Positions 1 to 64,000 of a stretch of 64,000 nucleotides of DNA are shown one piece after another. The translations under genes were made by a program, and so were the position numbers. The DNA lies in contig JAOACB010000004.1 in NCBI GenBank assembly GCA_026418055.1, forward strand, positions 1-64,000. The letters run 5' to 3'. Origin of the DNA: Fimbriimonadales bacterium (GTDB lineage: Bacteria > Armatimonadota > Fimbriimonadia > Fimbriimonadales > Fimbriimonadaceae). Within the stretch, counting starts at the first letter, position 1. Each line of letters opens with the position of its first letter. The notes under the pieces were generated by a model, which searched no databases, had not been told where the DNA came from, and saw only the letters and a list, made by a program, of their open reading frames with translations.

Positions 1-864
1 AACGACGTCACCTGCACGATCGGGCCCGGGGTCACGGCGCTGCTGGGGATGAACGGCGCCGGCAAGACCACGATGATGCGTCTGATCACCGGCCAAATCA
101 AGGCCAACACCGGTCAGGTGCGCGTGCTGGGCCACGACCCTTTCGCCAACCCCGACGTGTACCGCCTGCTGGGCTACTGCCCCGACGTGGACGCGTTCTA
201 CGAGTCGATGACCGGCAGGCAGTTCGTGACGTTGATGGCCCGCCTTGCAGGGTTCTCCTCGTCCGAGGCCAGGCGCAGGGCAGACGAGGCCATCGAGCGC
301 GTGGGCATGGCGCAGCGCGCCGACCGCAAGCTGGCGGGATACTCCAAGGGCATGCGCCAGCGCATCAAGCTCGCCCAGGCGATGCTGCACGACCCGAGCA
401 TCATCCTGTTGGACGAGCCGCTCAACGGGTTGGATCCCGGCGGCCGGCGAGAGTTCATCCTGCTGTTGCGGCACCTGGCCGACGAGGGAAAGTCGATCAT
501 CGTGAGCAGCCACATCCTGTTCGAGGTGGAGCAGATGACGCGCAGCATCCTGTTGCTCCACCGGGGAAGGTTGAGGGCGACCGGCGACCTTCGGGTGATC
601 CGCGAGCTGATCGACCGCCACCCGCACCGCATCCGGATCGAATCCCCCAAGCCGCGCGAGCTCGCGGCGAGGCTGGTGGGCCTGCCGTTCGTGCTGAGCG
701 TGCAGCTCGAGGCGGGCGGGGAGGCCCTGGAGATCCAGACGCGCGAGCCGGGCCGCTTCTACGACGCTCTGCCCGATCTGGTGGAGCAGGGCACGCCGAT
801 CCTCGGGCTGTCGAGCCCCGACAACAACCTGGAGGCCGTGTTCCGTTACCTGGTGGAGTCATGA
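1..864 (+). CDS. ABC transporter ATP-binding protein, 5' end cut by window
   Basis: ATPase subunit of an ABC-2 type exporter. The frame is open from base 1, so the start lies upstream of the window. Visible motifs in order are Walker A (GMNGAGKTT, nt 46-72), a signature-loop variant (YSKGMRQR), Walker B (IILLDEP) with D-loop NGLDP, and the H-loop histidine in IIVSSH. The last 80 residues resemble the C-terminal extension common in exporters of the CcmA/NatA/GldA type. It overlaps the permease gene by the 4-bp ATGA junction at 861, so the two are translationally coupled and should form one transporter. The substrate cannot be read from the sequence. Confidence 0.93.
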   Translation, partial: NDVTCTIGPGVTALLGMNGAGKTTMMRLITGQIKANTGQVRVLGHDPFANPDVYRLLGYCPDVDAFYESMTGRQFVTLMARLAGFSSSEARRRADEAIERVGMAQRADRKLAGYSKGMRQRIKLAQAMLHDPSIILLDEPLNGLDPGGRREFILLLRHLADEGKSIIVSSHILFEVEQMTRSILLLHRGRLRATGDLRVIRELIDRHPHRIRIESPKPRELAARLVGLPFVLSVQLEAGGEALEIQTREPGRFYDALPDLVEQGTPILGLSSPDNNLEAVFRYLVES

Positions 865-1631
865 TCGCGACGGTTCTCTTCGCGCACGCCCTGCAGGACT
901 TCCTGCGCCTCCGCAGGTTGCTGGCGTGGGCGCTGGTGGTGCTGGGCGTGGCCGCCGCGGCTTGGGTGTGGTCGGGACTGATGGCGGACATGCGGCCGGA
1001 CGACGTGTACGCACGGCTGTCCGCCATCCTGACCTTCCGGGTGCTGCCGCTGGCGGCGGCGGTGTTCGCCACGGCCGTGGTGGGGCAGGAGGTGGAGCAG
1101 AAGACGATCGTGTATCTGCTCACGAGGCCGGTCGGGAGGCCGACGCTGCTGCTCAGCCGGTCCGCGGCGGCCGTGGTCGTGGTGTACGCGATCGCTGCGG
1201 CGTGCGCCTTCGTGGTGGCGCTGGCCTCGGGGTTGCCGCAGGCGCAGCTCGGGGCGCTCGGCAGGGATCTGGTGGCGTTGCTCGTCGGATCGCTGGCCTA
1301 CGTCGGCCTGTTCGTCGCGGCGAGCCTGCTGATCAACCGCGCGATGGTGGTGTGCCTGCTCTACGCGTTTGGATGGGAGACGTCGGTGGGCAACATGCCC
1401 GGCGATCTGTACCACCTCGCCGTGAGCAGCTACCTGTCGGCTTTGGGTTCCAAGCCCGCTCCCGCCTCGGGGAACCCGATGCTCGACCTGATGACGGGCC
1501 GCCTGGGCTTGAACCTGATCACGGAAGGCCGCGCCTGGACGGTGCTCTTGATCCTGATCGCCGTGTGCTTCGCGTTTTCGGCCCGGTGGTTCCAGACGCA
1601 CGAGTACGTTCCCCGGGAGGACGCCGAATGA
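861..1631 (+). CDS. ABC-2 type transporter permease
   Basis: Membrane partner of the ATPase just upstream, 256 aa. About six hydrophobic segments are visible, beginning near residues 18-40 ([18 protein letters not shown]) and ending near 230-248. The segment around residue 75 ([19 protein letters not shown]) matches the amphipathic region of ABC-2 permeases such as those linked to GldA/NosY-type systems. The start ATG lies inside the stop of the ATPase gene. Family assignment is from topology and the conserved 'E..KTI.YLL.RP' stretch. The exported substrate is unknown. Confidence 0.85.
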
Positions 1632-1670
1632 GCCGCAGCCTCTTCACGCGGATTTCACCGATCCAGTGGG

Positions 1671-1676
1671 TAGAAC
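1671..1676 (+). promoter_or_regulatory. candidate -10 hexamer for the prepilin-like gene
   Basis: TAGAAC lies 7 nt before ATG 1684 and no ribosome binding site separates them. This fits the leaderless pattern seen at many genes in this window and is one reason for choosing 1684 as the start. Confidence 0.35.
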
Positions 1677-1683
1677 GCGGGGC

Positions 1684-2439
1684 ATGGTCCGCGAAGGGTT
1701 CACGCTGATCGAGCTGCTCGTGGTGGTGGCCATCGTCGCCGTCCTGGCGGCGCTTCTGTTTCCCGTCTTCGCGCAGGCGAAGGAGGCCGCCAAGGCGACG
1801 GCGTGTCTTTCGAACCAGCGCCAGCTGGGACTGGGATTGACGCTGTATCGCGAGGACCACGACGGGGTTTGCTTCTTCTTCGCGCACAACGTCGACCTGT
1901 CCCGGAGCCGCCCTTGGGCTCCGTTCGGCGCGACGCGGGAGAACCGGTGGTGGAACCAGATTCTCCCCTACACGAGGACGCGAGGAGCGTTGCTCGTCTG
2001 CCCGAGCGACCCGGGTCGCGTCCCGCACGCCTTGGAGGACGGCCAGCCGGAGGGCGAGCCGTTCGTTCCCCGCTCCTACGTGGCGAACAGGGCTCTGGAG
2101 TCGCTCTCGGAGTCGCAGGTGGAGCGGCCGTCCGACGTGGCGATGGTCACCGAGAAGTCGTCCGCGCGCTGGGCGGACGACTCTTGGTTCGAGCCGCCGA
2201 AGAACCTGTACAACAAGGTCTCGGGCGGGGTGGACCTCGGAGAGCCCGTCCTGGCGTTCGGTCGGCACGCCGGGGCCGCCAACGCGATGTTCTTCGACGG
2301 CCACGCCCGGCGCGTGCCCCGTGGCGCTTGGCTGCGGGACCGCTGCGGCGAGCCGATCAGCGGGGTGGAGCTGCTCCGCCGCCACCCGATCCCCTTGGTT
2401 CCCGGGCGCACGATCTGGCACCCGAACTGCCCCGAGTGA
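1684..2439 (+). CDS. prepilin-like secreted protein with H-X9-DG motif
   Basis: 251 aa with a very short class III prepilin leader: MVREG followed by [13 protein letters not shown], the hydrophobic helix cut by prepilin peptidase between Gly and Phe, with Glu at mature position 5. The segment after the helix ([14 protein letters not shown]) is shared with the proteins at 3905 and 31174. Near the C-terminus, [12 protein letters not shown] is the H-X9-DG motif typical of the DUF1559-like pseudopilins common in Planctomycetes and Armatimonadota. A GTG at 1666 would add six residues; ATG 1684 is preferred because it gives a normal leader. No pilus assembly genes are nearby, so the role (surface or sugar-related) is unknown. 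Confidence 0.85.
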
Positions 2440-2486
2440 CCTGGGACTCTTTGCGGGGATCCTGCCTCGGGAGGCCGCCGTCGCTG

Positions 2487-2492
2487 TAGAGT
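2487..2492 (+). promoter_or_regulatory. candidate -10 hexamer, leaderless type
   Basis: TAGAGT ends 6 nt before the GTG start at 2499 and no Shine-Dalgarno sequence is present. Confidence 0.35.
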
Positions 2493-2498
2493 GGGATC

Positions 2499-2774
2499 GT
2501 GACTGTCTGGACCGCTCTCGCTTTTTGGATCGCCTTGGGTCCCTCGGAACCGGTGGAGGTGGTCCGGGTCGAGACCGCGCGGGCCTTCGCGGGGAGGCTG
2601 GGGGACCGCGTGGAGCAGACGCTCGTGCTCCGCGACGGACTTGGCCGGGAGAGGACGGTCCGGCTGGGCCGCACCCACACGCGCGTCGCGGGGCGCCTTC
2701 CCTCGTTCCGCCCGGGGGATAGGCTTTGGCTGCCGACCGGCCGCTTCGCCCTGCTCGACTCGGTGCGCCGCTGA
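2499..2774 (+). CDS. small secreted protein of unknown function
   Basis: 91 aa from a GTG start. Residues 1-16 (MTVWTALAFWIALGPS) could act as a signal peptide. The rest is rich in Arg and in short beta-type segments (TLVLRDGLGRERTVRLG; RVAGRLPSFRPGDRLWLPTG), which suggests a small beta-barrel-like fold. No family was recognised. It lies between a prepilin-like gene and the LacI regulator, in the same direction, with its own -10-like hexamer 6 nt upstream. It may be a real gene because base composition by codon position matches its neighbours, but it could be spurious. Confidence 0.5.
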   Translation: MTVWTALAFWIALGPSEPVEVVRVETARAFAGRLGDRVEQTLVLRDGLGRERTVRLGRTHTRVAGRLPSFRPGDRLWLPTGRFALLDSVRR

Positions 2775-2837
2775 CGGCCGCTCGCTGCCGGCGCGGAAAC
2801 CCGCAAGAATGCTGGCCCTGTTGGGCCGCTTCGCGCG

Positions 2838-2843
2838 TATAAT
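2838..2843 (+). promoter_or_regulatory. -10 hexamer of the LacI-family regulator gene
   Basis: Perfect TATAAT in otherwise GC-rich sequence. No clear -35 is visible 17 bp upstream. The predicted start of transcription falls at or just inside the 30-bp palindrome that follows. Confidence 0.6.
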
Positions 2844-2846
2844 GGT

Positions 2847-2876
2847 GTTCGAAACGATTCGCGAATCGTTTCGAAC
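2847..2876 (+). promoter_or_regulatory. perfect 30-bp palindromic operator of the LacI-family regulator
   Basis: The half GTTCGAAACGATTCG is followed directly by its exact reverse complement, with a central CG as in LacI-family operators. It starts 3 bp after TATAAT and ends 6 bp before the start codon at 2883, so a bound repressor would block initiation. As RNA it would form a 12-13 bp hairpin next to the start codon. Autoregulation is inferred from position. Confidence 0.75.
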
Positions 2877-2882
2877 GGCCCG

Positions 2883-3908
2883 ATGCCAGCGACGATCAAG
2901 GACATCGCGAAGAGGCTGAACGTCTCGGTGAGCACCGTGAGCTACGCCCTCAACGGAGGGCCGCGGCCGGTGGCCCCCGAGCTTCGCGAGCGCATCCTCG
3001 CCGCGGCCCGCGAGATGGACTACCGCCCCAACCGGCTGGCTCGGTCTCTGATCACCCGCCGGTCGCACATCCTCGGCGTGGTGCGCGACGCCTCTGCGCA
3101 CGACCTGGTGGCCAGCCCCTACGCCCAGAGCGTGCTGAACGGCATCCTCAACGAGGCCGAGAAGGCGGGGCGGCACGTGCTGATCGTCACGCGCTGCGAG
3201 CCGAGCGACCCCGAGGGCGCACTGGACCGGGTGTTGGAGGGCCACGCCGACGGCCTGATCTTCATGGCCACGTACACCCTCGAGGGCGTGTTCGAGGAGC
3301 TCGCGCGCAGAGGCTTCCCCTTCGTGGTGCTGTCGGGCATCGCGGACGGCGCTCCCAGCCTGTGCGCCGACAACGCGGGGGGTGTCCGGCAGGCCATCGA
3401 GCACCTTCACGGCCTGGGGCACCGAAGGATCGGCCACCTCGAGGGCATTCCGGGGCACCTGGACGGACGCGAGCGCAAGGAGGCTTTCCTCGAGATGGTC
3501 GGCGAGCTCGGCCTGCCGCTGCGCCCCCACTGGATCGCCCGCGGCAACTTCGAGCCCGTTCAGGGAGCCGAAGCGGCCCGGGCGGTGCTGCGCGGCGAGG
3601 ATCGGCCGACCGCGCTGTTCTGCGCGAACGACGAGATGGCCATCGCGGCCCTCGCCGTCGCCCGCGAGCTCGGAATCCGGGTGCCGGACGAGCTCAGCAT
3701 CGTGGGGTTCGACGACGCGGCCAACGCGTCGCTCACGGACCCTCCCCTCACCACCGTTCGCCAGCCTTCCGAGTCCATGGGCGCCGCCGCCGTGCGGGCC
3801 CTGTTGGAACGCATCGACCATCCCGACCGCGCCGGCGTGGTGCGTTTCCCCACGCGTCTCGTCGTGCGCGGCACGACCGCAACCCCAAAGAAGGGAACGT
3901 CCCAATGA
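2883..3908 (+). CDS. LacI-family transcriptional regulator
   Basis: 341 aa, normal length for the family. Residues 2-57 hold the LacI helix-turn-helix and hinge (ATIKDIAKRLNVSVSTVSYAL ... YRPNRLARSL). The remainder is the periplasmic-binding-protein-like sensor, with the typical LALFCANDEMA-like stretch near 240 and SIVGFDDA near 277. It probably senses a sugar or sugar derivative; the ligand cannot be deduced. The gene sits directly behind a perfect palindromic operator and TATAAT, which suggests autoregulation. Its stop codon overlaps the ATG of the next, prepilin-like gene (ATGA at 3905), so the regulator and that secreted protein are co-transcribed and coupled. Confidence 0.93.
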   Translation: MPATIKDIAKRLNVSVSTVSYALNGGPRPVAPELRERILAAAREMDYRPNRLARSLITRRSHILGVVRDASAHDLVASPYAQSVLNGILNEAEKAGRHVLIVTRCEPSDPEGALDRVLEGHADGLIFMATYTLEGVFEELARRGFPFVVLSGIADGAPSLCADNAGGVRQAIEHLHGLGHRRIGHLEGIPGHLDGRERKEAFLEMVGELGLPLRPHWIARGNFEPVQGAEAARAVLRGEDRPTALFCANDEMAIAALAVARELGIRVPDELSIVGFDDAANASLTDPPLTTVRQPSESMGAAAVRALLERIDHPDRAGVVRFPTRLVVRGTTATPKKGTSQ

Positions 3909-4756
3909 AGAAAGCCTTCACACTCATCGAACTCTTGGTCGTCATCGCGATCATCGCCATCTTGGCGGCGATCCTCTTCCCGGTCTTCGCGCAGGCCAAG
4001 ATGGCCGCCAAGCGCACCGCCGCCATCAGCAACGCCAAGCAGATCGCCACGGCGAACATGCTGTACATGAACGACTGGGACGACAGCCTGGTCCACAACT
4101 TCTTCGGCTTCCCGGCGTATCCGGCCTGCGACTGGGCCAACAACGGCGGGGCGCAGTGGTACTCCTGGCGACACGCCCTGGCGCCCTACCACAAGTCCAA
4201 GGGGCTGCTGCAGGACAACACGAACCCGTTCTACGCGGAGCAGTACTGGGTCGACCAAGCTTGGCTCGGTCCGAACCAGCCCCAGCCGCGCTATCCCACC
4301 AACTTCGCCACGAACAGCATGATCATCGGCTTCGCGAACGGCTGGTGCGGCGGACCGTGGACGCCTCCCGGCCTCGACAACCTGAACGTGGTCGAGGACG
4401 TGGCCGGCACGCTGATGATGCTTCCCAACCGCAGCCAGTGGACCGACCTGAAGCCGGAGTTCATCAGCTCCACGGTGGAGAAGCCCTGGTGGTGCATCAC
4501 GCCCATCGGCTCGAGCAGCTACCAGTGCCCGGGCGGCGACAACGGGCCGATCCACGCCGTGGGCAAGCAGGTGGCTTGGATCTGGGCCGACGGGCACGTC
4601 AAGAGCAAGCCGGTGATCGCGACGCTGAACGTCAACGACCCGGTGAAGGACGACTGGGGCGCGTCGCAGTACGGCATCGACCCGAACACCGGCACGCACT
4701 ACACGCAGGCCGACCGCCAGCGCTGGGCGGCGACCGCCTGGGGCGAGTACCGCTGA
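3905..4756 (+). CDS. prepilin-like secreted protein, coupled to the LacI regulator
   Basis: 283 aa starting [13 protein letters not shown], a canonical prepilin leader with cleavage after MKKA (Ala instead of Gly at -1) and Glu at +5. The segment [15 protein letters not shown] is shared with the other two prepilin-like proteins of the window. The rest is rich in Trp, Tyr, Asn and Pro, as in DUF1559-type pseudopilins. The end shows WIWADGHVKSKPVI, a relaxed form of the H-Xn-DG motif. Translation is coupled to the upstream LacI regulator. A GC-rich hairpin and a small lipoprotein gene follow. It may be a surface fibre or part of an uptake structure; the function is not known. Confidence 0.88.
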   Translation: MKKAFTLIELLVVIAIIAILAAILFPVFAQAKMAAKRTAAISNAKQIATANMLYMNDWDDSLVHNFFGFPAYPACDWANNGGAQWYSWRHALAPYHKSKGLLQDNTNPFYAEQYWVDQAWLGPNQPQPRYPTNFATNSMIIGFANGWCGGPWTPPGLDNLNVVEDVAGTLMMLPNRSQWTDLKPEFISSTVEKPWWCITPIGSSSYQCPGGDNGPIHAVGKQVAWIWADGHVKSKPVIATLNVNDPVKDDWGASQYGIDPNTGTHYTQADRQRWAATAWGEYR

Positions 4757-4766
4757 TCGACGAGCG

Positions 4767-4799
4767 GAGGGCGGACGGGAAGTCCGTCCCTCCGCCCTC
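4767..4799 (+). terminator. GC-rich hairpin between prepilin and lipoprotein genes
   Basis: GAGGGCGGA (4767-4775) pairs with TCCGCCCTC (4791-4799), and GGGA (4777-4780) pairs with TCCC (4787-4790), with one bulged C. No T-tract follows, so it may be an RNA-stabilising or attenuating element rather than a true terminator. A similar hairpin lies between the prepilin and lipoprotein genes at 31124-31154. Confidence 0.55.
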
Positions 4800-4813
4800 G
4801 CAGGAGGCACAGG

Positions 4814-5005
4814 ATGCGCAAGCTCTCTTGGATCGTCGCGCCGATCGTTGGATTGTTCGCGCTGGCTGGTTGCGGACCGTCGGCGGGAGAGACTCCGGTG
4901 GAGGAGTACCGAGTGGAGCCGGGCAAGGAGCGACCGAAGGGCCCCGCCGTCAACCTGCCCCCCGAAGTACGACAAAAGCTGGAGCAGGGCCAGCAGGGCC
5001 AGTGA
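4814..5005 (+). CDS. small lipoprotein
   Basis: 63 aa. Residues 1-20 form a lipoprotein signal (MRKLSWIVAPIVGLFALAGC) with lipobox LAGC, so the mature protein of about 44 residues is lipid-anchored. The mature part is charged and Pro/Gln-rich, ending LPPEVRQKLEQGQQGQ. A strong Shine-Dalgarno AGGAGG (4802-4807) sits 6 nt before the ATG. It follows the prepilin-like gene after a stable hairpin. A second prepilin-hairpin-lipoprotein set is at 30785-32187, whose lipoprotein also ends in a similar EIRQNLGQ. Function unknown. Confidence 0.75.
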   Translation: MRKLSWIVAPIVGLFALAGCGPSAGETPVEEYRVEPGKERPKGPAVNLPPEVRQKLEQGQQGQ

Positions 5006-5050
5006 CCCGACGTGGCAGGTCCGGGCTGGATCCCGGGCCTGCCCGCTGCT

Positions 5051-5668
5051 TCAGAACCGCACGCCGTACTGCAGGCAGAGGACGTGCTGCACGCCGTCCG
5101 AACGCCTCTCGGGCACGCCGACGCTCAGGGTGAGGCATAGCCCCGGAGTCAGGACCTCCCCGCACACGCCGAACCAAGCGGTCGCACCGTCGCCCCCGAT
5201 CCAGTCGGCCATCACCGTCCAGGATCCCAGGGGAGCGTCGACGCCGGCGATCGGGCGGCTGACTCCGTCGCGCAGCCATCCTGCATGCAGCCTCCAGCCT
5301 CGGAAGTCGAGGCGTCCGACCACGAAGGGGGTCGCGCGGTCACCCTCGATGCTCTGCCAACCCACGCTGAGCGCCCCGGCCGGGCCTTCGGCCAGCAGCA
5401 GCTTGGCGTTCCATGTGGCTGTTCCCTCGAAGTCGTCGTCGTAGCCGATCTCCAGGCGGTCCCAGAGACCGACCTGCAGGCTGCCGCCGTGGTGGTACAC
5501 GGGATCCACGCGCCGCTCGTTGCCCTGGGTCCACAGGTAGAGCATCGCCTCCCGGTGGCCAAGCACGTCGGCGATCGGCATCGCGTTCAGGGCCGTCGTG
5601 CCCGCCCAAACCGCCGGAGCCGCCAGCGCAGCTCCGAGCACCGCCCCCATCCTCCAAAACGGTCCCAT
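5051..5668 (-). CDS. secreted protein of unknown function
   Basis: 205 aa from ATG 5668, chosen because AGGAGAGGG lies just upstream on this strand and a signal peptide follows (MGPFWRMGAVLGAALAAPAVWA). The mature part starts with ALNAMPIADVLGHREAMLYLW and has alternating hydrophobic stretches with Gly and Trp (LEIGYDDDFEG, ALSVGWQ, WTVMADWIGG, TLSVGVPERR), as in outer-membrane beta-barrel or porin-like proteins. It ends LQYGVRF, with a terminal Phe as in many barrel proteins. No named family was recognised. It is transcribed divergently from the Kef-type antiporter. Confidence 0.7.
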   Translation of the reverse strand: MGPFWRMGAVLGAALAAPAVWAGTTALNAMPIADVLGHREAMLYLWTQGNERRVDPVYHHGGSLQVGLWDRLEIGYDDDFEGTATWNAKLLLAEGPAGALSVGWQSIEGDRATPFVVGRLDFRGWRLHAGWLRDGVSRPIAGVDAPLGSWTVMADWIGGDGATAWFGVCGEVLTPGLCLTLSVGVPERRSDGVQHVLCLQYGVRF

Positions 5669-5728
5669 CCCTCTCCTGTCAAGAGTGTTGTTCCACAATC
5701 CGATCGGCTTCTCCATGCGGGTTCGCGG

Positions 5729-5734
5729 TATCGT
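5729..5734 (+). promoter_or_regulatory. candidate -10 hexamer, leaderless type
   Basis: TATCGT ends 9 nt before ATG 5744 of the antiporter gene. No ribosome binding site is visible. Confidence 0.35.
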
Positions 5735-5743
5735 GGGGCACCG

Positions 5744-6937
5744 ATGCACCAGGCCGAGCTGATCCTCTTTCTGCTGGGCATCATCGTCGCCGCCAAGGTG
5801 GCCGCCGAGCTGTGCGAGTGGCTGGGCCAGCCCACCGTTCTCGGCGAGATCCTCGCCGGCGTGGCTCTGTTCCAGATCCCGGCGTTCCGAGAGGCGCCCG
5901 ATCATGAGGCGGTTCGGTTCCTGGCGGAGATGGGGGTGATTCTCCTGCTGTTCGAGGTCGGCTTGGAGAGCGAGCTGTCGCAGCTGCTGCGGGTCGGCGC
6001 CCAGGCCGTGGCGGTGGCGGTCATCGGGGTGGCGGTGCCCTTGCTCTCCGGCTGGCTCCTTCTGGAGCGCATGGGATATCCGACGTCCGAGGCGGTGTTC
6101 ATGGGCGGGGTGCTGACCGCCACCAGCGTCGGCATCACGGCCCGCGTGCTGCGCGACCTGCGCGTGCTCCGCAGCAAGGCGGGCCAGGTGATTCTCGGCG
6201 CTGCGGTGGTGGACGACATCCTGGGGTTGCTGGTGCTGGCGGTTCTGGTCTCGACTCTGGCCCCCAAGGCGGGGCCGAGCGCCCACCCCGCGGTGCTGGT
6301 GGGCGGGGCGGTGCTCTTCCTGCTAGGGTCGGTGTTCGTCGGCATGAGGATCGCGCCCTATCTGATGGGACTCGTGCGGCGCATGAGGGCCGGCGGCACG
6401 CTCGTGGTGGCGGCCGTGGGTTTCTGCCTCGCGTTGGCCTACCTGGGAGAGCTCCTGGGGCTCGCGGCCATCGTCGGAGCGTTCGCCGCAGGCTTGGTGC
6501 TGGCATCCACCGAGGAGCGGGTGCCGATCGAGGACAAGGTCAAGCCCGCCTCCGAGCTGTTCGTGCCGGTGTTCTTCGTGCTCATCGGCATGCAGATCGA
6601 CGTGTCGGTGTTCAACCCGTTCAACCCCGCCAACCACCCGGTGCTTCTGCTGGCCTTGGCTTTGATCGCGATCGCCGTGCCGGGCAAGCTGGCCTCCGGG
6701 TTGGGAGCCTTCGGCCCAGGCATCGACCGCCTGTTGGTGGGCATCGGCATGGTGCCGCGGGGTGAGGTGGGACTGATCTTCGCGACGATCGGCCTGCAGA
6801 GCGGCCTTTTGGGGCGCAGCGTCTACAGCGCCGCGGTGGTCGCGCTGCTGGCCACCACGCTCATCGTGCCGCCTTGGCTCAGTCGCCGGGCCGGCAGGCT
6901 CGCCCGAGCCTCCGACCCGGCTCCGGCTCAGGTCTAG
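5744..6937 (+). CDS. Kef-type cation/proton antiporter (CPA2)
   Basis: 397 aa membrane protein of the monovalent cation:proton antiporter-2 family. It begins with [34 protein letters not shown], the conserved first helices, followed by [25 protein letters not shown] carries the two adjacent aspartates of the ion site, and [15 protein letters not shown] is a later family signature. About 12 membrane helices can be drawn. There is no C-terminal TrkA-N/RCK domain, so it is a transport-only version. The frame is open far upstream, but ATG 5744 is the first start that gives the normal N-terminus. Its TAG stop overlaps the stop of the convergent chemoreceptor gene in CTAG. Confidence 0.9.
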
Positions 6938-9393
6938 GCCGCCAGTCGGCGGATCCTCTCGTCGGCCAGTTGGAAGGCGGCTGCCGCCTCTCTCAGTTGG
7001 AAGGCGGTTTCGCGGATCTGCGCCGCCATCGCGTCGATCTCCTCCGAGCTGGCCGCCGACTCCTCTCCCGACGCCGCGACGGCCTCCATCGCCGCGAAGA
7101 TCTGTCCGGCGCCGTCCAGGGCCTCGCTGATGGAGGCGCCGTTGCGCTCGGCCGCTGCCGCCACCGACTCGAGCCTCGCGGCGAGCTCGCCAACGGCCTC
7201 GCCCGCGGCGACGGCCATGGCTTCCACGTCCGCGAAGCGGCCCACCACGGCCTCCACCAGGCTGAGCGCCTCGGCGATCGCCCGCCCGGCTTCCTCGCTC
7301 TGGGCGTTGCCCTCCTCCACCAGCCGCGTGGTCGACTCCATCGCCGACACGGCCCGTTCGACGTCGGAGCGAACGGCGTTCACCAGCTCGGCGATCTCTT
7401 TGGTGGACGCGCCGGACTGTTCGGCGAGCTTCCGCACCTCCTCGGCGACCACGGCGAAGCCGCGGCCGTGCTCGCCAGCCCTGGCCGCCTCGATGGCCGC
7501 GTTCAGCGCGAGCAGGTTCGTCTGCTCGGCGATTTGCTCGATCGCCGCGACGATGTCGCCGATGCGCTGGCCCTTGGCACCCAGCTCCCGCACCGCCTCG
7601 CTGGACTGCTCCACTTGGTCCCTGATGCGGGCGATGTTGCGCACGGTCAGCTCCACCTTGTGTCCGCCATCCCGGGCGCGCTCCGCCGCCGCCTGGGCCT
7701 CCTGCGCGATCTGCAGGCTTTCCTCAGCGGTTCGGCCCGTCGATCGTTGCGCCGCCTGCACGCTGCGGGCCGACTCGGAGATCTGCCCGAGCTGCTCGTC
7801 GGAAAGGCGATGCACGCTCTCCAGAGCGGCCCTGAGCGAGTCCATCGAGGCCGTGGTCTGGCTGGCGCCGGAGGCGAGCGTCTCGGCGGCGCGGCTGCCT
7901 TGGGACGCCGCCTCGGCCAGCCCTTGGCAGGCCTCCGACAGCTCCGCGGCCGCCGAACGCACGCGTCCGACGATCGACCGCAGGTTGGCCACCATGGCGG
8001 CGAACGCCTTCCCGAGCCGATCGCGATCCGACCGGGGGGCGACCTCCAAGGCGAGGTTGCCCGAGCCGATGGCCTCCGCCAATTCGGCCTTCTCCCTCAG
8101 GTATTCCACCAAGCCCCGGAAGGACTCGGCGAGCTCTCCCGCCTCGTCGTCGGCCCGATACTCCACCTCCACGCCGGTGTCCCCCTCGGCCACGCGGCGG
8201 CCGGCATCGGCCACGAGTCGAACGGGCCGCAGAAGCCTGGCCGCTGCGGCCGAGAAAGCCAGCATCGTGCCGACGGCCACCAGCACCGCCAGCGCCGACA
8301 GGGTGGCCAGCAGCCGGTTGCGCCCGTCCACGACGGCCTTCGCCGCGGCGGCGAAGTCCGATTCGTACGTCTTGGCTGCGAGCACCCAATCCCACGGAGC
8401 GTAGTAGGCCATGCGGACTTGCCCCGTCTCCTGGCGTCCGTCCAGGTTCTCGGAGAAGGACACCGACGCCTGCTCGCCCTCCCGGAGCGCCGTGGCCTTC
8501 TGCAACGCCTCCTCGCCGATGCCCGATCCGTCGATCTCCTGAACCTTCCTGCCGACCCAGTCCGAGTTGCCGGAGATGAGCACGCTGCCGCGCTGGTCCC
8601 CTCTCGTCAGCACGACGGACAGGTGGCCTTTCTCACCCATGCGGAAACGCTCGAGAGCCCGCCGCAGAGAGGGCACGCTCTCCATCCTCTTGCCGGCGTA
8701 GAACATGCCGACCACCCGGCCCGAGGCGTCCCGAATCGGCCGGTAGCTGGCCACGCACCATGAATCCACCACGAAGGCGATGCCGTGGTAATCCTTGCCC
8801 TGCAAGACGGTGGAGACCACGGGGTTCGGCTTACCGTCCGGGTTGACCGCCGGGATGTACGTCCCGATCGCGCGCTTGCCGTCTTTTGCGACGACCGTGG
8901 TGGCGACGCGCAGCATGTCTCCCTTCTCGTTCATCCGCTGGAAGAGCGTGGTGGTGCATCCGGTGAGCCTGCTCGCCACGTCCAGCACCGGCAGAGGCGC
9001 GCCAGGGTCGGACACCCGTCCGATCCAACGCCCGCCAAGCAGCACCTGCGGCAGGCGCACGGTCGTGGGTTGCTTGGTGAACTGGTCCACCGCCCTCCAC
9101 TCGACGGCCTCCTTGCCGAGCGAGAAGCCGCCGACCGCCCTCAGTTCCCGCTCGAACGTCGAGAGCGCGTTGGCCACCTGCTCCCGCAACAGGGCGTCCT
9201 GCGTCTCCAAGATGCGGTAGGCCCCGTCGAGGACTTTGGCGAGTTGATGATCGGTCCATTCCTCGACATGTCGCTGCACTCGCTGCGAGAAAGACCCCAA
9301 CTGCACGAACGTGGTAGCCAGAATCGCGAGCGAGACCATCAAAACCGCGGCCGCTCCGGCAGCCGCCACCTTGGCCCGGATCGAAAGCTTCAT
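6934..9393 (-). CDS. methyl-accepting chemotaxis protein with Cache domain
   Basis: 819 aa receptor. Residues 1-35 contain the first membrane helix ([21 protein letters not shown]). The extracellular region to about 300 ends in a Cache_3/Cache_2-type segment ([12 protein letters not shown] ... [19 protein letters not shown]). A second membrane helix near 365-385 is followed by HAMP ([18 protein letters not shown]) and a second HAMP-like stretch. The cytoplasmic signalling tip is intact ([19 protein letters not shown], then [15 protein letters not shown]). No C-terminal CheR-binding pentapeptide is present. ATG 9393 is chosen over longer starts because the first helix follows directly and GGGAG lies upstream. 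CheW at 13250 is the only other chemotaxis gene in the window. Confidence 0.92.
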
Positions 9394-9474
9394 GCCCCAA
9401 TCTCCCTTTTCAAGGAATCGGCGCACCCCTCGGGCTTCTTGACCCCCGCCGCGTCGGGACGGCCGGCCCACGGG

Positions 9475-9480
9475 TACTCT
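9475..9480 (+). promoter_or_regulatory. candidate -10 hexamer of purB, leaderless type
   Basis: TACTCT ends 8 nt before ATG 9489. The short palindrome CTAGGCCTAG (9479-9488) lies between and touches the start codon. Confidence 0.35.
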
Positions 9481-9488
9481 AGGCCTAG

Positions 9489-10796
9489 ATGATCGATCGC
9501 TACTGCACCCCCGCGATGGAGGCGATCTGGAGCCGCGAGGCCAAGTATCGGCGGTGGCTCGAGGTGGAGCTGGCCATCTGCCGCGCCCACGCCGAGGCGG
9601 GCGCCATCCCTCAGGAGGACCTGCGCGAGATCGAGGCTCGAGCGGCGTTCGACCTCGCTCGTTGCGACGAGCTCGAGCTGGAGACGCGCCACGACCTGGT
9701 GGCGTTCGTGCGCAACCTCGAGGAGAACGTGAACGCGGGGGGGTCGACGGCCGGTCGGTGGATCCACTACGGCGTCACGAGCTACGACGTGATCGACACC
9801 GCGCTCGGCATGATGCTGCGCGACAGTTGCGGGGTGCTGCTGGCGAGCCTGGACCGCTTGGACGCCGAGGTGGTCCGCCTGGCTCGGGAGCACGCCGACA
9901 CGCCGGAGATCGGGCGCACCCACGGCATCCATGCCGAGCCGATCACCTTCGGCTTCAAGGTGGCCAACTGGAGGGCCGAGCTGCAACGCAACCGCCGTCG
10001 CCTCGAGGCCCTTCGCGAGGAGGTCGCCGTGGGCAAGGTGAGCGGCGCCGTCGGCATCCACGCGCACACCGATCCATGGCTCGAGGCGCGGGTCCTGGAG
10101 CTCCTCGGCCTCCGGCCCGACGAAGCCAGCACGCAGATCGTCAACCGCGACCGCCACGCCGCCTTCCTGAACGGCTTGGCGTTGCTGGCCGCGGGGCTCG
10201 AGCGCATCGCCACCGAGCTGCGCAACCTCCAGCGCACGGAGATCTTGGAGGTGCAGGAGGCGTTCGCCAGCGGTCAGACCGGCTCGAGCGCGATGCCCCA
10301 CAAGCGCAACCCTTGGAACAGCGAGACCGTGTGCGGCCTCGCCCGGCTGCTGCGAGCCAACGCCCACGCCATGCTGGAGAGCGTGGCCACTTGGCACGAG
10401 CGCGACCTCACCAACTCCTCGCTCGAGCGCGTCATCCTTCCCGACAGCTGCCACTTGGCGGACTTTCTGTTGAACCGCCTGACGAGGATCCTCTCGGGCC
10501 TGCAGGTGTTCCCCGATCGCATGGCCGCCAACCTTCGGCAAATGGGAGACCTGGTGTTCAGCGAACACCTGATGGTGGCCTTGGTGGGCAAGGGCATGGC
10601 CCGGGCCGACGCCTACAAGGTGGCCCAGCGGAACGCCGCGCGCGCATGGGAGGGTCACGACTTCCGGAGCTGCGTCGAGGCCGACCCGGACGTGCGGGCG
10701 CTGCTGACGGCGGAGGAGTTGGCGCGAGTGTTCAGCCTGGAGCACCACCTGCGCAACGCCCGGCACACGCTGAGGGCGGTGGGGATCGAGGTGTGA
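9489..10796 (+). CDS. purB: adenylosuccinate lyase
   Basis: 435 aa enzyme of the fumarase/aspartase superfamily. It cleaves fumarate from adenylosuccinate and from SAICAR in purine synthesis. The N-terminus [24 protein letters not shown] is typical of the bacterial enzyme. [16 protein letters not shown] near residue 140 carries a catalytic histidine, and the superfamily signature [11 protein letters not shown] near 265-276 is complete. No other purine genes are nearby. Its stop is followed after one base by the GTG of the next gene, so they form an operon. A -10-like TACTCT lies 8 nt before the start, with no ribosome binding site. Confidence 0.96.
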
Positions 10797-10797
10797 C

Positions 10798-11565
10798 GTG
10801 AGGTTCGGTCTGTGCTGCGGACCGGACCGGGCGCCCGATGCCTTGAGGGCGGGATTCGACTACTCCGAGCTGCCCGCGGCGCCCTTGGCTGAGCTCCGCC
10901 CCGAGGAGCTGAAGTCGCTCGCCCGCGAGGCGCTCCCGGAGGCGACGAACCTGTTCTTCTCCGGAAGCGTGCGGCTTTACGGGCCCGGAGCGGCGGATTG
11001 GCGACCGATCGCCGAGAGAACCATCCGTGCCGCCGCTGGCGCCGGGGTCCGCGTGATGGTGCTAGGGAGCGGCGGGGCGCGCCGCGCGCCCGAAGCCTGG
11101 ACCGCCGAACAGGCCGAGCGGCAGTTCCTCCTGGTGGCCGAGGAGCTGCAGAGGATGGCGGAACCGTTCGGCATCCGCATCGCGCCAGAGCCTCTCAATG
11201 CCGACGAGTGCGACGTGTGGAACGACCAAGGGGCCTTGGCGAGGGCTCTCGCCGAGAGGGGCGTCGGATACTGCCTCGACAGCTACCACCTCCTGCATTG
11301 GTGGCGCCGGAGCGAGCCCGAGGCCGAGCGACCGAGCCGGCGGTTCCTGGAGGAGCAGATCCCCCATGCTCCGGTGCATGCGCACTGGGCGAACTTCCCC
11401 TTCCGTTCCTGGCCTAAGCACGGGGACCCGGCGGCGCAGGCGGTTGCGGAGCGCCTTCGGACCGTGGGATACGACGGCAGAGTCAGCCTGGAGTGCCGCT
11501 TGGAGTGGCCGTCGGACGCGGAGCCCGCCCTGCTGGCCCTGCGCGGCCTGTTCGAGCTGTCCTAA
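10798..11565 (+). CDS. sugar phosphate isomerase/epimerase-like TIM-barrel protein
   Basis: 255 aa of the xylose-isomerase-like TIM barrel (AP endonuclease family 2) superfamily. Metal-ligand-type motifs are visible: IAPEPLN near residue 130, YCLDSYH near 157, HAHWAN near 198 and VSLECR near 229. Such proteins include hexulose-phosphate epimerases and hydroxypyruvate isomerases; the substrate here is unknown. The start is GTG at 10798, one base after the purB stop. The alternative of a longer frame is ruled out by the in-frame context. The convergent ribH gene overlaps its end by 4 bp. Confidence 0.8.
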   Translation: MRFGLCCGPDRAPDALRAGFDYSELPAAPLAELRPEELKSLAREALPEATNLFFSGSVRLYGPGAADWRPIAERTIRAAAGAGVRVMVLGSGGARRAPEAWTAEQAERQFLLVAEELQRMAEPFGIRIAPEPLNADECDVWNDQGALARALAERGVGYCLDSYHLLHWWRRSEPEAERPSRRFLEEQIPHAPVHAHWANFPFRSWPKHGDPAAQAVAERLRTVGYDGRVSLECRLEWPSDAEPALLALRGLFELS

Positions 11566-12032
11566 CCCTCCGAGATCTGCCGCACGACGGAGAGCATCTC
11601 GACGGCGGCCTGGGCCGCCTCGCGCCCTTTGTTCCCGTGCTTGAGGCCCGAGCGGTCCAGCGCCTGCTCGGCGGTGTTCGGGGTGAGCACGCCCCAGGCG
11701 ATCGGAACGCCGGTCGAGGTTTGCAGGCCCATCAGAGCGGAACCCACGTCAGAGGCGAGCAGTCCCGCGTGGGGTGTCTCGCCCTGGAGGATGCAGCCCA
11801 ACGCCACGACGGCGTCCGGCCGGTTGCTCGTTCGAGCCAGCAGGGCCCGCACCGCCACTGGGATCTCCCAGGTGCCCGGCACGTGCACGACCTCCACTTC
11901 GGGGGCGCCGAGCCTCTGGAGCTCCTCCAGCGCGCCATCCAGCAAGGCGCGCGTCACGAGCTCGTTCCAGCGGCTCACGACCACCGCCACGCGCTTGCCC
12001 GACGCATCCAGCTTGCCTCGGATCGTGTTCAC
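11562..12032 (-). CDS. ribH: 6,7-dimethyl-8-ribityllumazine synthase
   Basis: 156 aa, normal length for the penultimate enzyme of riboflavin synthesis. It condenses 5-amino-6-ribitylamino-uracil with dihydroxybutanone phosphate, typically in a 60-subunit capsid. Motifs: SRWNELVT near 20, VPGTWEIP near 51, ALGCILQGETPH near 76-87 with the catalytic His at the end, and GVLTPNTAEQALDR near 115. The start is GTG 12032, and CATACT lies 7 nt upstream on this strand. No other rib gene and no FMN riboswitch were seen next to it. Confidence 0.95.
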   Translation of the reverse strand: MNTIRGKLDASGKRVAVVVSRWNELVTRALLDGALEELQRLGAPEVEVVHVPGTWEIPVAVRALLARTSNRPDAVVALGCILQGETPHAGLLASDVGSALMGLQTSTGVPIAWGVLTPNTAEQALDRSGLKHGNKGREAAQAAVEMLSVVRQISEG

Positions 12033-12039
12033 GGCCCAG

Positions 12040-12045
12040 AGTATG
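12040..12045 (-). promoter_or_regulatory. candidate -10 hexamer of ribH, leaderless type
   Basis: On the minus strand CATACT ends 7 nt before the GTG start at 12032; no ribosome binding site lies between. Confidence 0.35.
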
Positions 12046-12056
12046 GCATTCGGCCG

Positions 12057-13151
12057 TCAGGGATTGAGGGGCGCGAGCGTCTCGAGGATCCGCTTCGGCT
12101 CGTCCGGTTGCTCGGGGTTGGAGCCGAAGTACAGCCAGCGGACGATTCCATCCGCCTGCACGAGCATCAGGAACGGCGTGCCCGGCAACCCGAGCCTGTC
12201 CTCCACCACGTCCTTGCCGGCCATGTGCACGGGCAGACCTGGCACGGGCTTGCCGTCGTAGGAGAGGTACGCGACGTTGACGCCCTTGGCGGGCAGGGAC
12301 TCGAACGTGCCCCGCAGCGCCTGCAGAAGGCGGCGGGAGGGCTCGCAGGACGCGCGCACGGCCACGATCAGCAGACCCTTGGGTCCCTTCAACGCGTCGA
12401 AGCCGACGCGCCGCCCGTTGGGCGCGGTCAGCGCGAAGGAGGGCAGGCGGGAGCCGATCTGCACCGGAACCGGGTCGCGCTCGAAGAACACGGGCGTGAA
12501 GCCGCTGGGGATGCGAGGCTTGAAAGCCGCGTCCGGGATGCTCTGCAGCAGGCGCCAGTTGCTGTACCTCTGCTCGCTGCGGCGCGTGCCCATCATCGAT
12601 CGCACCTCCAGGCGATAGCGCAGCAACCGGCCTTGGTCGTCGATCCACAGGTCGGCGGTGGCGGTTCCCATCGGGTTCGACGCGGAGGTTTGCACGTGGT
12701 CCACGCCGACCGTCCCGATCTTCTCCCGACCGAGGAACTTGGCCGGCCGGCCGTCGCTGGGAACCGCCTCCGAAACCTTGCGCGCCAACAGGTAGTTCGG
12801 CAGGCCGATCGAGGCCGTTCTCGAGATCGCGGAGTCCGGGAAGGGCAGGCCGCCGGGCACGGGCGGGTACTCGGCGTAGTTGCGCGTCGCCCTCTCGAGC
12901 TCCAGAGCTCCCCAGGGACCGGCCGCGAACGTGTAGTCGCTCGGACCCCACTTCATGGCGAACAGCAGCCGGCGGTTCTGCGCGAACACCAGGCTGCCGG
13001 TGCCCTTGCCGGGATAGCCCTCCATGGTGGCCTCCAGGTCCACGCGGAACACCGGCGCGGAGCGCAGGTACCGATCGAGCCGCTGGATGGCGGCGTCGCC
13101 CGTGGCAGGTTGCGCGAGGGCGAGGGGCAGAAGCAGAGCGCCGATAGCCAC
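12057..13151 (-). CDS. secreted fusion of LolA-like domain and thioredoxin-fold domain
   Basis: 364 aa with a short signal peptide (MAIGALLLPLALAQPATG). Residues 20-230 look like a LolA/DUF2092-type lipid-binding half-barrel (FRVDLEATMEGYPGKGTGSLVF ... TATADLWIDDQGRLLRYRLEV). Residues 240-360 form a thioredoxin/AhpC-like fold (SRLPSFALTAPNGRRVGF, GLLIVAVRASCEPSRR, and the cis-Pro segment GLPGTPFLMLV). The active site reads CEPS, with only the first cysteine, so it is not a classical dithiol oxidoreductase. The start is GTG 13151, with CATAAT 9 nt upstream on this strand. Role unknown; it acts outside the cytoplasm. Confidence 0.75.
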   Translation of the reverse strand: MAIGALLLPLALAQPATGDAAIQRLDRYLRSAPVFRVDLEATMEGYPGKGTGSLVFAQNRRLLFAMKWGPSDYTFAAGPWGALELERATRNYAEYPPVPGGLPFPDSAISRTASIGLPNYLLARKVSEAVPSDGRPAKFLGREKIGTVGVDHVQTSASNPMGTATADLWIDDQGRLLRYRLEVRSMMGTRRSEQRYSNWRLLQSIPDAAFKPRIPSGFTPVFFERDPVPVQIGSRLPSFALTAPNGRRVGFDALKGPKGLLIVAVRASCEPSRRLLQALRGTFESLPAKGVNVAYLSYDGKPVPGLPVHMAGKDVVEDRLGLPGTPFLMLVQADGIVRWLYFGSNPEQPDEPKRILETLAPLNP

Positions 13152-13160
13152 GATGCCCGC

Positions 13161-13166
13161 ATTATG
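13161..13166 (-). promoter_or_regulatory. candidate -10 hexamer, leaderless type
   Basis: On the minus strand CATAAT ends 9 nt before GTG 13151. The same GGGC-CATAAT-GCG context recurs at 14334 and 15746. Confidence 0.4.
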
Positions 13167-13249
13167 CCCGGTTCCGGGCGAAGTCCCGTCGGTTTGCCGG
13201 GAAGCGGAGCGCAGGGCTTTGGCATATGCAGGAGAGAAGGGTGCAGGCC

Positions 13250-13696
13250 ATGGCGGAGAACAAGTACGTGGTGTTTCGTTTGGGCCAAGAGAAGTACGCG
13301 ATGCCGATCGAGAGCGTCGAGAGGATCCTGCCGCGGCAGGAGGTGACGCGTCTGCCGAAGAGCCCCAAGGTCATGCTGGGCGTGTTCGAGATGCGCGGAT
13401 CCACGCTTCCGGTGATCGACGCCAGGCTCCGGTTCGAGCTTCCTGCGGGCGACGAGGCGCACAACTTCGTGGTCGTGCTCACCCAGGACGGCCGCTGCGC
13501 GCTGAGCGTCGACCGCGTCGAGGGCATCGTGACGCTGTCGGAGGACGCCATCGAGGACAAGTCGGCCATTCTGGACGGCAAGGACGACGGGTTCATCCGC
13601 GGCATCGGCAAGCATGGGGACCAGCTCTTGGTGGTTCTGGAACCCAACGGCCTCGCGCCCAAGTCCATGAAGAACAGGCTGGCGGCCGCGGCCTAG
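13250..13696 (+). CDS. cheW: CheW-like chemotaxis coupling protein
   Basis: 148 aa, a single CheW domain. CheW links receptors to the histidine kinase CheA at the membrane arrays. Visible family features: YVVFRLGQEKYAMPIESVERIL at the start, PKVMLGVFEMRGSTLPVIDAR in the centre, and DRVEGIVTL near 90. ATG 13250 is preferred to ATG 13226 because a purine-rich ribosome binding site (AGGAGAGAAGGG, 13230-13241) lies 8 nt before it. No cheA, cheY, cheB or cheR is in the window; the nearest receptor is 4 kb upstream. It could also serve a type IV pili or other Che-like pathway. Confidence 0.88.
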   Translation: MAENKYVVFRLGQEKYAMPIESVERILPRQEVTRLPKSPKVMLGVFEMRGSTLPVIDARLRFELPAGDEAHNFVVVLTQDGRCALSVDRVEGIVTLSEDAIEDKSAILDGKDDGFIRGIGKHGDQLLVVLEPNGLAPKSMKNRLAAAA

Positions 13697-13711
13697 CAGC
13701 AAGCCCGCCGC

Positions 13712-14311
13712 TCAGTCGCGCGGCAGCCGATCGAGGATCGGCTGCCAAGCGCATTCCAAGACCCGCTCCTTGGGCAGGGTCGCGTCCAGGACCACCCACC
13801 GATCCGGTTCCAGGCGAGCCTCCTCCAGAAAGCCTCGGCGGACTGCCCGATGGAACTCCAGCGGCTCTCGGTCGAGGCGATCTCTGCTCTGCAGGCGCGC
13901 CAGTCCGATCTCCGGAGGCAGGTCCAGCAGCACGGTGAGGTCCGGCTTGAGGCCCGCCGTGGCGAAGGCGTTCCAGCGACGCAGCTGGTCGAGGTCCAGA
14001 CCTCTTCCGTAGCCCTGGTACACCACGGTGCTGTCGGCGTGGCGGTCGCACAGCACCACGCGCCCTTCCGCCAAGGCCGGCCGCAGAACCTTCGCGGCGT
14101 GTTCGGCCCGATCGGCTAGGAACAGGAACAGCTCGGTCTTGGGGTCCATGCCCGCGCCCTCCAGCAGCAGCCTGCGGATCTGGCCGCCCATGGCAGCTCC
14201 GGGCTCGCGCGTCACGAGGGTGGCGCGCCCCAAGGCGCGGAGCCGCTCGTCCAAGGCCCCGATCAGAGTGGTCTTGCCCGCGCCCTCCGGCCCCTCGAAG
14301 CTGATGAACAC
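13712..14311 (-). CDS. tmk: thymidylate kinase
   Basis: 199 aa enzyme that phosphorylates dTMP to dTDP. The P-loop FEGPEGAGKTT is at residues 5-15, followed by REPG near 39, which carries the conserved arginine. DRHADSTVVYQGYGRG near 95 matches the DRY motif region, with DRH in place of DRY/DRF. The frame is open far upstream. GTG 14311 is chosen because it gives the normal N-terminus VFISFEGPEG and TATCGT lies 7 nt before it. It is divergent from the CPBP protease gene, with only 36 bp between the two starts. Confidence 0.93.
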   Translation of the reverse strand: MFISFEGPEGAGKTTLIGALDERLRALGRATLVTREPGAAMGGQIRRLLLEGAGMDPKTELFLFLADRAEHAAKVLRPALAEGRVVLCDRHADSTVVYQGYGRGLDLDQLRRWNAFATAGLKPDLTVLLDLPPEIGLARLQSRDRLDREPLEFHRAVRRGFLEEARLEPDRWVVLDATLPKERVLECAWQPILDRLPRD

Positions 14312-14318
14312 CGGGCAG

Positions 14319-14339
14319 ACGATACCCTTGGGCCATAAT
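14319..14339. promoter_or_regulatory. compact divergent promoter of tmk and the CPBP protease gene
   Basis: On the minus strand TATCGT (14324-14319) lies 7 nt before the tmk start. On the plus strand CATAAT (14334-14339) lies 8 nt before ATG 14348. Both would give leaderless or near-leaderless mRNAs, and the two -10 elements are only 9 bp apart, so the polymerases would compete. Confidence 0.4.
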
Positions 14340-14347
14340 GCGGTGCG

Positions 14348-15400
14348 ATGTTCCCCTCGCGCCCCCGGCCCAGCGCCGAGACCGCCTTCGTGGCCGTGCT
14401 CGGGCTGCTGGCTCTGGCGGCCTATCTGGGCGTCTACTGGCCCTTCCGAGAGGGCTCGGCGGCGACTCCGGCGCAGGTGCTGGGGATGGTGCCGCTGCTC
14501 GCGCTGGCCGTCGGCTTCGCCCTGCCGATGGGCTCGGAGCAGGCGGTGGAGGCTTGGCGGCGGGCGATCCGCGCGCGCCCGGGGCTCGTCTGGCTCTGCC
14601 CGTCCAGCCTGAGCCTCGCCTACCTGTTCGGCGCCGCGGCGGCGGGGCGATCGCTTTCCGAGGCGCTGGGGCTCGCCGTCTACCTCCATGCGCCCGTGGC
14701 TCTGGCCGTGGCCGCCGGACGCGCGTCGGAGCGGAGCTGGGCGGCTCGGGCGGCGGATTGGGCGTTCGTGCTCGCCGCATGGCTGCCGATCCAGCTGCGG
14801 TGGATCGATCTTCCCACGATCCCCTTGCCGGAGGGCAGGGACCAGGTGAAGCTCGACACGCTGCTCGCCGCGGCGGTGGCCTTCTGGTCGATTCTGGTGG
14901 CGCGGCGCCTCGAAGGCTTCCAGTTCCGGCTGTTCTTCACGCGCGGCGACCTGCATCTCGGCCTGAAGGTTTTCGCGGCGTACGCGCTCGTGGCGCTGCC
15001 TCTGGCGTTGGCCACCGGCTTCGTCCGGACCGGATGGGCGTTCACGCTGCACGAAACGGAGTTCCAGCAGCCGGCCTGGCTGGTCTACCCGTTGCTGCCG
15101 GTGGGCATGTACTTCGGCGTGGCGCTCATCGAGGAGGCGCTGTTCCGAGGGCTGCTGCAGAACCTGCTGGCGCGCACGCTCGGTTCGCCCTGGGTCGCGC
15201 TGGCCCTTGCCTCGGCGGCCTTCGGCGCCGTGCACCACAAGTTCGGGCAGCCGGGCCTGTATGTGCTGTTCTCCTCGCTGGCCGGGGCGTTCTACGGCTA
15301 CGCCTACCTTCGGACGGGCCGCATCATGCCGGGCGCGGTGGCGCACGCTCTGGTCAACAGCGTCTGGCTCGCGCTGTTCAACCCCATGGCTTCCCGCTGA
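14348..15400 (+). CDS. CPBP-family intramembrane metalloprotease
   Basis: 350 aa with about eight membrane helices. The CPBP (CAAX protease and bacteriocin-processing) motifs are complete: EEALFRGLLQN near residue 260, FGAVHH near 292-297, and AHALVNSVW near 332. These residues bind the metal within the membrane. Family members cleave membrane proteins or prenylated substrates; the target here is unknown. It is followed by a strong terminator at 15534 and a long non-coding stretch. Confidence 0.88.
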   Translation: MFPSRPRPSAETAFVAVLGLLALAAYLGVYWPFREGSAATPAQVLGMVPLLALAVGFALPMGSEQAVEAWRRAIRARPGLVWLCPSSLSLAYLFGAAAAGRSLSEALGLAVYLHAPVALAVAAGRASERSWAARAADWAFVLAAWLPIQLRWIDLPTIPLPEGRDQVKLDTLLAAAVAFWSILVARRLEGFQFRLFFTRGDLHLGLKVFAAYALVALPLALATGFVRTGWAFTLHETEFQQPAWLVYPLLPVGMYFGVALIEEALFRGLLQNLLARTLGSPWVALALASAAFGAVHHKFGQPGLYVLFSSLAGAFYGYAYLRTGRIMPGAVAHALVNSVWLALFNPMASR

Positions 15401-15457
15401 GCCGCCAAACCGACAAGAGGAGCGGGGGCCCCCTCATTGGGTAACCCTTAAACCGGG

Positions 15458-15486
15458 TGGGGCACGCGACGGAGTCGCATGCCCCA
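15458..15486. repeat. imperfect palindromic hairpin
   Basis: TGGGGCA and GCGAC (15458-15470) pair with GTCGC and TGCCCCA (15474-15486) around a GGA loop, with one A/C mismatch. The architecture (GC arms, one internal mismatch, 3-nt loop) is the same as the hairpin at 55939-55967, so both may belong to a dispersed repeat type. Confidence 0.5.
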
Positions 15487-15533
15487 ATTCTCCCTGCGCG
15501 CAATCGCGCCTACCCGTCACGCGGGCCTTCATT

Positions 15534-15556
15534 GCGAGCCTGAGGCTCGTTGTTTT
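15534..15556 (+). terminator. rho-independent terminator after the CPBP protease gene
   Basis: CGAGCC (15535-15540), loop TGA, GGCTCG (15544-15549), then TTGTTTT. This is the clearest intrinsic terminator in the window. Confidence 0.7.
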
Positions 15557-15650
15557 CGTCCTGTCTCACGTTGTCCCGGCGAGCTTCCTTTTCTCGAGTC
15601 TCACCTCGCGGACAGACTACTTATACTATAGGCCGATTCCGCGGATTCCT

Positions 15651-15672
15651 CCCCCGTTTTTTTGGGGTTTTT
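15651..15672 (+). terminator. second possible terminator or T-rich hairpin
   Basis: CCCC and GGGG flank a loop of one G and seven T, followed by TTTTT. The stem is short (4 bp), so this is tentative. Confidence 0.35.
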
Positions 15673-15745
15673 CCGCTGGCCTACACTCCTGTAGACGGAT
15701 CGAGCGCGTCGAGGGGTTCCGGAGGCGGGGGCGTCGGAGCTGGGC

Positions 15746-15751
15746 CATAAT
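15746..15751 (+). promoter_or_regulatory. candidate -10 hexamer of hflX, leaderless type
   Basis: CATAAT within GGGCCATAATGCG, ending 6 nt before the GTG start at 15758. The same 13 bases precede the CPBP gene at 14331-14343 (GGCCATAATGCG). Confidence 0.4.
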
Positions 15752-15757
15752 GCGCCC

Positions 15758-17020
15758 GTGGGCCTGGACACCTCGGAGCCGCTGGAGCGCGCCGTTCTCG
15801 TGTTCGTCAACGAGGACGACGAGGAGGACGCGTACGTCGAGGAGGAGCTGACGGGCCTTTGCGAGGCGGCTCTCGTCGAGCCCGTCGCATCCCTCCGGCA
15901 GCGGTTGCCGCGTCCGTCCAAAGCGACCTTCGTGGGAAAGGGGAAGGTTGGGGAGCTCCAGGCCGTGGTCGCCGAGACGAGCGCCGAAGTGGTGATCGTG
16001 GACGGCGAGCTCACGGGAGTGCAGCAGCGGAACCTCGAGGAGGCGCTCAACAGGAGGGTCGTCGACCGCACGCAGCTCATTCTCGACATCTTCGCGCGCC
16101 GAGCGCGGACAAAGGAGGGCATGCTGCAGGTGGAGCTGGCTCAGCTCACCTACATGCTGCCCAAGCTGATGAGCGTCTACACGAAGTTCGAGCGGCAGAA
16201 GGGCGGCATCGGTCTGCGGGGCCCGGGCGAGACCAAGCTCGAGACGGACCGCCGCCTGGTGCGCGACCGCATCGCCAAGCTCCGCCAGGAGATCGAGGAG
16301 GTGGGTCGGGTGCGCGAGCAGCAGCGGCAGGGTCGTCGCCGCCACCCGTTTCCTTTCGCCTGCCTCGTGGGCTACACGTCGGCCGGCAAGTCGACGCTCA
16401 TGAACCGCTTGGCGGGCACCGAGCTGCTCGCCGACGCGATGCCGTTCGCGACGCTGGACCCGACCACCCGAAAGATCGACCTGCCGGACGGGTACGGGCT
16501 GTTCCTCACCGACACGGTGGGCTTCATCCGGAACCTGCCCACGCACCTCGTCGCGGCGTTCCGCTCCACCCTCGAGGAGGTGGTGCTGGCGGACTTCATC
16601 CTGAAGCTGGTCGACGCCAGCCACCCGAGCTGGGAGATCCAGCTCGACGCGGTGGAGGAGACCTTGGGAAGCCTCGGCGCGGCCGACAAGCCGAGCATCG
16701 TGGTGTTCAACAAGATCGACCGAATGCCCGAGCGGGCTTGGCTGGAGGGCATGCTGGAGGACTGGCCGGGGTCCGTGGCGATCAGCGCGAAGACCGGCGA
16801 GGGCATCGAGGACCTGCTCCGGGCGATCCTCCGCCAGGTCCAGGGTCTGCTGGGGAGGGTGCGGGCCCTGTTGCCGTACTCCGAGTCGGCGCTCGTCCAA
16901 GAGTGCTACGACTACGGACGGGTGCTGTCGGTGGAGTACCGCGAGGACGGCATCCTGCTGGAGGCCGAGGTCGTGCGCGAGATGCGGGCTCGACTCGAGC
17001 GCTACCGCGCCGATGCCTGA
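15758..17020 (+). CDS. hflX: GTPase HflX
   Basis: 420 aa ribosome-associated GTPase that splits stalled or heat-damaged 70S ribosomes. The N-terminal HflX domain contains [10 protein letters not shown] near 50 and [20 protein letters not shown] near 110. The linker carries [18 protein letters not shown] near 150. G-domain motifs: G1 GYTSAGKST near 204, [11 protein letters not shown] (G3) near 250 and NKID (G4) near 317. The start is GTG 15758, 6 nt after CATAAT. It occupies the place next to rpmH where dnaA lies in many bacteria. Confidence 0.95.
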
Positions 17021-17085
17021 GGACTCCCCGGACGGTGGGACCTCCGGCAAGGTACACTGTCTGGCTCGTAAGGACCAGGTGACCG

Positions 17086-17220
17086 ATGAAGAGGACCTAC
17101 CAGCCCAACAACCGGCACAAGAAGAAGACGCACGGCTTCCGCGTCCGCATGCGCACCACGGACGGCCAGAACGTGATCAAGCGGCGCAGGCTCAAGGGCC
17201 GGCACCGACTCACCCACTGA
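17086..17220 (+). CDS. rpmH: 50S ribosomal protein L34
   Basis: 44 aa, typical length. It starts [19 protein letters not shown] and ends [13 protein letters not shown], matching L34 closely. A ribosome binding site of the type AAGGACCAGG precedes it, and TACACT (17053-17058) is a likely -10. Its stop overlaps the ATG of rnpA (TGATG), the usual rpmH-rnpA coupling. Confidence 0.96.
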
Positions 17221-17558
17221 TGGCCCGACTGGCGGGTCCGCGCCAAACGCGCTTCGAGCAGATCTTCCGCGAAGGCCACGGGGAGGTTGCGCCCGGCCTG
17301 CGCGTCCGATGCCTGCCTGGCACCGGACGCGTCGGTTTGGCCGTGTCGCGCGCCGTCGGGTCGACGCCCCGGCGGAACCGCGCCCGCAGGCGCTTCCGAG
17401 AGGCTCTCCTCGGCTCCGAGGCGCTGCGACCGGACCGCGACTACGTGTTCGTGCTGGGAGAGCGCGCCTTGACCGAGCCTCTTCCCGCGCTCCGTGCGGC
17501 CGCCGAGGAGCTGCTGGTCCGCCTGAACGCCCGATGCGCCGGCTCGCCGTCCTCCTGA
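17220..17558 (+). CDS. rnpA: ribonuclease P protein component
   Basis: 112 aa basic protein that helps RNase P RNA mature tRNA 5' ends. The family core is visible: [13 protein letters not shown] at the start, [24 protein letters not shown] near 45-70 (the RNR motif), and [11 protein letters not shown] near 80. The ATG overlaps the L34 stop, and the end overlaps yidD by 25 bp. The substrate RNA gene (rnpB) is not in the window. Confidence 0.93.
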
Positions 17559-17740
17559 TCGAACTCTATCAGCGATGCTCCCGCCGCCTTCCGCCCGTCT
17601 GTCGCTTCACGCCGACCTGCTCCGAGTACACGCGGCAGGCCATCCTCAAGCACGGACTCCTAAAAGGCGTTTGGCTGGGGTTGCGGCGGATCGTGCGCTG
17701 CCATCCGCTGAACCCGGGCGGCCACGACCCCGTGCCTTGA
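17534..17740 (+). CDS. yidD: membrane protein insertion efficiency factor YidD
   Basis: 68 aa. The YidD signature is clear: [20 protein letters not shown], then [14 protein letters not shown] and [13 protein letters not shown] at the end. It is a small amphipathic membrane-associated protein that aids YidC/Sec insertion. It starts inside rnpA (25-bp overlap) and is followed by yidC after 25 bp, the usual order. Confidence 0.94.
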
Positions 17741-17765
17741 ACGGAGGAGCGACCGACACACCGCT

Positions 17766-19058
17766 ATGAGCCAGCAACGCCCGCAAAGCAACTTCTTCCA
17801 GACCCTGCTGATGGTCACGGTGATCTTCCTCGCCGTGCAGATGTTCCTGGGCACCAACACCCGCGTGCCGGACACCTCCACCCTGCAGGAGACGCTCGAC
17901 AAGATGCGCCAGCTGAACGCCCAGGTGCGCGACGACTCGATCAGCCGCCTCAAGCCGGTCGCCCTGGGGAAGCTGGCGGAGCTCGAGAAGAAGAAGGAGA
18001 TCCAGCCCGAGGTGGCCGAGCGCATCCGGCTGGAGATCCAGGTCCTGGTGTCGGACACGCTGCTGAAGGCGGGCACGAGGCTTCGCGACTTCAACAAGCT
18101 CACGCTGGCGTACAACGACCTGTCGTCGCTCGAAAGCCGCTACCGCGACGACGCCGTGTGGAGGGAGCCTTTCCGGGTCGGGCCCGACAAGGATTTCCCG
18201 CGCACCGAGACCTCGGCCGAGGCGCTGAAGGAGCTGGCGGGCAACAAGCTGCGCGAGCTTGGGATGGCGACGCCGGTCTGGGGGTTCTTCCCCGGCTACC
18301 AGATGGTGGACTTCCTCGTCCGCATCACTGGCGCGATCCCCTCGTTCAGCTACGCCTTCGCGGGCCTGCTGCTGGCGATCTTCGTGCGGGCCTTGGTGTG
18401 GCCGCTGGCCCAAAAGCAGCTGATGTTCGGGCGGCAGATGGCCCAGCTGCAGCCGCTTGCCGCCGAGCTGCGGGAGAAGTACACGGGCCAGGAGCTGCAG
18501 CAGAAGACGATGGAGCTGTACAGGGAGTACGGCATCAACCCGATGGCGGGATGCCTTCCTGCGCTCATCCAGATGCCGCTGTTCCTGCTCATCTACACCT
18601 CGATGCTGCACTACCGCTTCGAGTTCGAGAAGGGCACGTTCCTCTGGATCGGCTCGCCGCTCTCGGAGAAGTACCCCTGGTTCTTCGCCACCAACCTGGG
18701 GCACAAGGACTACCTGCTGATCATCCTGTACGGCATCTCGATGGTGGTCACCACGCTGCTGACCCCGGTGAGCGACCCCAACAACGCCCGTCAGCAGCGG
18801 CTGATGGGCATCTCCATCGCGGTGCTGTTCGCGATCCTCATGTTCTTCTGGCCGGTGCCTTCGGCGTTCGTGCTGTACTGGATCTTCACCAACATCCTGG
18901 CGACCTTCCAGAGCCTGCGCGCCTACCGCCTGCCCGTCCCGCCGCTGGTCAAGGTGAACGCTCCCGGCGGAGGCGTGTTCCCGGTCGACCCCAACTCGGT
19001 GGGCGCCGTCCGCACCGGCGCACCCAAGGTGCACAGAGCCAAGAAGAAGAGCCGCTGA
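17766..19058 (+). CDS. yidC: membrane protein insertase YidC/Oxa1
   Basis: 430 aa. An N-terminal helix (residues 10-27) is followed by a predicted soluble region of about 160 aa, shorter than the proteobacterial P1 domain. The conserved core starts near 195 with YAFAGLLLAIFVRALVWPLAQKQ; the Arg in this helix is the groove residue of Oxa1-family insertases. The coiled cytoplasmic loop QLQPLAAELREKYTG and then GCLPALIQMPLFLLIY are typical. Four further helices end near 400. The basic tail HRAKKKSR fits ribosome binding. Neighbours are yidD and khpB. Confidence 0.96.
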   Translation: MSQQRPQSNFFQTLLMVTVIFLAVQMFLGTNTRVPDTSTLQETLDKMRQLNAQVRDDSISRLKPVALGKLAELEKKKEIQPEVAERIRLEIQVLVSDTLLKAGTRLRDFNKLTLAYNDLSSLESRYRDDAVWREPFRVGPDKDFPRTETSAEALKELAGNKLRELGMATPVWGFFPGYQMVDFLVRITGAIPSFSYAFAGLLLAIFVRALVWPLAQKQLMFGRQMAQLQPLAAELREKYTGQELQQKTMELYREYGINPMAGCLPALIQMPLFLLIYTSMLHYRFEFEKGTFLWIGSPLSEKYPWFFATNLGHKDYLLIILYGISMVVTTLLTPVSDPNNARQQRLMGISIAVLFAILMFFWPVPSAFVLYWIFTNILATFQSLRAYRLPVPPLVKVNAPGGGVFPVDPNSVGAVRTGAPKVHRAKKKSR

Positions 19059-19078
19059 CGAAGTTTCGAGGGAACACC

Positions 19079-19870
19079 ATGCAATCGATCGAAATCACCG
19101 ACAAGTCCGTCCAAGATGCCGCGAAGGCTGCCGCGGAGAGGCTCGGCGTGCCCGTCGAGGCGCTGAAGGTCACCGTGCTCGAGGAACAGAAGGGCCTCTT
19201 CGGCCGCACGCAGGTGCGCATCCTGGCGGAGGTGGCCGAGGCTCCTGCGGCCGCGCCCGAAAGCCAGCCCGAGGCCCCGCCGGAGCCGGATCCCACGCCC
19301 GAGCCGTCGCCGTCGGCCGAAGAGACGGCGGCGGGCGGAGAGCAGGAGACGGAGTCCGCTCCGGAGACGGAGGACGCCGGCGAGGCGGCCGAAGCGGAGC
19401 CCGAGGTCGTCGCGACGGAGCAGGACGCCGAGGCTTTCGCCGGGGTGGTCCGGGAGCTGCTGGCGGCCGGCGGGTTCCGCGCCACCGTCAAGCTGAAGAG
19501 CCTCACCGGCAAGTATGTGAACCTCGAGATCGAGGGCCCAGACACCAACCACCTGATCGGCAAGCACGGCGAGGTGCTCAACAACCTGCAGTACCTGCTC
19601 AACACCATCTGCAGCCGCAAGTTCCAAACCGGCGTGCGGGCGACGCTGGACGCCAACAACTACCGCCAGCGGCGCGAGTCGGCGCTGCGCCAGCTGGCCC
19701 TCCGGCTGGCCGAGGAGGTTCGCAAGCGAGGCCAGGAGGCGGTGCTGGAGGCCCTTCCGGCGTTCGAGCGCCGCGTCGTGCACAAGGCGCTGGAGCACGA
19801 GCCGGGAGTGACCACCTACAGCGAGGGCGAGGAGCCCGACCGCCGTGTGGTCATCGCGCCCGCCGACTGA
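19079..19870 (+). CDS. khpB: RNA-binding protein KhpB/Jag
   Basis: 263 aa. The N-terminal Jag domain (residues 1-55, AAERLGVPVEALKVTVLEEQ, then GLFGRTQVRI) is followed by an acidic Pro/Glu/Ala-rich linker (about 60-120). A KH domain follows near 125-190 (GPDTNHLIGKHGEVLNNLQYL has the GxxG loop), and an R3H domain closes it (ERRVVHKAL near 235). The protein binds RNA and in Gram-positives acts with KhpA in cell division and wall control. It follows yidC after 20 bp, as in most genomes. Confidence 0.94.
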   Translation: MQSIEITDKSVQDAAKAAAERLGVPVEALKVTVLEEQKGLFGRTQVRILAEVAEAPAAAPESQPEAPPEPDPTPEPSPSAEETAAGGEQETESAPETEDAGEAAEAEPEVVATEQDAEAFAGVVRELLAAGGFRATVKLKSLTGKYVNLEIEGPDTNHLIGKHGEVLNNLQYLLNTICSRKFQTGVRATLDANNYRQRRESALRQLALRLAEEVRKRGQEAVLEALPAFERRVVHKALEHEPGVTTYSEGEEPDRRVVIAPAD

Positions 19871-19884
19871 GGCGTTTCGCGCGG

Positions 19885-19918
19885 TCCCGCGGACGGCAGG
19901 CTTGCATCGCCCGCGGGA
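19885..19918. terminator. inverted repeat between khpB and tRNA-Tyr
   Basis: TCCCGCGG (19885-19892) and CCGCGGGA (19911-19918) form a perfect 8-bp stem with an 18-nt loop and no T-tract. It may end the yidC-khpB message. It overlaps TTGCAT (19902), a possible -35 for the tRNA gene. Confidence 0.35.
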
Positions 19919-19922
19919 TCGG

Positions 19923-19928
19923 GTATCC
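19923..19928 (+). promoter_or_regulatory. candidate -10 of tRNA-Tyr
   Basis: TATCCT, 13 nt before the mature tRNA 5' end, with TTGCAT (19902-19907) 15 bp upstream as a possible -35. Confidence 0.4.
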
Positions 19929-19941
19929 TACGGATTCGGCT

Positions 19942-20027
19942 GGGGAGTTGCCCGAGCGGTCAATGGGAACGGACTGTAAATCCGTCGGCGGACGCCTACG
20001 AAGGTTCGAATCCTTCACTCCCCACCA
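19942..20027 (+). tRNA. tRNA-Tyr: tRNA-Tyr (anticodon GTA)
   Basis: 86-nt class II tRNA. The acceptor arm GGGGAGT (19942-19948) pairs with ACTCCCC (20017-20023), followed by A and an encoded CCA. The anticodon stem ACGGA/TCCGT encloses CTGTAAA with GTA at 19976-19978. A long variable arm (CGGCGGACGCCTACG region) and GGTTCGAATCC T-arm are visible. Its GUA anticodon is a substrate for queuosine modification, and queC/queE lie 3.4 kb downstream. Confidence 0.96.
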
Positions 20028-20036
20028 GCTCCTCCC

Positions 20037-20714
20037 TCACCGCTGGCTCGGCAGGTCGCTGAGGCGCGGTTGCCGCCCGAGCTCCTCGGCCTTGCGCCGG
20101 TACCACGCCCTGTACTCGTCCCACAGCTGCTCGAGGGTTCTGCCTCCGTAGCGTCTCCAGAACTCCGGGCTGTACTCTCCGCGCCGCGCGACCTCGTTCA
20201 GGCGCGTGAACAGGCGCCGGTCGTACAGGCGCTCGAGGTACGTGAGGAAGGCTCCCGCGGACCAGTACCCGTCGCGGTAGGGGCTGCGCTCGGGATCGTG
20301 CAGCGCCGAGTCCCTCTGCGGCTCGAACTTGCCGTAGCGGATGCCGTCCGCGATCCCCTCGGTGATCCAGCCCGGGACCGGCTTGCGGTACGCCTGCACC
20401 ACGTGCACCAGCTCGTGGATCACCATTCCCCAGTCGTCGGGGCGCCGCCGGATCCAATCTTCCGAGATGTGGATGACGTCGCCTGCGGTGCCTGCCACCC
20501 CCTCCATCGGCTCGAAGCGCAGGGTGACCCTGCGGGGCGGCGTCCAGCCGCTTTGACGCAAAAGGTCCGCGAGCTCCGGGTACCACTCCTCCGCGAGAGC
20601 CTTGGCTTGGGCCGCCCACACCGCCGAGGAAGGCGAGCGGTTGACGTCGATCTCCACCGTGACTTTCGGGGCCGCCAGCAGGGCGGCCCCGGCGAGCAGG
20701 CTCCAGCCGACCAT
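20037..20714 (-). CDS. secreted basic-secretory-protein-family metallopeptidase
   Basis: 225 aa with a signal peptide (MVGWSLLAGAALLAAPKV). The zinc motif is HELVHVVQAY near residue 101, followed by PGWITEGIADGIRY near 116, the pattern of the plant-type basic secretory protein (BSP) peptidase family. DVIHISEDWIRRRPDD precedes the motif, as in other members. BSP proteins are extracellular and linked with defence in plants; bacterial roles are unknown. TAGCTT lies 6 nt before the ATG on this strand. It is divergent from the large metalloprotein at 20757, which carries a similar zinc motif. Confidence 0.82.
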   Translation of the reverse strand: MVGWSLLAGAALLAAPKVTVEIDVNRSPSSAVWAAQAKALAEEWYPELADLLRQSGWTPPRRVTLRFEPMEGVAGTAGDVIHISEDWIRRRPDDWGMVIHELVHVVQAYRKPVPGWITEGIADGIRYGKFEPQRDSALHDPERSPYRDGYWSAGAFLTYLERLYDRRLFTRLNEVARRGEYSPEFWRRYGGRTLEQLWDEYRAWYRRKAEELGRQPRLSDLPSQR

Positions 20715-20720
20715 GGGAGC

Positions 20721-20749
20721 AAGCTACCCCAAGGCGCGGTTGGTAAACT
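20721..20749. promoter_or_regulatory. divergent promoter of two secreted metalloprotein genes
   Basis: On the minus strand TAGCTT (20726-20721) ends 6 nt before ATG 20714. On the plus strand TAAACT (20744-20749) ends 7 nt before ATG 20757. Only 42 bp separate the starts, and neither gene has a ribosome binding site. Confidence 0.4.
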
Positions 20750-20756
20750 CGCGGCC

Positions 20757-23423
20757 ATGCTCGCCGCCTTTCTGGCTCTCACCGCGGTGACACGGCAGGC
20801 GCCGGACCTCGCGCTGTACCGCGGCGCGCCTCTGCCGGCGCGGCCCACGCCGCAGGCGCGGTACTGGGACGTGGCGGACACGACGCTCGATGCGCGCCTA
20901 CCCGAGTCGAACTTCGGAGGCAGCACGGTCCTGCGGGGCGGTCCGGGGCGGTCCATCCTGCTGCGCTTCGGGGATTTGGCGCGAGCCATCGGCCCGGGCA
21001 AGAGGGTGGTCGACGCGCGCCTTCGGTTGACGCTCTTCGACGGCAAGGCCGCGGCGCCGCGATCGGTCGCTTCGCTGCAGGCCCCCTGGGGCGAGGGACC
21101 CGTCCGCACGATCGAGACCCCCGAGCCCGCGATCGGCAAGGAGACGCCCGCTCCCCGTTGGTCGTCCACGTGGCGGTTCCGCCGGGCAGGGGAGCAACCG
21201 ATCCCGTGGCGAGGAGCGGGCGCCGCCGCGGCCGGGGACGCCAAGGCGCTGGAGGGTTGGAAGGCGCAGACCACCGAGACCGAACTGATCGTCGAGGGCC
21301 TCGCGCAGGAGGTCCAGAGGCAGTACCGGCGGTGGTACGACAACCACGGCATCGTGCTGACCTTCGACGAGCCCGTGCAGTTCTTCAGCTCGGAGGCAGC
21401 TCGCGGCCGTCCGGTCTTGGAGCTGCGGCTGGCCGAAGAGCCTCCGAAGACGGGGCCGGACCTGAGCGTGACGTACATCGAGCGCCTCCCGGAGTACGAG
21501 CGCTACGACAACCGAGGCGCCTACACGTACAAGGAGCAGAACGGCCACACGGCCGGCGTCATGGACAAGCCGGGGCTCGCGGACTCGAAGAAGTGGCCGG
21601 CCGACGGCGAGACCGTCGCGTACGTCGCCCACGTGAAGAACGTCGGAGACGCCCCCGCCCAAGGGTTCCTGTTCCGCTGGATCGTCCGCGAGGTGCCCGG
21701 GGCTGCCAGCGAGGCGTCGATGACCCTGCTGCCCGGTCAGGAGGCGACCTTCAAGCTCGAGAAGCCGTTCCGCAACTTCCACGCCGACCACCGCACGCAA
21801 CCGATCGCGTTCCGCATCGAGCCCACCGGGCCGGACGCCAACCCGTACAACGACTGCGTGGAGATCCAGGAGAACGCCCTGGCCATCGGCATCTGGGTCG
21901 AACAGGCGTTCTACGAGCGGTTCGGACAGGAGACGAACCACGCCGGCAGCCGTGCGTTCGAAGACTGGATTCAGGAGCAGTTCCGCCTCTGGAACGGAAC
22001 GTTCTTCCCCTACAGCCGGTTCTCGTTCGCACCGGACGGCATCCTCGAACGCACGCGCGTGGCCAGGATCACGATCGTGCCCAACGGAACGCTCAAGGGA
22101 GGCGCCCATCTGCCCAACGACGCCCCGACGCTGATCTACGACGGCGAGTGGGGCTTCGAGGGCTCGATGGCGGCCGACGGCTACATCGCGTCCGTGCGGC
22201 GGCAGGCGGACTTGGCGCTGCTGCACGAGCTCAGCCACCAGATCGGCTTGATGGACCTGTACACGATGAACGTCGATCCCAGCCGACCGGACGGCACCGG
22301 CGGCAAGGTGCGGCTCAAGGAGGGCGGATCCACGCCCACGAGGGGCTTCTACGACCGGTTCGGAGGGCTGATGGGTGGCGGCGACACGCGCAACGAGGCG
22401 ATGGTTCCCCGCGCCTACCCGATCCCCTACGAGCCTTGGCCGGACGCCTTCCTCGATTCCATGAGTCTGGAGGCGACCGACCTGTACTCCGCCACCGACG
22501 CCTTCGCGCTGAACAGCCTGCTCGGTTTTCGGCGCGGCTTCTACGGGGAGTTCCTGTACGCCCTTCCGAACGTGAGCGTCGTCCGGGCGGTCGACCTTTC
22601 GGGCCAGCCCCTGCGCAACGTGGAGCTGGCGTTCTTCCAGATGTCCCAGGGCGCCATCCCCGACGCGCCGCCCGTGTTTACCGTGACCACGGACGCGAAC
22701 GGCACGGCGCGCCTGCCAGCCCGGGACACGCTCGAGCCGGCGCCGTTCACCACCAAGACCGGCTTCACGCTGAGGCCCAACCCGTTCGGTAGGATCGACG
22801 TCGTCGGGTCCAACGGGGTGTTCCTGGTGCGCGCCAGGGCCCACGGCGCCACCGAGTGGGCCTTCCTGAAGCTCTGGCACCTGGTGGACGGCTACGCCCG
22901 TGGGCAGCGGGCGGCGCAGATCCGCGAGCTCCGGTTCAACCTGCCTGGGATGCCGCTGGACGAGGCGGCCAACGCCGCGAAGGACCGCTTCGTGCTCGAT
23001 TCCGCGGGCACTCCCCCGGCCGAACTGAGCCGCATCGTCGACGGCGACCGCAGGCGCACCGTGCAGCTGCCGGGCAAGGCGGGCGACTGGATCGAGATCG
23101 ACTTGGGCCGGGACCGACCGATCGGCGACGTTCGGCTATGGTCCGACACCACCGACTTCTGGCGGCGGTTCGACGTGCTCGTGTATTCGACCGGGCAGAC
23201 CGCGGCCGACGCCCGGCCGTTCGCCCGGGAAGGGGACTGGCGCTGGACCGCCACCAACCGCAAGGACGCCGACCCCGGCGACGCGCGCTGGTTCCAGGTG
23301 AGCTATCGCGGCAATCCGGTGCGGGTGCGCTTCGTGCGCCTGGTTTGTCGCGAGGACACGCCGTTCGCACGGCTGTCGGAAATCGAGGTCGTGCCCGTCA
23401 GACCGACGGAGGCGCAGCAGTAG
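20757..23423 (+). CDS. large secreted multidomain metallopeptidase-like protein
   Basis: 888 aa with a signal peptide ([16 protein letters not shown]). Residues 30-210 resemble a DNRLRE domain ([22 protein letters not shown]), a beta-sandwich found in surface enzymes. Around 240-370 is a CARDB-like segment ([18 protein letters not shown]). The probable catalytic part contains [17 protein letters not shown] near 490, an HExxH-type sequence with a downstream Asp instead of the usual ligand order. About 610-660 looks like a carboxypeptidase-regulatory or Ig-like repeat. The last 140 residues resemble a discoidin (F5/8-type) sugar-binding domain ([18 protein letters not shown]). It is likely extracellular and active on polymers. 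queC starts 4 bp after its stop. Confidence 0.7.
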
Positions 23424-23427
23424 GGCG

Positions 23428-24111
23428 ATGAAGGGTTGCGTGGTGCTGCTGAGCGGCGGTTTGGACTCCGCCACCACGCTGGCCGTGGCTCGCCGCGACG
23501 GCTTCGCGCCGCACGCCCTGACCGTGGCCTACGGCCAAAGGCACGCCGTCGAGGTTCGGGCGGCCGAGCGCGTCGCAGCCTCTCTGGGGGTCGTGGAGCA
23601 CAAGGTGCTGCACCTGGATCTGACGGCGTTCGGCGGGTCTGCGCTCACCGACGCGATCGAGGTGCCCAAGGACCGGGACGACGAGGCGATGGCCGCCGAG
23701 ATCCCCGTCACCTACGTGCCGGCGCGCAACACCGTCTTCCTGTCTCTGGCGCTGGCCTACGCGGAGGCCCGGGGTCTGCGGGACCTCTTCGTCGGGGTGA
23801 ACGCGGTGGACTACAGCGGCTACCCCGATTGCCGCCCGGAGTTCCTCGAGGCCTTCGAGCGTCTGGCCAACGTTGCGACCAAGGCCGGCGTTCTGGGCGA
23901 GAGCTTCCGCGTGCACGCGCCGCTCGTGCATCTGCCGAAGAAGGAGATCATCCGGCTGGGGCTGTCCTTGGGCGTCGACTACTCGCTGACGCACTCCTGC
24001 TACGATCCGGACGAGCGAGGCAGGCCGTGCCGACGCTGCGACTCGTGCCTCATCCGGTTGCGCGCCTTCGAGGAGCTGGGGATGGCCGACCCCGCGCTGG
24101 CGGATGGCTAG
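23428..24111 (+). CDS. queC: 7-cyano-7-deazaguanine synthase
   Basis: 227 aa ATP-dependent enzyme that turns 7-carboxy-7-deazaguanine into preQ0, the precursor of queuosine. The PP-loop [11 protein letters not shown] is at residues 7-17, followed by [19 protein letters not shown] near 94-112 and [16 protein letters not shown] near 128. The zinc cysteines are in [18 protein letters not shown] near 190-207. It overlaps queE by 8 bp. It starts 4 bp after the large secreted protein gene, so it may be read through from that promoter. Confidence 0.96.
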
Positions 24112-24793
24112 GCTGCGCGTCGCCGAGGTCTTCGAGAGCATCCAAGGAGAGGGGCTGTGGGCCGGCACGCCCTCGGTGTTCGTGCGCGTTTCGGGCTGCA
24201 ACCTGCGTTGCGCCTGGTGCGACACGCCGTACGCCAGCTGGGAGCCGGAGGGGCCCGTTTTGCCGGTGGAACGGGTGGCGGAGCGGGCGCTAGCCTCGAG
24301 CCTGCGGCACGTGGTGGTGACGGGCGGAGAGCCGATGCTGTTTCCCGGCGTGGCGGAGCTGTGCCGCTCGCTCCGTTCGGCGGGTCGGAAGGTCACGATC
24401 GAAACCGCCGGCACCGTGTGGCTCGAGGCGGATTGCGACCTGATGTCCGTCAGCCCGAAGCTCGCCAACAGCATGCCCACCGGCCGCTGGGGCCCGACGC
24501 ACGAGGCGCGACGCCGGAACCTCGAGGTGCTGCGGAGGCTGGAGCGGCGCCGCTTCTGCCAGTGGAAGTTCGTCGTCGCCCCGCCGTACGGCCCGGACCT
24601 CGAGGAGATCGACCGCCTGCTGGACCAGATCGGCCCGGTCGACCCCGACCGCGTTCTGCTGATGCCGGAGGGCACCGACCTTCCGACGTTGCTCGAACGC
24701 TCGCGCGAGCTGGCGCCGATCTGCATGCGTCGCGGCTGGAGGCTCGGTCCGCGGATGCACATCGGGCTCTTCGGCAACGCTCGGGGCACCTGA
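24104..24793 (+). CDS. queE: 7-carboxy-7-deazaguanine synthase
   Basis: 229 aa radical SAM enzyme, the step before QueC. The iron-sulfur motif [15 protein letters not shown] is at residues 32-46 with the CxxxCxxC spacing. [21 protein letters not shown] at 7-27 is the family N-terminus, and VVTGGEPML near 69 binds SAM. The gene overlaps the end of queC, so both are translated together. The other early genes (queD, folE) and the late genes (queF, tgt, queA) are not in the window. Confidence 0.95.
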
Positions 24794-24829
24794 ACCCGGG
24801 CCGCCCGGGAGGCCGCACCGTGCGAGGGA

Positions 24830-24835
24830 TACAAT
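24830..24835 (+). promoter_or_regulatory. candidate -10 hexamer of trpG/pabA, leaderless type
   Basis: TACAAT ends 7 nt before ATG 24843; no ribosome binding site is present. Confidence 0.45.
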
Positions 24836-24842
24836 CTGTTGC

Positions 24843-25439
24843 ATGATCCTGGTGATCGACAACTACGACAGCTTCACCTACAACCTGGTGCAGTACCTGG
24901 GAGTGGTGGGGGCCGAGGTGTCGGTGCACAGGAACGACCAGATCTCGCTCGACGAGGCCATCGCCCTCAAGCCGGACGGCATCCTGCTGTCGCCCGGCCC
25001 CTGCACACCGGCGCAGTCCGGCGTTTGCCTGGACATCCTCCGCGCCGCCATGGAGCCGGGTTCGGGGTGGAGGACGCCGATCCTCGGAGTCTGCCTGGGC
25101 CATCAGGCGATCGGTCTGGTGGCTGGCGCCGTCGTCGATCGGGCCAAGAGGATCCGACACGGCAAGGCCAGCCCGATTCGTCACACCGGCGTGGGGGTTT
25201 TCGAGGGCCTGCCGAACCCGTTCAGCGCGATCCGCTACCACTCCCTGGTGATCCTGCGCGAGACGCTGCCGCCGAGCCTCGAGGTGACCGCCGAATCGGA
25301 GGACGACGGCGAGATCATGGGAGTGCGGCATCGCACGCTGCCGATCGAGGGCGTTCAGTTCCACCCGGAGTCCGTGCTGACCGAGGGCGGCATGGACATC
25401 GTGCGCAACTTCGTGCGGCGCGCGGGGGCGAGCGTCTAG
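24843..25439 (+). CDS. trpG: glutamine amidotransferase subunit of anthranilate or aminodeoxychorismate synthase
   Basis: 198 aa class I glutamine amidotransferase. It begins MILVIDNYDSFTYNLVQYLG, the usual TrpG/PabA N-terminus. LLSPGPCTPAQSG near 50 and the nucleophile in LGVCLGHQAIG near 83 follow, and the His-Glu pair is in GVQFHPESVLTEGG near 173. It delivers ammonia to a TrpE or PabB partner, which is not in the window. The sequence alone does not separate TrpG from PabA; many bacteria use one protein for both. It converges with the regulator gene, overlapping it by 4 bp. Confidence 0.92.
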   Translation: MILVIDNYDSFTYNLVQYLGVVGAEVSVHRNDQISLDEAIALKPDGILLSPGPCTPAQSGVCLDILRAAMEPGSGWRTPILGVCLGHQAIGLVAGAVVDRAKRIRHGKASPIRHTGVGVFEGLPNPFSAIRYHSLVILRETLPPSLEVTAESEDDGEIMGVRHRTLPIEGVQFHPESVLTEGGMDIVRNFVRRAGASV

Positions 25440-26590
25440 CTGGCCACGCCCCTGGGCAGCTTGTCGTCGCGGTAGATCGCGGCCAGGGAGTCGCCGCGCC
25501 GGAACGGCGCGTGGTACAGCAGGTGCAGATACGGCTTCTGGCGTCCCGTGCGGATGCGGTCCAGCAGCAGCTCTGCGGCGCGCTCGCCGATCCCGATCCA
25601 GTCCTGCACGCATCCGGCCAGCTCCCTGCTGCCGGTCACCTGACGGACCACCCCGTCGAAGCCGGCCACCGTGCACTGCTGGGGCACCTTCACTCCCAGC
25701 CGCCGCATGGCGGCGATCAGCTGCAGGGCCAGCTCGTCGTTGAGCGCGAGCATGGCGGTGGGTCGGTTCGGGAGGGTGAGGAGGCGGCGCACGATGCGCT
25801 CGTAGGCCTGCTCGGTGGTTTCGCCCGGAAGCGAGTCGGCGGTCTCCAAGAGCTCCTCGCGGAAGGGGATGGACGCCATCTCGAGGGCTCGCCGGTAGCC
25901 TTCGACGCGCTCTCGGATCGACGACACCCTCTCGTTGCTGGCGACGCAGGCGATGCGTCGGTGTCCAAGGTCGATGAGGGCGGTGGTGGCGCGCCTCGCG
26001 GCACCGAAGTGGTCGGTGGACACGATGTCGGCCTCGAAGCCGCACGGCGGCAGTCGGTCCACGAACACGATCGGGATGCCCCGGTGGCGGATCGCCTCCA
26101 GGTAGGGGCGGTTCACCTCGCCGCCCAGGTACCAGACCAGCACTCCCCTTGCGTGCGGGTCCTCGGCCACCTGCTGCAGGAACCTGCCCTCCATCAGCAC
26201 CAGCTCGGGAGCGGTGGGCGCCTCGATGCGGCGGGACACCATCACCAAGCGGTGGCGCGTGGCGCTGAGGATGTGCCGCACGCCCTCGGCGACCAGCGTC
26301 ACAGGGCAGTGGCCCTCGGTCGGCCAGAGGCATGCCGCGACGTAGTCGTTGCCGCGCATCTCGCCCGCCTGGGGAGACACTCCGGCGGTCATCGCCACCC
26401 GGGGCCTGCAGCGCGGCTCGCGCTCGAGCAGGCACTCCGCTTCCATGCGGCGCAGCGCGTTCTGAACCACCGTGCGGCTCACCCCCATCTCCGCGGCCAG
26501 CTCTCGCTCGGGAGGAAGGAAGCTGCCGGCGGGGTAGGTGCCGTCGTCGATGCGCTGCGACAGGATCCGGACGACCTCGTTCGCATCCAT
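25436..26590 (-). CDS. GntR-type DNA-binding regulator with LacI-type sensor domain
   Basis: 384 aa hybrid. Residues 1-70 are a GntR winged helix (VVRILSQRIDDGTYPAGSFLPPERELAAEMGVSRTVVQNALRRMEAE). From about 90 on is a LacI/GalR-like sugar-binding domain (VFVDRLPPCGFEADIVSTDHFGAARRATTALIDLGHRRIACVA). This layout is that of AraR-type regulators, which respond to a sugar. The frame is open upstream, but ATG 26590 gives a normal GntR start and CAAAAT lies 6 nt before it. It is divergent from the polysaccharide genes at 26952, which may be its targets; this is inference from position. Confidence 0.88.
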   Translation of the reverse strand: MDANEVVRILSQRIDDGTYPAGSFLPPERELAAEMGVSRTVVQNALRRMEAECLLEREPRCRPRVAMTAGVSPQAGEMRGNDYVAACLWPTEGHCPVTLVAEGVRHILSATRHRLVMVSRRIEAPTAPELVLMEGRFLQQVAEDPHARGVLVWYLGGEVNRPYLEAIRHRGIPIVFVDRLPPCGFEADIVSTDHFGAARRATTALIDLGHRRIACVASNERVSSIRERVEGYRRALEMASIPFREELLETADSLPGETTEQAYERIVRRLLTLPNRPTAMLALNDELALQLIAAMRRLGVKVPQQCTVAGFDGVVRQVTGSRELAGCVQDWIGIGERAAELLLDRIRTGRQKPYLHLLYHAPFRRGDSLAAIYRDDKLPRGVAS

Positions 26591-26951
26591 GGGACCATTT
26601 TGGCCCTTGGTTCGGAGCCGACGCTCCCTGTTGCGTTCGCCGGGTTTCCGCTCCCTGCGGCGGAGTGGAACGCGCCTTGCAGGCCGTTGCGCCATCGGCC
26701 GGAGCCGACGGAAGGCCCAGCGCCGCGCCTCCGCGGATCCGCAATACTGTTTGAAGCGTTGAAAACTGCGATAATCGCCACAAGTCCGCGATGACCTTGT
26801 TCCGACGGCATCCCCAAGGGTTCCGAGCTGTCCCTCGTTCAGGAAAGGAGCGCTCCGCGCACGCCGGCCCCAGGCTCGGGCCGATCCGGCTGGCTTCGCC
26901 CCACCACCGAACGGCGATGGAATCCGCGTCCGCACGATCCCACGACCAACC
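26591..26951. other. 361-bp divergent intergenic region
   Basis: Separates the hybrid regulator from the Wzc-like gene. No convincing gene was seen. An AT-rich block at 26741-26780 contains TTGAAG (26751-26756) and GATAAT (26770-26775), but their 13-bp spacing is poor for a promoter. CAAAAT (minus strand, 26602-26597) is the likely -10 of the regulator. No clear palindromic operator was found. Confidence 0.5.
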
Positions 26952-29018
26952 ATGTTCGCGACGCACCTGAAACGAGTCCTGTTCTTCGCGCTCCTCGGCG
27001 CCCTGGTGGGTGGCGGGGTCTTCGTGCTCAGCCCCCGGGTCTACGAGGCCAGCGTGCCGCTTCTGATCGCCATCGACACCGGAGGGGTGCGCACCGGAAC
27101 GAGCGACGACGTGTCGGCGATCCTCTCCACCGGCGTCAGCCAGAACGTGGCGACCGAGGCGTCGATCCTCCGCGGCAAGGCCCTGTTCGCCGAGGCGCTC
27201 AGCCGACACGCCGAGAAGACGGGAGATCGCTCGCTGCTGCTGCCCGACCGGATCAACGACCTGTTCCAGATGTACGAGGTGATGGCGGGCCGCGACAGCC
27301 GCGTGGTGAACATCGTGGTCAAAGCCAACGACCCGAAGCTGGCCGCGGACCTCGCCAACACGATCGTCGAGACCTACAACCAGTTGCGCCAAACCAGCGC
27401 GGAGACGTCGATCTCCCAGGCGCAGCTGTACCTGCAGTCCCAGCTCGATCAGGCTCGCGTCGACCTTCGCATGGCGGAGGCGGCCCTTCGCAATTTCAAA
27501 GCCCAGTCCGGCATCGCCGACCTCGGCTCGCGCAGCCAGCAGCTGGTGGCGTACCAGTCCACGCTGATGCAGCAGCTCGACCAGGCGAAGCTGGAGGAGC
27601 GGACGCTGCAGAGCCAGATCAACGTCATCCGGCAGAACCTGCCGAAGCTGCCGACGATGGTCACGGAGTCGTACAACGAGACGCAGAGCCCGCTCGTGCA
27701 GCGCCTGGAGCAGCAGCTGGCGGAATACGAGGCGAGCCGCACGGAGCTGCTGCGCACGTTCACCGAGGACTCGCGCAGGGTCCGGGAGCTCGACGATCTG
27801 ATCAAGCGCACCCAGGAGAAGCTCGTCGAGGCGCGCAAGAACGAATGGAGGCAAGCCTCCCGCGGCTTCGTGAAGGACACCGTGCGCAAGCAGTTCGAGG
27901 ACTCGCTGGTCACGAGCCAGGTTCAGCTGGCCGCGGTGCGACAGCGCATCCGCCAGCTGACCGACACTCTGGGCCGCGTGCAGTCGCAGATCGAGCAGCT
28001 GCCGGAGAAGGAGATGAAGCTCGCCCAGCTCACGCGCGACCGCGAGGTGTTCGACGAGAAGTACCAGCGGTTGCGCCGCCAGATGGAGGACGTCCGCTAT
28101 CGGAGCATCGGAGGCATGCGGCAGGCCACCGCGCTGTTCCCGGCCACCGAGAACCCCAACCCCGTCGCGCCGAACCTCGCGCGTCTGCTCTTGGTCTGCT
28201 CGTTCGGCGGCGCGGTCGTGGGCTTCCTGTACAGCCTGGCCCGCGAGTCGATGCGCACCACGGCTCAGACGTCGACGGAGCTGTCGCACCTCATGGGCCT
28301 GCCGGTCTCCGCCACCTCGCCGATGCTGCCTCCCAAGGTGCTCGAGCGCAATCTCAAGTCGCTCGCCTCCGCGAGCTTCCAGCCGCAGGAGTCGTTCAAG
28401 TTCATGGCGTTCGCCACCCTGTTCAGCCAGGGCGAGAGCCCTCGTCGGGTGCTGTTCACCGGCATCCGGGGCTCGGTGGGCTGTTCGCCCAGCGCGGGGC
28501 AGTTCGCGGTCGCCGCCTCGAGGACCGGCAGGCGAACGATTCTGGTGGACGCCGACCTGCGGCATGCCACCCTCAGCAAGGTGTTCCAGTGCCAAGGCAA
28601 GCCTGGCGTGCGCGAGCTGATCACCCACAGGATGCTGCCGAACGAGAACCCCGAGATCTCGATCGAGACCGAGCACCCTCAGCTGCGCATCGTGCCGGCC
28701 GGGGCCGCGGATGGCCCGACGATCAGCGACGTGCCGGTCGCCGATGTGATCGGCTTCCTGGACGCCCTGCAGGAGCAGGCGGACCTGATCGTGATCGACG
28801 CCCCGCCGATCGACGCGGTGGCGGACACCGTGCGCTTCGTGCCGTTCGTCGACCAGGTGTGCCTGGTGGTTTCGGCGAAGACCACGCGCTTTGGAGACAT
28901 CCCCATCGCCACGGATCTGCTCAAGCGCGCGGGGGCGAAGTCGGTCAACGTGGTGCTCACCGGCACCGATCCCGAGGAGGAGCCGTTCAGCCGGAAGAGC
29001 TCCTATCTGGTGGGGTGA
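26952..29018 (+). CDS. Wzc-like polysaccharide co-polymerase with degenerate tyrosine-kinase domain
   Basis: 688 aa. The N-terminal Wzz-type domain has one membrane helix (residues 10-27) and starts without the usual cytoplasmic tail. A long coiled-coil region runs about 140-380, and a second helix lies near 410-430. The C-terminal 200 residues align with bacterial tyrosine kinases: LVDADLRHATLSKVF (Walker A') and LIVIDAPP (Walker B) are kept. The Walker A P-loop reads GSVGCSPSAGQ, with Cys511 where the essential Lys is expected. The tail (FSRKSSYLVG) has one Tyr instead of a tyrosine cluster. It probably regulates chain length or export of a polysaccharide made with the two glycosyltransferases downstream, but is unlikely to be a kinase. 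Confidence 0.85.
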   Translation: MFATHLKRVLFFALLGALVGGGVFVLSPRVYEASVPLLIAIDTGGVRTGTSDDVSAILSTGVSQNVATEASILRGKALFAEALSRHAEKTGDRSLLLPDRINDLFQMYEVMAGRDSRVVNIVVKANDPKLAADLANTIVETYNQLRQTSAETSISQAQLYLQSQLDQARVDLRMAEAALRNFKAQSGIADLGSRSQQLVAYQSTLMQQLDQAKLEERTLQSQINVIRQNLPKLPTMVTESYNETQSPLVQRLEQQLAEYEASRTELLRTFTEDSRRVRELDDLIKRTQEKLVEARKNEWRQASRGFVKDTVRKQFEDSLVTSQVQLAAVRQRIRQLTDTLGRVQSQIEQLPEKEMKLAQLTRDREVFDEKYQRLRRQMEDVRYRSIGGMRQATALFPATENPNPVAPNLARLLLVCSFGGAVVGFLYSLARESMRTTAQTSTELSHLMGLPVSATSPMLPPKVLERNLKSLASASFQPQESFKFMAFATLFSQGESPRRVLFTGIRGSVGCSPSAGQFAVAASRTGRRTILVDADLRHATLSKVFQCQGKPGVRELITHRMLPNENPEISIETEHPQLRIVPAGAADGPTISDVPVADVIGFLDALQEQADLIVIDAPPIDAVADTVRFVPFVDQVCLVVSAKTTRFGDIPIATDLLKRAGAKSVNVVLTGTDPEEEPFSRKSSYLVG

Positions 29019-29022
29019 GCGC

Positions 29023-29931
29023 GTGGTGCGGGGCCGAGCCTCGGTCATCGTGCCCTGCTTCAACGCCTCGGGGACGCTGCGCCAGGCGATCGACTCCGCT
29101 CTAGCCCAGACCCACGCCGACACGGAGGTCGTCGTCGTGGACGACGGCTCGACCGACGGGTCGGCGGCCATCGCGGCGTCCTACGGCGAGCGCGTTGTGT
29201 TGGTCCGCCAGCCGAACCGGGGCCTGTCCGCGGCGCGCAACGCAGGGGTCGCCGAGTCGTCGGGCGAGTTTCTGACGCTGCTCGACGCAGACGACGCGCT
29301 GATGCCCGAGTGCGTGGCGCGCCGCGTGGCTGTGCTGCTGCGGCACCCCGAGGTGGGGTTGGTGGCCGGCTACTACCGGGAGATCGACGCGGAGGGAAGG
29401 CTGCGCGAGCGCGTGCCGGAGCAGCGCCGCGTGGGTCCTCTGCCGCCGTTTCGTCAGGCGGTGAGGAGGAACTGGGGGCCTCCGGTCGGCTGGACGTTCC
29501 GACGGGAGGCCTTCGAGCGTTGCGGGGGCTTCGATCCGTTGCTGCGCAGCTGCGAGGACTGGGACTTCGTGATCCGCGTCGCCTCCCGCTACGCGATCGC
29601 CTACGATCCGGAGCCGCACGCGCTGTACCGCATCAGCCCCGGGCAGATGTCCTCGAACTTCGAGCGGATGCTCGATGCCGCGCGCCGCGTGCGTCTGAAG
29701 AACGCCGCCTACGCGGAACACCCCTGGCTGTACCGTTGGGACGCGCTGTGGGGCCAGTTCGAGCTCGGTCGGCGCATCCTGTTCGCCTCGCTGTTCCAAT
29801 CGGGACCGGGTGGAGGGAGGCGCACCGCAGCCTTGGTGGCCCGGCACCCTCACCTGCTGTGGGTGGGGGTGCTGTCCGCGCTCTCGTACCTCGCGGGCAA
29901 ACGCCCCTCGTCGGGGGGCCGCCGTGGCTGA
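29023..29931 (+). CDS. family 2 glycosyltransferase
   Basis: 302 aa, GT-A fold. It starts with ASVIVPCFNASGTLRQAIDSAL, then VVVVDDGSTDGS near 38, and LTLLDADDAL near 80 with the DxD metal site. GWTFRREAFERCGGFDP and CEDWDFVIR near 150-180 form the acceptor and catalytic-base region. A hydrophobic C-terminal stretch follows. GTG 29023 is used as start; it lies 4 bp after the stop of the Wzc-like gene. It adds a sugar to a lipid- or polymer-linked acceptor; donor and acceptor are unknown. Confidence 0.88.
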   Translation: MVRGRASVIVPCFNASGTLRQAIDSALAQTHADTEVVVVDDGSTDGSAAIAASYGERVVLVRQPNRGLSAARNAGVAESSGEFLTLLDADDALMPECVARRVAVLLRHPEVGLVAGYYREIDAEGRLRERVPEQRRVGPLPPFRQAVRRNWGPPVGWTFRREAFERCGGFDPLLRSCEDWDFVIRVASRYAIAYDPEPHALYRISPGQMSSNFERMLDAARRVRLKNAAYAEHPWLYRWDALWGQFELGRRILFASLFQSGPGGGRRTAALVARHPHLLWVGVLSALSYLAGKRPSSGGRRG

Positions 29932-30769
29932 TCTCACGGCAGCGGTCGTGCTGCCTGCCCACAACGCCGAGGGCACCATCGCCCGCGCCGTGCGCTCGGC
30001 ATGGGAGCAAGAGCCGCGGCCACAGGAGGTGGTCGTGGGGGACGACGGCAGCACCGACGGCACGGCGCGGGAGGCCGAGCGGGCCGGAGCGCGGGTCCTG
30101 CGCCTGCCCAAGGCCAACGCCAACGTAGCCCGCAACGCGGCCGCCCGGGCCACCCGCGCGGACGTGCTGTTCTTCCTGGACGCCGACGACTGGTTCGCGC
30201 CGGGCAAGGTCGCCGCGCACCTGTCGGTCCACGGGCAGCGGCGCCCCAGCATCGTGTTCGATCCTGCCGCGCGCGTCACTCCGGAGGGCAAGCGGCTGGG
30301 TCTCAGCGGGCCGGCGCTCGGCGGCCCGATCGGCTGGCGCCAGGTGTGCGGCCGAACCTATTGGTACGGCGGATCGACCGCCTCGGTGCGCCGAGAGACG
30401 TTCGAGGCGGTCGGCGGGTTCCGCGAGGAGCTGTCGAGCCAGCAGGATCTGGACTTCTGGATCCGCGTGCTGCACCGTTGCGGCGAGGGCTGGGTTCTGC
30501 CGAGCCAGCACACGTTCTGGCTCTGCCACCCGGGCTCGCTCAGCCACAACCCCCATGGGGTCCTTGAGAACCTCGAGCGGCTGCTGAGGGGCCTCGAGTT
30601 CCTCCCTCGGTCCGATGCGGCCCGCCTGCGGAGCCACGTGCTGTTCAACGCGGCCGACAACCTGCCGCTGGGGAGCGCCCTCCCGCTGCTGGCTCGCGCG
30701 CTGGATCGTGCCTACGACCCTCGGTTCGCCAAGGCCCTGTTCCGCTCGCTCCGCCGAACCTTCCGATGA
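29924..30769 (+). CDS. family 2 glycosyltransferase
   Basis: 281 aa, GT-A fold, overlapping the previous gene by 8 bp. Motifs: AAVVLPAHNAEGTIARAVRSAW at the start, VVGDDGSTDGTA near 37, FFLDADDWF near 80 (DxD), and ASVRRETFEAVGGF with SQQDLDFWIRV near 150-180, where a Gln-Asp pair replaces the common Glu-Asp. It shares the layout of the upstream transferase, so the two may be diverged duplicates that act in turn on the same glycan. GTG 29924 is chosen because it gives the normal family N-terminus. Confidence 0.87.
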   Translation: MADLTAAVVLPAHNAEGTIARAVRSAWEQEPRPQEVVVGDDGSTDGTAREAERAGARVLRLPKANANVARNAAARATRADVLFFLDADDWFAPGKVAAHLSVHGQRRPSIVFDPAARVTPEGKRLGLSGPALGGPIGWRQVCGRTYWYGGSTASVRRETFEAVGGFREELSSQQDLDFWIRVLHRCGEGWVLPSQHTFWLCHPGSLSHNPHGVLENLERLLRGLEFLPRSDAARLRSHVLFNAADNLPLGSALPLLARALDRAYDPRFAKALFRSLRRTFR

Positions 30770-30784
30770 GCCGAGCCTGGGTTC

Positions 30785-31099
30785 TCACTGGCCGAGGTTC
30801 TGCCGGATCTCCTTCTCGGTCTCGACCAGCGTCTCGTAGTGGGTTCTGGCGCGCTCCTCGTTGCCCGCGTGGAACTCGAGGAAGGGAGCCCTCTGGTCGG
30901 GGCTCAGAGAGGCCCATCCGCCGGTGGCGTTCCGCGCCACCTCGGACATCTTGGGGAGCAGTGCCTGCTTGGCGGGGTCCGACAGCGGGGCCGGCTCCTC
31001 CTTCGAGGTGACCGGCGCGCTCTCGTCTTGAGGGCCGCCGCAGGCAGCCAACGACAGAGCAAGGCCAACGATCAGCAAAAGGTTCCGAAGCGTTCTCAT
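30785..31099 (-). CDS. small lipoprotein
   Basis: 104 aa with lipoprotein signal MRTLRNLLLIVGLALSLAAC and lipobox LAAC, so the mature protein of 85 residues is lipid-anchored. It has a Pro/Glu-rich spacer and then a charged helical part (WASLSPDQRAPFLEFHAGNEE, TLVETEKEIRQNLGQ). It lies downstream of a prepilin-like gene on the same strand, separated by a 13-bp-stem hairpin. The same order is found at 3905-5005. Function unknown. Confidence 0.78.
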   Translation of the reverse strand: MRTLRNLLLIVGLALSLAACGGPQDESAPVTSKEEPAPLSDPAKQALLPKMSEVARNATGGWASLSPDQRAPFLEFHAGNEERARTHYETLVETEKEIRQNLGQ

Positions 31100-31123
31100 G
31101 CCGGGTGGGTCGAGGGGGATCGG

Positions 31124-31154
31124 GCCGGCTCCGGCCGCTGAGGCCGGAGCCGGC
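31124..31154 (-). terminator. perfect 13-bp-stem hairpin between prepilin and lipoprotein genes
   Basis: GCCGGCTCCGGCC (31124-31136) and its exact reverse complement (31142-31154) flank a 5-nt loop. No T-tract follows on either strand. It could slow or stop transcription or protect the prepilin message from decay. It is equivalent in place to the hairpin at 4767-4799. Confidence 0.6.
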
Positions 31155-31173
31155 AGACCGCGGACGAGGCCGG

Positions 31174-32187
31174 TCAGTTCTGGACCGGCAGCCCGGTCAT
31201 GGGGTCGAGCAGCTGCTGGCCCGCGGCGGTGTACATCCGCGGTCCCCACAGGTAGCTGCTGGGGTTGACCGTCCGGCTGAACTTGGCGTACTTGGCGGAG
31301 CCGTCCACCATGCCGTAGTTGTCGCCTTCGCTCCAGCGGTCCCAGCTGTGGTAGGTGATCAGCGGCAGGGTGCCGCTGGGGTTGGTGCGGCAACCCAGCA
31401 GGGCCGGCTTGATCCGCTCGGCGTTGATCGCGAACAGCGGGCTGAAGGAGCCGTCGGTGTTCTCTCCCAGGTACTGCACGGTGTTGTCGGCGTCCTTGGT
31501 GGCCGCGTTGGTGGAGCGGTGCGAGCTGTTGCGCAGGCCCGTTCCCAGCGACTGGCCGTTGAGGCACTGCAGGTTGTCCACCAAGCCTGCGATCAGGATG
31601 GTGTTCGAGACGTTCTCGACCGTCGACTGGCTGATCACCTTGATGCCGCCCTCGACGACGTCGCGGATGTTCCGCAGGCGCGGCATCACCGCCGAGTTGA
31701 CGGTGTAGCTCAGGCGGGGAGCCTGCAAGTCCACGATGAAGCCGTTCAGTTGCGGCACGCCGGGAGGCGTGTTGCCGCCCACGGGGCACCGGTCGGCCTG
31801 CTGGCCGCTCGGCCAGCCCTTGCCGCTGTTGTTGTTCGCCGAGGAGAAGCACGTGGGCGCGTGGCCGCCGATCTTGTCGCCGGGGCTCACAAAGATGTCC
31901 ACGTTCTTGACGTAGGGCATCACCATGCCGGACCAGTGGATGTATCCGCCGGCGGTGCCGCCCGCGGCCGGGTTGAACGCCCTGTGGAAGTAGGCGCTGG
32001 GATACACGTCGTCGTTGTCGGCGATGTACATCAGCAGCGAGGTGTTCAGCTGCTTGACGTTGCTCAGGTCGCTCGACTTCTTGGCGGAGTTCTTCGCCTG
32101 CGCGAACACGGGAAAGAGAATCGCGGCGAGGATCGCGATGATCGCGATGACGACCAGAAGCTCGATGAGGGTGAACGCTCTTTTCAT
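31174..32187 (-). CDS. prepilin-like secreted protein
   Basis: 337 aa starting [13 protein letters not shown], with prepilin cleavage expected after MKRA. The first 33 residues match the protein at 3905 almost exactly, and [15 protein letters not shown] follows. The middle is rich in Asn, Ser, Gly and Tyr. [14 protein letters not shown] near 300 is the C-terminal DG motif of DUF1559-type pseudopilins, with a longer spacer from the His. No pilus assembly genes are nearby. A purine-rich AAGAGAG lies about 9 nt before the start. A hairpin and a lipoprotein gene follow on the same strand. Confidence 0.88.
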
Positions 32188-32347
32188 ACGACCGCTCTCT
32201 TGTGGGCTCGAACTAGGTCTGAAGACCCACGTCCATCACGGTATCACCCGAGCGTTAAGAGCGCTTTAAGGTTGTATTGGGAAACTCAAAAACGGAGGAT
32301 TCGGGAATCCAATCCGGCATTTCCGCAGGCGTGCGGCCGTCAGCGGC

Positions 32348-33301
32348 TCAAGCGACTGTGTTCCTCGGCGCGCCCTGCAGGAAGCTGCGCACGTTCTCCG
32401 CCGCGGCGTCCAGGAGCCTGCGGCGTGCCGCGCGAGTGGCCCACGCGATGTGCGGGGTGACCACGCAGTTCGGCGCGGACAGCAGCGGATTGTCCTCGGG
32501 CGGGGGCTCCACCGCCAGCACGTCCACAGCGGCCGCGGCGATCCGTCCGCCCGCCAGCGCCTCCGCCAGGTCCCGCTCGTCGACCAAAGGACCCCGGGCG
32601 GTGTTGACCAGCCAGGCGGTCGGCTTCATCAGGCTCAGGGCGCGCCGATCGATCAGGCCGCGATTCTGGGGCGTCAGCGGACAGTGCAGGCTGACGACGT
32701 CCGCCCGCCGCAGAAGCTCGTCCAAGGGCACGAGCGGCACGTCCGCCTCCGCGACGGCGGGGTCGTGGGCGAGAACCCCCATGCCGAAGGCCCTGCCGAG
32801 CGCGGCCGTGGCTCTGCCGATGCGTCCGTAGCCGACCAGGCCCAGCGTGAGGCCCTCCAGCTCCACCAGCTCGCCCTCCCAGAAGCAGAAGTCCGGCGAG
32901 GCCGACCAGCTCCCTGTTCGGCACAGCTCGCTGTGCCGTCCGACCCGGTGGGCGAGCTCCAGGATCAGCGCGAACGTGAGCTGGGCCACCGACCGCGTCC
33001 CGTATTCCGGAACGTTGGTGACGACGATTCCTCGGCGGCGCGCTTCGCCGACGTCCACGATGTTGTAGCCCGTGGCCAGGACGCCCACGTAGCGCAGATC
33101 CGGCAGCCGCTCGAACGCCTCCGAACCGATGGGGACCTTGTTCGTCAGCACGATCGGCGCGCCGGCGCAGCGCGGCACGACCAGCTCGGGCGGCGTGCGC
33201 GGATGCACCGTCAGCTCGCCCAAGGCTTCCAGCGGCTCCCAGGACAGGTCTCCTGGGTTGAGGGTGTATCCGTCGAGCACGACGATGCGGGACCGCTCCA
33301 T
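32348..33301 (-). CDS. D-isomer-specific 2-hydroxyacid dehydrogenase (glycerate dehydrogenase-like)
   Basis: 317 aa NAD-dependent enzyme. The nucleotide-binding motif LGLVGYGRIGRA is near residue 148-159. The catalytic triad is present: Arg in NTARGPLVDE near 233, Glu in VLAVEPPPEDNPLL near 262, and His in TPHIAW near 285. ILTNKVPIGSEAFERLPDLRYVGVLATGYNIVDV matches the glycerate/hydroxypyruvate reductase branch best. The gene starts 3 bp after the apbC stop, so it is in one operon with it. Confidence 0.88.
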   Translation of the reverse strand: MERSRIVVLDGYTLNPGDLSWEPLEALGELTVHPRTPPELVVPRCAGAPIVLTNKVPIGSEAFERLPDLRYVGVLATGYNIVDVGEARRRGIVVTNVPEYGTRSVAQLTFALILELAHRVGRHSELCRTGSWSASPDFCFWEGELVELEGLTLGLVGYGRIGRATAALGRAFGMGVLAHDPAVAEADVPLVPLDELLRRADVVSLHCPLTPQNRGLIDRRALSLMKPTAWLVNTARGPLVDERDLAEALAGGRIAAAAVDVLAVEPPPEDNPLLSAPNCVVTPHIAWATRAARRRLLDAAAENVRSFLQGAPRNTVA

Positions 33302-33304
33302 CGC

Positions 33305-34381
33305 TCAGGCCTTCTCGAAGGAAACCCCAGGATTGGCGAGGTGGGCGGAGATGCTGGCCTGCTGCGCCAGCCGCCTCGCGATGTCGCGGAAGGCCTGCGC
33401 CTGCGGCGAGTCGGGAAACCGCACGAGGCTGGGCGTTCCGTCGTCCGACGAGGAGCTCACGGCAGGGTCCAAAGGAATGGCGCCGAGGTAGGGAAGGTCG
33501 TAGCGCAGCGAGAGCTCCTCGCCCGACAGGCCGGAGAAGATCTGCGTGACGGTTCCGCATCCGGGGCACACGAAGCCGGCCATGTTCTCCAGCACCCCCA
33601 GCACGGGAGCGTTCAGCCTGCGGAACAGCTGCACGGACTTGGCGGCGATGTTGGCGGCCATGTGCTGGGGTGTGGTGACGATCACCACGCCGGTCAGCGG
33701 CACGGTTTGCGCGAGCGTCATCGGAGCGTCGCCGGTGCCCGGGGGCAGATCGACCAGCAGGTAGTCCAGCTCCCCCCACTCCACGTCGGCCAGCAACTGG
33801 CGCACCGTGCCGGCGACCATCGGCCCCCGCCACAGCACGGCCTGGCCCTCCTCCATCAGGAAGCCGATCGACATCATCTTGACGCCGTGCCGCTCGATCG
33901 GCAGAATCTTCTGGTTGCGCGCCTCGGGGTGTTCCCCAGCGCAACCCATCATGAGCGGGATGCTGGGGCCGTACACGTCGGCGTCCAGCAGGCCCACGCG
34001 GGCACCGGACTGCGCCAGTGCGATGGCCAGGTTCACCGAGACGGTGCTTTTGCCCACGCCGCCCTTGCCGCTGGCGATGGCCAGCGAGTGCGCCACGCCG
34101 GGAATCGGGTTGTCGAGGTTGGTCTCTCGACCCACCACCCGCGCGGTCATCGCCACCTCCACCCCTGTGACGCCCGGCAGAGCCATCACCGCCTCCTCGG
34201 CCTGCTGCTTGAGCAGATCCTTGACCGGGCACGCCGGCGTCGTGAGCTCGATCTTGAACGCGACCGCGCCGCCGCAGACCTCCAGATCCTTCACGAAGCC
34301 CAGGGAAACGATGTCCCGGTGGAGGTCGGGATCCCGCACCGTGCGCAGCGCGTTCAGAACATCCTGTTCGGTGACCGACAT
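33305..34381 (-). CDS. apbC: Mrp/ApbC-family iron-sulfur cluster carrier ATPase
   Basis: 358 aa. Residues 1-80 are a MIP18/DUF59 domain (ALRTVRDPDLHRDIVSLGFVKDL). The deviant Walker A is ASGKGGVGKSTVSVNLA near 104, followed by LLDADVYGPSIP near 133 and VDLPPGTGDAPMT near 205. CPGC near 275 is the cluster-binding CxxC of Mrp/Nbp35 proteins. It carries 4Fe-4S clusters to target enzymes in the cytoplasm, which this organism needs for the many Fe-S proteins of the respiratory block. TACCAT lies 9 nt before the start on this strand. Confidence 0.93.
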   Translation of the reverse strand: MSVTEQDVLNALRTVRDPDLHRDIVSLGFVKDLEVCGGAVAFKIELTTPACPVKDLLKQQAEEAVMALPGVTGVEVAMTARVVGRETNLDNPIPGVAHSLAIASGKGGVGKSTVSVNLAIALAQSGARVGLLDADVYGPSIPLMMGCAGEHPEARNQKILPIERHGVKMMSIGFLMEEGQAVLWRGPMVAGTVRQLLADVEWGELDYLLVDLPPGTGDAPMTLAQTVPLTGVVIVTTPQHMAANIAAKSVQLFRRLNAPVLGVLENMAGFVCPGCGTVTQIFSGLSGEELSLRYDLPYLGAIPLDPAVSSSSDDGTPSLVRFPDSPQAQAFRDIARRLAQQASISAHLANPGVSFEKA

Positions 34382-34390
34382 GGTTCTCAG

Positions 34391-34396
34391 ATGGTA
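34391..34396 (-). promoter_or_regulatory. candidate -10 hexamer of apbC, leaderless type
   Basis: On the minus strand TACCAT ends 9 nt before ATG 34381. Confidence 0.3.
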
Positions 34397-34469
34397 CCTA
34401 CGAGCCCGCCGGCCGCCCGAGCGACGGGCGTGGGTCCCCGGTTCGGCGGTTACGCCCCCGCCGATTTGC

Positions 34470-34475
34470 TAGAAT
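34470..34475 (+). promoter_or_regulatory. candidate -10 hexamer of the six-gene chain, leaderless type
   Basis: TAGAAT ends 5 nt before ATG 34481 and would drive the overlapping genes from 34481 to 41281. Confidence 0.45.
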
Positions 34476-34480
34476 GGGCC

Positions 34481-35314
34481 ATGCGCATCAGATGGGCGGC
34501 CCTCGTGGCCTTGCTGCTGTTCGCCTTCGGGTGCCAGCCCGAGCCCAACAAGATCCAGCCGCCGAAAGTCGCCACCAAGGTTGCAAGCCTGAGTCCGAGC
34601 CTGACCGAGATCGTCACCGTGTACGGTCGGACCGACATCCTCGTGGGAAGGACGGCCAGCTGCAACTATCCTCCCTACATCGGCAAGACTGCCGTGGTGA
34701 TGTCGGGCATCAAGCCGGACTACGAGAAGGTCGCCTCCGTGAAGCCGGAGCTGGTGGTGTACGACTCCGACATCCTCTCGGAGGCCGACATGGCCAAGTT
34801 CCAGGAGCTGGGCATCCCGACGTTCGGGCTCAAGGCGAACGACATCGACGAGTTCGAGAGGGAGCTGTTCCGCCTCGGCTCGTTGATCGGCACGGAGACG
34901 CGCACCAGCGACTACGTCGACAAGATCGAGGCCGCGCGCGCTCTGGCGCGGGTCCAGAAACCCCAGACGCCGCCGACGGTCGCGATCGTGCTTCCGGGAT
35001 CCGGCACGGAGCACATGGTCGCCGGCACCCAGAGCTTCCTGGCCAAGGTGTTCGCCGAGTGCGGAGCGCGCGTGCTGGGGCCGGAGTCGGCCAAGTTCGA
35101 GCCGCTGAACGCGGAGACGCTGATCCAGCAGGACCCCGACTTCGTTTTCGTTGCGGGCGAGCCCGCCCTGTTCCTGCAAGACGCGAGGTTCAAGGGGCTC
35201 AAGGCGATCCGCGAACGCCACCTGTTCGGGCTGAACCCCGACGTCGCCCTGCGCAAGGGTTCCAGGCTGGACACCCTGATCAAGAACGTCTCCAATCTGC
35301 TGACGGGAAGATGA
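34481..35314 (+). CDS. BtuF-like periplasmic substrate-binding lipoprotein
   Basis: 277 aa. The lipoprotein signal MRIRWAALVALLLFAFGC has a C at 18. The fold is that of class III (helical-backbone) binding proteins for cobalamin, heme or iron-siderophores: VASLSPSLTEIVTVYGRTDILVGRT near 35, VKPELVVYDSD near 88, FGLKANDIDEFERELFRLGSLIG near 113. No transporter permease or ATPase follows, so it is an orphan binding protein here. The next gene, MTA phosphorylase, starts inside its stop (ATGA). The ligand is not known; cobalamin is possible. Confidence 0.85.
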   Translation: MRIRWAALVALLLFAFGCQPEPNKIQPPKVATKVASLSPSLTEIVTVYGRTDILVGRTASCNYPPYIGKTAVVMSGIKPDYEKVASVKPELVVYDSDILSEADMAKFQELGIPTFGLKANDIDEFERELFRLGSLIGTETRTSDYVDKIEAARALARVQKPQTPPTVAIVLPGSGTEHMVAGTQSFLAKVFAECGARVLGPESAKFEPLNAETLIQQDPDFVFVAGEPALFLQDARFKGLKAIRERHLFGLNPDVALRKGSRLDTLIKNVSNLLTGR

Positions 35315-36168
35315 CGAGCATGGAACAGAGAGCCGAGATCGGGGTGTTCGGCGGTTCGGGCTTCTACAGCCTGCTGTCGGACGTGCGCGAAGTGAAGGTG
35401 GACACGCCGTACGGGCCCCCGAGCGACAAGATCGCCCTGGCCACGGTGCACGGCCGCAAGGTGGCGTTCCTGCCGCGGCACGGACGCGACCACTCGATTC
35501 CGCCGCACGCGATCAACTACCGCGCCAACGTGTGGGCGATGCGCTCGCTGGGCGTGCAGGCGGTGATCAGCCCTTGCGCCGCCGGCTCCTTGCAGGCGCA
35601 CGTCAAGCCCGGGGACTTCGTGGTGTGCGACCAGTTCGTCGACCGGACGACGGGCCGCAAGGACACGTTCTACGACGGCCCGATCGTCACCCACGTCTCC
35701 CCCGCGGAAACCTACGACCCTGTGCTGCGCAGGTTGGCGATCGAGACGATCCGAGACCACGGCATCCCGTGCCACGAGACCGGCACCGTGGTGGTGATCC
35801 AGGGACCCCGCTTCAGCACGAAGGCAGAGAGCCTGTGGTTCACCAGCATGGGATGGCAGGTCATCAACATGACCCAGTATCCCGAGGCCTACCTGTGCCG
35901 CGAGCTCGGCATGGCGGTGGTCAACATCTCGCTGATCACCGACTACGACTGCGGCGTGGTTGCCGACACCGCCGCGGTCACGGCGCACGACGTGCTCGAG
36001 GTGTTCCGCACGAACTCCGAGCGCATCAAGGCGGTGGTTCTGGACCTGATCTCCCGCATGCCCGCGGACCTCGGCACCCTCGGCGCCGCGCAGGCTCTCC
36101 AATACAGCAGGGGCGACGGCGGATCCGCCGATCCGCTGGACGTTCGCCTCTTCCAGATTCTCGATTGA
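35311..36168 (+). CDS. mtnP: S-methyl-5'-thioadenosine phosphorylase
   Basis: 285 aa, PNP/MTAP family. It splits methylthioadenosine, the by-product of polyamine synthesis and SAM chemistry, with phosphate to adenine and methylthioribose-1-phosphate. Motifs: IGVFGGSGFY at the start, FLPRHGRDHSIPPHAINYRANVWAMRSLGV near 50, ISPCAAGSLQ near 88, QGPRFSTKAES near 170, and NMTQYPEAYLCRELGMAVVNISLITDYD near 188-215. The MT..PEA segment and TDYD favour MTA phosphorylase over purine nucleoside phosphorylase. ATG 35311 overlaps the upstream stop. Confidence 0.92.
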   Translation: MTSMEQRAEIGVFGGSGFYSLLSDVREVKVDTPYGPPSDKIALATVHGRKVAFLPRHGRDHSIPPHAINYRANVWAMRSLGVQAVISPCAAGSLQAHVKPGDFVVCDQFVDRTTGRKDTFYDGPIVTHVSPAETYDPVLRRLAIETIRDHGIPCHETGTVVVIQGPRFSTKAESLWFTSMGWQVINMTQYPEAYLCRELGMAVVNISLITDYDCGVVADTAAVTAHDVLEVFRTNSERIKAVVLDLISRMPADLGTLGAAQALQYSRGDGGSADPLDVRLFQILD

Positions 36169-36172
36169 AGCC

Positions 36173-38332
36173 ATGTTGATGCTCGCCTCCCTCGCTGCGG
36201 TCGGGTCGCTGTCCCAGGCCGCTTCGGCGCCGTTGCCGGTGGATGTGGTGGTCGATGGAAGGGAGGTGAGGGTCGAGATCCCTGGGGGCGGTTGGGAGCC
36301 TCTGCCCGGCTCGGCGATCCTTCGGGACGGCGAGTGGCGCTACCTCCTCAACGCCCGGGGAAGGGCCTTCGCGCGCGTGGCGGACCGAGGAGGGTGGTCG
36401 GATCTGGCGGCGTTGCACCGTCGGGCGGAGCAGCGCCAAGGGATCGAGCCCGTCGTCTGGAGAGTCAAGGCCTTCGTGTTCCGCCGGTGGGACGACCTGA
36501 TGGAGGCGGGCGGGCTGTTGCGCCAGGTTCGCGCGACGCTGGAGCCCAGCCGGTTGCAGTTCGTCCTGCAGAGCCTCGGTCGCCTGGCGGTTGCGGCCAA
36601 GGCGTTCTCCGGCGGTCAGATCCGCTTGGAGATCGACGTCGACGTCGAGGAGCCTGCGATCGATCGCGCCTTCCTGCAGAACGAAGCCGCCCGATTCGTC
36701 GCGGCGCGCACCAACCGCGGGGAGTTCGAGGCGGAGGACAGGGTGTTCCGAGGCCCGTACGATCTGGTGCTGCTGCTGGCCGCGCAGCCCGAGGGCATGC
36801 GTCTCGAGAGCCCGCGCATCCCAGGCGTCAGGCTGGTGGCCGTCTCGGCCGAGGCAGAGGCGGGGGAGGAGTCGGCGATGCTCGCGCGCCTGTTGGACGC
36901 TTGGGCGGCGAGCCTGGCCGATGGCGCGCGCGCCCACGGCTGGGGGGAGTTCGAGCTCGAGGGCCTGACGGTCGACACGCCGTCCGGACCGTACTCCGAC
37001 TTGCCAGCCGTGCTGAGCCTCGGACCGTTCGCCCGAAGCCGGCCGGCCAAGCCCGCGGCCACCGAAGCTTGGCTCCAGAACGTCGCCGGAGGCTTCCCGC
37101 TGGCCGGGTGCGGCATGGGCTCCTCGGAGGCCGAGGGCGTCCGCTGGGCCGAGGCCGCGCTGGCGGCCGCGCACCCGGAGGCGTTTCCGACGGTGCGGGT
37201 GGTGCGGGCCGATCCGGACGGCCCGAAGCTGGGGGACGCGGGCAGGCTGCCGTCCTGGCTCGGCAGCCGGGAAGCCCAGCCGAACTCGGGGCCCGACGCT
37301 TTGCCCGTTCGCGCGGCGACTCCCGCGGACGAGCCGGGGACGAACGTGGAGCCCTCCAAAGACCCCGGCGCGACGGCGGCCGCGAGGGCGGCCTACGCTT
37401 GGCGCATCGCCCGCTCGGGACAGGCGGAGCCGGGGGACGCCGCCCTGCTCGTGCGATGGATCGCCGAACGAGACGACTCGCTGCGGATCCATGCCTGCCG
37501 AGCCCTCCAGCGCGTTCCGGACCCCGCGGCGCTGCCGCAGCTTGCCGCACTGTTCCTCGAGTTCAACCCCCGTGTGGCGGAGGAGGCTGTGAAGGCTGTG
37601 GCCGCCATCGGCACCCCCGAGGCCTGGGAGGTCCTCAGGCGGGGCGCGATGTTCGGGCGCTACGACCACACCCGCGAGGCCTGCGCCCGCGAGCTTGGCA
37701 GAACCGGCGACCCGAGGCACGCGTCCGCGATCAGCACGCTGCTGTCGACCCGCAGCTGGCGCTCGAGGGAGGCCGGAGCCCGCGCCCTGGCGGGTCTGAA
37801 GGAACCGATGGCCCAGATGATGGCGCTCGCGTTCCTGAGCGACGTCGACCCCTTGGTTCGCCTGGCGGTGGTCGAGGGTGTGGATGTGGGCTTGGACGCG
37901 GTGTGCCGACGCCTCCTCTGGCTCAGCGTGAACGACCCGAGCGACCAGGTGAGGATGCGCAGCATGCTGAGGCTGATGCAGTCTCCGAAGGCCGAGTTCC
38001 AGAACGAGGGACTGAAGGGGGTGCGCGACGAGAGCCGAGGAGTGCGCCTGGGTTTGGCCCGGGCTTTCGCCGAGATCCCCGAGGCGCTGCGCCTGCGGGC
38101 GGCGCAGTTCCTGCTGGCCGATTCCGACCCCACCGTGCGGGCGGCCGCGGTCGGCCCGGCGCCCGCGGCCGCCCTCGAGTCCGTCTGGGGCGACGCGGAT
38201 CCGCGCGTGCAGCTGGCTCTTGCCGAGCGCGCCAAGCTCGAGGAGCTGCCCGTTCCCCCCGGGGCCTTGGAGGCGTGGGTGCGGAGCATCGACCCGCGCG
38301 TAGCTCGCGCCGCCCAGGAGTTGCGGGGATGA
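36173..38332 (+). CDS. secreted HEAT-repeat protein
   Basis: 719 aa with a signal peptide (MLMLASLAAVGSLSQAASA). The N-terminal 400 residues were not matched to a family; they contain segments such as VDVVVDGREVRVEIPGGGWEPL and a mixed alpha/beta region. A Pro/Ala-rich linker near 370-400 leads to C-terminal helical repeats (about 410-719) of the HEAT or PBS-lyase type, for example LLVRWIAERDDSLRIHACRALQRV and LLSTRSWRSREAGARALAGL. Such repeats bind proteins. It starts 4 bp after mtnP and overlaps rpiB by 4 bp. Function unknown. Confidence 0.75.
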   Translation: MLMLASLAAVGSLSQAASAPLPVDVVVDGREVRVEIPGGGWEPLPGSAILRDGEWRYLLNARGRAFARVADRGGWSDLAALHRRAEQRQGIEPVVWRVKAFVFRRWDDLMEAGGLLRQVRATLEPSRLQFVLQSLGRLAVAAKAFSGGQIRLEIDVDVEEPAIDRAFLQNEAARFVAARTNRGEFEAEDRVFRGPYDLVLLLAAQPEGMRLESPRIPGVRLVAVSAEAEAGEESAMLARLLDAWAASLADGARAHGWGEFELEGLTVDTPSGPYSDLPAVLSLGPFARSRPAKPAATEAWLQNVAGGFPLAGCGMGSSEAEGVRWAEAALAAAHPEAFPTVRVVRADPDGPKLGDAGRLPSWLGSREAQPNSGPDALPVRAATPADEPGTNVEPSKDPGATAAARAAYAWRIARSGQAEPGDAALLVRWIAERDDSLRIHACRALQRVPDPAALPQLAALFLEFNPRVAEEAVKAVAAIGTPEAWEVLRRGAMFGRYDHTREACARELGRTGDPRHASAISTLLSTRSWRSREAGARALAGLKEPMAQMMALAFLSDVDPLVRLAVVEGVDVGLDAVCRRLLWLSVNDPSDQVRMRSMLRLMQSPKAEFQNEGLKGVRDESRGVRLGLARAFAEIPEALRLRAAQFLLADSDPTVRAAAVGPAPAAALESVWGDADPRVQLALAERAKLEELPVPPGALEAWVRSIDPRVARAAQELRG

Positions 38333-38787
38333 GGATCGCCGTCGGCACCGACCACGCCGGCTTTCCTCTGGCGGTGTTGGTCGCGGAGTGGCTCAAGCAG
38401 CAGGGGCACGAGGTCGAGTGGCACGGGGCGGACAGCCCTGAGAGCTACGACTACCCCGATGCGGCCCGGTCGCTCTGCGCCGCTGTGCTCCGGGATCCTT
38501 CGAGCTTGGGGATTCTGGTGTGCGGCTCGGGGATCGGCATGAGTATTGCCGCCAATCGCATCCGAGGCGTCCGCGCCGCGCTCTGCTGCTCCGAGGAGAT
38601 GGCAGAGCTCGCGCGACGCCACAACCACGCCAACGTGCTGTGCCTCGGCGCCCGGCTGACGGACGCCGATCGGGCGCGGCGCATCCTGGAAGCGTTCCTG
38701 AGGACTGAGCCCGATCGGGACGAAAGGCACGCCAGGCGCGTCGCGAAGCTGGACGATGGCGTTGATCGTCTAAAGGCCGATTCATGA
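38329..38787 (+). CDS. rpiB: ribose-5-phosphate isomerase B
   Basis: 152 aa RpiB/LacAB-type isomerase that interconverts ribose 5-phosphate and ribulose 5-phosphate. VGTDHAGF at residues 5-12, CGSGIGMSIAANR near 65 (active-site Cys) and RRHNHANVLCLGARLT near 95 are the family motifs. It begins inside the stop of the HEAT gene and overlaps the next gene by 4 bp. LacAB or allose-6-phosphate isomerase are related alternatives, but the motif set suits RpiB. Confidence 0.93.
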   Translation: MRIAVGTDHAGFPLAVLVAEWLKQQGHEVEWHGADSPESYDYPDAARSLCAAVLRDPSSLGILVCGSGIGMSIAANRIRGVRAALCCSEEMAELARRHNHANVLCLGARLTDADRARRILEAFLRTEPDRDERHARRVAKLDDGVDRLKADS

Positions 38788-40034
38788 AGATTCTTCGTTC
38801 CCTGTGCGTCATCGCGCTGCTGTCGGCTCTGGGCAGCGTGGCTTTCCTCCATGGCGTCGGCAGGCGCCTCGAAGTCGACAGGGCCGCCCTGCTGGCGTCC
38901 TCTCCCTTGGCGGGAACGTTGCTCGCCTCGAGGCAGCCGGCCCAGATCGACGAGACGGCGTACTTCGAGAGCATGTCCTCCCTCGTGCGCGACACCTACG
39001 TGGAGCCGAACGTCGAGCAGAGCAAGCTGGCTCTCGGAGCGGTGCGGGGGATGGTGCTGGGGTTGCGGGACGTGGATTGTCGCTTCATGGACCCCCGGCA
39101 GTACCAGATCTTCCGCAACGCGCAGGCCGGCAACTACGAGGGCATCGGCATCGAGGTGGCTCTGGAGCGGCCTGCCAACGCCCAAGAGGCCGAGCTGCCC
39201 ACCGAGGGCGAGAACGAGGGCATGCGGCCCTCGGCCCTGACCACCGCCGTCGTGAGCCGCGTGGTGCCGGGAAGCTCCGCCGAGCAGGCGGGGATGCGCC
39301 CCGGCGACGTTCTGGATTCGCTCGACGGCAAGTGGGTGGTGAGCGCGCAGGCGGTGCTGGATCTGCAGACCCTGCAGAAGCAGGTTCTGGAGGGCAAAGC
39401 CACCGCGCGCGACCTGAACCTCAAGCGAGAGGAGCTGAGAAAGCGGTTGCAGAACGCCATGATGCCCGCGAGGGCGGCGGAGAGAGCGATGTCCGGCACC
39501 GAGGGAGAGGTGGAGGTCGCTTGGCTGCGCGGGGGCCAGAGGTTCTCGGCCAAGCTGCGCCGGGGTCCATGGCGGATGCCGATCGTCAGCGAGCGGCCGG
39601 GGGGCGCGCTGGTCGTGCGGCTCGTGCCGGGCGCGGCGGAGGAGTTGGGTAAGAGGATCGCCGGCAAGACGGCGGTCACCCTGGATCTGCGGGGCGAGGC
39701 CAGCGGCGACTTCGAGGCGATGCGGGCCGTGCTGGCGAAGCTGGCTCCCAAGGGCCAGTACGGCCGTTTGGTGCGCTTCAATCCAGAGCGGAAGACCGCG
39801 CCTCTGAGCATCGAGACGGGCAACCCCAAGCCGCCGAAGGTCACGCTCCTCGTCGACCGCTTCACGTCCGGCGCCGCCGAGATCCTGGCCACGGCGCTCG
39901 CCTCGAAGGGAGCGAAGCTGCAAGGAACGAAGATGTCCGGAGACCGCCGGAAGATCGAGGTCGTGCCTCTGCCGGACGGCGGGGCGTTCACGCTCGTCAC
40001 GGCGCAGTTCGAAACCGGTGGAGGCGTGCAGTGA
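38784..40034 (+). CDS. S41-like protease homologue lacking the catalytic dyad
   Basis: 416 aa with an N-terminal signal or anchor (ILRSLCVIALLSALGSVAFLHG). The layout follows C-terminal processing proteases: an N-terminal helical part (SSLVRDTYVEPNVEQSKLALGAVRGMV), a PDZ domain (VVSRVVPGSSAEQAGMRPGDVLDSLDG) with an 80-residue helical insertion, and an S41 core. At the nucleophile position the sequence is TSGAAEI with Gly363, and at the Lys position SGDRRK with Asp387, so both dyad residues seem lost. The next gene is an intact paralogue of the same length, overlapping by 4 bp. The pair may form a complex in which this one is structural or regulatory. Confidence 0.8.
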   Translation: MKILRSLCVIALLSALGSVAFLHGVGRRLEVDRAALLASSPLAGTLLASRQPAQIDETAYFESMSSLVRDTYVEPNVEQSKLALGAVRGMVLGLRDVDCRFMDPRQYQIFRNAQAGNYEGIGIEVALERPANAQEAELPTEGENEGMRPSALTTAVVSRVVPGSSAEQAGMRPGDVLDSLDGKWVVSAQAVLDLQTLQKQVLEGKATARDLNLKREELRKRLQNAMMPARAAERAMSGTEGEVEVAWLRGGQRFSAKLRRGPWRMPIVSERPGGALVVRLVPGAAEELGKRIAGKTAVTLDLRGEASGDFEAMRAVLAKLAPKGQYGRLVRFNPERKTAPLSIETGNPKPPKVTLLVDRFTSGAAEILATALASKGAKLQGTKMSGDRRKIEVVPLPDGGAFTLVTAQFETGGGVQ

Positions 40035-41281
40035 GGCTCGTGTTCGTCAAGCTCGGGGTCGCCCTCGTGTTCCTCGCCTTCTGCTTCGTGCTGGGGTTCG
40101 CCCTCAAGGACCTGGGCAACGGCCGGCTGCCGACCGGGGAGAAGCTGCTGGCGGCGGTCGGCATCGAGCAGCCCAAGGCGTTCGTTCCTTCGAGGCTCTA
40201 CTCGTCGACCTTCCAGAAGATCCAGACGGACTACTACAAGAAGGTCGACCGCAGCGAGCTCAAGTACGCTTCGATGGCGGGCATGATGGCCTCGCTGGGG
40301 GATCCGCACACGTCGTTCCTGGATCCGAAGGCCGCGCGCGAGTTCGCCATCGAGACGTCGGGCAACTTCGTCGGCGTCGGAGCGCGGCTGTCCGCGGATC
40401 CGCTCGGGGCGAAGGTGGTCAGCGTCTTCGAAGGCAGCCCCGCCGAGAAGGCCGGGCTCCGGGCGGCCGACGTGATCACCCGCGTGGACGGCGAGTCGGT
40501 GGCCGGCGTGCCGCTCGACCGCATCGTGTCCAAGATCCGCGGCGAGCCGAACACCGCCGTGACGCTCACGGTCATCCGCGGGAGCTCAGACAAGCCCGTG
40601 ACGATCCGCGCCGTGCGGGCGCCCATCGTGGCTCCGACCGTGGAAGGGCGCATGCTGGACGATTCCGGCGTGGCCTACATCGAGATCACCAACTTCGCCG
40701 AACCCACGGTGCAGCAGTTCGACAGGGTGTGGGAGCGGCTCTCCAAGCAAGGGCCGGTCGGGCTGGTGATCGACGTGCGCGGCAATCCGGGCGGGTTGCT
40801 GCAGACCGCGGTCGACCTTCTCTCGAGGTTCGTCGACAACAAGGTGGTCGTGAAGATGAGGATGAGGGGCGGGCAGGAGGAGACCGCCCGCACCGAGAGC
40901 GGCAGGCTGGCAGGGATCGACGTGCCCATCGCCGTTCTGATCAACGAGGACTCCGCCAGCGCAGCCGAGATCTTCGCCGGGGTGCTGCGGGACTACCGGC
41001 TGGCGACGCTCGTCGGCGAGCACACCTACGGCAAGGCGTCGGTCCAGAACGTGTTCCAGCTGATCGACGGCGCGAACGCCAAGATCACCATCGCGCGCTA
41101 TTACCTGCCGTCCGGCGAGTACATCGGGCGCAAGGTGGACGAGGACGGACAGTACCTTTCCGGCGGGCTGGTGCCCGAGCACCGCATCGACCTGGATTGG
41201 TCGTCCGATCCCGTGCTGGGCGATCTGGCCAAGGACGCGCAGCTCCAGAAGGCCGTCGAGGTCGTCAAGAACCAGCGCTGA
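40031..41281 (+). CDS. ctpA: S41-family C-terminal processing protease
   Basis: 416 aa with an N-terminal membrane anchor (FVKLGVALVFLAFCFVLGFAL). A PDZ domain spans about 110-200 (SVFEGSPAEKAGLRAADVITRVDGESV). The S41 core keeps the dyad: Ser310 in NEDSASAAEIFAG and Lys335 in GEHTYGKASVQNV, 25 residues apart as in Tsp/Prc. It degrades or trims exported proteins at their C-terminus. The start is GTG 40031 inside the stop of the inactive-looking paralogue. A hairpin at 41295 closes the operon. Confidence 0.92.
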   Translation: MRLVFVKLGVALVFLAFCFVLGFALKDLGNGRLPTGEKLLAAVGIEQPKAFVPSRLYSSTFQKIQTDYYKKVDRSELKYASMAGMMASLGDPHTSFLDPKAAREFAIETSGNFVGVGARLSADPLGAKVVSVFEGSPAEKAGLRAADVITRVDGESVAGVPLDRIVSKIRGEPNTAVTLTVIRGSSDKPVTIRAVRAPIVAPTVEGRMLDDSGVAYIEITNFAEPTVQQFDRVWERLSKQGPVGLVIDVRGNPGGLLQTAVDLLSRFVDNKVVVKMRMRGGQEETARTESGRLAGIDVPIAVLINEDSASAAEIFAGVLRDYRLATLVGEHTYGKASVQNVFQLIDGANAKITIARYYLPSGEYIGRKVDEDGQYLSGGLVPEHRIDLDWSSDPVLGDLAKDAQLQKAVEVVKNQR

Positions 41282-41294
41282 GGCGTGGCGCGGC

Positions 41295-41330
41295 AGGTCC
41301 CGGTCGGCGTCCTCGGCCGGTCGGGACCTT
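41295..41330 (+). terminator. hairpin terminator after the S41 genes
   Basis: AGGTCCCG (41295-41302) pairs with CGGGACCT (41322-41329). The stem extends inward by two G-T wobbles and four GC pairs, with a 7-nt loop. A weak T-rich tail (TTGTGCCGTTT) follows. Confidence 0.55.
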
Positions 41331-41358
41331 GTGCCGTTTCCGGGGAGTTCCCGGAATG

Positions 41359-41382
41359 GTCTTTGGGCCCGGTCTGAGGGTT
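41359..41382 (+). promoter_or_regulatory. 20-bp element shared with the actA upstream region, followed by GGTT
   Basis: GTCTTT-G-GGCCCGGT-C-TGAG then GGTT. The same element is at 43296-43315 with two substitutions, and its GGTT follows after an 11-bp insertion. Both copies lie upstream of genes for aerobic respiration. Confidence 0.6.
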
Positions 41383-41394
41383 CAACCCCGGTTG
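41383..41394 (+). promoter_or_regulatory. palindromic motif upstream of the COX15-CtaB gene
   Basis: CAACCCCGGTTG, a 12-bp near-perfect palindrome 6 bp upstream of the CACAAT hexamer (41401-41406). The perfect form CAACCGCGGTTG is at 43376-43387 before actA. Likely an operator shared by the two units. Confidence 0.5.
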
Positions 41395-41400
41395 CACCTG

Positions 41401-41406
41401 CACAAT
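41401..41406 (+). promoter_or_regulatory. candidate -10 hexamer of the COX15-CtaB gene, leaderless type
   Basis: CACAAT ends 6 nt before ATG 41413. Confidence 0.3.
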
Positions 41407-41412
41407 GGGGCC

Positions 41413-43266
41413 ATGGAGTCGGCCGAGGCTCGCAGCCGGCGTAGGTTCGCCAAGTTCGCCACCTTCCTCCTGGGATTCACGATGCTCGTGATCGTGTGGG
41501 GGGCGTTCGTGCGCGCCAGCCTCTCGGGCGATGGATGCGGCGCTCACTGGCCCTTGTGCAACGGCGTGGTGGTTCCGTTGGGAGCGGAGACGGAGACGCT
41601 GATCGAGTACTTCCACCGCCTCACCAGCGGTCTCTGCCTGCCTTTGGCGATCGCGCTGTACGTGTGGTCGCGCCGCATTTCCGAGCCCCGCAGCGCCCTG
41701 CGCAAGGCGGCCGGCCTTTCGGTGGTGTTCATGGTCACCGAGGCGCTGGTGGGGGCGTGGCTGGTGCTGAAGGAGCTGGTCGCGGAGAACGATTCGATCT
41801 TCCGCGCGATCTGGATGGCGGTGCACCTTGCCAACACGTTCCTTTTGCTCGGTGCGATCGGCATGACGGTGTACCTGGCCCGCGGCGGGCCGGTGCCGAG
41901 GCTGCGCGGCCAGGGCTCGCTGTTTCCGGCGCTGCTGCTCGCCCTTGTGGCCATGCTGGTGCTCGGCGTGTCGGGCGCTGTGACGGCGCTGGGCGACACG
42001 CTGTTCCCCTCGCGCTCGCTCATCGAGGGGCTGAAGCAGGACGTCTCCCCCACGGCGCACTTCCTGATCCGTCTGAGGCTGTTCCACCCACTGATCGCCA
42101 CGTCGGTGGGGCTGTACCTGGTGCTCGTGCTCGGGGTGGCGGCCTCGCTGCGTCGCTCGCCGCTGCTGCTGCGCCTCAACCGCTGGGTGCTGGGCCTGTT
42201 CGCCGCCCAGATGGTGCACGGGTTCCTGAACGTGCTGACGCTCGCGCCCATCCCGATGCAGCTGATGCACCTCTTCCTGGCCGACGTGCTGTGGCTGTCG
42301 CTTCTGTGGGCGGTCGCGGCCGCGCTCGGCGAGGGCGTTCCGCAGGTGGAGACCCAGGGCGCCCATGAAGGTCCGCCGGCGGCCGTCGAGCCGGTGGGGG
42401 CTAGGGCCATGGTCCAGGCCTACGTGGCGCTCACCAAGCCCAGGGTGATCAGCCTGTTGCTGTTCACGGCGCTGACGGCGATGTTCGCCGCGGCCGGCGG
42501 TTGGCCGGGCATGGGGCTGTTCCTGGCGGTGGCGCTGGGAGGCTACATGGCCGCGGGCGCCGCCAACGCGATCAACATGGTTCTGGAGCGGGACCTGGAC
42601 GCGAAGATGACCCGCACGTCCCGTCGCCCCACGGTCACTCAGGCGATCTCGAGCCGCAACGCCCTGGCCTTCGGCTTCGCCCTGGCGACCGGCTCGTTCG
42701 CTCTGCTGTGGGCTGCCGCCAACCTACTCAGCGCGGTGATGGCCCTGTCGGGGCTGGTGTTCTACGTGATGGTGTACACCCTCCTGCTCAAGCGCCGCAC
42801 GTGGCAGAACATCGTCATCGGCGGCGCGGCCGGCGCGTTCCCCCCGCTGGTGGGATGGACCGCCGTGACCGGCCAGCTGCATCCGCTGGCGCTGACGCTG
42901 TTCGCAATCATCTTCATGTGGACGCCGGTGCACTTCTGGGCGCTCAGCCTCCTGATCAAGGACGACTATGCCCGCGCAGGCGTCCCAATGTTGCCGGTGG
43001 TGCACGGCGAGCGGGTGACGCTGCTGCAGATCGCCCTCTACGCGGTGCTCACGGCCCTGGTCTCGGTGATGCCGCTGCTGCAGGGCCACGTCGGCTGGAT
43101 GTACCTCTGGGCCTCGGTTCTGCTGAACGGCGCGCTGCTGTTGAGGAGCGTCGGGCTGCTGCAACGGTCCGACAGGCCGAGGATCGTGTCTTTCTACAAG
43201 TTCTCGATGGCCTACCTTGGGTTGCTGTTCCTGGTTCTGGCGGTGGACCGTTCCTGGCTGATCTGA
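41413..43266 (+). CDS. fusion of heme A synthase (COX15/CtaA) and heme O synthase (CtaB)
   Basis: 617 aa membrane protein. Residues 15-310 are COX15/CtaA: eight helices with conserved histidines in EYFHRLTSG near 57, AVHLANTF near 137, FHPLIATSVG near 223 and QLMHLFLADVLW near 283. A linker of about 25 residues leads to CtaB (335-617), a UbiA-type prenyltransferase with NMVLERDLDAKMTRTSRRP near 390 and LLIKDDYARAGVPMLP near 515, the two Asp-rich loops. CtaB adds farnesyl to heme B, and CtaA oxidises heme O to heme A, so the fusion makes heme A for the aa3-type oxidase encoded downstream. Separate genes are the norm in bacteria. Confidence 0.93.
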   Translation: MESAEARSRRRFAKFATFLLGFTMLVIVWGAFVRASLSGDGCGAHWPLCNGVVVPLGAETETLIEYFHRLTSGLCLPLAIALYVWSRRISEPRSALRKAAGLSVVFMVTEALVGAWLVLKELVAENDSIFRAIWMAVHLANTFLLLGAIGMTVYLARGGPVPRLRGQGSLFPALLLALVAMLVLGVSGAVTALGDTLFPSRSLIEGLKQDVSPTAHFLIRLRLFHPLIATSVGLYLVLVLGVAASLRRSPLLLRLNRWVLGLFAAQMVHGFLNVLTLAPIPMQLMHLFLADVLWLSLLWAVAAALGEGVPQVETQGAHEGPPAAVEPVGARAMVQAYVALTKPRVISLLLFTALTAMFAAAGGWPGMGLFLAVALGGYMAAGAANAINMVLERDLDAKMTRTSRRPTVTQAISSRNALAFGFALATGSFALLWAAANLLSAVMALSGLVFYVMVYTLLLKRRTWQNIVIGGAAGAFPPLVGWTAVTGQLHPLALTLFAIIFMWTPVHFWALSLLIKDDYARAGVPMLPVVHGERVTLLQIALYAVLTALVSVMPLLQGHVGWMYLWASVLLNGALLLRSVGLLQRSDRPRIVSFYKFSMAYLGLLFLVLAVDRSWLI

Positions 43267-43295
43267 ACGGCCCAAGCCGAGAAAACCATGGTTAA

Positions 43296-43330
43296 GTCTT
43301 TCGGCCCGGTTTGAGCGTATTCTGAGGGTT
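43296..43330 (+). promoter_or_regulatory. shared 20-bp element and candidate -10 upstream of actA
   Basis: GTCTTT-C-GGCCCGGT-T-TGAG (43296-43315) matches the copy at 41359 in 18 of 20 bases. An 11-bp insertion follows that contains TATTCT (43318-43323), a possible -10, then GGTT. The leader of actA would be about 95 nt. Confidence 0.55.
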
Positions 43331-43375
43331 AGGACGAGGGTGCGAAGATATCCTGTCGGGTGGCGTGGAGGGGTC

Positions 43376-43396
43376 CAACCGCGGTTGAACCGCGGT
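43376..43396 (+). promoter_or_regulatory. tandem palindromic repeats in the actA leader
   Basis: CAACCGCGGTTG (43376-43387) is a perfect 12-bp palindrome. AACCGCGGT repeats directly after it (43388-43396), giving two copies with 11-bp spacing. A nearly identical single palindrome lies upstream of the COX15-CtaB gene. Confidence 0.55.
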
Positions 43397-43424
43397 CCGT
43401 CTGCGGATGTGAGGGTTGCTTCCG

Positions 43425-44195
43425 ATGGCTAGGCTGTTCTCTCCTGTGGCGAACACGATCGCCCGCGCGAGCCTCGTGGCGGCGGTGGCGATTCCTGTGG
43501 GCGCGATCGTGATGGGCTCGGTGATCAGCCGCTCGCCCGCGAACACGAACGTGGGCATCGCGGTCGATCAGCCGGTGCCGTTCAGCCACGCGCACCACGC
43601 GACGGAGCTGGGCATCGACTGCCGCTACTGCCACACCTCCGTGACGAAGTCCTCCTCCGCCGGGATGCCGTCCACGGAGACGTGCATGTCCTGTCACTCG
43701 CAGATCTGGACCGACAGCCCGTTGCTGGAGCCGGTGCGCAAGAGCTGGGCGGAGGGCAAACCGATCGAGTTCGCGGCCAAGAACGACGTGGGTTGGGTCA
43801 AAGTCGCCAAGGTTCCGGAGTTCGTGTACTTCAACCACAGCATCCACATCGCCCGGGGGATCTCGTGCAACGAGTGCCACGGCAACATCCAGGAGCAGCA
43901 CATGACGGCCAAGAGCAAGCCGTTCTTCATGAAGTGGTGCCTGGACTGCCACCGCAAGCCGGAGAGGGTGCTGTACACGGACGAGCAGCAGCCGGAGCTC
44001 ACGCCGCAGGAGAAGGTGTTCGCGTTCTACCGCAAGATCCAGGAGGGCTCGAGGCTGAGCGCCCGAGAAATGGCGCTGAAGAAGGGCCGCGACTACCAGC
44101 CGACCGCCGAGGAGCTGCGGAAGGGCCGGGAGCTCGTGCAGAAGATGGACATCCAGGTCAAGACCCTCTCCGACTGCTACATCTGCCACCGCTGA
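43425..44195 (+). CDS. actA: alternative complex III subunit ActA, pentaheme cytochrome c
   Basis: 256 aa. An N-terminal anchor (residues 10-35) is followed by five CxxCH heme sites: CRYCH, CMSCH, CNECH, CLDCH and CYICH. This is the heme count of ActA in other organisms. QPVPFSHAHHATELGIDCRYCHT is the conserved start of the heme domain. It accepts electrons from ActB and passes them on to the monoheme subunit and the oxidase. ATG 43425 is chosen since GAGGG lies 9 nt upstream; a TTG at 43416 is the alternative. It is the first gene of the act-cox operon. Confidence 0.95.
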   Translation: MARLFSPVANTIARASLVAAVAIPVGAIVMGSVISRSPANTNVGIAVDQPVPFSHAHHATELGIDCRYCHTSVTKSSSAGMPSTETCMSCHSQIWTDSPLLEPVRKSWAEGKPIEFAAKNDVGWVKVAKVPEFVYFNHSIHIARGISCNECHGNIQEQHMTAKSKPFFMKWCLDCHRKPERVLYTDEQQPELTPQEKVFAFYRKIQEGSRLSAREMALKKGRDYQPTAEELRKGRELVQKMDIQVKTLSDCYICHR

Positions 44196-44209
44196 TCAGG
44201 GCCGACAAG

Positions 44210-47191
<2,982 letters not shown>

Positions 47192-47195
47192 TCCC

Positions 47196-48586
<1,391 letters not shown>

Positions 48587-48590
<4 letters not shown>

Positions 48591-49153
48591 GCCACGCGAT
48601 CGAGGTGACCCAAGGCCCCAAGGTCTACGGGTACATCGCCGAGTTCGAGGAGCCGGAGCAGCTGGTCGAAGCCGCCCGCAAGACCGCCGAGGCGGGCTAC
48701 CGGGACTTCGACGCCTACTCGCCGTTCCCCATCCACGGCCTGGCCGAAGCGATGCGCTTCAAGGATGCCAGGGTGCCATGGATCATCTTCGTCTGCGGGA
48801 TCATCGGCGCGGCGGTGGGCTATGGCCTGCAGTACTACGTCACCGTGTTCGACTACCCGATGAACGTGGGAGGCAGGCCGAACCACTCCTGGGTGCAGTA
48901 CGTCCCGATCACCTTCGAGTGCGGGGTGCTGTTCGCCGCGCTCGGCGCGGTCGTCGGCATGTTCGGCCTGAACGGTCTGCCTCGGCCTTACCACCCGGTG
49001 TTCGAGGCCAAGAACTTCGAGCGGGCGAGCGACGACCGCTTCTTCCTGGTGATCGAGGCGTCGGACGGCAAGTTCGACCCGGAGGGCACGCGGCGGTTCC
49101 TCGAGGGACTCGGGCCGGTGGAGGTGAATCTCGTGGAGGCGGAAGAGGTATGA
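48587..49153 (+). CDS. actD: alternative complex III subunit ActD (DUF3341)
   Basis: 188 aa. The DUF3341 start is clear: VYGYIAEFEEPEQLVEAARKTAEAGYRDFDAYSPFPIHGLAEAM. Two membrane helices follow (about 63-87 and 105-128). The cytoplasmic tail contains FEASDGKFDP-like sequence (VIEASDGKFDPEGTRRF). Begins with GTG inside the actC stop. It is a structural membrane subunit of the complex. Confidence 0.94.
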
Positions 49154-49770
49154 GGGCGAGAACGCTGGCTCTGGCTGGTTTCGCGGTGTTGCTCGGCGGA
49201 TGCCACACCGATATGTGGGTGCAGCCGCGCACCAAGGACTTCCAGCAGTCCGAGTTCTTCGCGGACAAGAGCGGCGCCCGAACGCCGCCCGCTGGCACGG
49301 TACCGCGCGGCAAGGCCAGGCTGGACGACGCCAAGTACACCGGACGCACGCCGGACGGCAAGCTCGTCACAGAGCTTCCCGCAGTGCTCGTTCTGGACGG
49401 CGTGCAGGTCGACACGCGCGGGCAGCTCGCCCAGGTGCTGCGCGTCGGCAAGGACCGCTTCACGGCGCAGTGCTCGCACTGCCACGGGGCCGCGGGCGAC
49501 GGCCAGGGCATGATCACCCAGCGCGGGCTGATCCTGAGGAGGCCGCCCGCCAGCTACCACACGGATCGGTTGCGACAGATGCCGATCGGCCACTTCTTCG
49601 ACGTGATGACCAACGGATTCGGCACCATGTTTCCCGCCAACTATAGGCTCGATCCGGACGAGCGGTGGGCCGTCGCGGCGTACATCCGCGCCCTCCAGTT
49701 CAGCCAGGCCGCCGATCCCGGCCTGCTGCCGGCCGAGGAGCGGGCCAAGCTAGAGGGAGGCTCCAACTGA
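49150..49770 (+). CDS. actE: alternative complex III subunit ActE, monoheme cytochrome c lipoprotein
   Basis: 206 aa. Lipoprotein signal MRARTLALAGFAVLLGGC with C at 18, then CHTDMWVQPRTKDFQQSEFF, typical of ActE. A single heme site CSHCH near residue 107 is followed by GAAGDGQGMI and a distal Met region (MPIGHFFDVMTNGFGTM). It likely hands electrons to the oxidase. Overlaps actD by 4 bp and actF by 1 bp. Confidence 0.94.
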   Translation: MRARTLALAGFAVLLGGCHTDMWVQPRTKDFQQSEFFADKSGARTPPAGTVPRGKARLDDAKYTGRTPDGKLVTELPAVLVLDGVQVDTRGQLAQVLRVGKDRFTAQCSHCHGAAGDGQGMITQRGLILRRPPASYHTDRLRQMPIGHFFDVMTNGFGTMFPANYRLDPDERWAVAAYIRALQFSQAADPGLLPAEERAKLEGGSN

Positions 49771-50948
49771 TGGCCGTCGTGCAGGCATTCTCCGAAACCA
49801 CCCGGGTTCGGGCCGCTCTGAACCTCTTCGGCGTGCTGGCCCTCGGCGGCTTGCTGGCGGGCTACCTCGATCAGCCGACGCCCGCGCTGCAGTCCTACCT
49901 GTACGCCTGGATCCTGTTCCTCGTGCTCACCTTGGGCCTGCTCGGGCTGACCCTGCTGGCGCACGTGCTGAAGGCCCAATGGACCAGGCCGTTGCTGCGC
50001 ATCTTCGAGGCTGGCGGCGGGGCGCCCTCGCTGGCGCTGATGCTCGTGCTGTTCGTGCCGATCCTGCTGCAACTCCCGCGGCTGTACATCTGGGCCGACC
50101 CTGAGGTGGTGAAGCAGGACCACATCCTGCACCTCAAGCAGCTGTACCTGAACGTGCCGTTCTTCCTCGGTCGGCTGACGTTCTTCTTCGCGGTATGGAT
50201 GCTGCTGGCGGCGCTCCTGCGCCGCTCGTCGCTGCGGCAGGATCGGACCGGCGACCCGGCGGAGAGGGACTACCGCACGAACCTGGCCAGCGGCGGCCTA
50301 GCGGCGTTCTGCGTGCTCGTCACGTTCGCCGTCACCGACTGGGTGATGAGCCTCGAGCCGCACTGGTTCAGTTCGGTGTACGGCATCTGGTTCCTCACGC
50401 AGATGGCGGTCACGGGCCTGGCCTTCGCGACCGCTGTGTTGCTGCTGCAGGCCAACAAGCGGCCTTACGCCGAGGAGGTGACGCCGAAGCTGCTGAAGGA
50501 CTTGGGGACGCTGATGTTCGCCTTCTCGATGTTCTGGGCGTACATCACCCTCAGCCAGTACCTGATCATCTACTCCGCGAACCTGCCCGAGTTCGTGCCG
50601 TACTACCTCCACCGCAGCCAGCACGGATGGCAGGCGCTGATGTGGGTCGTCGCCGCGCTGCAGTTCCTCCTGCCGTTCTTCGTGCTGCTGTCTCCCGCCG
50701 CAAAGCGCAACGCCAGGATCGTGCTGGGGATGGTGCTGGTCATCCTGGCCGCCCGCGTCGTGGACACGTTCTGGATCGTGATGCCGGCGCTGCGGCACGA
50801 GGGCTTCGAACTGCGCTGGACGGATCCGGTCGCCGTGGCGGCCGTGGCCGCACTCTGGTTCAGCGTGTTCCTGGGACAGTTGCGGAAGGGTGCGCTCGTC
50901 CCGTCGTATCTCCCATCGAAGGGGGCGGATTCCCATGCATCACACTGA
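49770..50948 (+). CDS. actF: alternative complex III subunit ActF
   Basis: 392 aa membrane protein with about ten helices, related to ActC/NrfD. LYLNVPFFLGRLTFFFAVWMLLAALLRRSS near 128 and DWVMSLEPHWFSSVYGIWFL near 190 are typical, as is SQYLIIYSANLPEFVPYYLHRSQHGWQ near 265. Its ATG shares a base with the actE stop (TGATG). It completes the membrane part of the complex. Note that the reading frame is also open upstream inside actE. Confidence 0.93.
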   Translation: MAVVQAFSETTRVRAALNLFGVLALGGLLAGYLDQPTPALQSYLYAWILFLVLTLGLLGLTLLAHVLKAQWTRPLLRIFEAGGGAPSLALMLVLFVPILLQLPRLYIWADPEVVKQDHILHLKQLYLNVPFFLGRLTFFFAVWMLLAALLRRSSLRQDRTGDPAERDYRTNLASGGLAAFCVLVTFAVTDWVMSLEPHWFSSVYGIWFLTQMAVTGLAFATAVLLLQANKRPYAEEVTPKLLKDLGTLMFAFSMFWAYITLSQYLIIYSANLPEFVPYYLHRSQHGWQALMWVVAALQFLLPFFVLLSPAAKRNARIVLGMVLVILAARVVDTFWIVMPALRHEGFELRWTDPVAVAAVAALWFSVFLGQLRKGALVPSYLPSKGADSHASH

Positions 50949-51354
50949 GAACTACGAGCCCGACGTGAGCCGAGGGCACGAGGCCGGCGACATCCGCCTC
51001 AAGCCGTTGCTGTGGTCCATCATTGGCTTCTTCGCGTTCACCATCGCGTCGATCCTGGTGACCATCGCGGTGTTCGAGGTGATGGTTCCGGGCGGCTTCT
51101 CCTCCCAGTTCCAGCCCGACGTGGCGAACCGCCGCCTGCCGCCGGAGCCGCTGCCTAGGCTGCAGAGCAACTTCACCGCCAAGAAGGACATGGCGGATCT
51201 GCGCAGGCGGGAGCGCCAGATCCTCGAGAGCTACGGTTCCTCGGAAGCCGCGCCGGGCAAGGTGCGCGTGCCTTTGGACACGGCGCTCGAGGTGGTCTCC
51301 AAGCAGGGCCTTCCCCGGTGGGACGCTCCCAAGCCCCAGGAGGCGGTTCGATGA
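50935..51354 (+). CDS. small membrane protein of the act-cox operon
   Basis: 139 aa, one membrane helix (about 27-50, LLWSIIGFFAFTIASILVTIAVF) with a short N-terminal tail and an 85-residue outside domain. RLPPEPLPRLQSNFTAKKDMADLRRRERQILESYG is a stretch seen in small proteins encoded between actF and sco genes in other genomes, where they help link alternative complex III to the oxidase; this link is inference. It overlaps actF by 14 bp and sco by 4 bp. AAGGGGG lies just before ATG 50935. Confidence 0.8.
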   Translation: MHHTENYEPDVSRGHEAGDIRLKPLLWSIIGFFAFTIASILVTIAVFEVMVPGGFSSQFQPDVANRRLPPEPLPRLQSNFTAKKDMADLRRRERQILESYGSSEAAPGKVRVPLDTALEVVSKQGLPRWDAPKPQEAVR

Positions 51355-52166
51355 GGCTGCTCGCTCTGGTCGGCCTCGCCGCAGCGGGCGCTTCCGCTCT
51401 GGCGCAGAGTCAGAACCTGAGGGACGCGATCGGCATCGACCAGCTCCTCGAGGCGAAGGTGCCGCTCGACGCGCGGTTCACCGACAGCGAGGGGCGCGCG
51501 GTCCGGCTCGGAGACCTCTTCAGCAGGGGCAAGGGCGTGTTGCTGGTGCCCGTGTTCTACGAGTGCAAGGGTGTCTGCACGACGATCCTCACCAACGTGA
51601 CTCGATCGCTGCGCAGCATGCAGGCGATGAGCGTCGGGCGCGACTTCGAGGTCGTCACGATCAGCATCCATCCCAAGGAGACTCCCCGGCAGGCGGCCGA
51701 GGCCAAGCGGGATTTCCTGCAGGTTTACAACCGTCCGGGCGCGGAGAAGGGTTGGCACTTCCTGGTCGGCGGCCTCGACCAGATCCGCAGGGTGACGGAT
51801 GCGGTCGGCTACCGGTTCCTGTACGACCCCGAGCGAGACGCCGTGTCGCACCCCGCCGGCATCCTCGTCCTCACGCCGGACGGGCGGGTGAGCCGCTACT
51901 TCTACGGCATCGAGTTCTCGGCGAAGCTGCTGATGCAGGCCATCGCGGACGCCGGCCAGGGCAGGATCGGCAGGAAGACCGAGCCTCTGTTCTGGGGTTG
52001 CGTGATGTACGACCCGAAGTCCGGCAAGTACACGCTGGTGGTGGACCGCGCCCTGAAGATCGGCGGCGCGCTCACGCTGCTCATCCTCGGGACGACGATC
52101 TTCGTGCTCTCCCGGCGGGGATCGGTGCACGGCGCGGGCGGAGGCGCGCCCGGAAGCCCCGCCTAG
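51351..52166 (+). CDS. SCO1/SenC-family copper chaperone
   Basis: 271 aa. An N-terminal signal (MRLLALVGLAAAGASALAQS) is followed by a thioredoxin-fold SCO domain with the copper motif CKGVC near residue 74 and the His in VSHPAGILVLTPDG near 172. A C-terminal membrane helix (about 237-258) anchors it, an arrangement unlike the N-terminal anchor of classical SCO. It delivers copper to the CuA site of subunit II, whose gene follows after 24 bp. Confidence 0.92.
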   Translation: MRLLALVGLAAAGASALAQSQNLRDAIGIDQLLEAKVPLDARFTDSEGRAVRLGDLFSRGKGVLLVPVFYECKGVCTTILTNVTRSLRSMQAMSVGRDFEVVTISIHPKETPRQAAEAKRDFLQVYNRPGAEKGWHFLVGGLDQIRRVTDAVGYRFLYDPERDAVSHPAGILVLTPDGRVSRYFYGIEFSAKLLMQAIADAGQGRIGRKTEPLFWGCVMYDPKSGKYTLVVDRALKIGGALTLLILGTTIFVLSRRGSVHGAGGGAPGSPA

Positions 52167-52190
52167 GGGAGCCTAAGGAATCCACGAGCC

Positions 52191-53189
52191 ATGAACTTCC
52201 CTTTGATGCCCGATCAAGCGTCGAACTTCGCGCGGCCCTACGACGCGCTGTTCTTCGCGCTCACCGCCCTCACGATCCTCTTCACCGTCATCGTGGGAGC
52301 CTTGGTGCTGTACTTCGCGGTCAAGTACCGCAAGGGGAACCGGGTGGACCGCAGCGGCGCGGTCGAGTCGCACCTTGGCCTGGAGATCACTTGGACCGTC
52401 ATTCCGCTGATCCTCGGCTTGGTGATGTTTTGGTGGGCCGCGAAGCTGTACGTCGACACGCGCCAGCCTCCGCAGGACGCGATGGAGATCTTCGTGATCG
52501 GCAAGCAGTGGATGTGGCACGCTCAGCACGCCAATGGCGTGAGGGAGAACAACGAGCTGCACGTCCCGGTCGGCGTTCCCGTTCGCCTGACGATGATCAG
52601 CCAGGATGTGATCCATTCGTTCTTCGTCCCGCAATTCCGCATCAAGCAGGACGTTCTTCCGGGCCGCTACACCCAGCAATGGTTCATCGCCACGAAACCC
52701 GGCAAGTACAACCTGTTCTGCGCCGAGTACTGCGGCACCCAGCACAGCGAAATGGGGGGCTACATCTACGCCCTGCCCCCTCAGGAGTTCCAGAAGTGGC
52801 TCGCCAGCGGAGGGGATAAGAAGCGCCCCAACCAGCCCACCATGGCCGACCTCGGAAAGCAGCTGTACGACCGGCTGGCTTGCGGCAACTGCCACGGCTC
52901 GCAGGATTCGCCGCGCGGCCCGTCGCTCTACGGCCTGTACGGAGCGCGGCGCAGGATGACCGACGGCTCGATCGTGGAGGCCACCGCTTCGTACATCCGC
53001 GAAGCGATCAAGAACCCGTACGCGAAGATCAACGAGGGTTATCAGAACACCATGCCGGAGTACCGCGAGCTGACCGAGGAGGATCTGCTGAACCTGATCG
53101 CCTACATCAGGACGCTCGGCACGTCCAAGGCGCCCGGCCCCGTGTTGGGCAACGCCATGCCGGCCCAGATCGACGGAGGAAACCGATGA
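52191..53189 (+). CDS. coxB: cytochrome c oxidase subunit II with fused cytochrome c (caa3 type)
   Basis: 332 aa. Two membrane helices (about 22-45 and 63-85) are followed by the CuA domain: [16 protein letters not shown] near 138 and [12 protein letters not shown] near 182-193 with all copper ligands. The C-terminal domain has a heme site CGNCH near 230 and MPEYREL near 286 with the distal Met. The cytochrome receives electrons directly, here probably from alternative complex III. Overlaps ctaD by 4 bp. Confidence 0.96.
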
Positions 53190-54856
53190 GCACCGTGGCA
53201 CCCGTGTTCCAGGGCGAATCGCCCCAGTCTCCGCCCAGCTATCTCAAGGCAGGGCACACGATCAAGTCGTGGCTGCTGACCGGCGACCACAAGCGGATCG
53301 CCATCCTGTACTTGATCGCCGTTTCGGTGTTCTTCTTCTTCGGCAGCATCGCGGCGTCGATGATCCGCGTCGAGCTGGTCTCGCCGCGCGGCGTGATGCT
53401 GGAGAACGACACCTACAACAAGGTGTTCACGGCCCACGGCATCATCATGATCTTCTTCTTCCTCATCCCGGCCATTCCGGCCGTGCTGGGGAACTTCCTG
53501 CTGCCGATCATGATCGGCGCCAGAGACCTGGCGTTCCCGCGGCTCAACCTGCTGAGCTGGTACCTGTACGTGGCCGGCGGCCTCTGCGCGCTGCTGGCCA
53601 TGGCGTTCGGCGGCGTCGACACCGGCTGGACGTTCTACACGCCGTACTCCTCGATGTACAGCAACACGAACGTGACGCTGACGATCGTGGGCGCGTTCAT
53701 CGCCGGGTTCTCGTCGATCGCCACCGGCATCAACTTCATCGTGACCGTGCACAAGATGCGGGCCCCCGGCATGACGTGGTTCCGTCTGCCTCTGATGGTT
53801 TGGGGGAGCTACGCCACGTCGGTCATCATCGTGCTCGGCACCCCCGTCGTGGCGATCACCCTGCTGCTCGTCGTGATGGAGCGCGTGTTCCACATCGGGG
53901 TGTTCAGCCCCGAGCTGGGCGGCGATCCGGTGCTCTTCCAGCACCTGTTCTGGTTCTACAGCCACCCTGCGGTGTACATCATGATCCTGCCCGCGATGGG
54001 CGTGATCAACGAGGTCATCACCTGCTTCACGCGCAAGCGGATCTTCGGCTACCACTTCATCGCGTTCTCGTCCCTCGCGATCGCCGGACTGGGATTCCTG
54101 GTGTGGGGCCACCACATGTTCGTGTCCAGCCAGTCGATGTACCAGGGCATGGTGTTCTCGCTGCTGAGCTACCTGGTGGCCGTGCCCTCGGCGATCAAGA
54201 CGTTCAACTGGACGGCCACCATCTACAAGGGCTCGGTGCGCTTTCAGACGCCGTTCCTGTACGTGCTGGGGTTCATCGGGCTGTTCGTGGTGGGCGGCCT
54301 CACGGGGCTGTTCCTCGCGGCGATGAGCACCGACGTGCACCTGACGGACACGTACTTCGTCGTGGCGCACTTCCACTACGTGATGGTTGGAGGGACGATC
54401 ATGGGCTTCCTGGCTGGCCTGCACTTCTGGTGGCCCAAGTTCTTCGGCAAGATGTATCCCGACAACTGGGGCAAGCTGTCGGCTCTGATCATCTTCATCG
54501 GGTTCAACCTCACGTTCCTGCCGCAGTTCGTGCTGGGCTACCTGGGAATGCCGCGGCGCTACCACTACTACTACTTCGCTCCCGAGTTCCAGTTCTGGCA
54601 CATCGCTTCCACGGCGGGCGCCTCGATCTTGGCCGTGGGCTTCCTGATCCCGGCCGTCTACCTGCTGTGGTCGCTCAAGTACGGACCGGACGCCGGCCCC
54701 AACCCTTGGGGCGCCAAGGGACTGGAGTGGACGATCCCGTCCCCGCCGCCCACCACGAACTTCGTGGAGATCCCGGTGGTGAGGGAGGAGCCGTACGCCT
54801 ACGACGCCGAGGCGGATGAGCGCGAGGAGCGAGTGCCCGCGGAGACGAAGCGATGA
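53186..54856 (+). CDS. ctaD: cytochrome c oxidase subunit I, A2-type
   Basis: 556 aa, twelve helices. Heme and CuB ligands are present: [12 protein letters not shown] near 77, [12 protein letters not shown] near 257, GHHMF near 307 and AHFHYVM near 393. In the HPxVY helix Ala replaces the D-channel Glu and Tyr-Ser precede the His; this YS-HP pattern marks the A2 subfamily of heme-copper oxidases. It reduces oxygen to water and pumps protons. It overlaps coxB and coxC by 4 bp each. Confidence 0.97.
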
Positions 54857-55533
54857 GCATGAAGACCGAAGCCCTGCAGGCGGCCCACGGGGCCGAGGAG
54901 CAACCGCTCCACCATCAGTTCGAAGAGCTGCCGCAGCAGAACGAATCCTACGTGGTGGGGATGTGGGTGTTCCTCGTCACGGAGATCATGTTCTTCGGCG
55001 GGATGTTCCTGGCTTACGTGCTGTACCGCTGGCGCTACTCGGAGGCGTGGTTCGAGGCGCACACCAAGCTCGACATCCCCCTGGGCACGACCAACACGGT
55101 GGTTTTGCTCACCAGCTCCCTGACGATGGCCTTGGCGGTGCACTTCGCCCAGCTGCGCAACAAGAGGCTGCAGCTCGCGATGCTGGGAGCTACGATCGGC
55201 CTCGCCTGCGTCTTCCTGGTGATCAAGGCGTTCGAGTGGAGCGCCAAGTTCCAGCACGGCTTGGTGCCGGGGCCGAACTTCACGTGGGAGGGCCTGGTGC
55301 CGGCTCCCCAGGCCCAGCTGTTCTACAGCCTGTACTTCGGGATGACGGGCCTGCACGCCCTGCACGTGATCATCGGCATCGTGGTGATCGGCGTGCTGGC
55401 GCTGCTCACAGCGCTCGACCATCCCCTCGTGAAGAACGACTTCATCCCGACGGAGCTGGTCGGCCTCTACTGGCACTTCGTCGACATCGTGGGGATCTTC
55501 CTGTTCCCGCTGTTCTATCTGATCCCCAAGTGA
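54853..55533 (+). CDS. coxC: cytochrome c oxidase subunit III
   Basis: 226 aa with about five helices, the short form. [29 protein letters not shown] near 32, [12 protein letters not shown] near 93, and a C-terminal [14 protein letters not shown] with [25 protein letters not shown], which is the family signature including the conserved Glu/His region. It stabilises subunit I and its proton uptake. Confidence 0.95.
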
Positions 55534-55540
55534 GCCCGCC

Positions 55541-55918
55541 ATGAAGATCGATCACTCGCACGCGCATCCGATCAGCATGTATCTGAAGACCTTCTTCGCC
55601 CTCTTGGTGCTGATGGTCCTGACGGTGGTCATGGCGTTCGTGCACGTGGGCCCGGAGGGCAACAGCGTGCTGAACAACCTGATCGCGATGGCGATCGCGG
55701 TCACGAAGGCGGTGCTCGTGGTGCTGTTCTTCATGCACGTGAAGTTCAGCACGCAGCTGACGAAGTTCTGGGCGATCCTTGGCTTCCTGTGGTTCCTGCT
55801 GATGTTCATCATGTTCGCGGACTACACGACGCGTCCGCGGGAGTACATCCGGGGATGGGAGCCGGCCGCCGAGGATCCCAACGCGCCGGCGGCCCTGCCT
55901 CAGCCGCCCGCACGCTGA
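55541..55918 (+). CDS. coxD: cytochrome c oxidase subunit IV family protein
   Basis: 125 aa with three helices (about 17-35, 48-68 and 75-98). ISMYLKTFFALLVLMVLTVVMAF and AVTKAVLVVLFFMHVKFSTQLTKFW are the prokaryotic COX4 pattern. A Pro/Ala-rich tail follows. It is the last gene of the act-cox operon. A strong hairpin at 55939-55967 lies just after it. Confidence 0.92.
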   Translation: MKIDHSHAHPISMYLKTFFALLVLMVLTVVMAFVHVGPEGNSVLNNLIAMAIAVTKAVLVVLFFMHVKFSTQLTKFWAILGFLWFLLMFIMFADYTTRPREYIRGWEPAAEDPNAPAALPQPPAR

Positions 55919-55925
55919 GTTCCGC

Positions 55926-56624
55926 TCAAGGCCTCAAGAGGGGGTGCGTCCTTCGGACGTACCCCCTGAGATTCTCCAGAGGCAGCTTGACGACGTACGA
56001 GCCCTCGGCGTACGGTCCGACCTCGTAGGGGGCGAACAGCCAAACGAGCGCGGTCGGCGTCGCCACGAAGCTGCCCAGGGCTCGATCGTCGATGGCGGCG
56101 ACCGCTTCGGCTCCGCGTTGCTCCTTCTGCTCGTTCAGCGCCGGCAGCAGCCACCAGTCCAGCAGATTCTGTCTCTGGCCGGGCATCAGCAGGTCCTGCA
56201 GCCTCACCGGGCGCGCGCGCCCGCCTTCCGCGACGTAGTTGAACGTCTCGAACCAACGGTTCGGATGGGCTCCTCCCGTGAACGTGTCGACCTCGAGGTA
56301 GGCGCTGACGCGGGACCGCTGGTTGAGGCTGACCTTCGGCGTCACCTTCAGCCAAAGCTCCCACCGCGGCGCGTCCCTGTGCTCGCGCATCCGCCGCAGG
56401 GTCTCTCGAGCGGCGGCGGCGAAGTCTTGGAGGATCGCCTCGGCGCGGGCGCGCATCGCCCGCGTCGCGGCTACCTGAGCCGGGCCGTTCCCGAAGTCGG
56501 CCACGACGACGCGCACGCTGGCTCGCAGACCCGCGGGCGCGGCCAGCGTGCACAGGCGCACCAGGTCCTGCGCGGACGAAGGGGCGAGCACGAGAGACGC
56601 GACGAGAGCTGGGCCAAGGGCCAT
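55926..56624 (-). CDS. secreted DUF3298-type protein
   Basis: 232 aa with a signal peptide (MALGPALVASLVLAPSSA). The DUF3298 part is recognised by LQDLLMPG near 140 and LFAPYEVGPYAEGSYVVKLPLENL near 195-218, a motif shared with RsiV-like and PdaC-type extracellular proteins. A DUF4163-like region with SAYLEVDTFTGGAHPNR precedes it. The ligand or function is unknown, though related domains bind lysozyme or peptidoglycan. TAAAGT lies 6 nt before the ATG on this strand. The 3' end of the gene contains the hairpin that probably ends the convergent cox operon. Confidence 0.82.
   Translation of the reverse strand: MALGPALVASLVLAPSSAQDLVRLCTLAAPAGLRASVRVVVADFGNGPAQVAATRAMRARAEAILQDFAAAARETLRRMREHRDAPRWELWLKVTPKVSLNQRSRVSAYLEVDTFTGGAHPNRWFETFNYVAEGGRARPVRLQDLLMPGQRQNLLDWWLLPALNEQKEQRGAEAVAAIDDRALGSFVATPTALVWLFAPYEVGPYAEGSYVVKLPLENLRGYVRRTHPLLRP
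55939..55967. terminator. strong hairpin between convergent cox operon and DUF3298 gene
   Basis: AGGGGGT and CGTCC (55939-55951) pair with GGACG and ACCCCCT (55955-55967) around a TTC loop with one G/T mismatch. It lies within the last codons of the DUF3298 gene and 20 bp after coxD, so it may act in both directions. It resembles the hairpin at 15458-15486. Confidence 0.55.
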
Positions 56625-56630
56625 GCCCGC

Positions 56631-56636
56631 ACTTTA
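56631..56636 (-). promoter_or_regulatory. candidate -10 hexamer of the DUF3298 gene, leaderless type
   Basis: On the minus strand TAAAGT ends 6 nt before ATG 56624. Confidence 0.35.
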
Positions 56637-56653
56637 CCGTCGGAAGCGGCGCC

Positions 56654-59248
56654 TCAACCCCTCGGAATCGGCTGCATCTCCATCCAGTTGGACCCGATCT
56701 TCGCGTCCGCCTCGATCGGCACGTTCAGGCGCATCGCGTTCTGCATGGCGGAGCGGATCGGCTCGATCAGGTCCTCCTCGCCCTCCGGCATCTCGAACAC
56801 CAGCTCGTCGTGCACTTGGAGCAGCAGCCGGGTTCGGCGCCCCTCGAGCAGCGGCCGCAGGTCGATCATCGCCTTCTTGATGAGGTCCGCGGAGGAGCCC
56901 TGGATCGGGGCGTTCACCGCCTGGCGCTCGGCGGCCTGCCGCACGCTCCAGTTCGGCGCGTTGATCTCGGGGAAGTATCTGCGCCGGCCCCAAAGGGTTC
57001 TCGTGAAGCCCATCTGGCGCGCTTCGGACACAGTCTGCTCGATGTACTGGCGCACCCTGGGGAAGCGCTGGAAATACTGGTCGATCAGTCCCTTGGCCTC
57101 CGCGGCGCTGATCGCCCCGCCCATCTGCTGGGCCAGCCCGTAGTTCGACACGCCGTACAGCACCGCGTAGTTGAGCAGCTTGGCGCGGTTGCGCTGGTCC
57201 TTCGTGACTTGGTCCTCCGCCACACCGAAGGTGAGCGCCGCCGTGGCCGCGTGGATGTCTTTGCCCTCCTGGAAGGCGCGGACCAGGTTCTCGTCGCCGC
57301 ACAGGTGGGCCAGCAGCCGGAGCTCGATCTGGGAGTAGTCGAACGAGGCGAGGCGCGAGCCGGGGGGAGCCACGAAGGCCCTGCGGATCTGTCGCCCCAG
57401 CTCGGTGCGCACGGGGATGTTCTGCAGGTTCGGATCGTTGCTGCTCAGCCGTCCCGTGGCGGCCACCGTCTGGTTGAATGTGGTGTGGATCCTGCCGTCC
57501 GGGCCAACGAGCTTGGGCAGGCTCTCCGCGTAGGTCGATCGCAGCTTGGTCAGCTCGCGCCAGGCCAGCACGTCCGCAACGATCTCGTGTCCGGGCGCCA
57601 GGTCCTGCAGCACCTCGACGCCGGTCGCCCACCCGGTCTTGGTTTTCTTGCCCGGGAGGCCCAGTCGCTCGAACAGCACCTCGCCGAGCTGCTTGGGCGA
57701 GCCGATGTTGAACGGTCCCCCGGCGGCCTCATGGATCTTGGCTTCGAGCTGCTGGATCTGCACCTGCAGCGACTTGCTGAAGTCCTGCAGCATCGCCGTG
57801 TCCACCGCGATGCCGGCGGACTCCATCTCCGCCAAGAGGGGCGTGAGCGGGAGCTCGAGCTGGTTGAGCACCGCCTCCTGATCCTCCTTCCGCAGGCGAT
57901 CGCGCATCGGTTCCTCCAGCAAGGCCAGGGCGGAGGCCAGCGAATGCGGGTCCCGCTCGAACCTCGTCTCCAGGTAGCCGGCCGCGAGGTCCTCGAGGAG
58001 GTAGGCGCTGCGGTCGGAGCGCAGCACGTAGCCTGCGAGCATCGCGTCGAAACGCACCGGCCTGTGCAGCGACGTCCTTCGGAGGAACGGCTTCGCGTCG
58101 TGGACGATCGCCCTGTCGGGGTGTTGCGAAACCCAACCGTCCGCCAGCCCGACGGGCACCTCCGCGACGTTCAGGCTGGAAGCGACGAACGCGCGCAGGC
58201 GCGGCTCGTCGCCGATCAGCTTCTGCTCCCCCTCGGGGACCCACAGCACCGCGAAGGGCCCATCGCCGACGAGGCTCCGCAGCTCCGCCTCGTTCGCCAC
58301 GACGCTCTTGCGCGGCTCCAACGCTTCGGCGACGCGCTCGACGTGCGGCGCGAGGTCCTCCGATCCGTCGAGGTACGGCTGGAGCACCCTCGGCAGGCGT
58401 CGGAGGAACGATCGGAACTCGAACTCCTCGAGGACGCGCAGCGCCTCCTGCAGCTGCGACTGGCTCAGGCGGTAGGGCTGGAAGTCGATCTCGAGCGGCA
58501 CGTCGCGCTGGATCGTCGCCAGGCGCTTGCAGAGCAGCAGCTGCTCCCTCGCGGGTTCGATCCGCTTTTGGTACTTCGGCGGCAGCTCGTCGAACCTCTC
58601 GAGGATCTGCTCCGCACCTCCGAAGTTCTGGATCAGCTCGGTGGCGCCCTTCTCGCCGATGCCGGGCACTCCGGGGATGTTGTCGCTGGAGTCCCCGGCG
58701 ATGGCCTTGAAGTCCGCGATCCGCTCCGGACCGAAACCGTAGCGCTCGACCACGGCCTCGGGTGTGTAAACGCGCATCTCGCTGACCCCCTTGGAGGGAG
58801 TGACCACGGTGACCCAGTCGTCGACCAGCTGGAGGGCGTCGCCGTCGCCGGTGACCACGGTGGCGTGGTAGCCGTGCTGCCGGGCGATGAGGGTGACCGT
58901 GCCGATCACGTCATCGGCTTCGTACCCGGTCAGCTCCAAGGAAGGGATGCCGAGGGCCTGGACGAGCCTGCGCGCCTCCGGCAGCTGGGCTTGGAGCGCC
59001 TCGGGCGTCTCGCGCCGGGTGGCCTTGTACTCGGCGAAGTCGGCGTGGCGGAAGGTCTTGCCCGGGGCGTCGAAGGCCACGAGCACGCAGTCGGGCCTCT
59101 CCCTCTCGAGAATCTGCGCCAGCATGTTGAGGAAGCCGAACAGCGCGTTCGTCGGCTTGCCGGCGGCGGTTCCCAGAGCGCTGGTGGCGTAGAACGCCCG
59201 GAAGAGGAGACTGTAGCCGTCGAGGATGACCAACCGCTTGTCGCCCAT
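56654..59248 (-). CDS. polA: DNA polymerase I
   Basis: 864 aa. Residues 1-290 are the 5'-3' exonuclease (LVILDGYSLLFRAFYA, TGDGDALQLV, GDSSDNIPGVPGIGEKGA). The 3'-5' exonuclease region (about 300-450) lacks its metal-binding acidic motifs; the place of the DxE motif reads FAVLWVPEG, so proofreading is probably lost. The polymerase has motif A ASFDYSQIELR near 630, the O-helix KLLNYAVLYG with Tyr694 at the position that is Phe in E. coli and Taq, and motif C LLLQVHDELVF near 810. It fills gaps and removes primers. ATG 59248 is chosen for the normal N-terminus, with TAACGT 7 nt upstream. Confidence 0.95.
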   Translation of the reverse strand: MGDKRLVILDGYSLLFRAFYATSALGTAAGKPTNALFGFLNMLAQILERERPDCVLVAFDAPGKTFRHADFAEYKATRRETPEALQAQLPEARRLVQALGIPSLELTGYEADDVIGTVTLIARQHGYHATVVTGDGDALQLVDDWVTVVTPSKGVSEMRVYTPEAVVERYGFGPERIADFKAIAGDSSDNIPGVPGIGEKGATELIQNFGGAEQILERFDELPPKYQKRIEPAREQLLLCKRLATIQRDVPLEIDFQPYRLSQSQLQEALRVLEEFEFRSFLRRLPRVLQPYLDGSEDLAPHVERVAEALEPRKSVVANEAELRSLVGDGPFAVLWVPEGEQKLIGDEPRLRAFVASSLNVAEVPVGLADGWVSQHPDRAIVHDAKPFLRRTSLHRPVRFDAMLAGYVLRSDRSAYLLEDLAAGYLETRFERDPHSLASALALLEEPMRDRLRKEDQEAVLNQLELPLTPLLAEMESAGIAVDTAMLQDFSKSLQVQIQQLEAKIHEAAGGPFNIGSPKQLGEVLFERLGLPGKKTKTGWATGVEVLQDLAPGHEIVADVLAWRELTKLRSTYAESLPKLVGPDGRIHTTFNQTVAATGRLSSNDPNLQNIPVRTELGRQIRRAFVAPPGSRLASFDYSQIELRLLAHLCGDENLVRAFQEGKDIHAATAALTFGVAEDQVTKDQRNRAKLLNYAVLYGVSNYGLAQQMGGAISAAEAKGLIDQYFQRFPRVRQYIEQTVSEARQMGFTRTLWGRRRYFPEINAPNWSVRQAAERQAVNAPIQGSSADLIKKAMIDLRPLLEGRRTRLLLQVHDELVFEMPEGEEDLIEPIRSAMQNAMRLNVPIEADAKIGSNWMEMQPIPRG

Positions 59249-59303
59249 GGCGTGCACGTTACCCGGAAGGGCTCCAGAGGCAGGGAACCCGGAGAAAAGC
59301 GGG

Positions 59304-59309
59304 TACAAT
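59304..59309 (+). promoter_or_regulatory. candidate -10 hexamer of the TfoX-like gene
   Basis: TACAAT, 71 nt before ATG 59381. The leader RNA would contain the hairpin at 59338-59364. Confidence 0.4.
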
Positions 59310-59337
59310 AGGGTACCAGGAGGGGCGATGGTATTCG

Positions 59338-59364
59338 GACCGGTCAAGGAAGTCCGGTCGTTTT
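59338..59364 (+). terminator. possible attenuator hairpin in the TfoX-like leader
   Basis: GACCGG (59338-59343) pairs with CCGGTC (59354-59359), followed by GTTTT. The shape is that of a weak intrinsic terminator placed 17 nt before the start codon. Confidence 0.35.
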
Positions 59365-59380
59365 CATCGAGAGGAAGCCA

Positions 59381-59713
59381 ATGATCTATCGTCCTTTGCG
59401 CTACGAGCAGATGATGCGTGCGGCGGAGCACCTCGACGTCCGAGCGCGCCGCATGTCGACGGGGATGGGCGTCTTCACGGGCGAGAAGATGTTCGCGTTC
59501 CTCTACGGCGAGGACATCGGCTTGAAGCTCTCGCCGGAGGACCTCAGCGAGGCGATGAAGCTTCCGGGCGCCGGTCCGGTCCAGCCGGATCCCAGCGCCG
59601 AACCGATGCGGGAGTACGTCAAGTTACCGAAGGAGATCCTCGACAACTTCGAGCAGTTCCGCGCCTGGGTCGAGAAGAGCGCCAACTACGCGCGGCGCCG
59701 CATGAGCCACTGA
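59381..59713 (+). CDS. TfoX N-terminal-domain-like protein
   Basis: 110 aa. The stretch GVFTGEKMFAFLYGEDIGLKLSPEDLSEAM near residues 30-60 has the pattern of the TfoX/Sxy N-terminal domain, a small alpha/beta fold. In Haemophilus and relatives TfoX controls competence, but small single-domain members exist widely with unknown roles. A ribosome binding site GAGAGGAAG lies just before ATG 59381. It is divergent from polA, with a leader that contains a hairpin and T-tract. Confidence 0.7.
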   Translation: MIYRPLRYEQMMRAAEHLDVRARRMSTGMGVFTGEKMFAFLYGEDIGLKLSPEDLSEAMKLPGAGPVQPDPSAEPMREYVKLPKEILDNFEQFRAWVEKSANYARRRMSH

Positions 59714-59761
59714 GGCCGCGTCGGAATCCGGACGGGCCGTCGGGCGTTCTCCGCCCGCAGG

Positions 59762-59767
59762 TATCCT
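59762..59767 (+). promoter_or_regulatory. candidate -10 hexamer of lpdA
   Basis: TATCCT, 151 nt before ATG 59919 and 28 nt before an in-frame GTG at 59796. Confidence 0.3.
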
Positions 59768-59918
59768 AGGCAGGTTCGTCCGAGGCAGAGCGCTCGTGCC
59801 CGATCAGCCCCTGTCCATGGCCGTGGTCGTTCCGCCGGCACGTTCCGTGCTGGCGGAGCCGCCGGCCATGCTTCGCAGGAGCGGCGTCCTCGGCACCCCT
59901 CAGGAGCAGGAGCAAACG

Positions 59919-61334
59919 ATGTCCAACGGTCAGTTCGATGCGGATCTCGTCGTGATCGGTGCCGGCCCCGGCGGCTACGTCGCTGCCATCCGCGCCGCCC
60001 AGCTCGGAGCGCAGGTGGTGTGCGTCGAGAAGGAGTACTTGGGCGGCACGTGCCTCAACTGGGGCTGCATCCCGAGCAAGGCGATGATCGCCCCCGTCGA
60101 GCGGCTGAACCACGTGCGCCACGCGGACGCGATGGGCATCGAGCTTCCGGGCGAGCCGAAGTTCGACTTCGGCAAGATGATGGCCCGCAAGGACAAGATC
60201 GTGCAGACCCTGCGCGGCGGCATCGGCAGTCTGTTCAAGAAGAACAAGATCCGGCACGTCGAGGGGTTCGCGAGGTTCGTCGACCCCCACACCATCGAGG
60301 TCGACAAGGACGGTCAGAAGACGCGGCTGACCGCCAAGAGCTTCATCCTGGCGATGGGCTCCTCCGTCATCCGGCTGAGCATCCCCGGCCTGGAGGGCGG
60401 CCGGGAAGAGGGGGTGTGGACCTCGGACGACGCGGTGACCGCGCCGTTCGTGCCCGAGAGCATGCTCATCCTGGGCGGAGGCGCCGTGGGATGCGAGTTC
60501 TCCTACGTGTTCAACGGCCTCGGCACCAAGGTGACGCTCGTGGAGATGATGCCCACGCTGCTGCCCCTGATGGACGCCGACCTCGGAACGGAGCTGGGCA
60601 GGGTGCTAGGCAAGCAAGGGATCAAGGTGCGCACCGGAGCCACCCTCGAGAGGGCGGAGCGCACCGACAAAGGCTGGCGGTGCCACGTCAAGAAGGGCAC
60701 GGAGACCGAGGTGGTCGAGGTGCAGGTGGTTCTGCTGGGGGTTGGCCGGAAGGCGAACACCGAGGGCATGGATCTGGAGAAGATCGGCGTCAAGCTCCAT
60801 CGGCGCGGCGTCGAGGTGGCCGACGACACCCTGCGCACGCACGTGCCGAACATCTTCGCGATCGGCGACGTCACGGGACGCATCCAGCTGGCGCACGTCG
60901 CCTCTGCCGAGGGCATCCTGGCCGCGACGAACGCCGTGACGGGCGCCAACAAGAAGATGGATTACAAGTGCGTGCCGAACTGCGTGTACACGGTGCCGGA
61001 GGTCGCGTCCGTGGGCCTCACGCAGGCCGAGGCCGAGGCCCAGGGCTACGACGTCGCCGTGGGCAAGTTCCAGTTCCGGGCTCTGGGCAAGGCCATGGCC
61101 ACCGGCGACACCGAAGGCTTCGTGAAGGTCGTGGCCGAGAAGAAGTACGGCGAGGTGCTGGGAGTGCACATGATCGGCTCGCACGTGACCGACATGATCC
61201 ACGAGGGCGTGGTGGCGCTAAAGCTCGAGGCCACGCTCGAATCGATGGCTGAAACGATCCACGCCCATCCCACGCTGAGCGAGGCTGTGCTCGAGGCGTT
61301 CGAGGACGCCCTGGGCCACGCCATCCACAAGTGA
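59919..61334 (+). CDS. lpdA: dihydrolipoyl dehydrogenase
   Basis: 471 aa flavoprotein, the E3 subunit of pyruvate or 2-oxoglutarate dehydrogenase and of the glycine cleavage system. FAD site VVIGAGPGGYVAAIRAAQLG near 10-29, redox disulfide GGTCLNWGCIPSK near 42-54, NAD site LILGGGAVGCEF near 185, AIGDVT near 315 and the active base in HAHPTLSEAV near 449. AGGAGCAGGAG lies before ATG 59919. An in-frame GTG at 59796 would add 41 residues of low quality, so the shorter start is used. No E1 or E2 gene is nearby. Confidence 0.96.
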   Translation: MSNGQFDADLVVIGAGPGGYVAAIRAAQLGAQVVCVEKEYLGGTCLNWGCIPSKAMIAPVERLNHVRHADAMGIELPGEPKFDFGKMMARKDKIVQTLRGGIGSLFKKNKIRHVEGFARFVDPHTIEVDKDGQKTRLTAKSFILAMGSSVIRLSIPGLEGGREEGVWTSDDAVTAPFVPESMLILGGGAVGCEFSYVFNGLGTKVTLVEMMPTLLPLMDADLGTELGRVLGKQGIKVRTGATLERAERTDKGWRCHVKKGTETEVVEVQVVLLGVGRKANTEGMDLEKIGVKLHRRGVEVADDTLRTHVPNIFAIGDVTGRIQLAHVASAEGILAATNAVTGANKKMDYKCVPNCVYTVPEVASVGLTQAEAEAQGYDVAVGKFQFRALGKAMATGDTEGFVKVVAEKKYGEVLGVHMIGSHVTDMIHEGVVALKLEATLESMAETIHAHPTLSEAVLEAFEDALGHAIHK

Positions 61335-61338
61335 CGCG

Positions 61339-64000
61339 CTAGGCGCCGACCTGGGCCTTCAGCACTTCGGCCGCCTTCTGGAGGGCCTGGTCGGCGGCCT
61401 GCGGGTTCCGTCCGCCCGCGGTGGCGAAGTCCGCGCGGCCTCCCCCTCCTCCGCCGGCCACCTTGGCGACCTCTCGGACGAGGTTGCCGGCGTGGGCCCC
61501 GGCCCTCAGCGCGTCGGCGCCGGCCTTGCACACGAACGACACCTTGCCCTCGCCGACCACCGCCACCACGGCCACGCGCGACGGCCTGCCGTCCACCAGG
61601 CGGTCGGCCGCCGCGGCGCCCTCCGCCTGCTCTCCGCCGTCGATGCGTTGCGTGGCGAGCTCCACGGACCCCAAGGAGACGACCGAGGCCTGGGAGCCCT
61701 GCAGCGACTGGGCTCGCAGGCGCTCCACGCGCCGCCGCTCCTCCCTCAGAGCGTCCAGCGTCTTCTCCACCGCGGACACGAGCTCGCCGGCGGGCGCCTT
61801 GAGCAGCGCGGCGGCCTGCTGGATGGTTCGTTGCTGGCCCAGCACCCAGTCGTAGGCTCGTTCTCCGGTCAGCGCCTCGATGCGCCGCACTCCGCTGGCC
61901 GCCGAGCCCTCCGAAACGATCTTGATGAGGCCGATCTCTCCGGTGCGGCCCACGTGGCAGCCTCCGCACAGCTCGCGGCTGAACCCCTCCACCTCGACCA
62001 TCCGCACGCGCTCGCCGTACTTCTCGCCGAACAGCGCCATCGCGCCGCGTGCCCTGGCCTCGGCCAAGGGCAGGTCCTCGTGCACGCTCACCGGCAGGTC
62101 CTCCCACACTTGGCGGTTGGCCAGCCGCTCCACGGCCTCCAGCTCCTCGGGGCTGAGCGCCTGGCCGTGGGTGAAGTCGAAGCGCAGGTATTCGGGATGC
62201 ACCAGCGATCCGGCCTGGGCGACGTGCGTGCCCAGAACCGACCGCAGGGCCGCGTGCAGCAGGTGGGTCGCCGTGTGGTTCCGGGTGATCGCCTTGCGGC
62301 GGTCCGCGGGAACTTCGGCCAGCACCTCCCTGCCCAGCATCGCGTCGCTCAGCAACCCGCGGGCCTCCTCCTCCGGCAGTCCGGTCGCATCGGGCCCGTC
62401 CAGCACTTCGACGTCGTGCCAAACGGTGCCGTCGACCTTCCAGGTGCGCAGCACCCCGAGCCTGAGGCCCTCGGCCGTCATGGTGCCGACATCCGCCACC
62501 TGGCCACCGCTCTCGGCGTAGAACGGGGTCTCCTCCAGCGCCACCCGCAGACGACCGTGCACCCGCGCCTGATCGTCCAAGTCCGCCTCGACCCGGACGA
62601 TCCGCGAGCGGTGCTCCAGCGACCGGTACCCCACGAAGGTGGAGTCCTTCGGAGCGTCGTGCGTCGCCAGCGACAGCTTGCGGGCCGCTCCCTCCGCGTA
62701 AACGGTCTCCATGCCGTCGGCGGATCGGGACCGCCGTTGCGCCTCGGCCAGGGCGGCCTCGAAGCCTTCTGAATCCACCGCCACGCCCGCTTCGGCGCAG
62801 ATCTCCCGCGTGACCTCCAGCGGAAAGCCGTAGGTGTCGTACAGCCGGAACGCGGCCTGGCCGTCGAGAGTGTCGCCGGGGCGCAGCTCCCGGAGGTGGT
62901 CCGCTAGCATCTGCGAGCCCTGCGCGAGCGTGCGGCGGAACAGGCGCTCCTCGCTGAGCAGGGTTCGCACGATGGTCTCCCTGCGGTCGGTCAGCTCGGG
63001 ATAGGCGTCGGCCATGGCCTCGGCAACTCCCTCGTACACCCGGTGGAAGAACGGCTCCTCGAAGCGGAGCACCCTCTGCCCCTTGAGGACCGCCCTACGG
63101 ATCAGGCGCCGGAGCACGTAGCCTCGGCCCGAGTTGCCCGGCAGGATTCCGTCGGCGATGCAGAACACCGCGGTGCGGATGTGGTCCGCGATGATGCGCG
63201 CGGCGGTGTCCTGTTCGCCTTCGCCTCCCCCGTAGGCGTACGTTCCGCCCGCGGCCTCCTCGAGCCTGCGGAAGATCGGCTGGAACACGTCCGTGGCGTA
63301 CACGCTGGCATGCCCAGCCAGCACGGCCGCGGTTCGCTCCAGACCCATCCCCGTGTCGACGCTCCGGAACGGCAACGGATCCATCCCTTCCTTCTCGTAG
63401 CCGTCCGACGGCCGATCGGGGTTGCGCGGGCGCCCGCGCCACTCGTACTGGATGAACACGTCGTTCCAGATCTCGAGCCACTTGCCGGCCTTCTCGTCCC
63501 GCAGGTAGTCCTGGCGGCTGTAGGCTCCGCTGGGCGGCTCGCCGGCGCCGTCGACCCAGTAGAACATCTCGGTGTTCGGTCCGCACGGGCCGGGAGGACC
63601 GGAGCTGAACGCGCCCGCTGGCCAGTAGTTGGTCTCCTCGCCGAGCCGGAACACGCGGGTCGCAGGATCGATGCCAGCCTCCCTCAGGTGCGCCGACCAG
63701 AGCTCGAACGCCTCGTCGTCCTCCTCGAACACCGTGAACGCCAGACGCCGAGGGTCCAGGCCGAGCCAATCGGGCGAAGTGAGGAACTCCCACGACAGCG
63801 CGATCGCCTCCTCCTTGAAATAGTCGCCGAAGCTGAAGTTGCCCAGCATCTCGAAGAACGTCAGGTGCGAGTGGTCGCCGACCGAATCGATGTCGCCGGT
63901 CCGCACGCACTTCTGCGCCGTCGTCAGGCGTCGGCACGAGGGCTCCGCGGCCCCTCGGAAGAACGGCTTGAACTGCACCATGCCGGCCCCGTTGAACAGC
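61339..64000 (-). CDS. alaS: alanyl-tRNA synthetase, N-terminus beyond the window
   Basis: At least 887 aa present; the frame is still open at base 64000, where NGAGMVQFKPFF corresponds to the usual catalytic N-terminal region, so only about 40 residues are missing. The aminoacylation core has FFEMLGNFSFGDYFKEEAI. The editing domain has the metal-binding HTATHLLHAAL near the middle and CGGCHV, both required to clear mischarged Ser or Gly. The C-terminal DHHA1 domain ends with GGGGGGRADFATAGG. It charges tRNA-Ala. It converges with lpdA, with 4 bp between stops. Confidence 0.97.
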   Translation of the reverse strand, partial: LFNGAGMVQFKPFFRGAAEPSCRRLTTAQKCVRTGDIDSVGDHSHLTFFEMLGNFSFGDYFKEEAIALSWEFLTSPDWLGLDPRRLAFTVFEEDDEAFELWSAHLREAGIDPATRVFRLGEETNYWPAGAFSSGPPGPCGPNTEMFYWVDGAGEPPSGAYSRQDYLRDEKAGKWLEIWNDVFIQYEWRGRPRNPDRPSDGYEKEGMDPLPFRSVDTGMGLERTAAVLAGHASVYATDVFQPIFRRLEEAAGGTYAYGGGEGEQDTAARIIADHIRTAVFCIADGILPGNSGRGYVLRRLIRRAVLKGQRVLRFEEPFFHRVYEGVAEAMADAYPELTDRRETIVRTLLSEERLFRRTLAQGSQMLADHLRELRPGDTLDGQAAFRLYDTYGFPLEVTREICAEAGVAVDSEGFEAALAEAQRRSRSADGMETVYAEGAARKLSLATHDAPKDSTFVGYRSLEHRSRIVRVEADLDDQARVHGRLRVALEETPFYAESGGQVADVGTMTAEGLRLGVLRTWKVDGTVWHDVEVLDGPDATGLPEEEARGLLSDAMLGREVLAEVPADRRKAITRNHTATHLLHAALRSVLGTHVAQAGSLVHPEYLRFDFTHGQALSPEELEAVERLANRQVWEDLPVSVHEDLPLAEARARGAMALFGEKYGERVRMVEVEGFSRELCGGCHVGRTGEIGLIKIVSEGSAASGVRRIEALTGERAYDWVLGQQRTIQQAAALLKAPAGELVSAVEKTLDALREERRRVERLRAQSLQGSQASVVSLGSVELATQRIDGGEQAEGAAAADRLVDGRPSRVAVVAVVGEGKVSFVCKAGADALRAGAHAGNLVREVAKVAGGGGGGRADFATAGGRNPQAADQALQKAAEVLKAQVGA

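Follow-up and report, generated by a model that had tools for sequence, protein, structure and literature searches.

A predicted S41 pseudoprotease encoded in tandem with a CtpA/CtpB-like protease in Armatimonadota

The 64,000-nucleotide stretch of Fimbriimonadales DNA analysed here (the window) carries two adjacent genes for CtpA/CtpB-like proteins of the S41 family, the upstream one of which, gene A, almost certainly encodes an ancient pseudoprotease, judging from the residues found at its catalytic positions, and the downstream one, gene B, an active-type protease. A preliminary description of the locus had proposed that A is a pseudoprotease, and this proposal is strongly supported. The catalytic Ser and Lys occur together in none of 84 profile-aligned A proteins and in all 79 of the B partners, with A proteins being defined by a higher score with the A than with the B profile and by a position before B, a definition under which a fully intact A could be missed. 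Five further A proteins likewise lack the Ser-Lys pair, one of them retaining the Lys. The A proteins form a single clade, and A is maintained by purifying selection. The tandem recurs over much of the phylum, which suggests that A, predicted to be proteolytically inactive, functions together with B and is not a product of decay.

The gene pair and its catalytic sites

The two genes, their overlap, the codons of the catalytic columns and the nearest upstream neighbour are as follows.

38329-38787: RpiB-like gene, upstream of A
38784..40034, + strand: gene A, predicted CtpA/CtpB-like S41 pseudoprotease with an N-terminal membrane anchor; ATG start, 416 aa
40031..41281, + strand: gene B, active-type CtpA/CtpB-like S41A protease with an N-terminal membrane anchor; GTG start, 416 aa
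40031..40034, + strand: GTGA, 4-bp overlap of the A stop and the B start, the commonest arrangement within the order
39870..39872, + strand: A Gly363, aligned with the catalytic Ser
39942..39944, + strand: A Asp387, aligned with the catalytic Lys
40958..40960, + strand: B Ser310, catalytic Ser
41033..41035, + strand: B Lys335, catalytic Lys

Both open reading frames and their 4-bp overlap were found as described previously. The equal length of the two products, which had been pointed out earlier, is attributed to chance, as the A reading frames of the order with clean script-called starts range from about 408 to 494 aa. Each protein has a hydrophobic N-terminal helix and a PDZ domain that precedes its S41 protease core. 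Both are members of PF03572 (S41; 31.6 bits for A and 159.8 bits for B, with a cut-off of 24), and both score above the cut-offs of the PDZ families PF17820 and PF00595. B also passes TIGR00225 (prc) with 286.4 bits, whereas A, at 63.9 bits, lies below the cut-off of 218.6. The two proteins share 20% identity across 337 aligned residues. The RpiB-like gene is the commonest neighbour of the pair in the order (as an ORF cluster, 41 of 77 loci), and a HEAT-repeat gene is also located upstream of A. Downstream of the pair, a single 617-aa ORF (window positions 41413-43266) is a fusion of a CtaA (COX15) with a CtaB (UbiA) domain.

The catalytic residues of Bacillus subtilis CtpB are Ser309, Lys334 and Gln338 (PMC3808539). 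The corresponding Ser-Lys-Gln site is intact in B (S310, K335, Q339), so that the dyad reported earlier for the second protein is present together with the Gln. In a phmmer alignment of A with CtpB (4c2c), Gly363 corresponds to chain position 267 (Ser) and Asp387 to position 292 (Lys), which are Ser309 and Lys334 if the 4c2c chain begins at residue 43, as was assumed here. Alignment of A with the D1 protease (1fc6) places Gly363 and Asp387 in the identical two columns. The assignment of these residues to the catalytic columns is thus borne out by both comparisons, of which the one with CtpB had been proposed in advance. By the dyad criterion for S41A CTPs, B is classed with these proteases and A is not. 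Ser362 was considered as a nucleophile for A and rejected, since a Ser is found there in just 5 of the 60 order-level A proteins.

The 84 profile-aligned A proteins include six with Ser and at most two with Lys, one of which (G030) is doubtful by alignment; an acidic residue occupies the Lys column in 53, and the remaining residues there are L, N, S, R, T, H, Q, P, M and G. Within the order the residue at the Ser column of the 60 A proteins is Gly, Asp, Asn or Arg, with no case of Ser, and the B proteins have both Ser and Lys in all 55 cases that reach the site, 3 of the 58 ending short of it. The catalytic Gln is retained in 12 of 32 A proteins and the NPGG loop in 10 of 32, the GG/NPGG loop being degraded among A proteins of the window's order. 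Left out of the A set was a 453-aa ORF of G175 (L219) with both Ser and Lys, for which the A profile gave 119 bits and the B profile 85 bits; it was omitted because its score is far below those of the proteins counted as A and the 3.5 kb covered at this locus show no B next to it. The long S41 ORFs of G091, G174, G098 and G185 (67-86 bits) were also omitted.

Distribution, descent and selection

Within the window's order, the A query matched 60 of 61 genomes. In the order-level set, consisting of the loci of 59 relatives and the window, A is present at all 60 loci and is followed by B at 58, the other two (G005 and G054) having A at a contig end. In all 57 measured pairs the gene immediately upstream of B is A; the 4-bp overlap was found by script in 36 of the 57 measurable pairs, and the window is the 37th such case by its listed ORFs. 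A profile built on A matched 106 of 113 listed genomes of the order at E 2e-49 or better. The genomes outside those 106 are G023, G147, G153, G155, G173, G174 and G175, four of which are 65-73% complete, and G155 and G173 carry an A-like fragment ahead of a CTP.

When the A-profile search was applied to 291 genomes of the phylum, strong matches were obtained in many families outside the order, and A was directly upstream of B at all 20 of the non-order loci picked from the strongest matches. Among 27 loci of deep families, 25 have one CTP, each with Ser and Lys. In G202 an A-like gene (Gly, Arg) precedes a B, and G201 (L177) has two tandem CTPs, of which the upstream copy has both Ser and Lys and the downstream copy has its Lys position beyond the end of the stretch covered; the G201 tandem is treated as another, recent duplication, as both copies group with single CTPs. 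Named relatives of A were found at 27 loci, 23 of them in Armatimonadetes (mostly Fimbriimonadaceae, Fimbriimonas or Chthonomonas) and four being Chloroflexota CTPs, which assigns the window to Armatimonadota. The A-profile search covered Armatimonadota and Chloroflexota, and in 201 genomes of the latter the best match has Ser and Lys, the remaining matches being judged from alignments that mostly break at the insertion described below. Among Armatimonadota genomes that are 94-98% complete, G091 and G098 lack both A and B by the A profile at 1e-12 and have only long S41 ORFs, and G267 gave nothing at all with the same profile and threshold.

A careful tree built from 89 proteins recovers A as one clade of 30 rows with support of 100/100, and a quick tree as a clade of 32 rows (SH-aLRT 99) with long branches. 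The B clade is weak in the careful tree (75/21). The Lys column changes once and the Ser column five times on the careful tree, from which the long-branch A of G103, with its Lys retained, was excluded. The loss of the Lys thus looks old, and the Ser looks to have been lost several times or, more oddly, regained. In the genus g75 (G103, L176, and G104, L217), A has Gly at the Ser column and retains the Lys, which reverses the usual order of loss.

Selection was estimated as dN/dS by NG86, which is rough for GC-rich genes. For A, the closest 9 pairs out of 13 gave values of 0.09-0.20, three pairs at greater distance gave 0.39-0.44 and one pair was not computable; B gave 0.06-0.28 where measurable in the same 13 pairs. 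An in-frame TAA interrupts A in the G024 MAG (L084), and in G109 (L159; G109:C94) the match in B spans one TAA; either could reflect decay or an assembly error.

A and B would descend from a single CtpA-like periplasmic protease gene that was duplicated in tandem long ago within Armatimonadota, after which B would have stayed a protease. In 16 of 26 deep loci the lone CTP has an M23 gene with PcsB coiled coil upstream of it, and such a gene is also found upstream of A at 3 of the 20 loci outside the order (L137, L139 and L145), from which we infer that the duplication occurred at an M23-CTP locus.

Structural features of A

The regions of A and B that bear on its possible role are as follows.

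38952..39062, + strand: A residues 57-93, N-terminal dimerization helices, conserved as in B (role from PMC3808539)
39141..39149, + strand: A Gly120-Ile-Gly122, PDZ carboxylate-binding loop (GxG), retained
39171..39239, + strand: A residues 130-152, 23-aa PDZ loop insertion, low model confidence
39342..39455, + strand: A residues 187-224, 38-aa helical PDZ insertion
41120..41278, + strand: B residues 364-416, C-terminal stretch without a counterpart in A

The predicted model of A (pLDDT 80.0, pTM 0.68, 21 sequences) matches the D1 protease at Z 21.2 (4.2 Å over 290 residues); its match to CtpB has Z 19.4 (5.1 Å over 297 residues) and extends up to CtpB residue 362. The B model (pLDDT 85.4) matches Helicobacter pylori CtpA at Z 35.0 (3.3 Å over 347 residues); its match to CtpB has Z 33.9 and reaches residue 478. 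The earlier claim that A retains the whole fold is slightly too strong, as the A model aligns with CtpB no further than residue 362 and A has no counterpart of B residues 364-416. The C-terminal dimerization region is missing from A in the window's order.

The PDZ domain of A had been described as carrying an 80-residue helical insertion. Relative to B the excess is about 61 residues, made up of the 38-aa helical insertion, in which the model places helices at residues 188-202 and 208-222, and the 23-aa loop. A longer PDZ span is a trait of A, with a median of 74 residues in 32 A proteins vs 36 in 32 B proteins and 36 in 21 single CTPs; the span is below 60 in 2 of the 32 A proteins. In CtpB the PDZ loop Gly113-Ala116 binds substrate C-termini and Arg168 couples the PDZ domain to the protease (PMC3808539). 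The GxG loop is present in all 81 A rows that cover it. At the Arg168 column, 31 of 32 B proteins have Arg or Lys and only 2 of 32 A proteins have Arg, in an alignment that is unsure at this point owing to the insertion.

The dimerization helices of A are modelled at residues 57-72 and 79-93. Among 30 genomes of the window's family, their mean pairwise identity is 0.463 in A and 0.450 in B, while that of the catalytic part is 0.411 in A and 0.687 in B; the PDZ domain and the remaining core are intermediate, with ratios of 0.66-0.70.

Possible roles of A beside the protease

The preliminary description suggested that A regulates or scaffolds its partner, and such a role would be in keeping with the conservation of the tandem and of the dimerization helices and with the 4-bp overlap by which the genes are usually joined. 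H. pylori CtpA has one active subunit per N-terminal dimer, with the resting PDZ domain helping to close the chamber (PMC12749690), and in Pseudomonas aeruginosa CtpA just one of the two subunits is activated (PMC11021448). A and B share the fold and the N-terminal dimerization helices with these enzymes; unlike A and B, however, their subunits are identical and rest temporarily, whereas gene A encodes a copy without the dyad. With its N-terminal helices and PDZ loop retained and the dyad gone, A may be read as a fixed resting subunit, and the single active subunit per dimer in the two CtpA enzymes is a precedent for a putative A-B heterodimer of which A would be the permanently resting half. 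The chances for such a heterodimer are about even. A would bind B through the N-terminal helices, the PDZ domain of A would gate or present substrate C-termini, and B alone would cut; the substrates would be envelope proteins such as cell-wall hydrolases. A wider form of this proposal, in which the asymmetry of the CtpA dimer was split early in Armatimonadota, with A as a fixed resting subunit and gate and B as a fixed catalytic one, and in which the heterodimer is obligate in much of the phylum, is possible but tentative.

Several observations count against a heterodimer. Both subunits of CtpB can be active (PMC12749690), so that a resting partner is not generally needed, and B appears complete by itself. 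The helices of A might serve A homodimers, and A of the window's order is without the C-terminal dimerization region. The core of A also evolves faster, with the higher dN/dS in the three distant pairs (0.39-0.44), and A is broken in G024. CtpB itself is, like B, a PDZ-gated S41A protease with a Ser-Lys-Gln site (PMC3808539), and it differs from the proposed pair in that A has neither the active site nor the C-terminal dimerization region.

Homodimerization of A through the same N-terminal helices, together with the retained PDZ loop, would also suit a pseudoprotease that acts apart from B, as an independent PDZ scaffold or a binder of C-terminal peptides that collects or shields envelope proteins, with the tandem securing co-expression only. 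Non-protease proteins of the S41 fold exist: IRBP/RBP3 has a retinoid-binding role and no protease activity, and the A model matches it at Z 9.6-10.6, although it is an animal, multi-module protein with no PDZ pair partner. The adjacency of A and B, usually with the 4-bp overlap, nevertheless persists over great divergence, and both genes are missing jointly from the two largely complete genomes G091 and G098, so that independent action of A is judged somewhat unlikely. A might instead be an inhibitor or decoy, occupying the dimer face of B or its substrates and keeping B off until a signal removes A. The anatomy expected of it equals that of a resting half, coupled expression would yield balanced amounts of the two proteins, and the resting state of CtpB is a known case of a PDZ protease gated by inhibition (PMC3808539); no observation separates an inhibitor from an activating partner, and an inhibitory role is regarded as doubtful.

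Proteolysis by another mechanism, for example through Thr361, Asp387 or a Ser elsewhere, might be suggested by the invariance of Thr361 in a 34-row A alignment (near-invariant, at least 90%, in wider ones), by the frequently acidic Lys column and by the six A proteins that retain the Ser. Thr or Ser at the Thr361 position is, however, common in active CTPs (GTASASE, D1 protease), which makes a catalytic role for it unneeded, and the Lys column is varied and the GG/NPGG loop degraded in the window's order; this possibility is therefore considered very improbable. The long A branches and the broken A of G024 would be expected of a decaying duplicate heading for loss, yet decay was rejected in view of the purifying selection (the low dN/dS in 9 of 13 pairs) and of the single old clade spanning many families, and is given almost no weight. 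The A frame is also open in genomes that consist of a single contig, among them G009, G011, G019, G034 and G041, which speaks against decay and led to the rejection of an error in a single MAG as the explanation.

As a precedent for inactive partners, the Csp proteins of Clostridioides difficile belong to another protease family, being subtilisin-like. CspC and CspA resemble A in being pseudoproteases, and alongside a protease relative they form a functional heterodimer, as is proposed here for A and B; unlike the putative A-B dimer, that heterodimer excludes the protease, CspB, and has its role in spore germination (PMC12880746). No pseudoprotease partner of an S41 protease was found in literature searches of an open-licence library. 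If the heterodimer of A and B is real, the resting and cutting roles of a CTP dimer have been separated into two proteins, and the service of the inactive subunit to the active one becomes testable, which the roles within a homodimer, as they cannot be mutated apart, do not allow. The phylum would also possess a widespread bacterial envelope pseudoprotease with natural variants at differing stages of catalytic loss (Ser and oxyanion loop kept or lost).

By analogy with CtpA in P. aeruginosa (PMC11021448), the A-B pair may act in the control of cell-wall hydrolases. This link is not a local one in the window's order, since no M23 gene was found beside the pair in the window or at the 59 other order loci. 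In some families, LysM/G5 or polysaccharide deacetylase genes, which are likewise cell-wall themes, are located downstream of the pair (L140:440-1489, L144:498-1469, L138:567-1580 and L139:597-1553).
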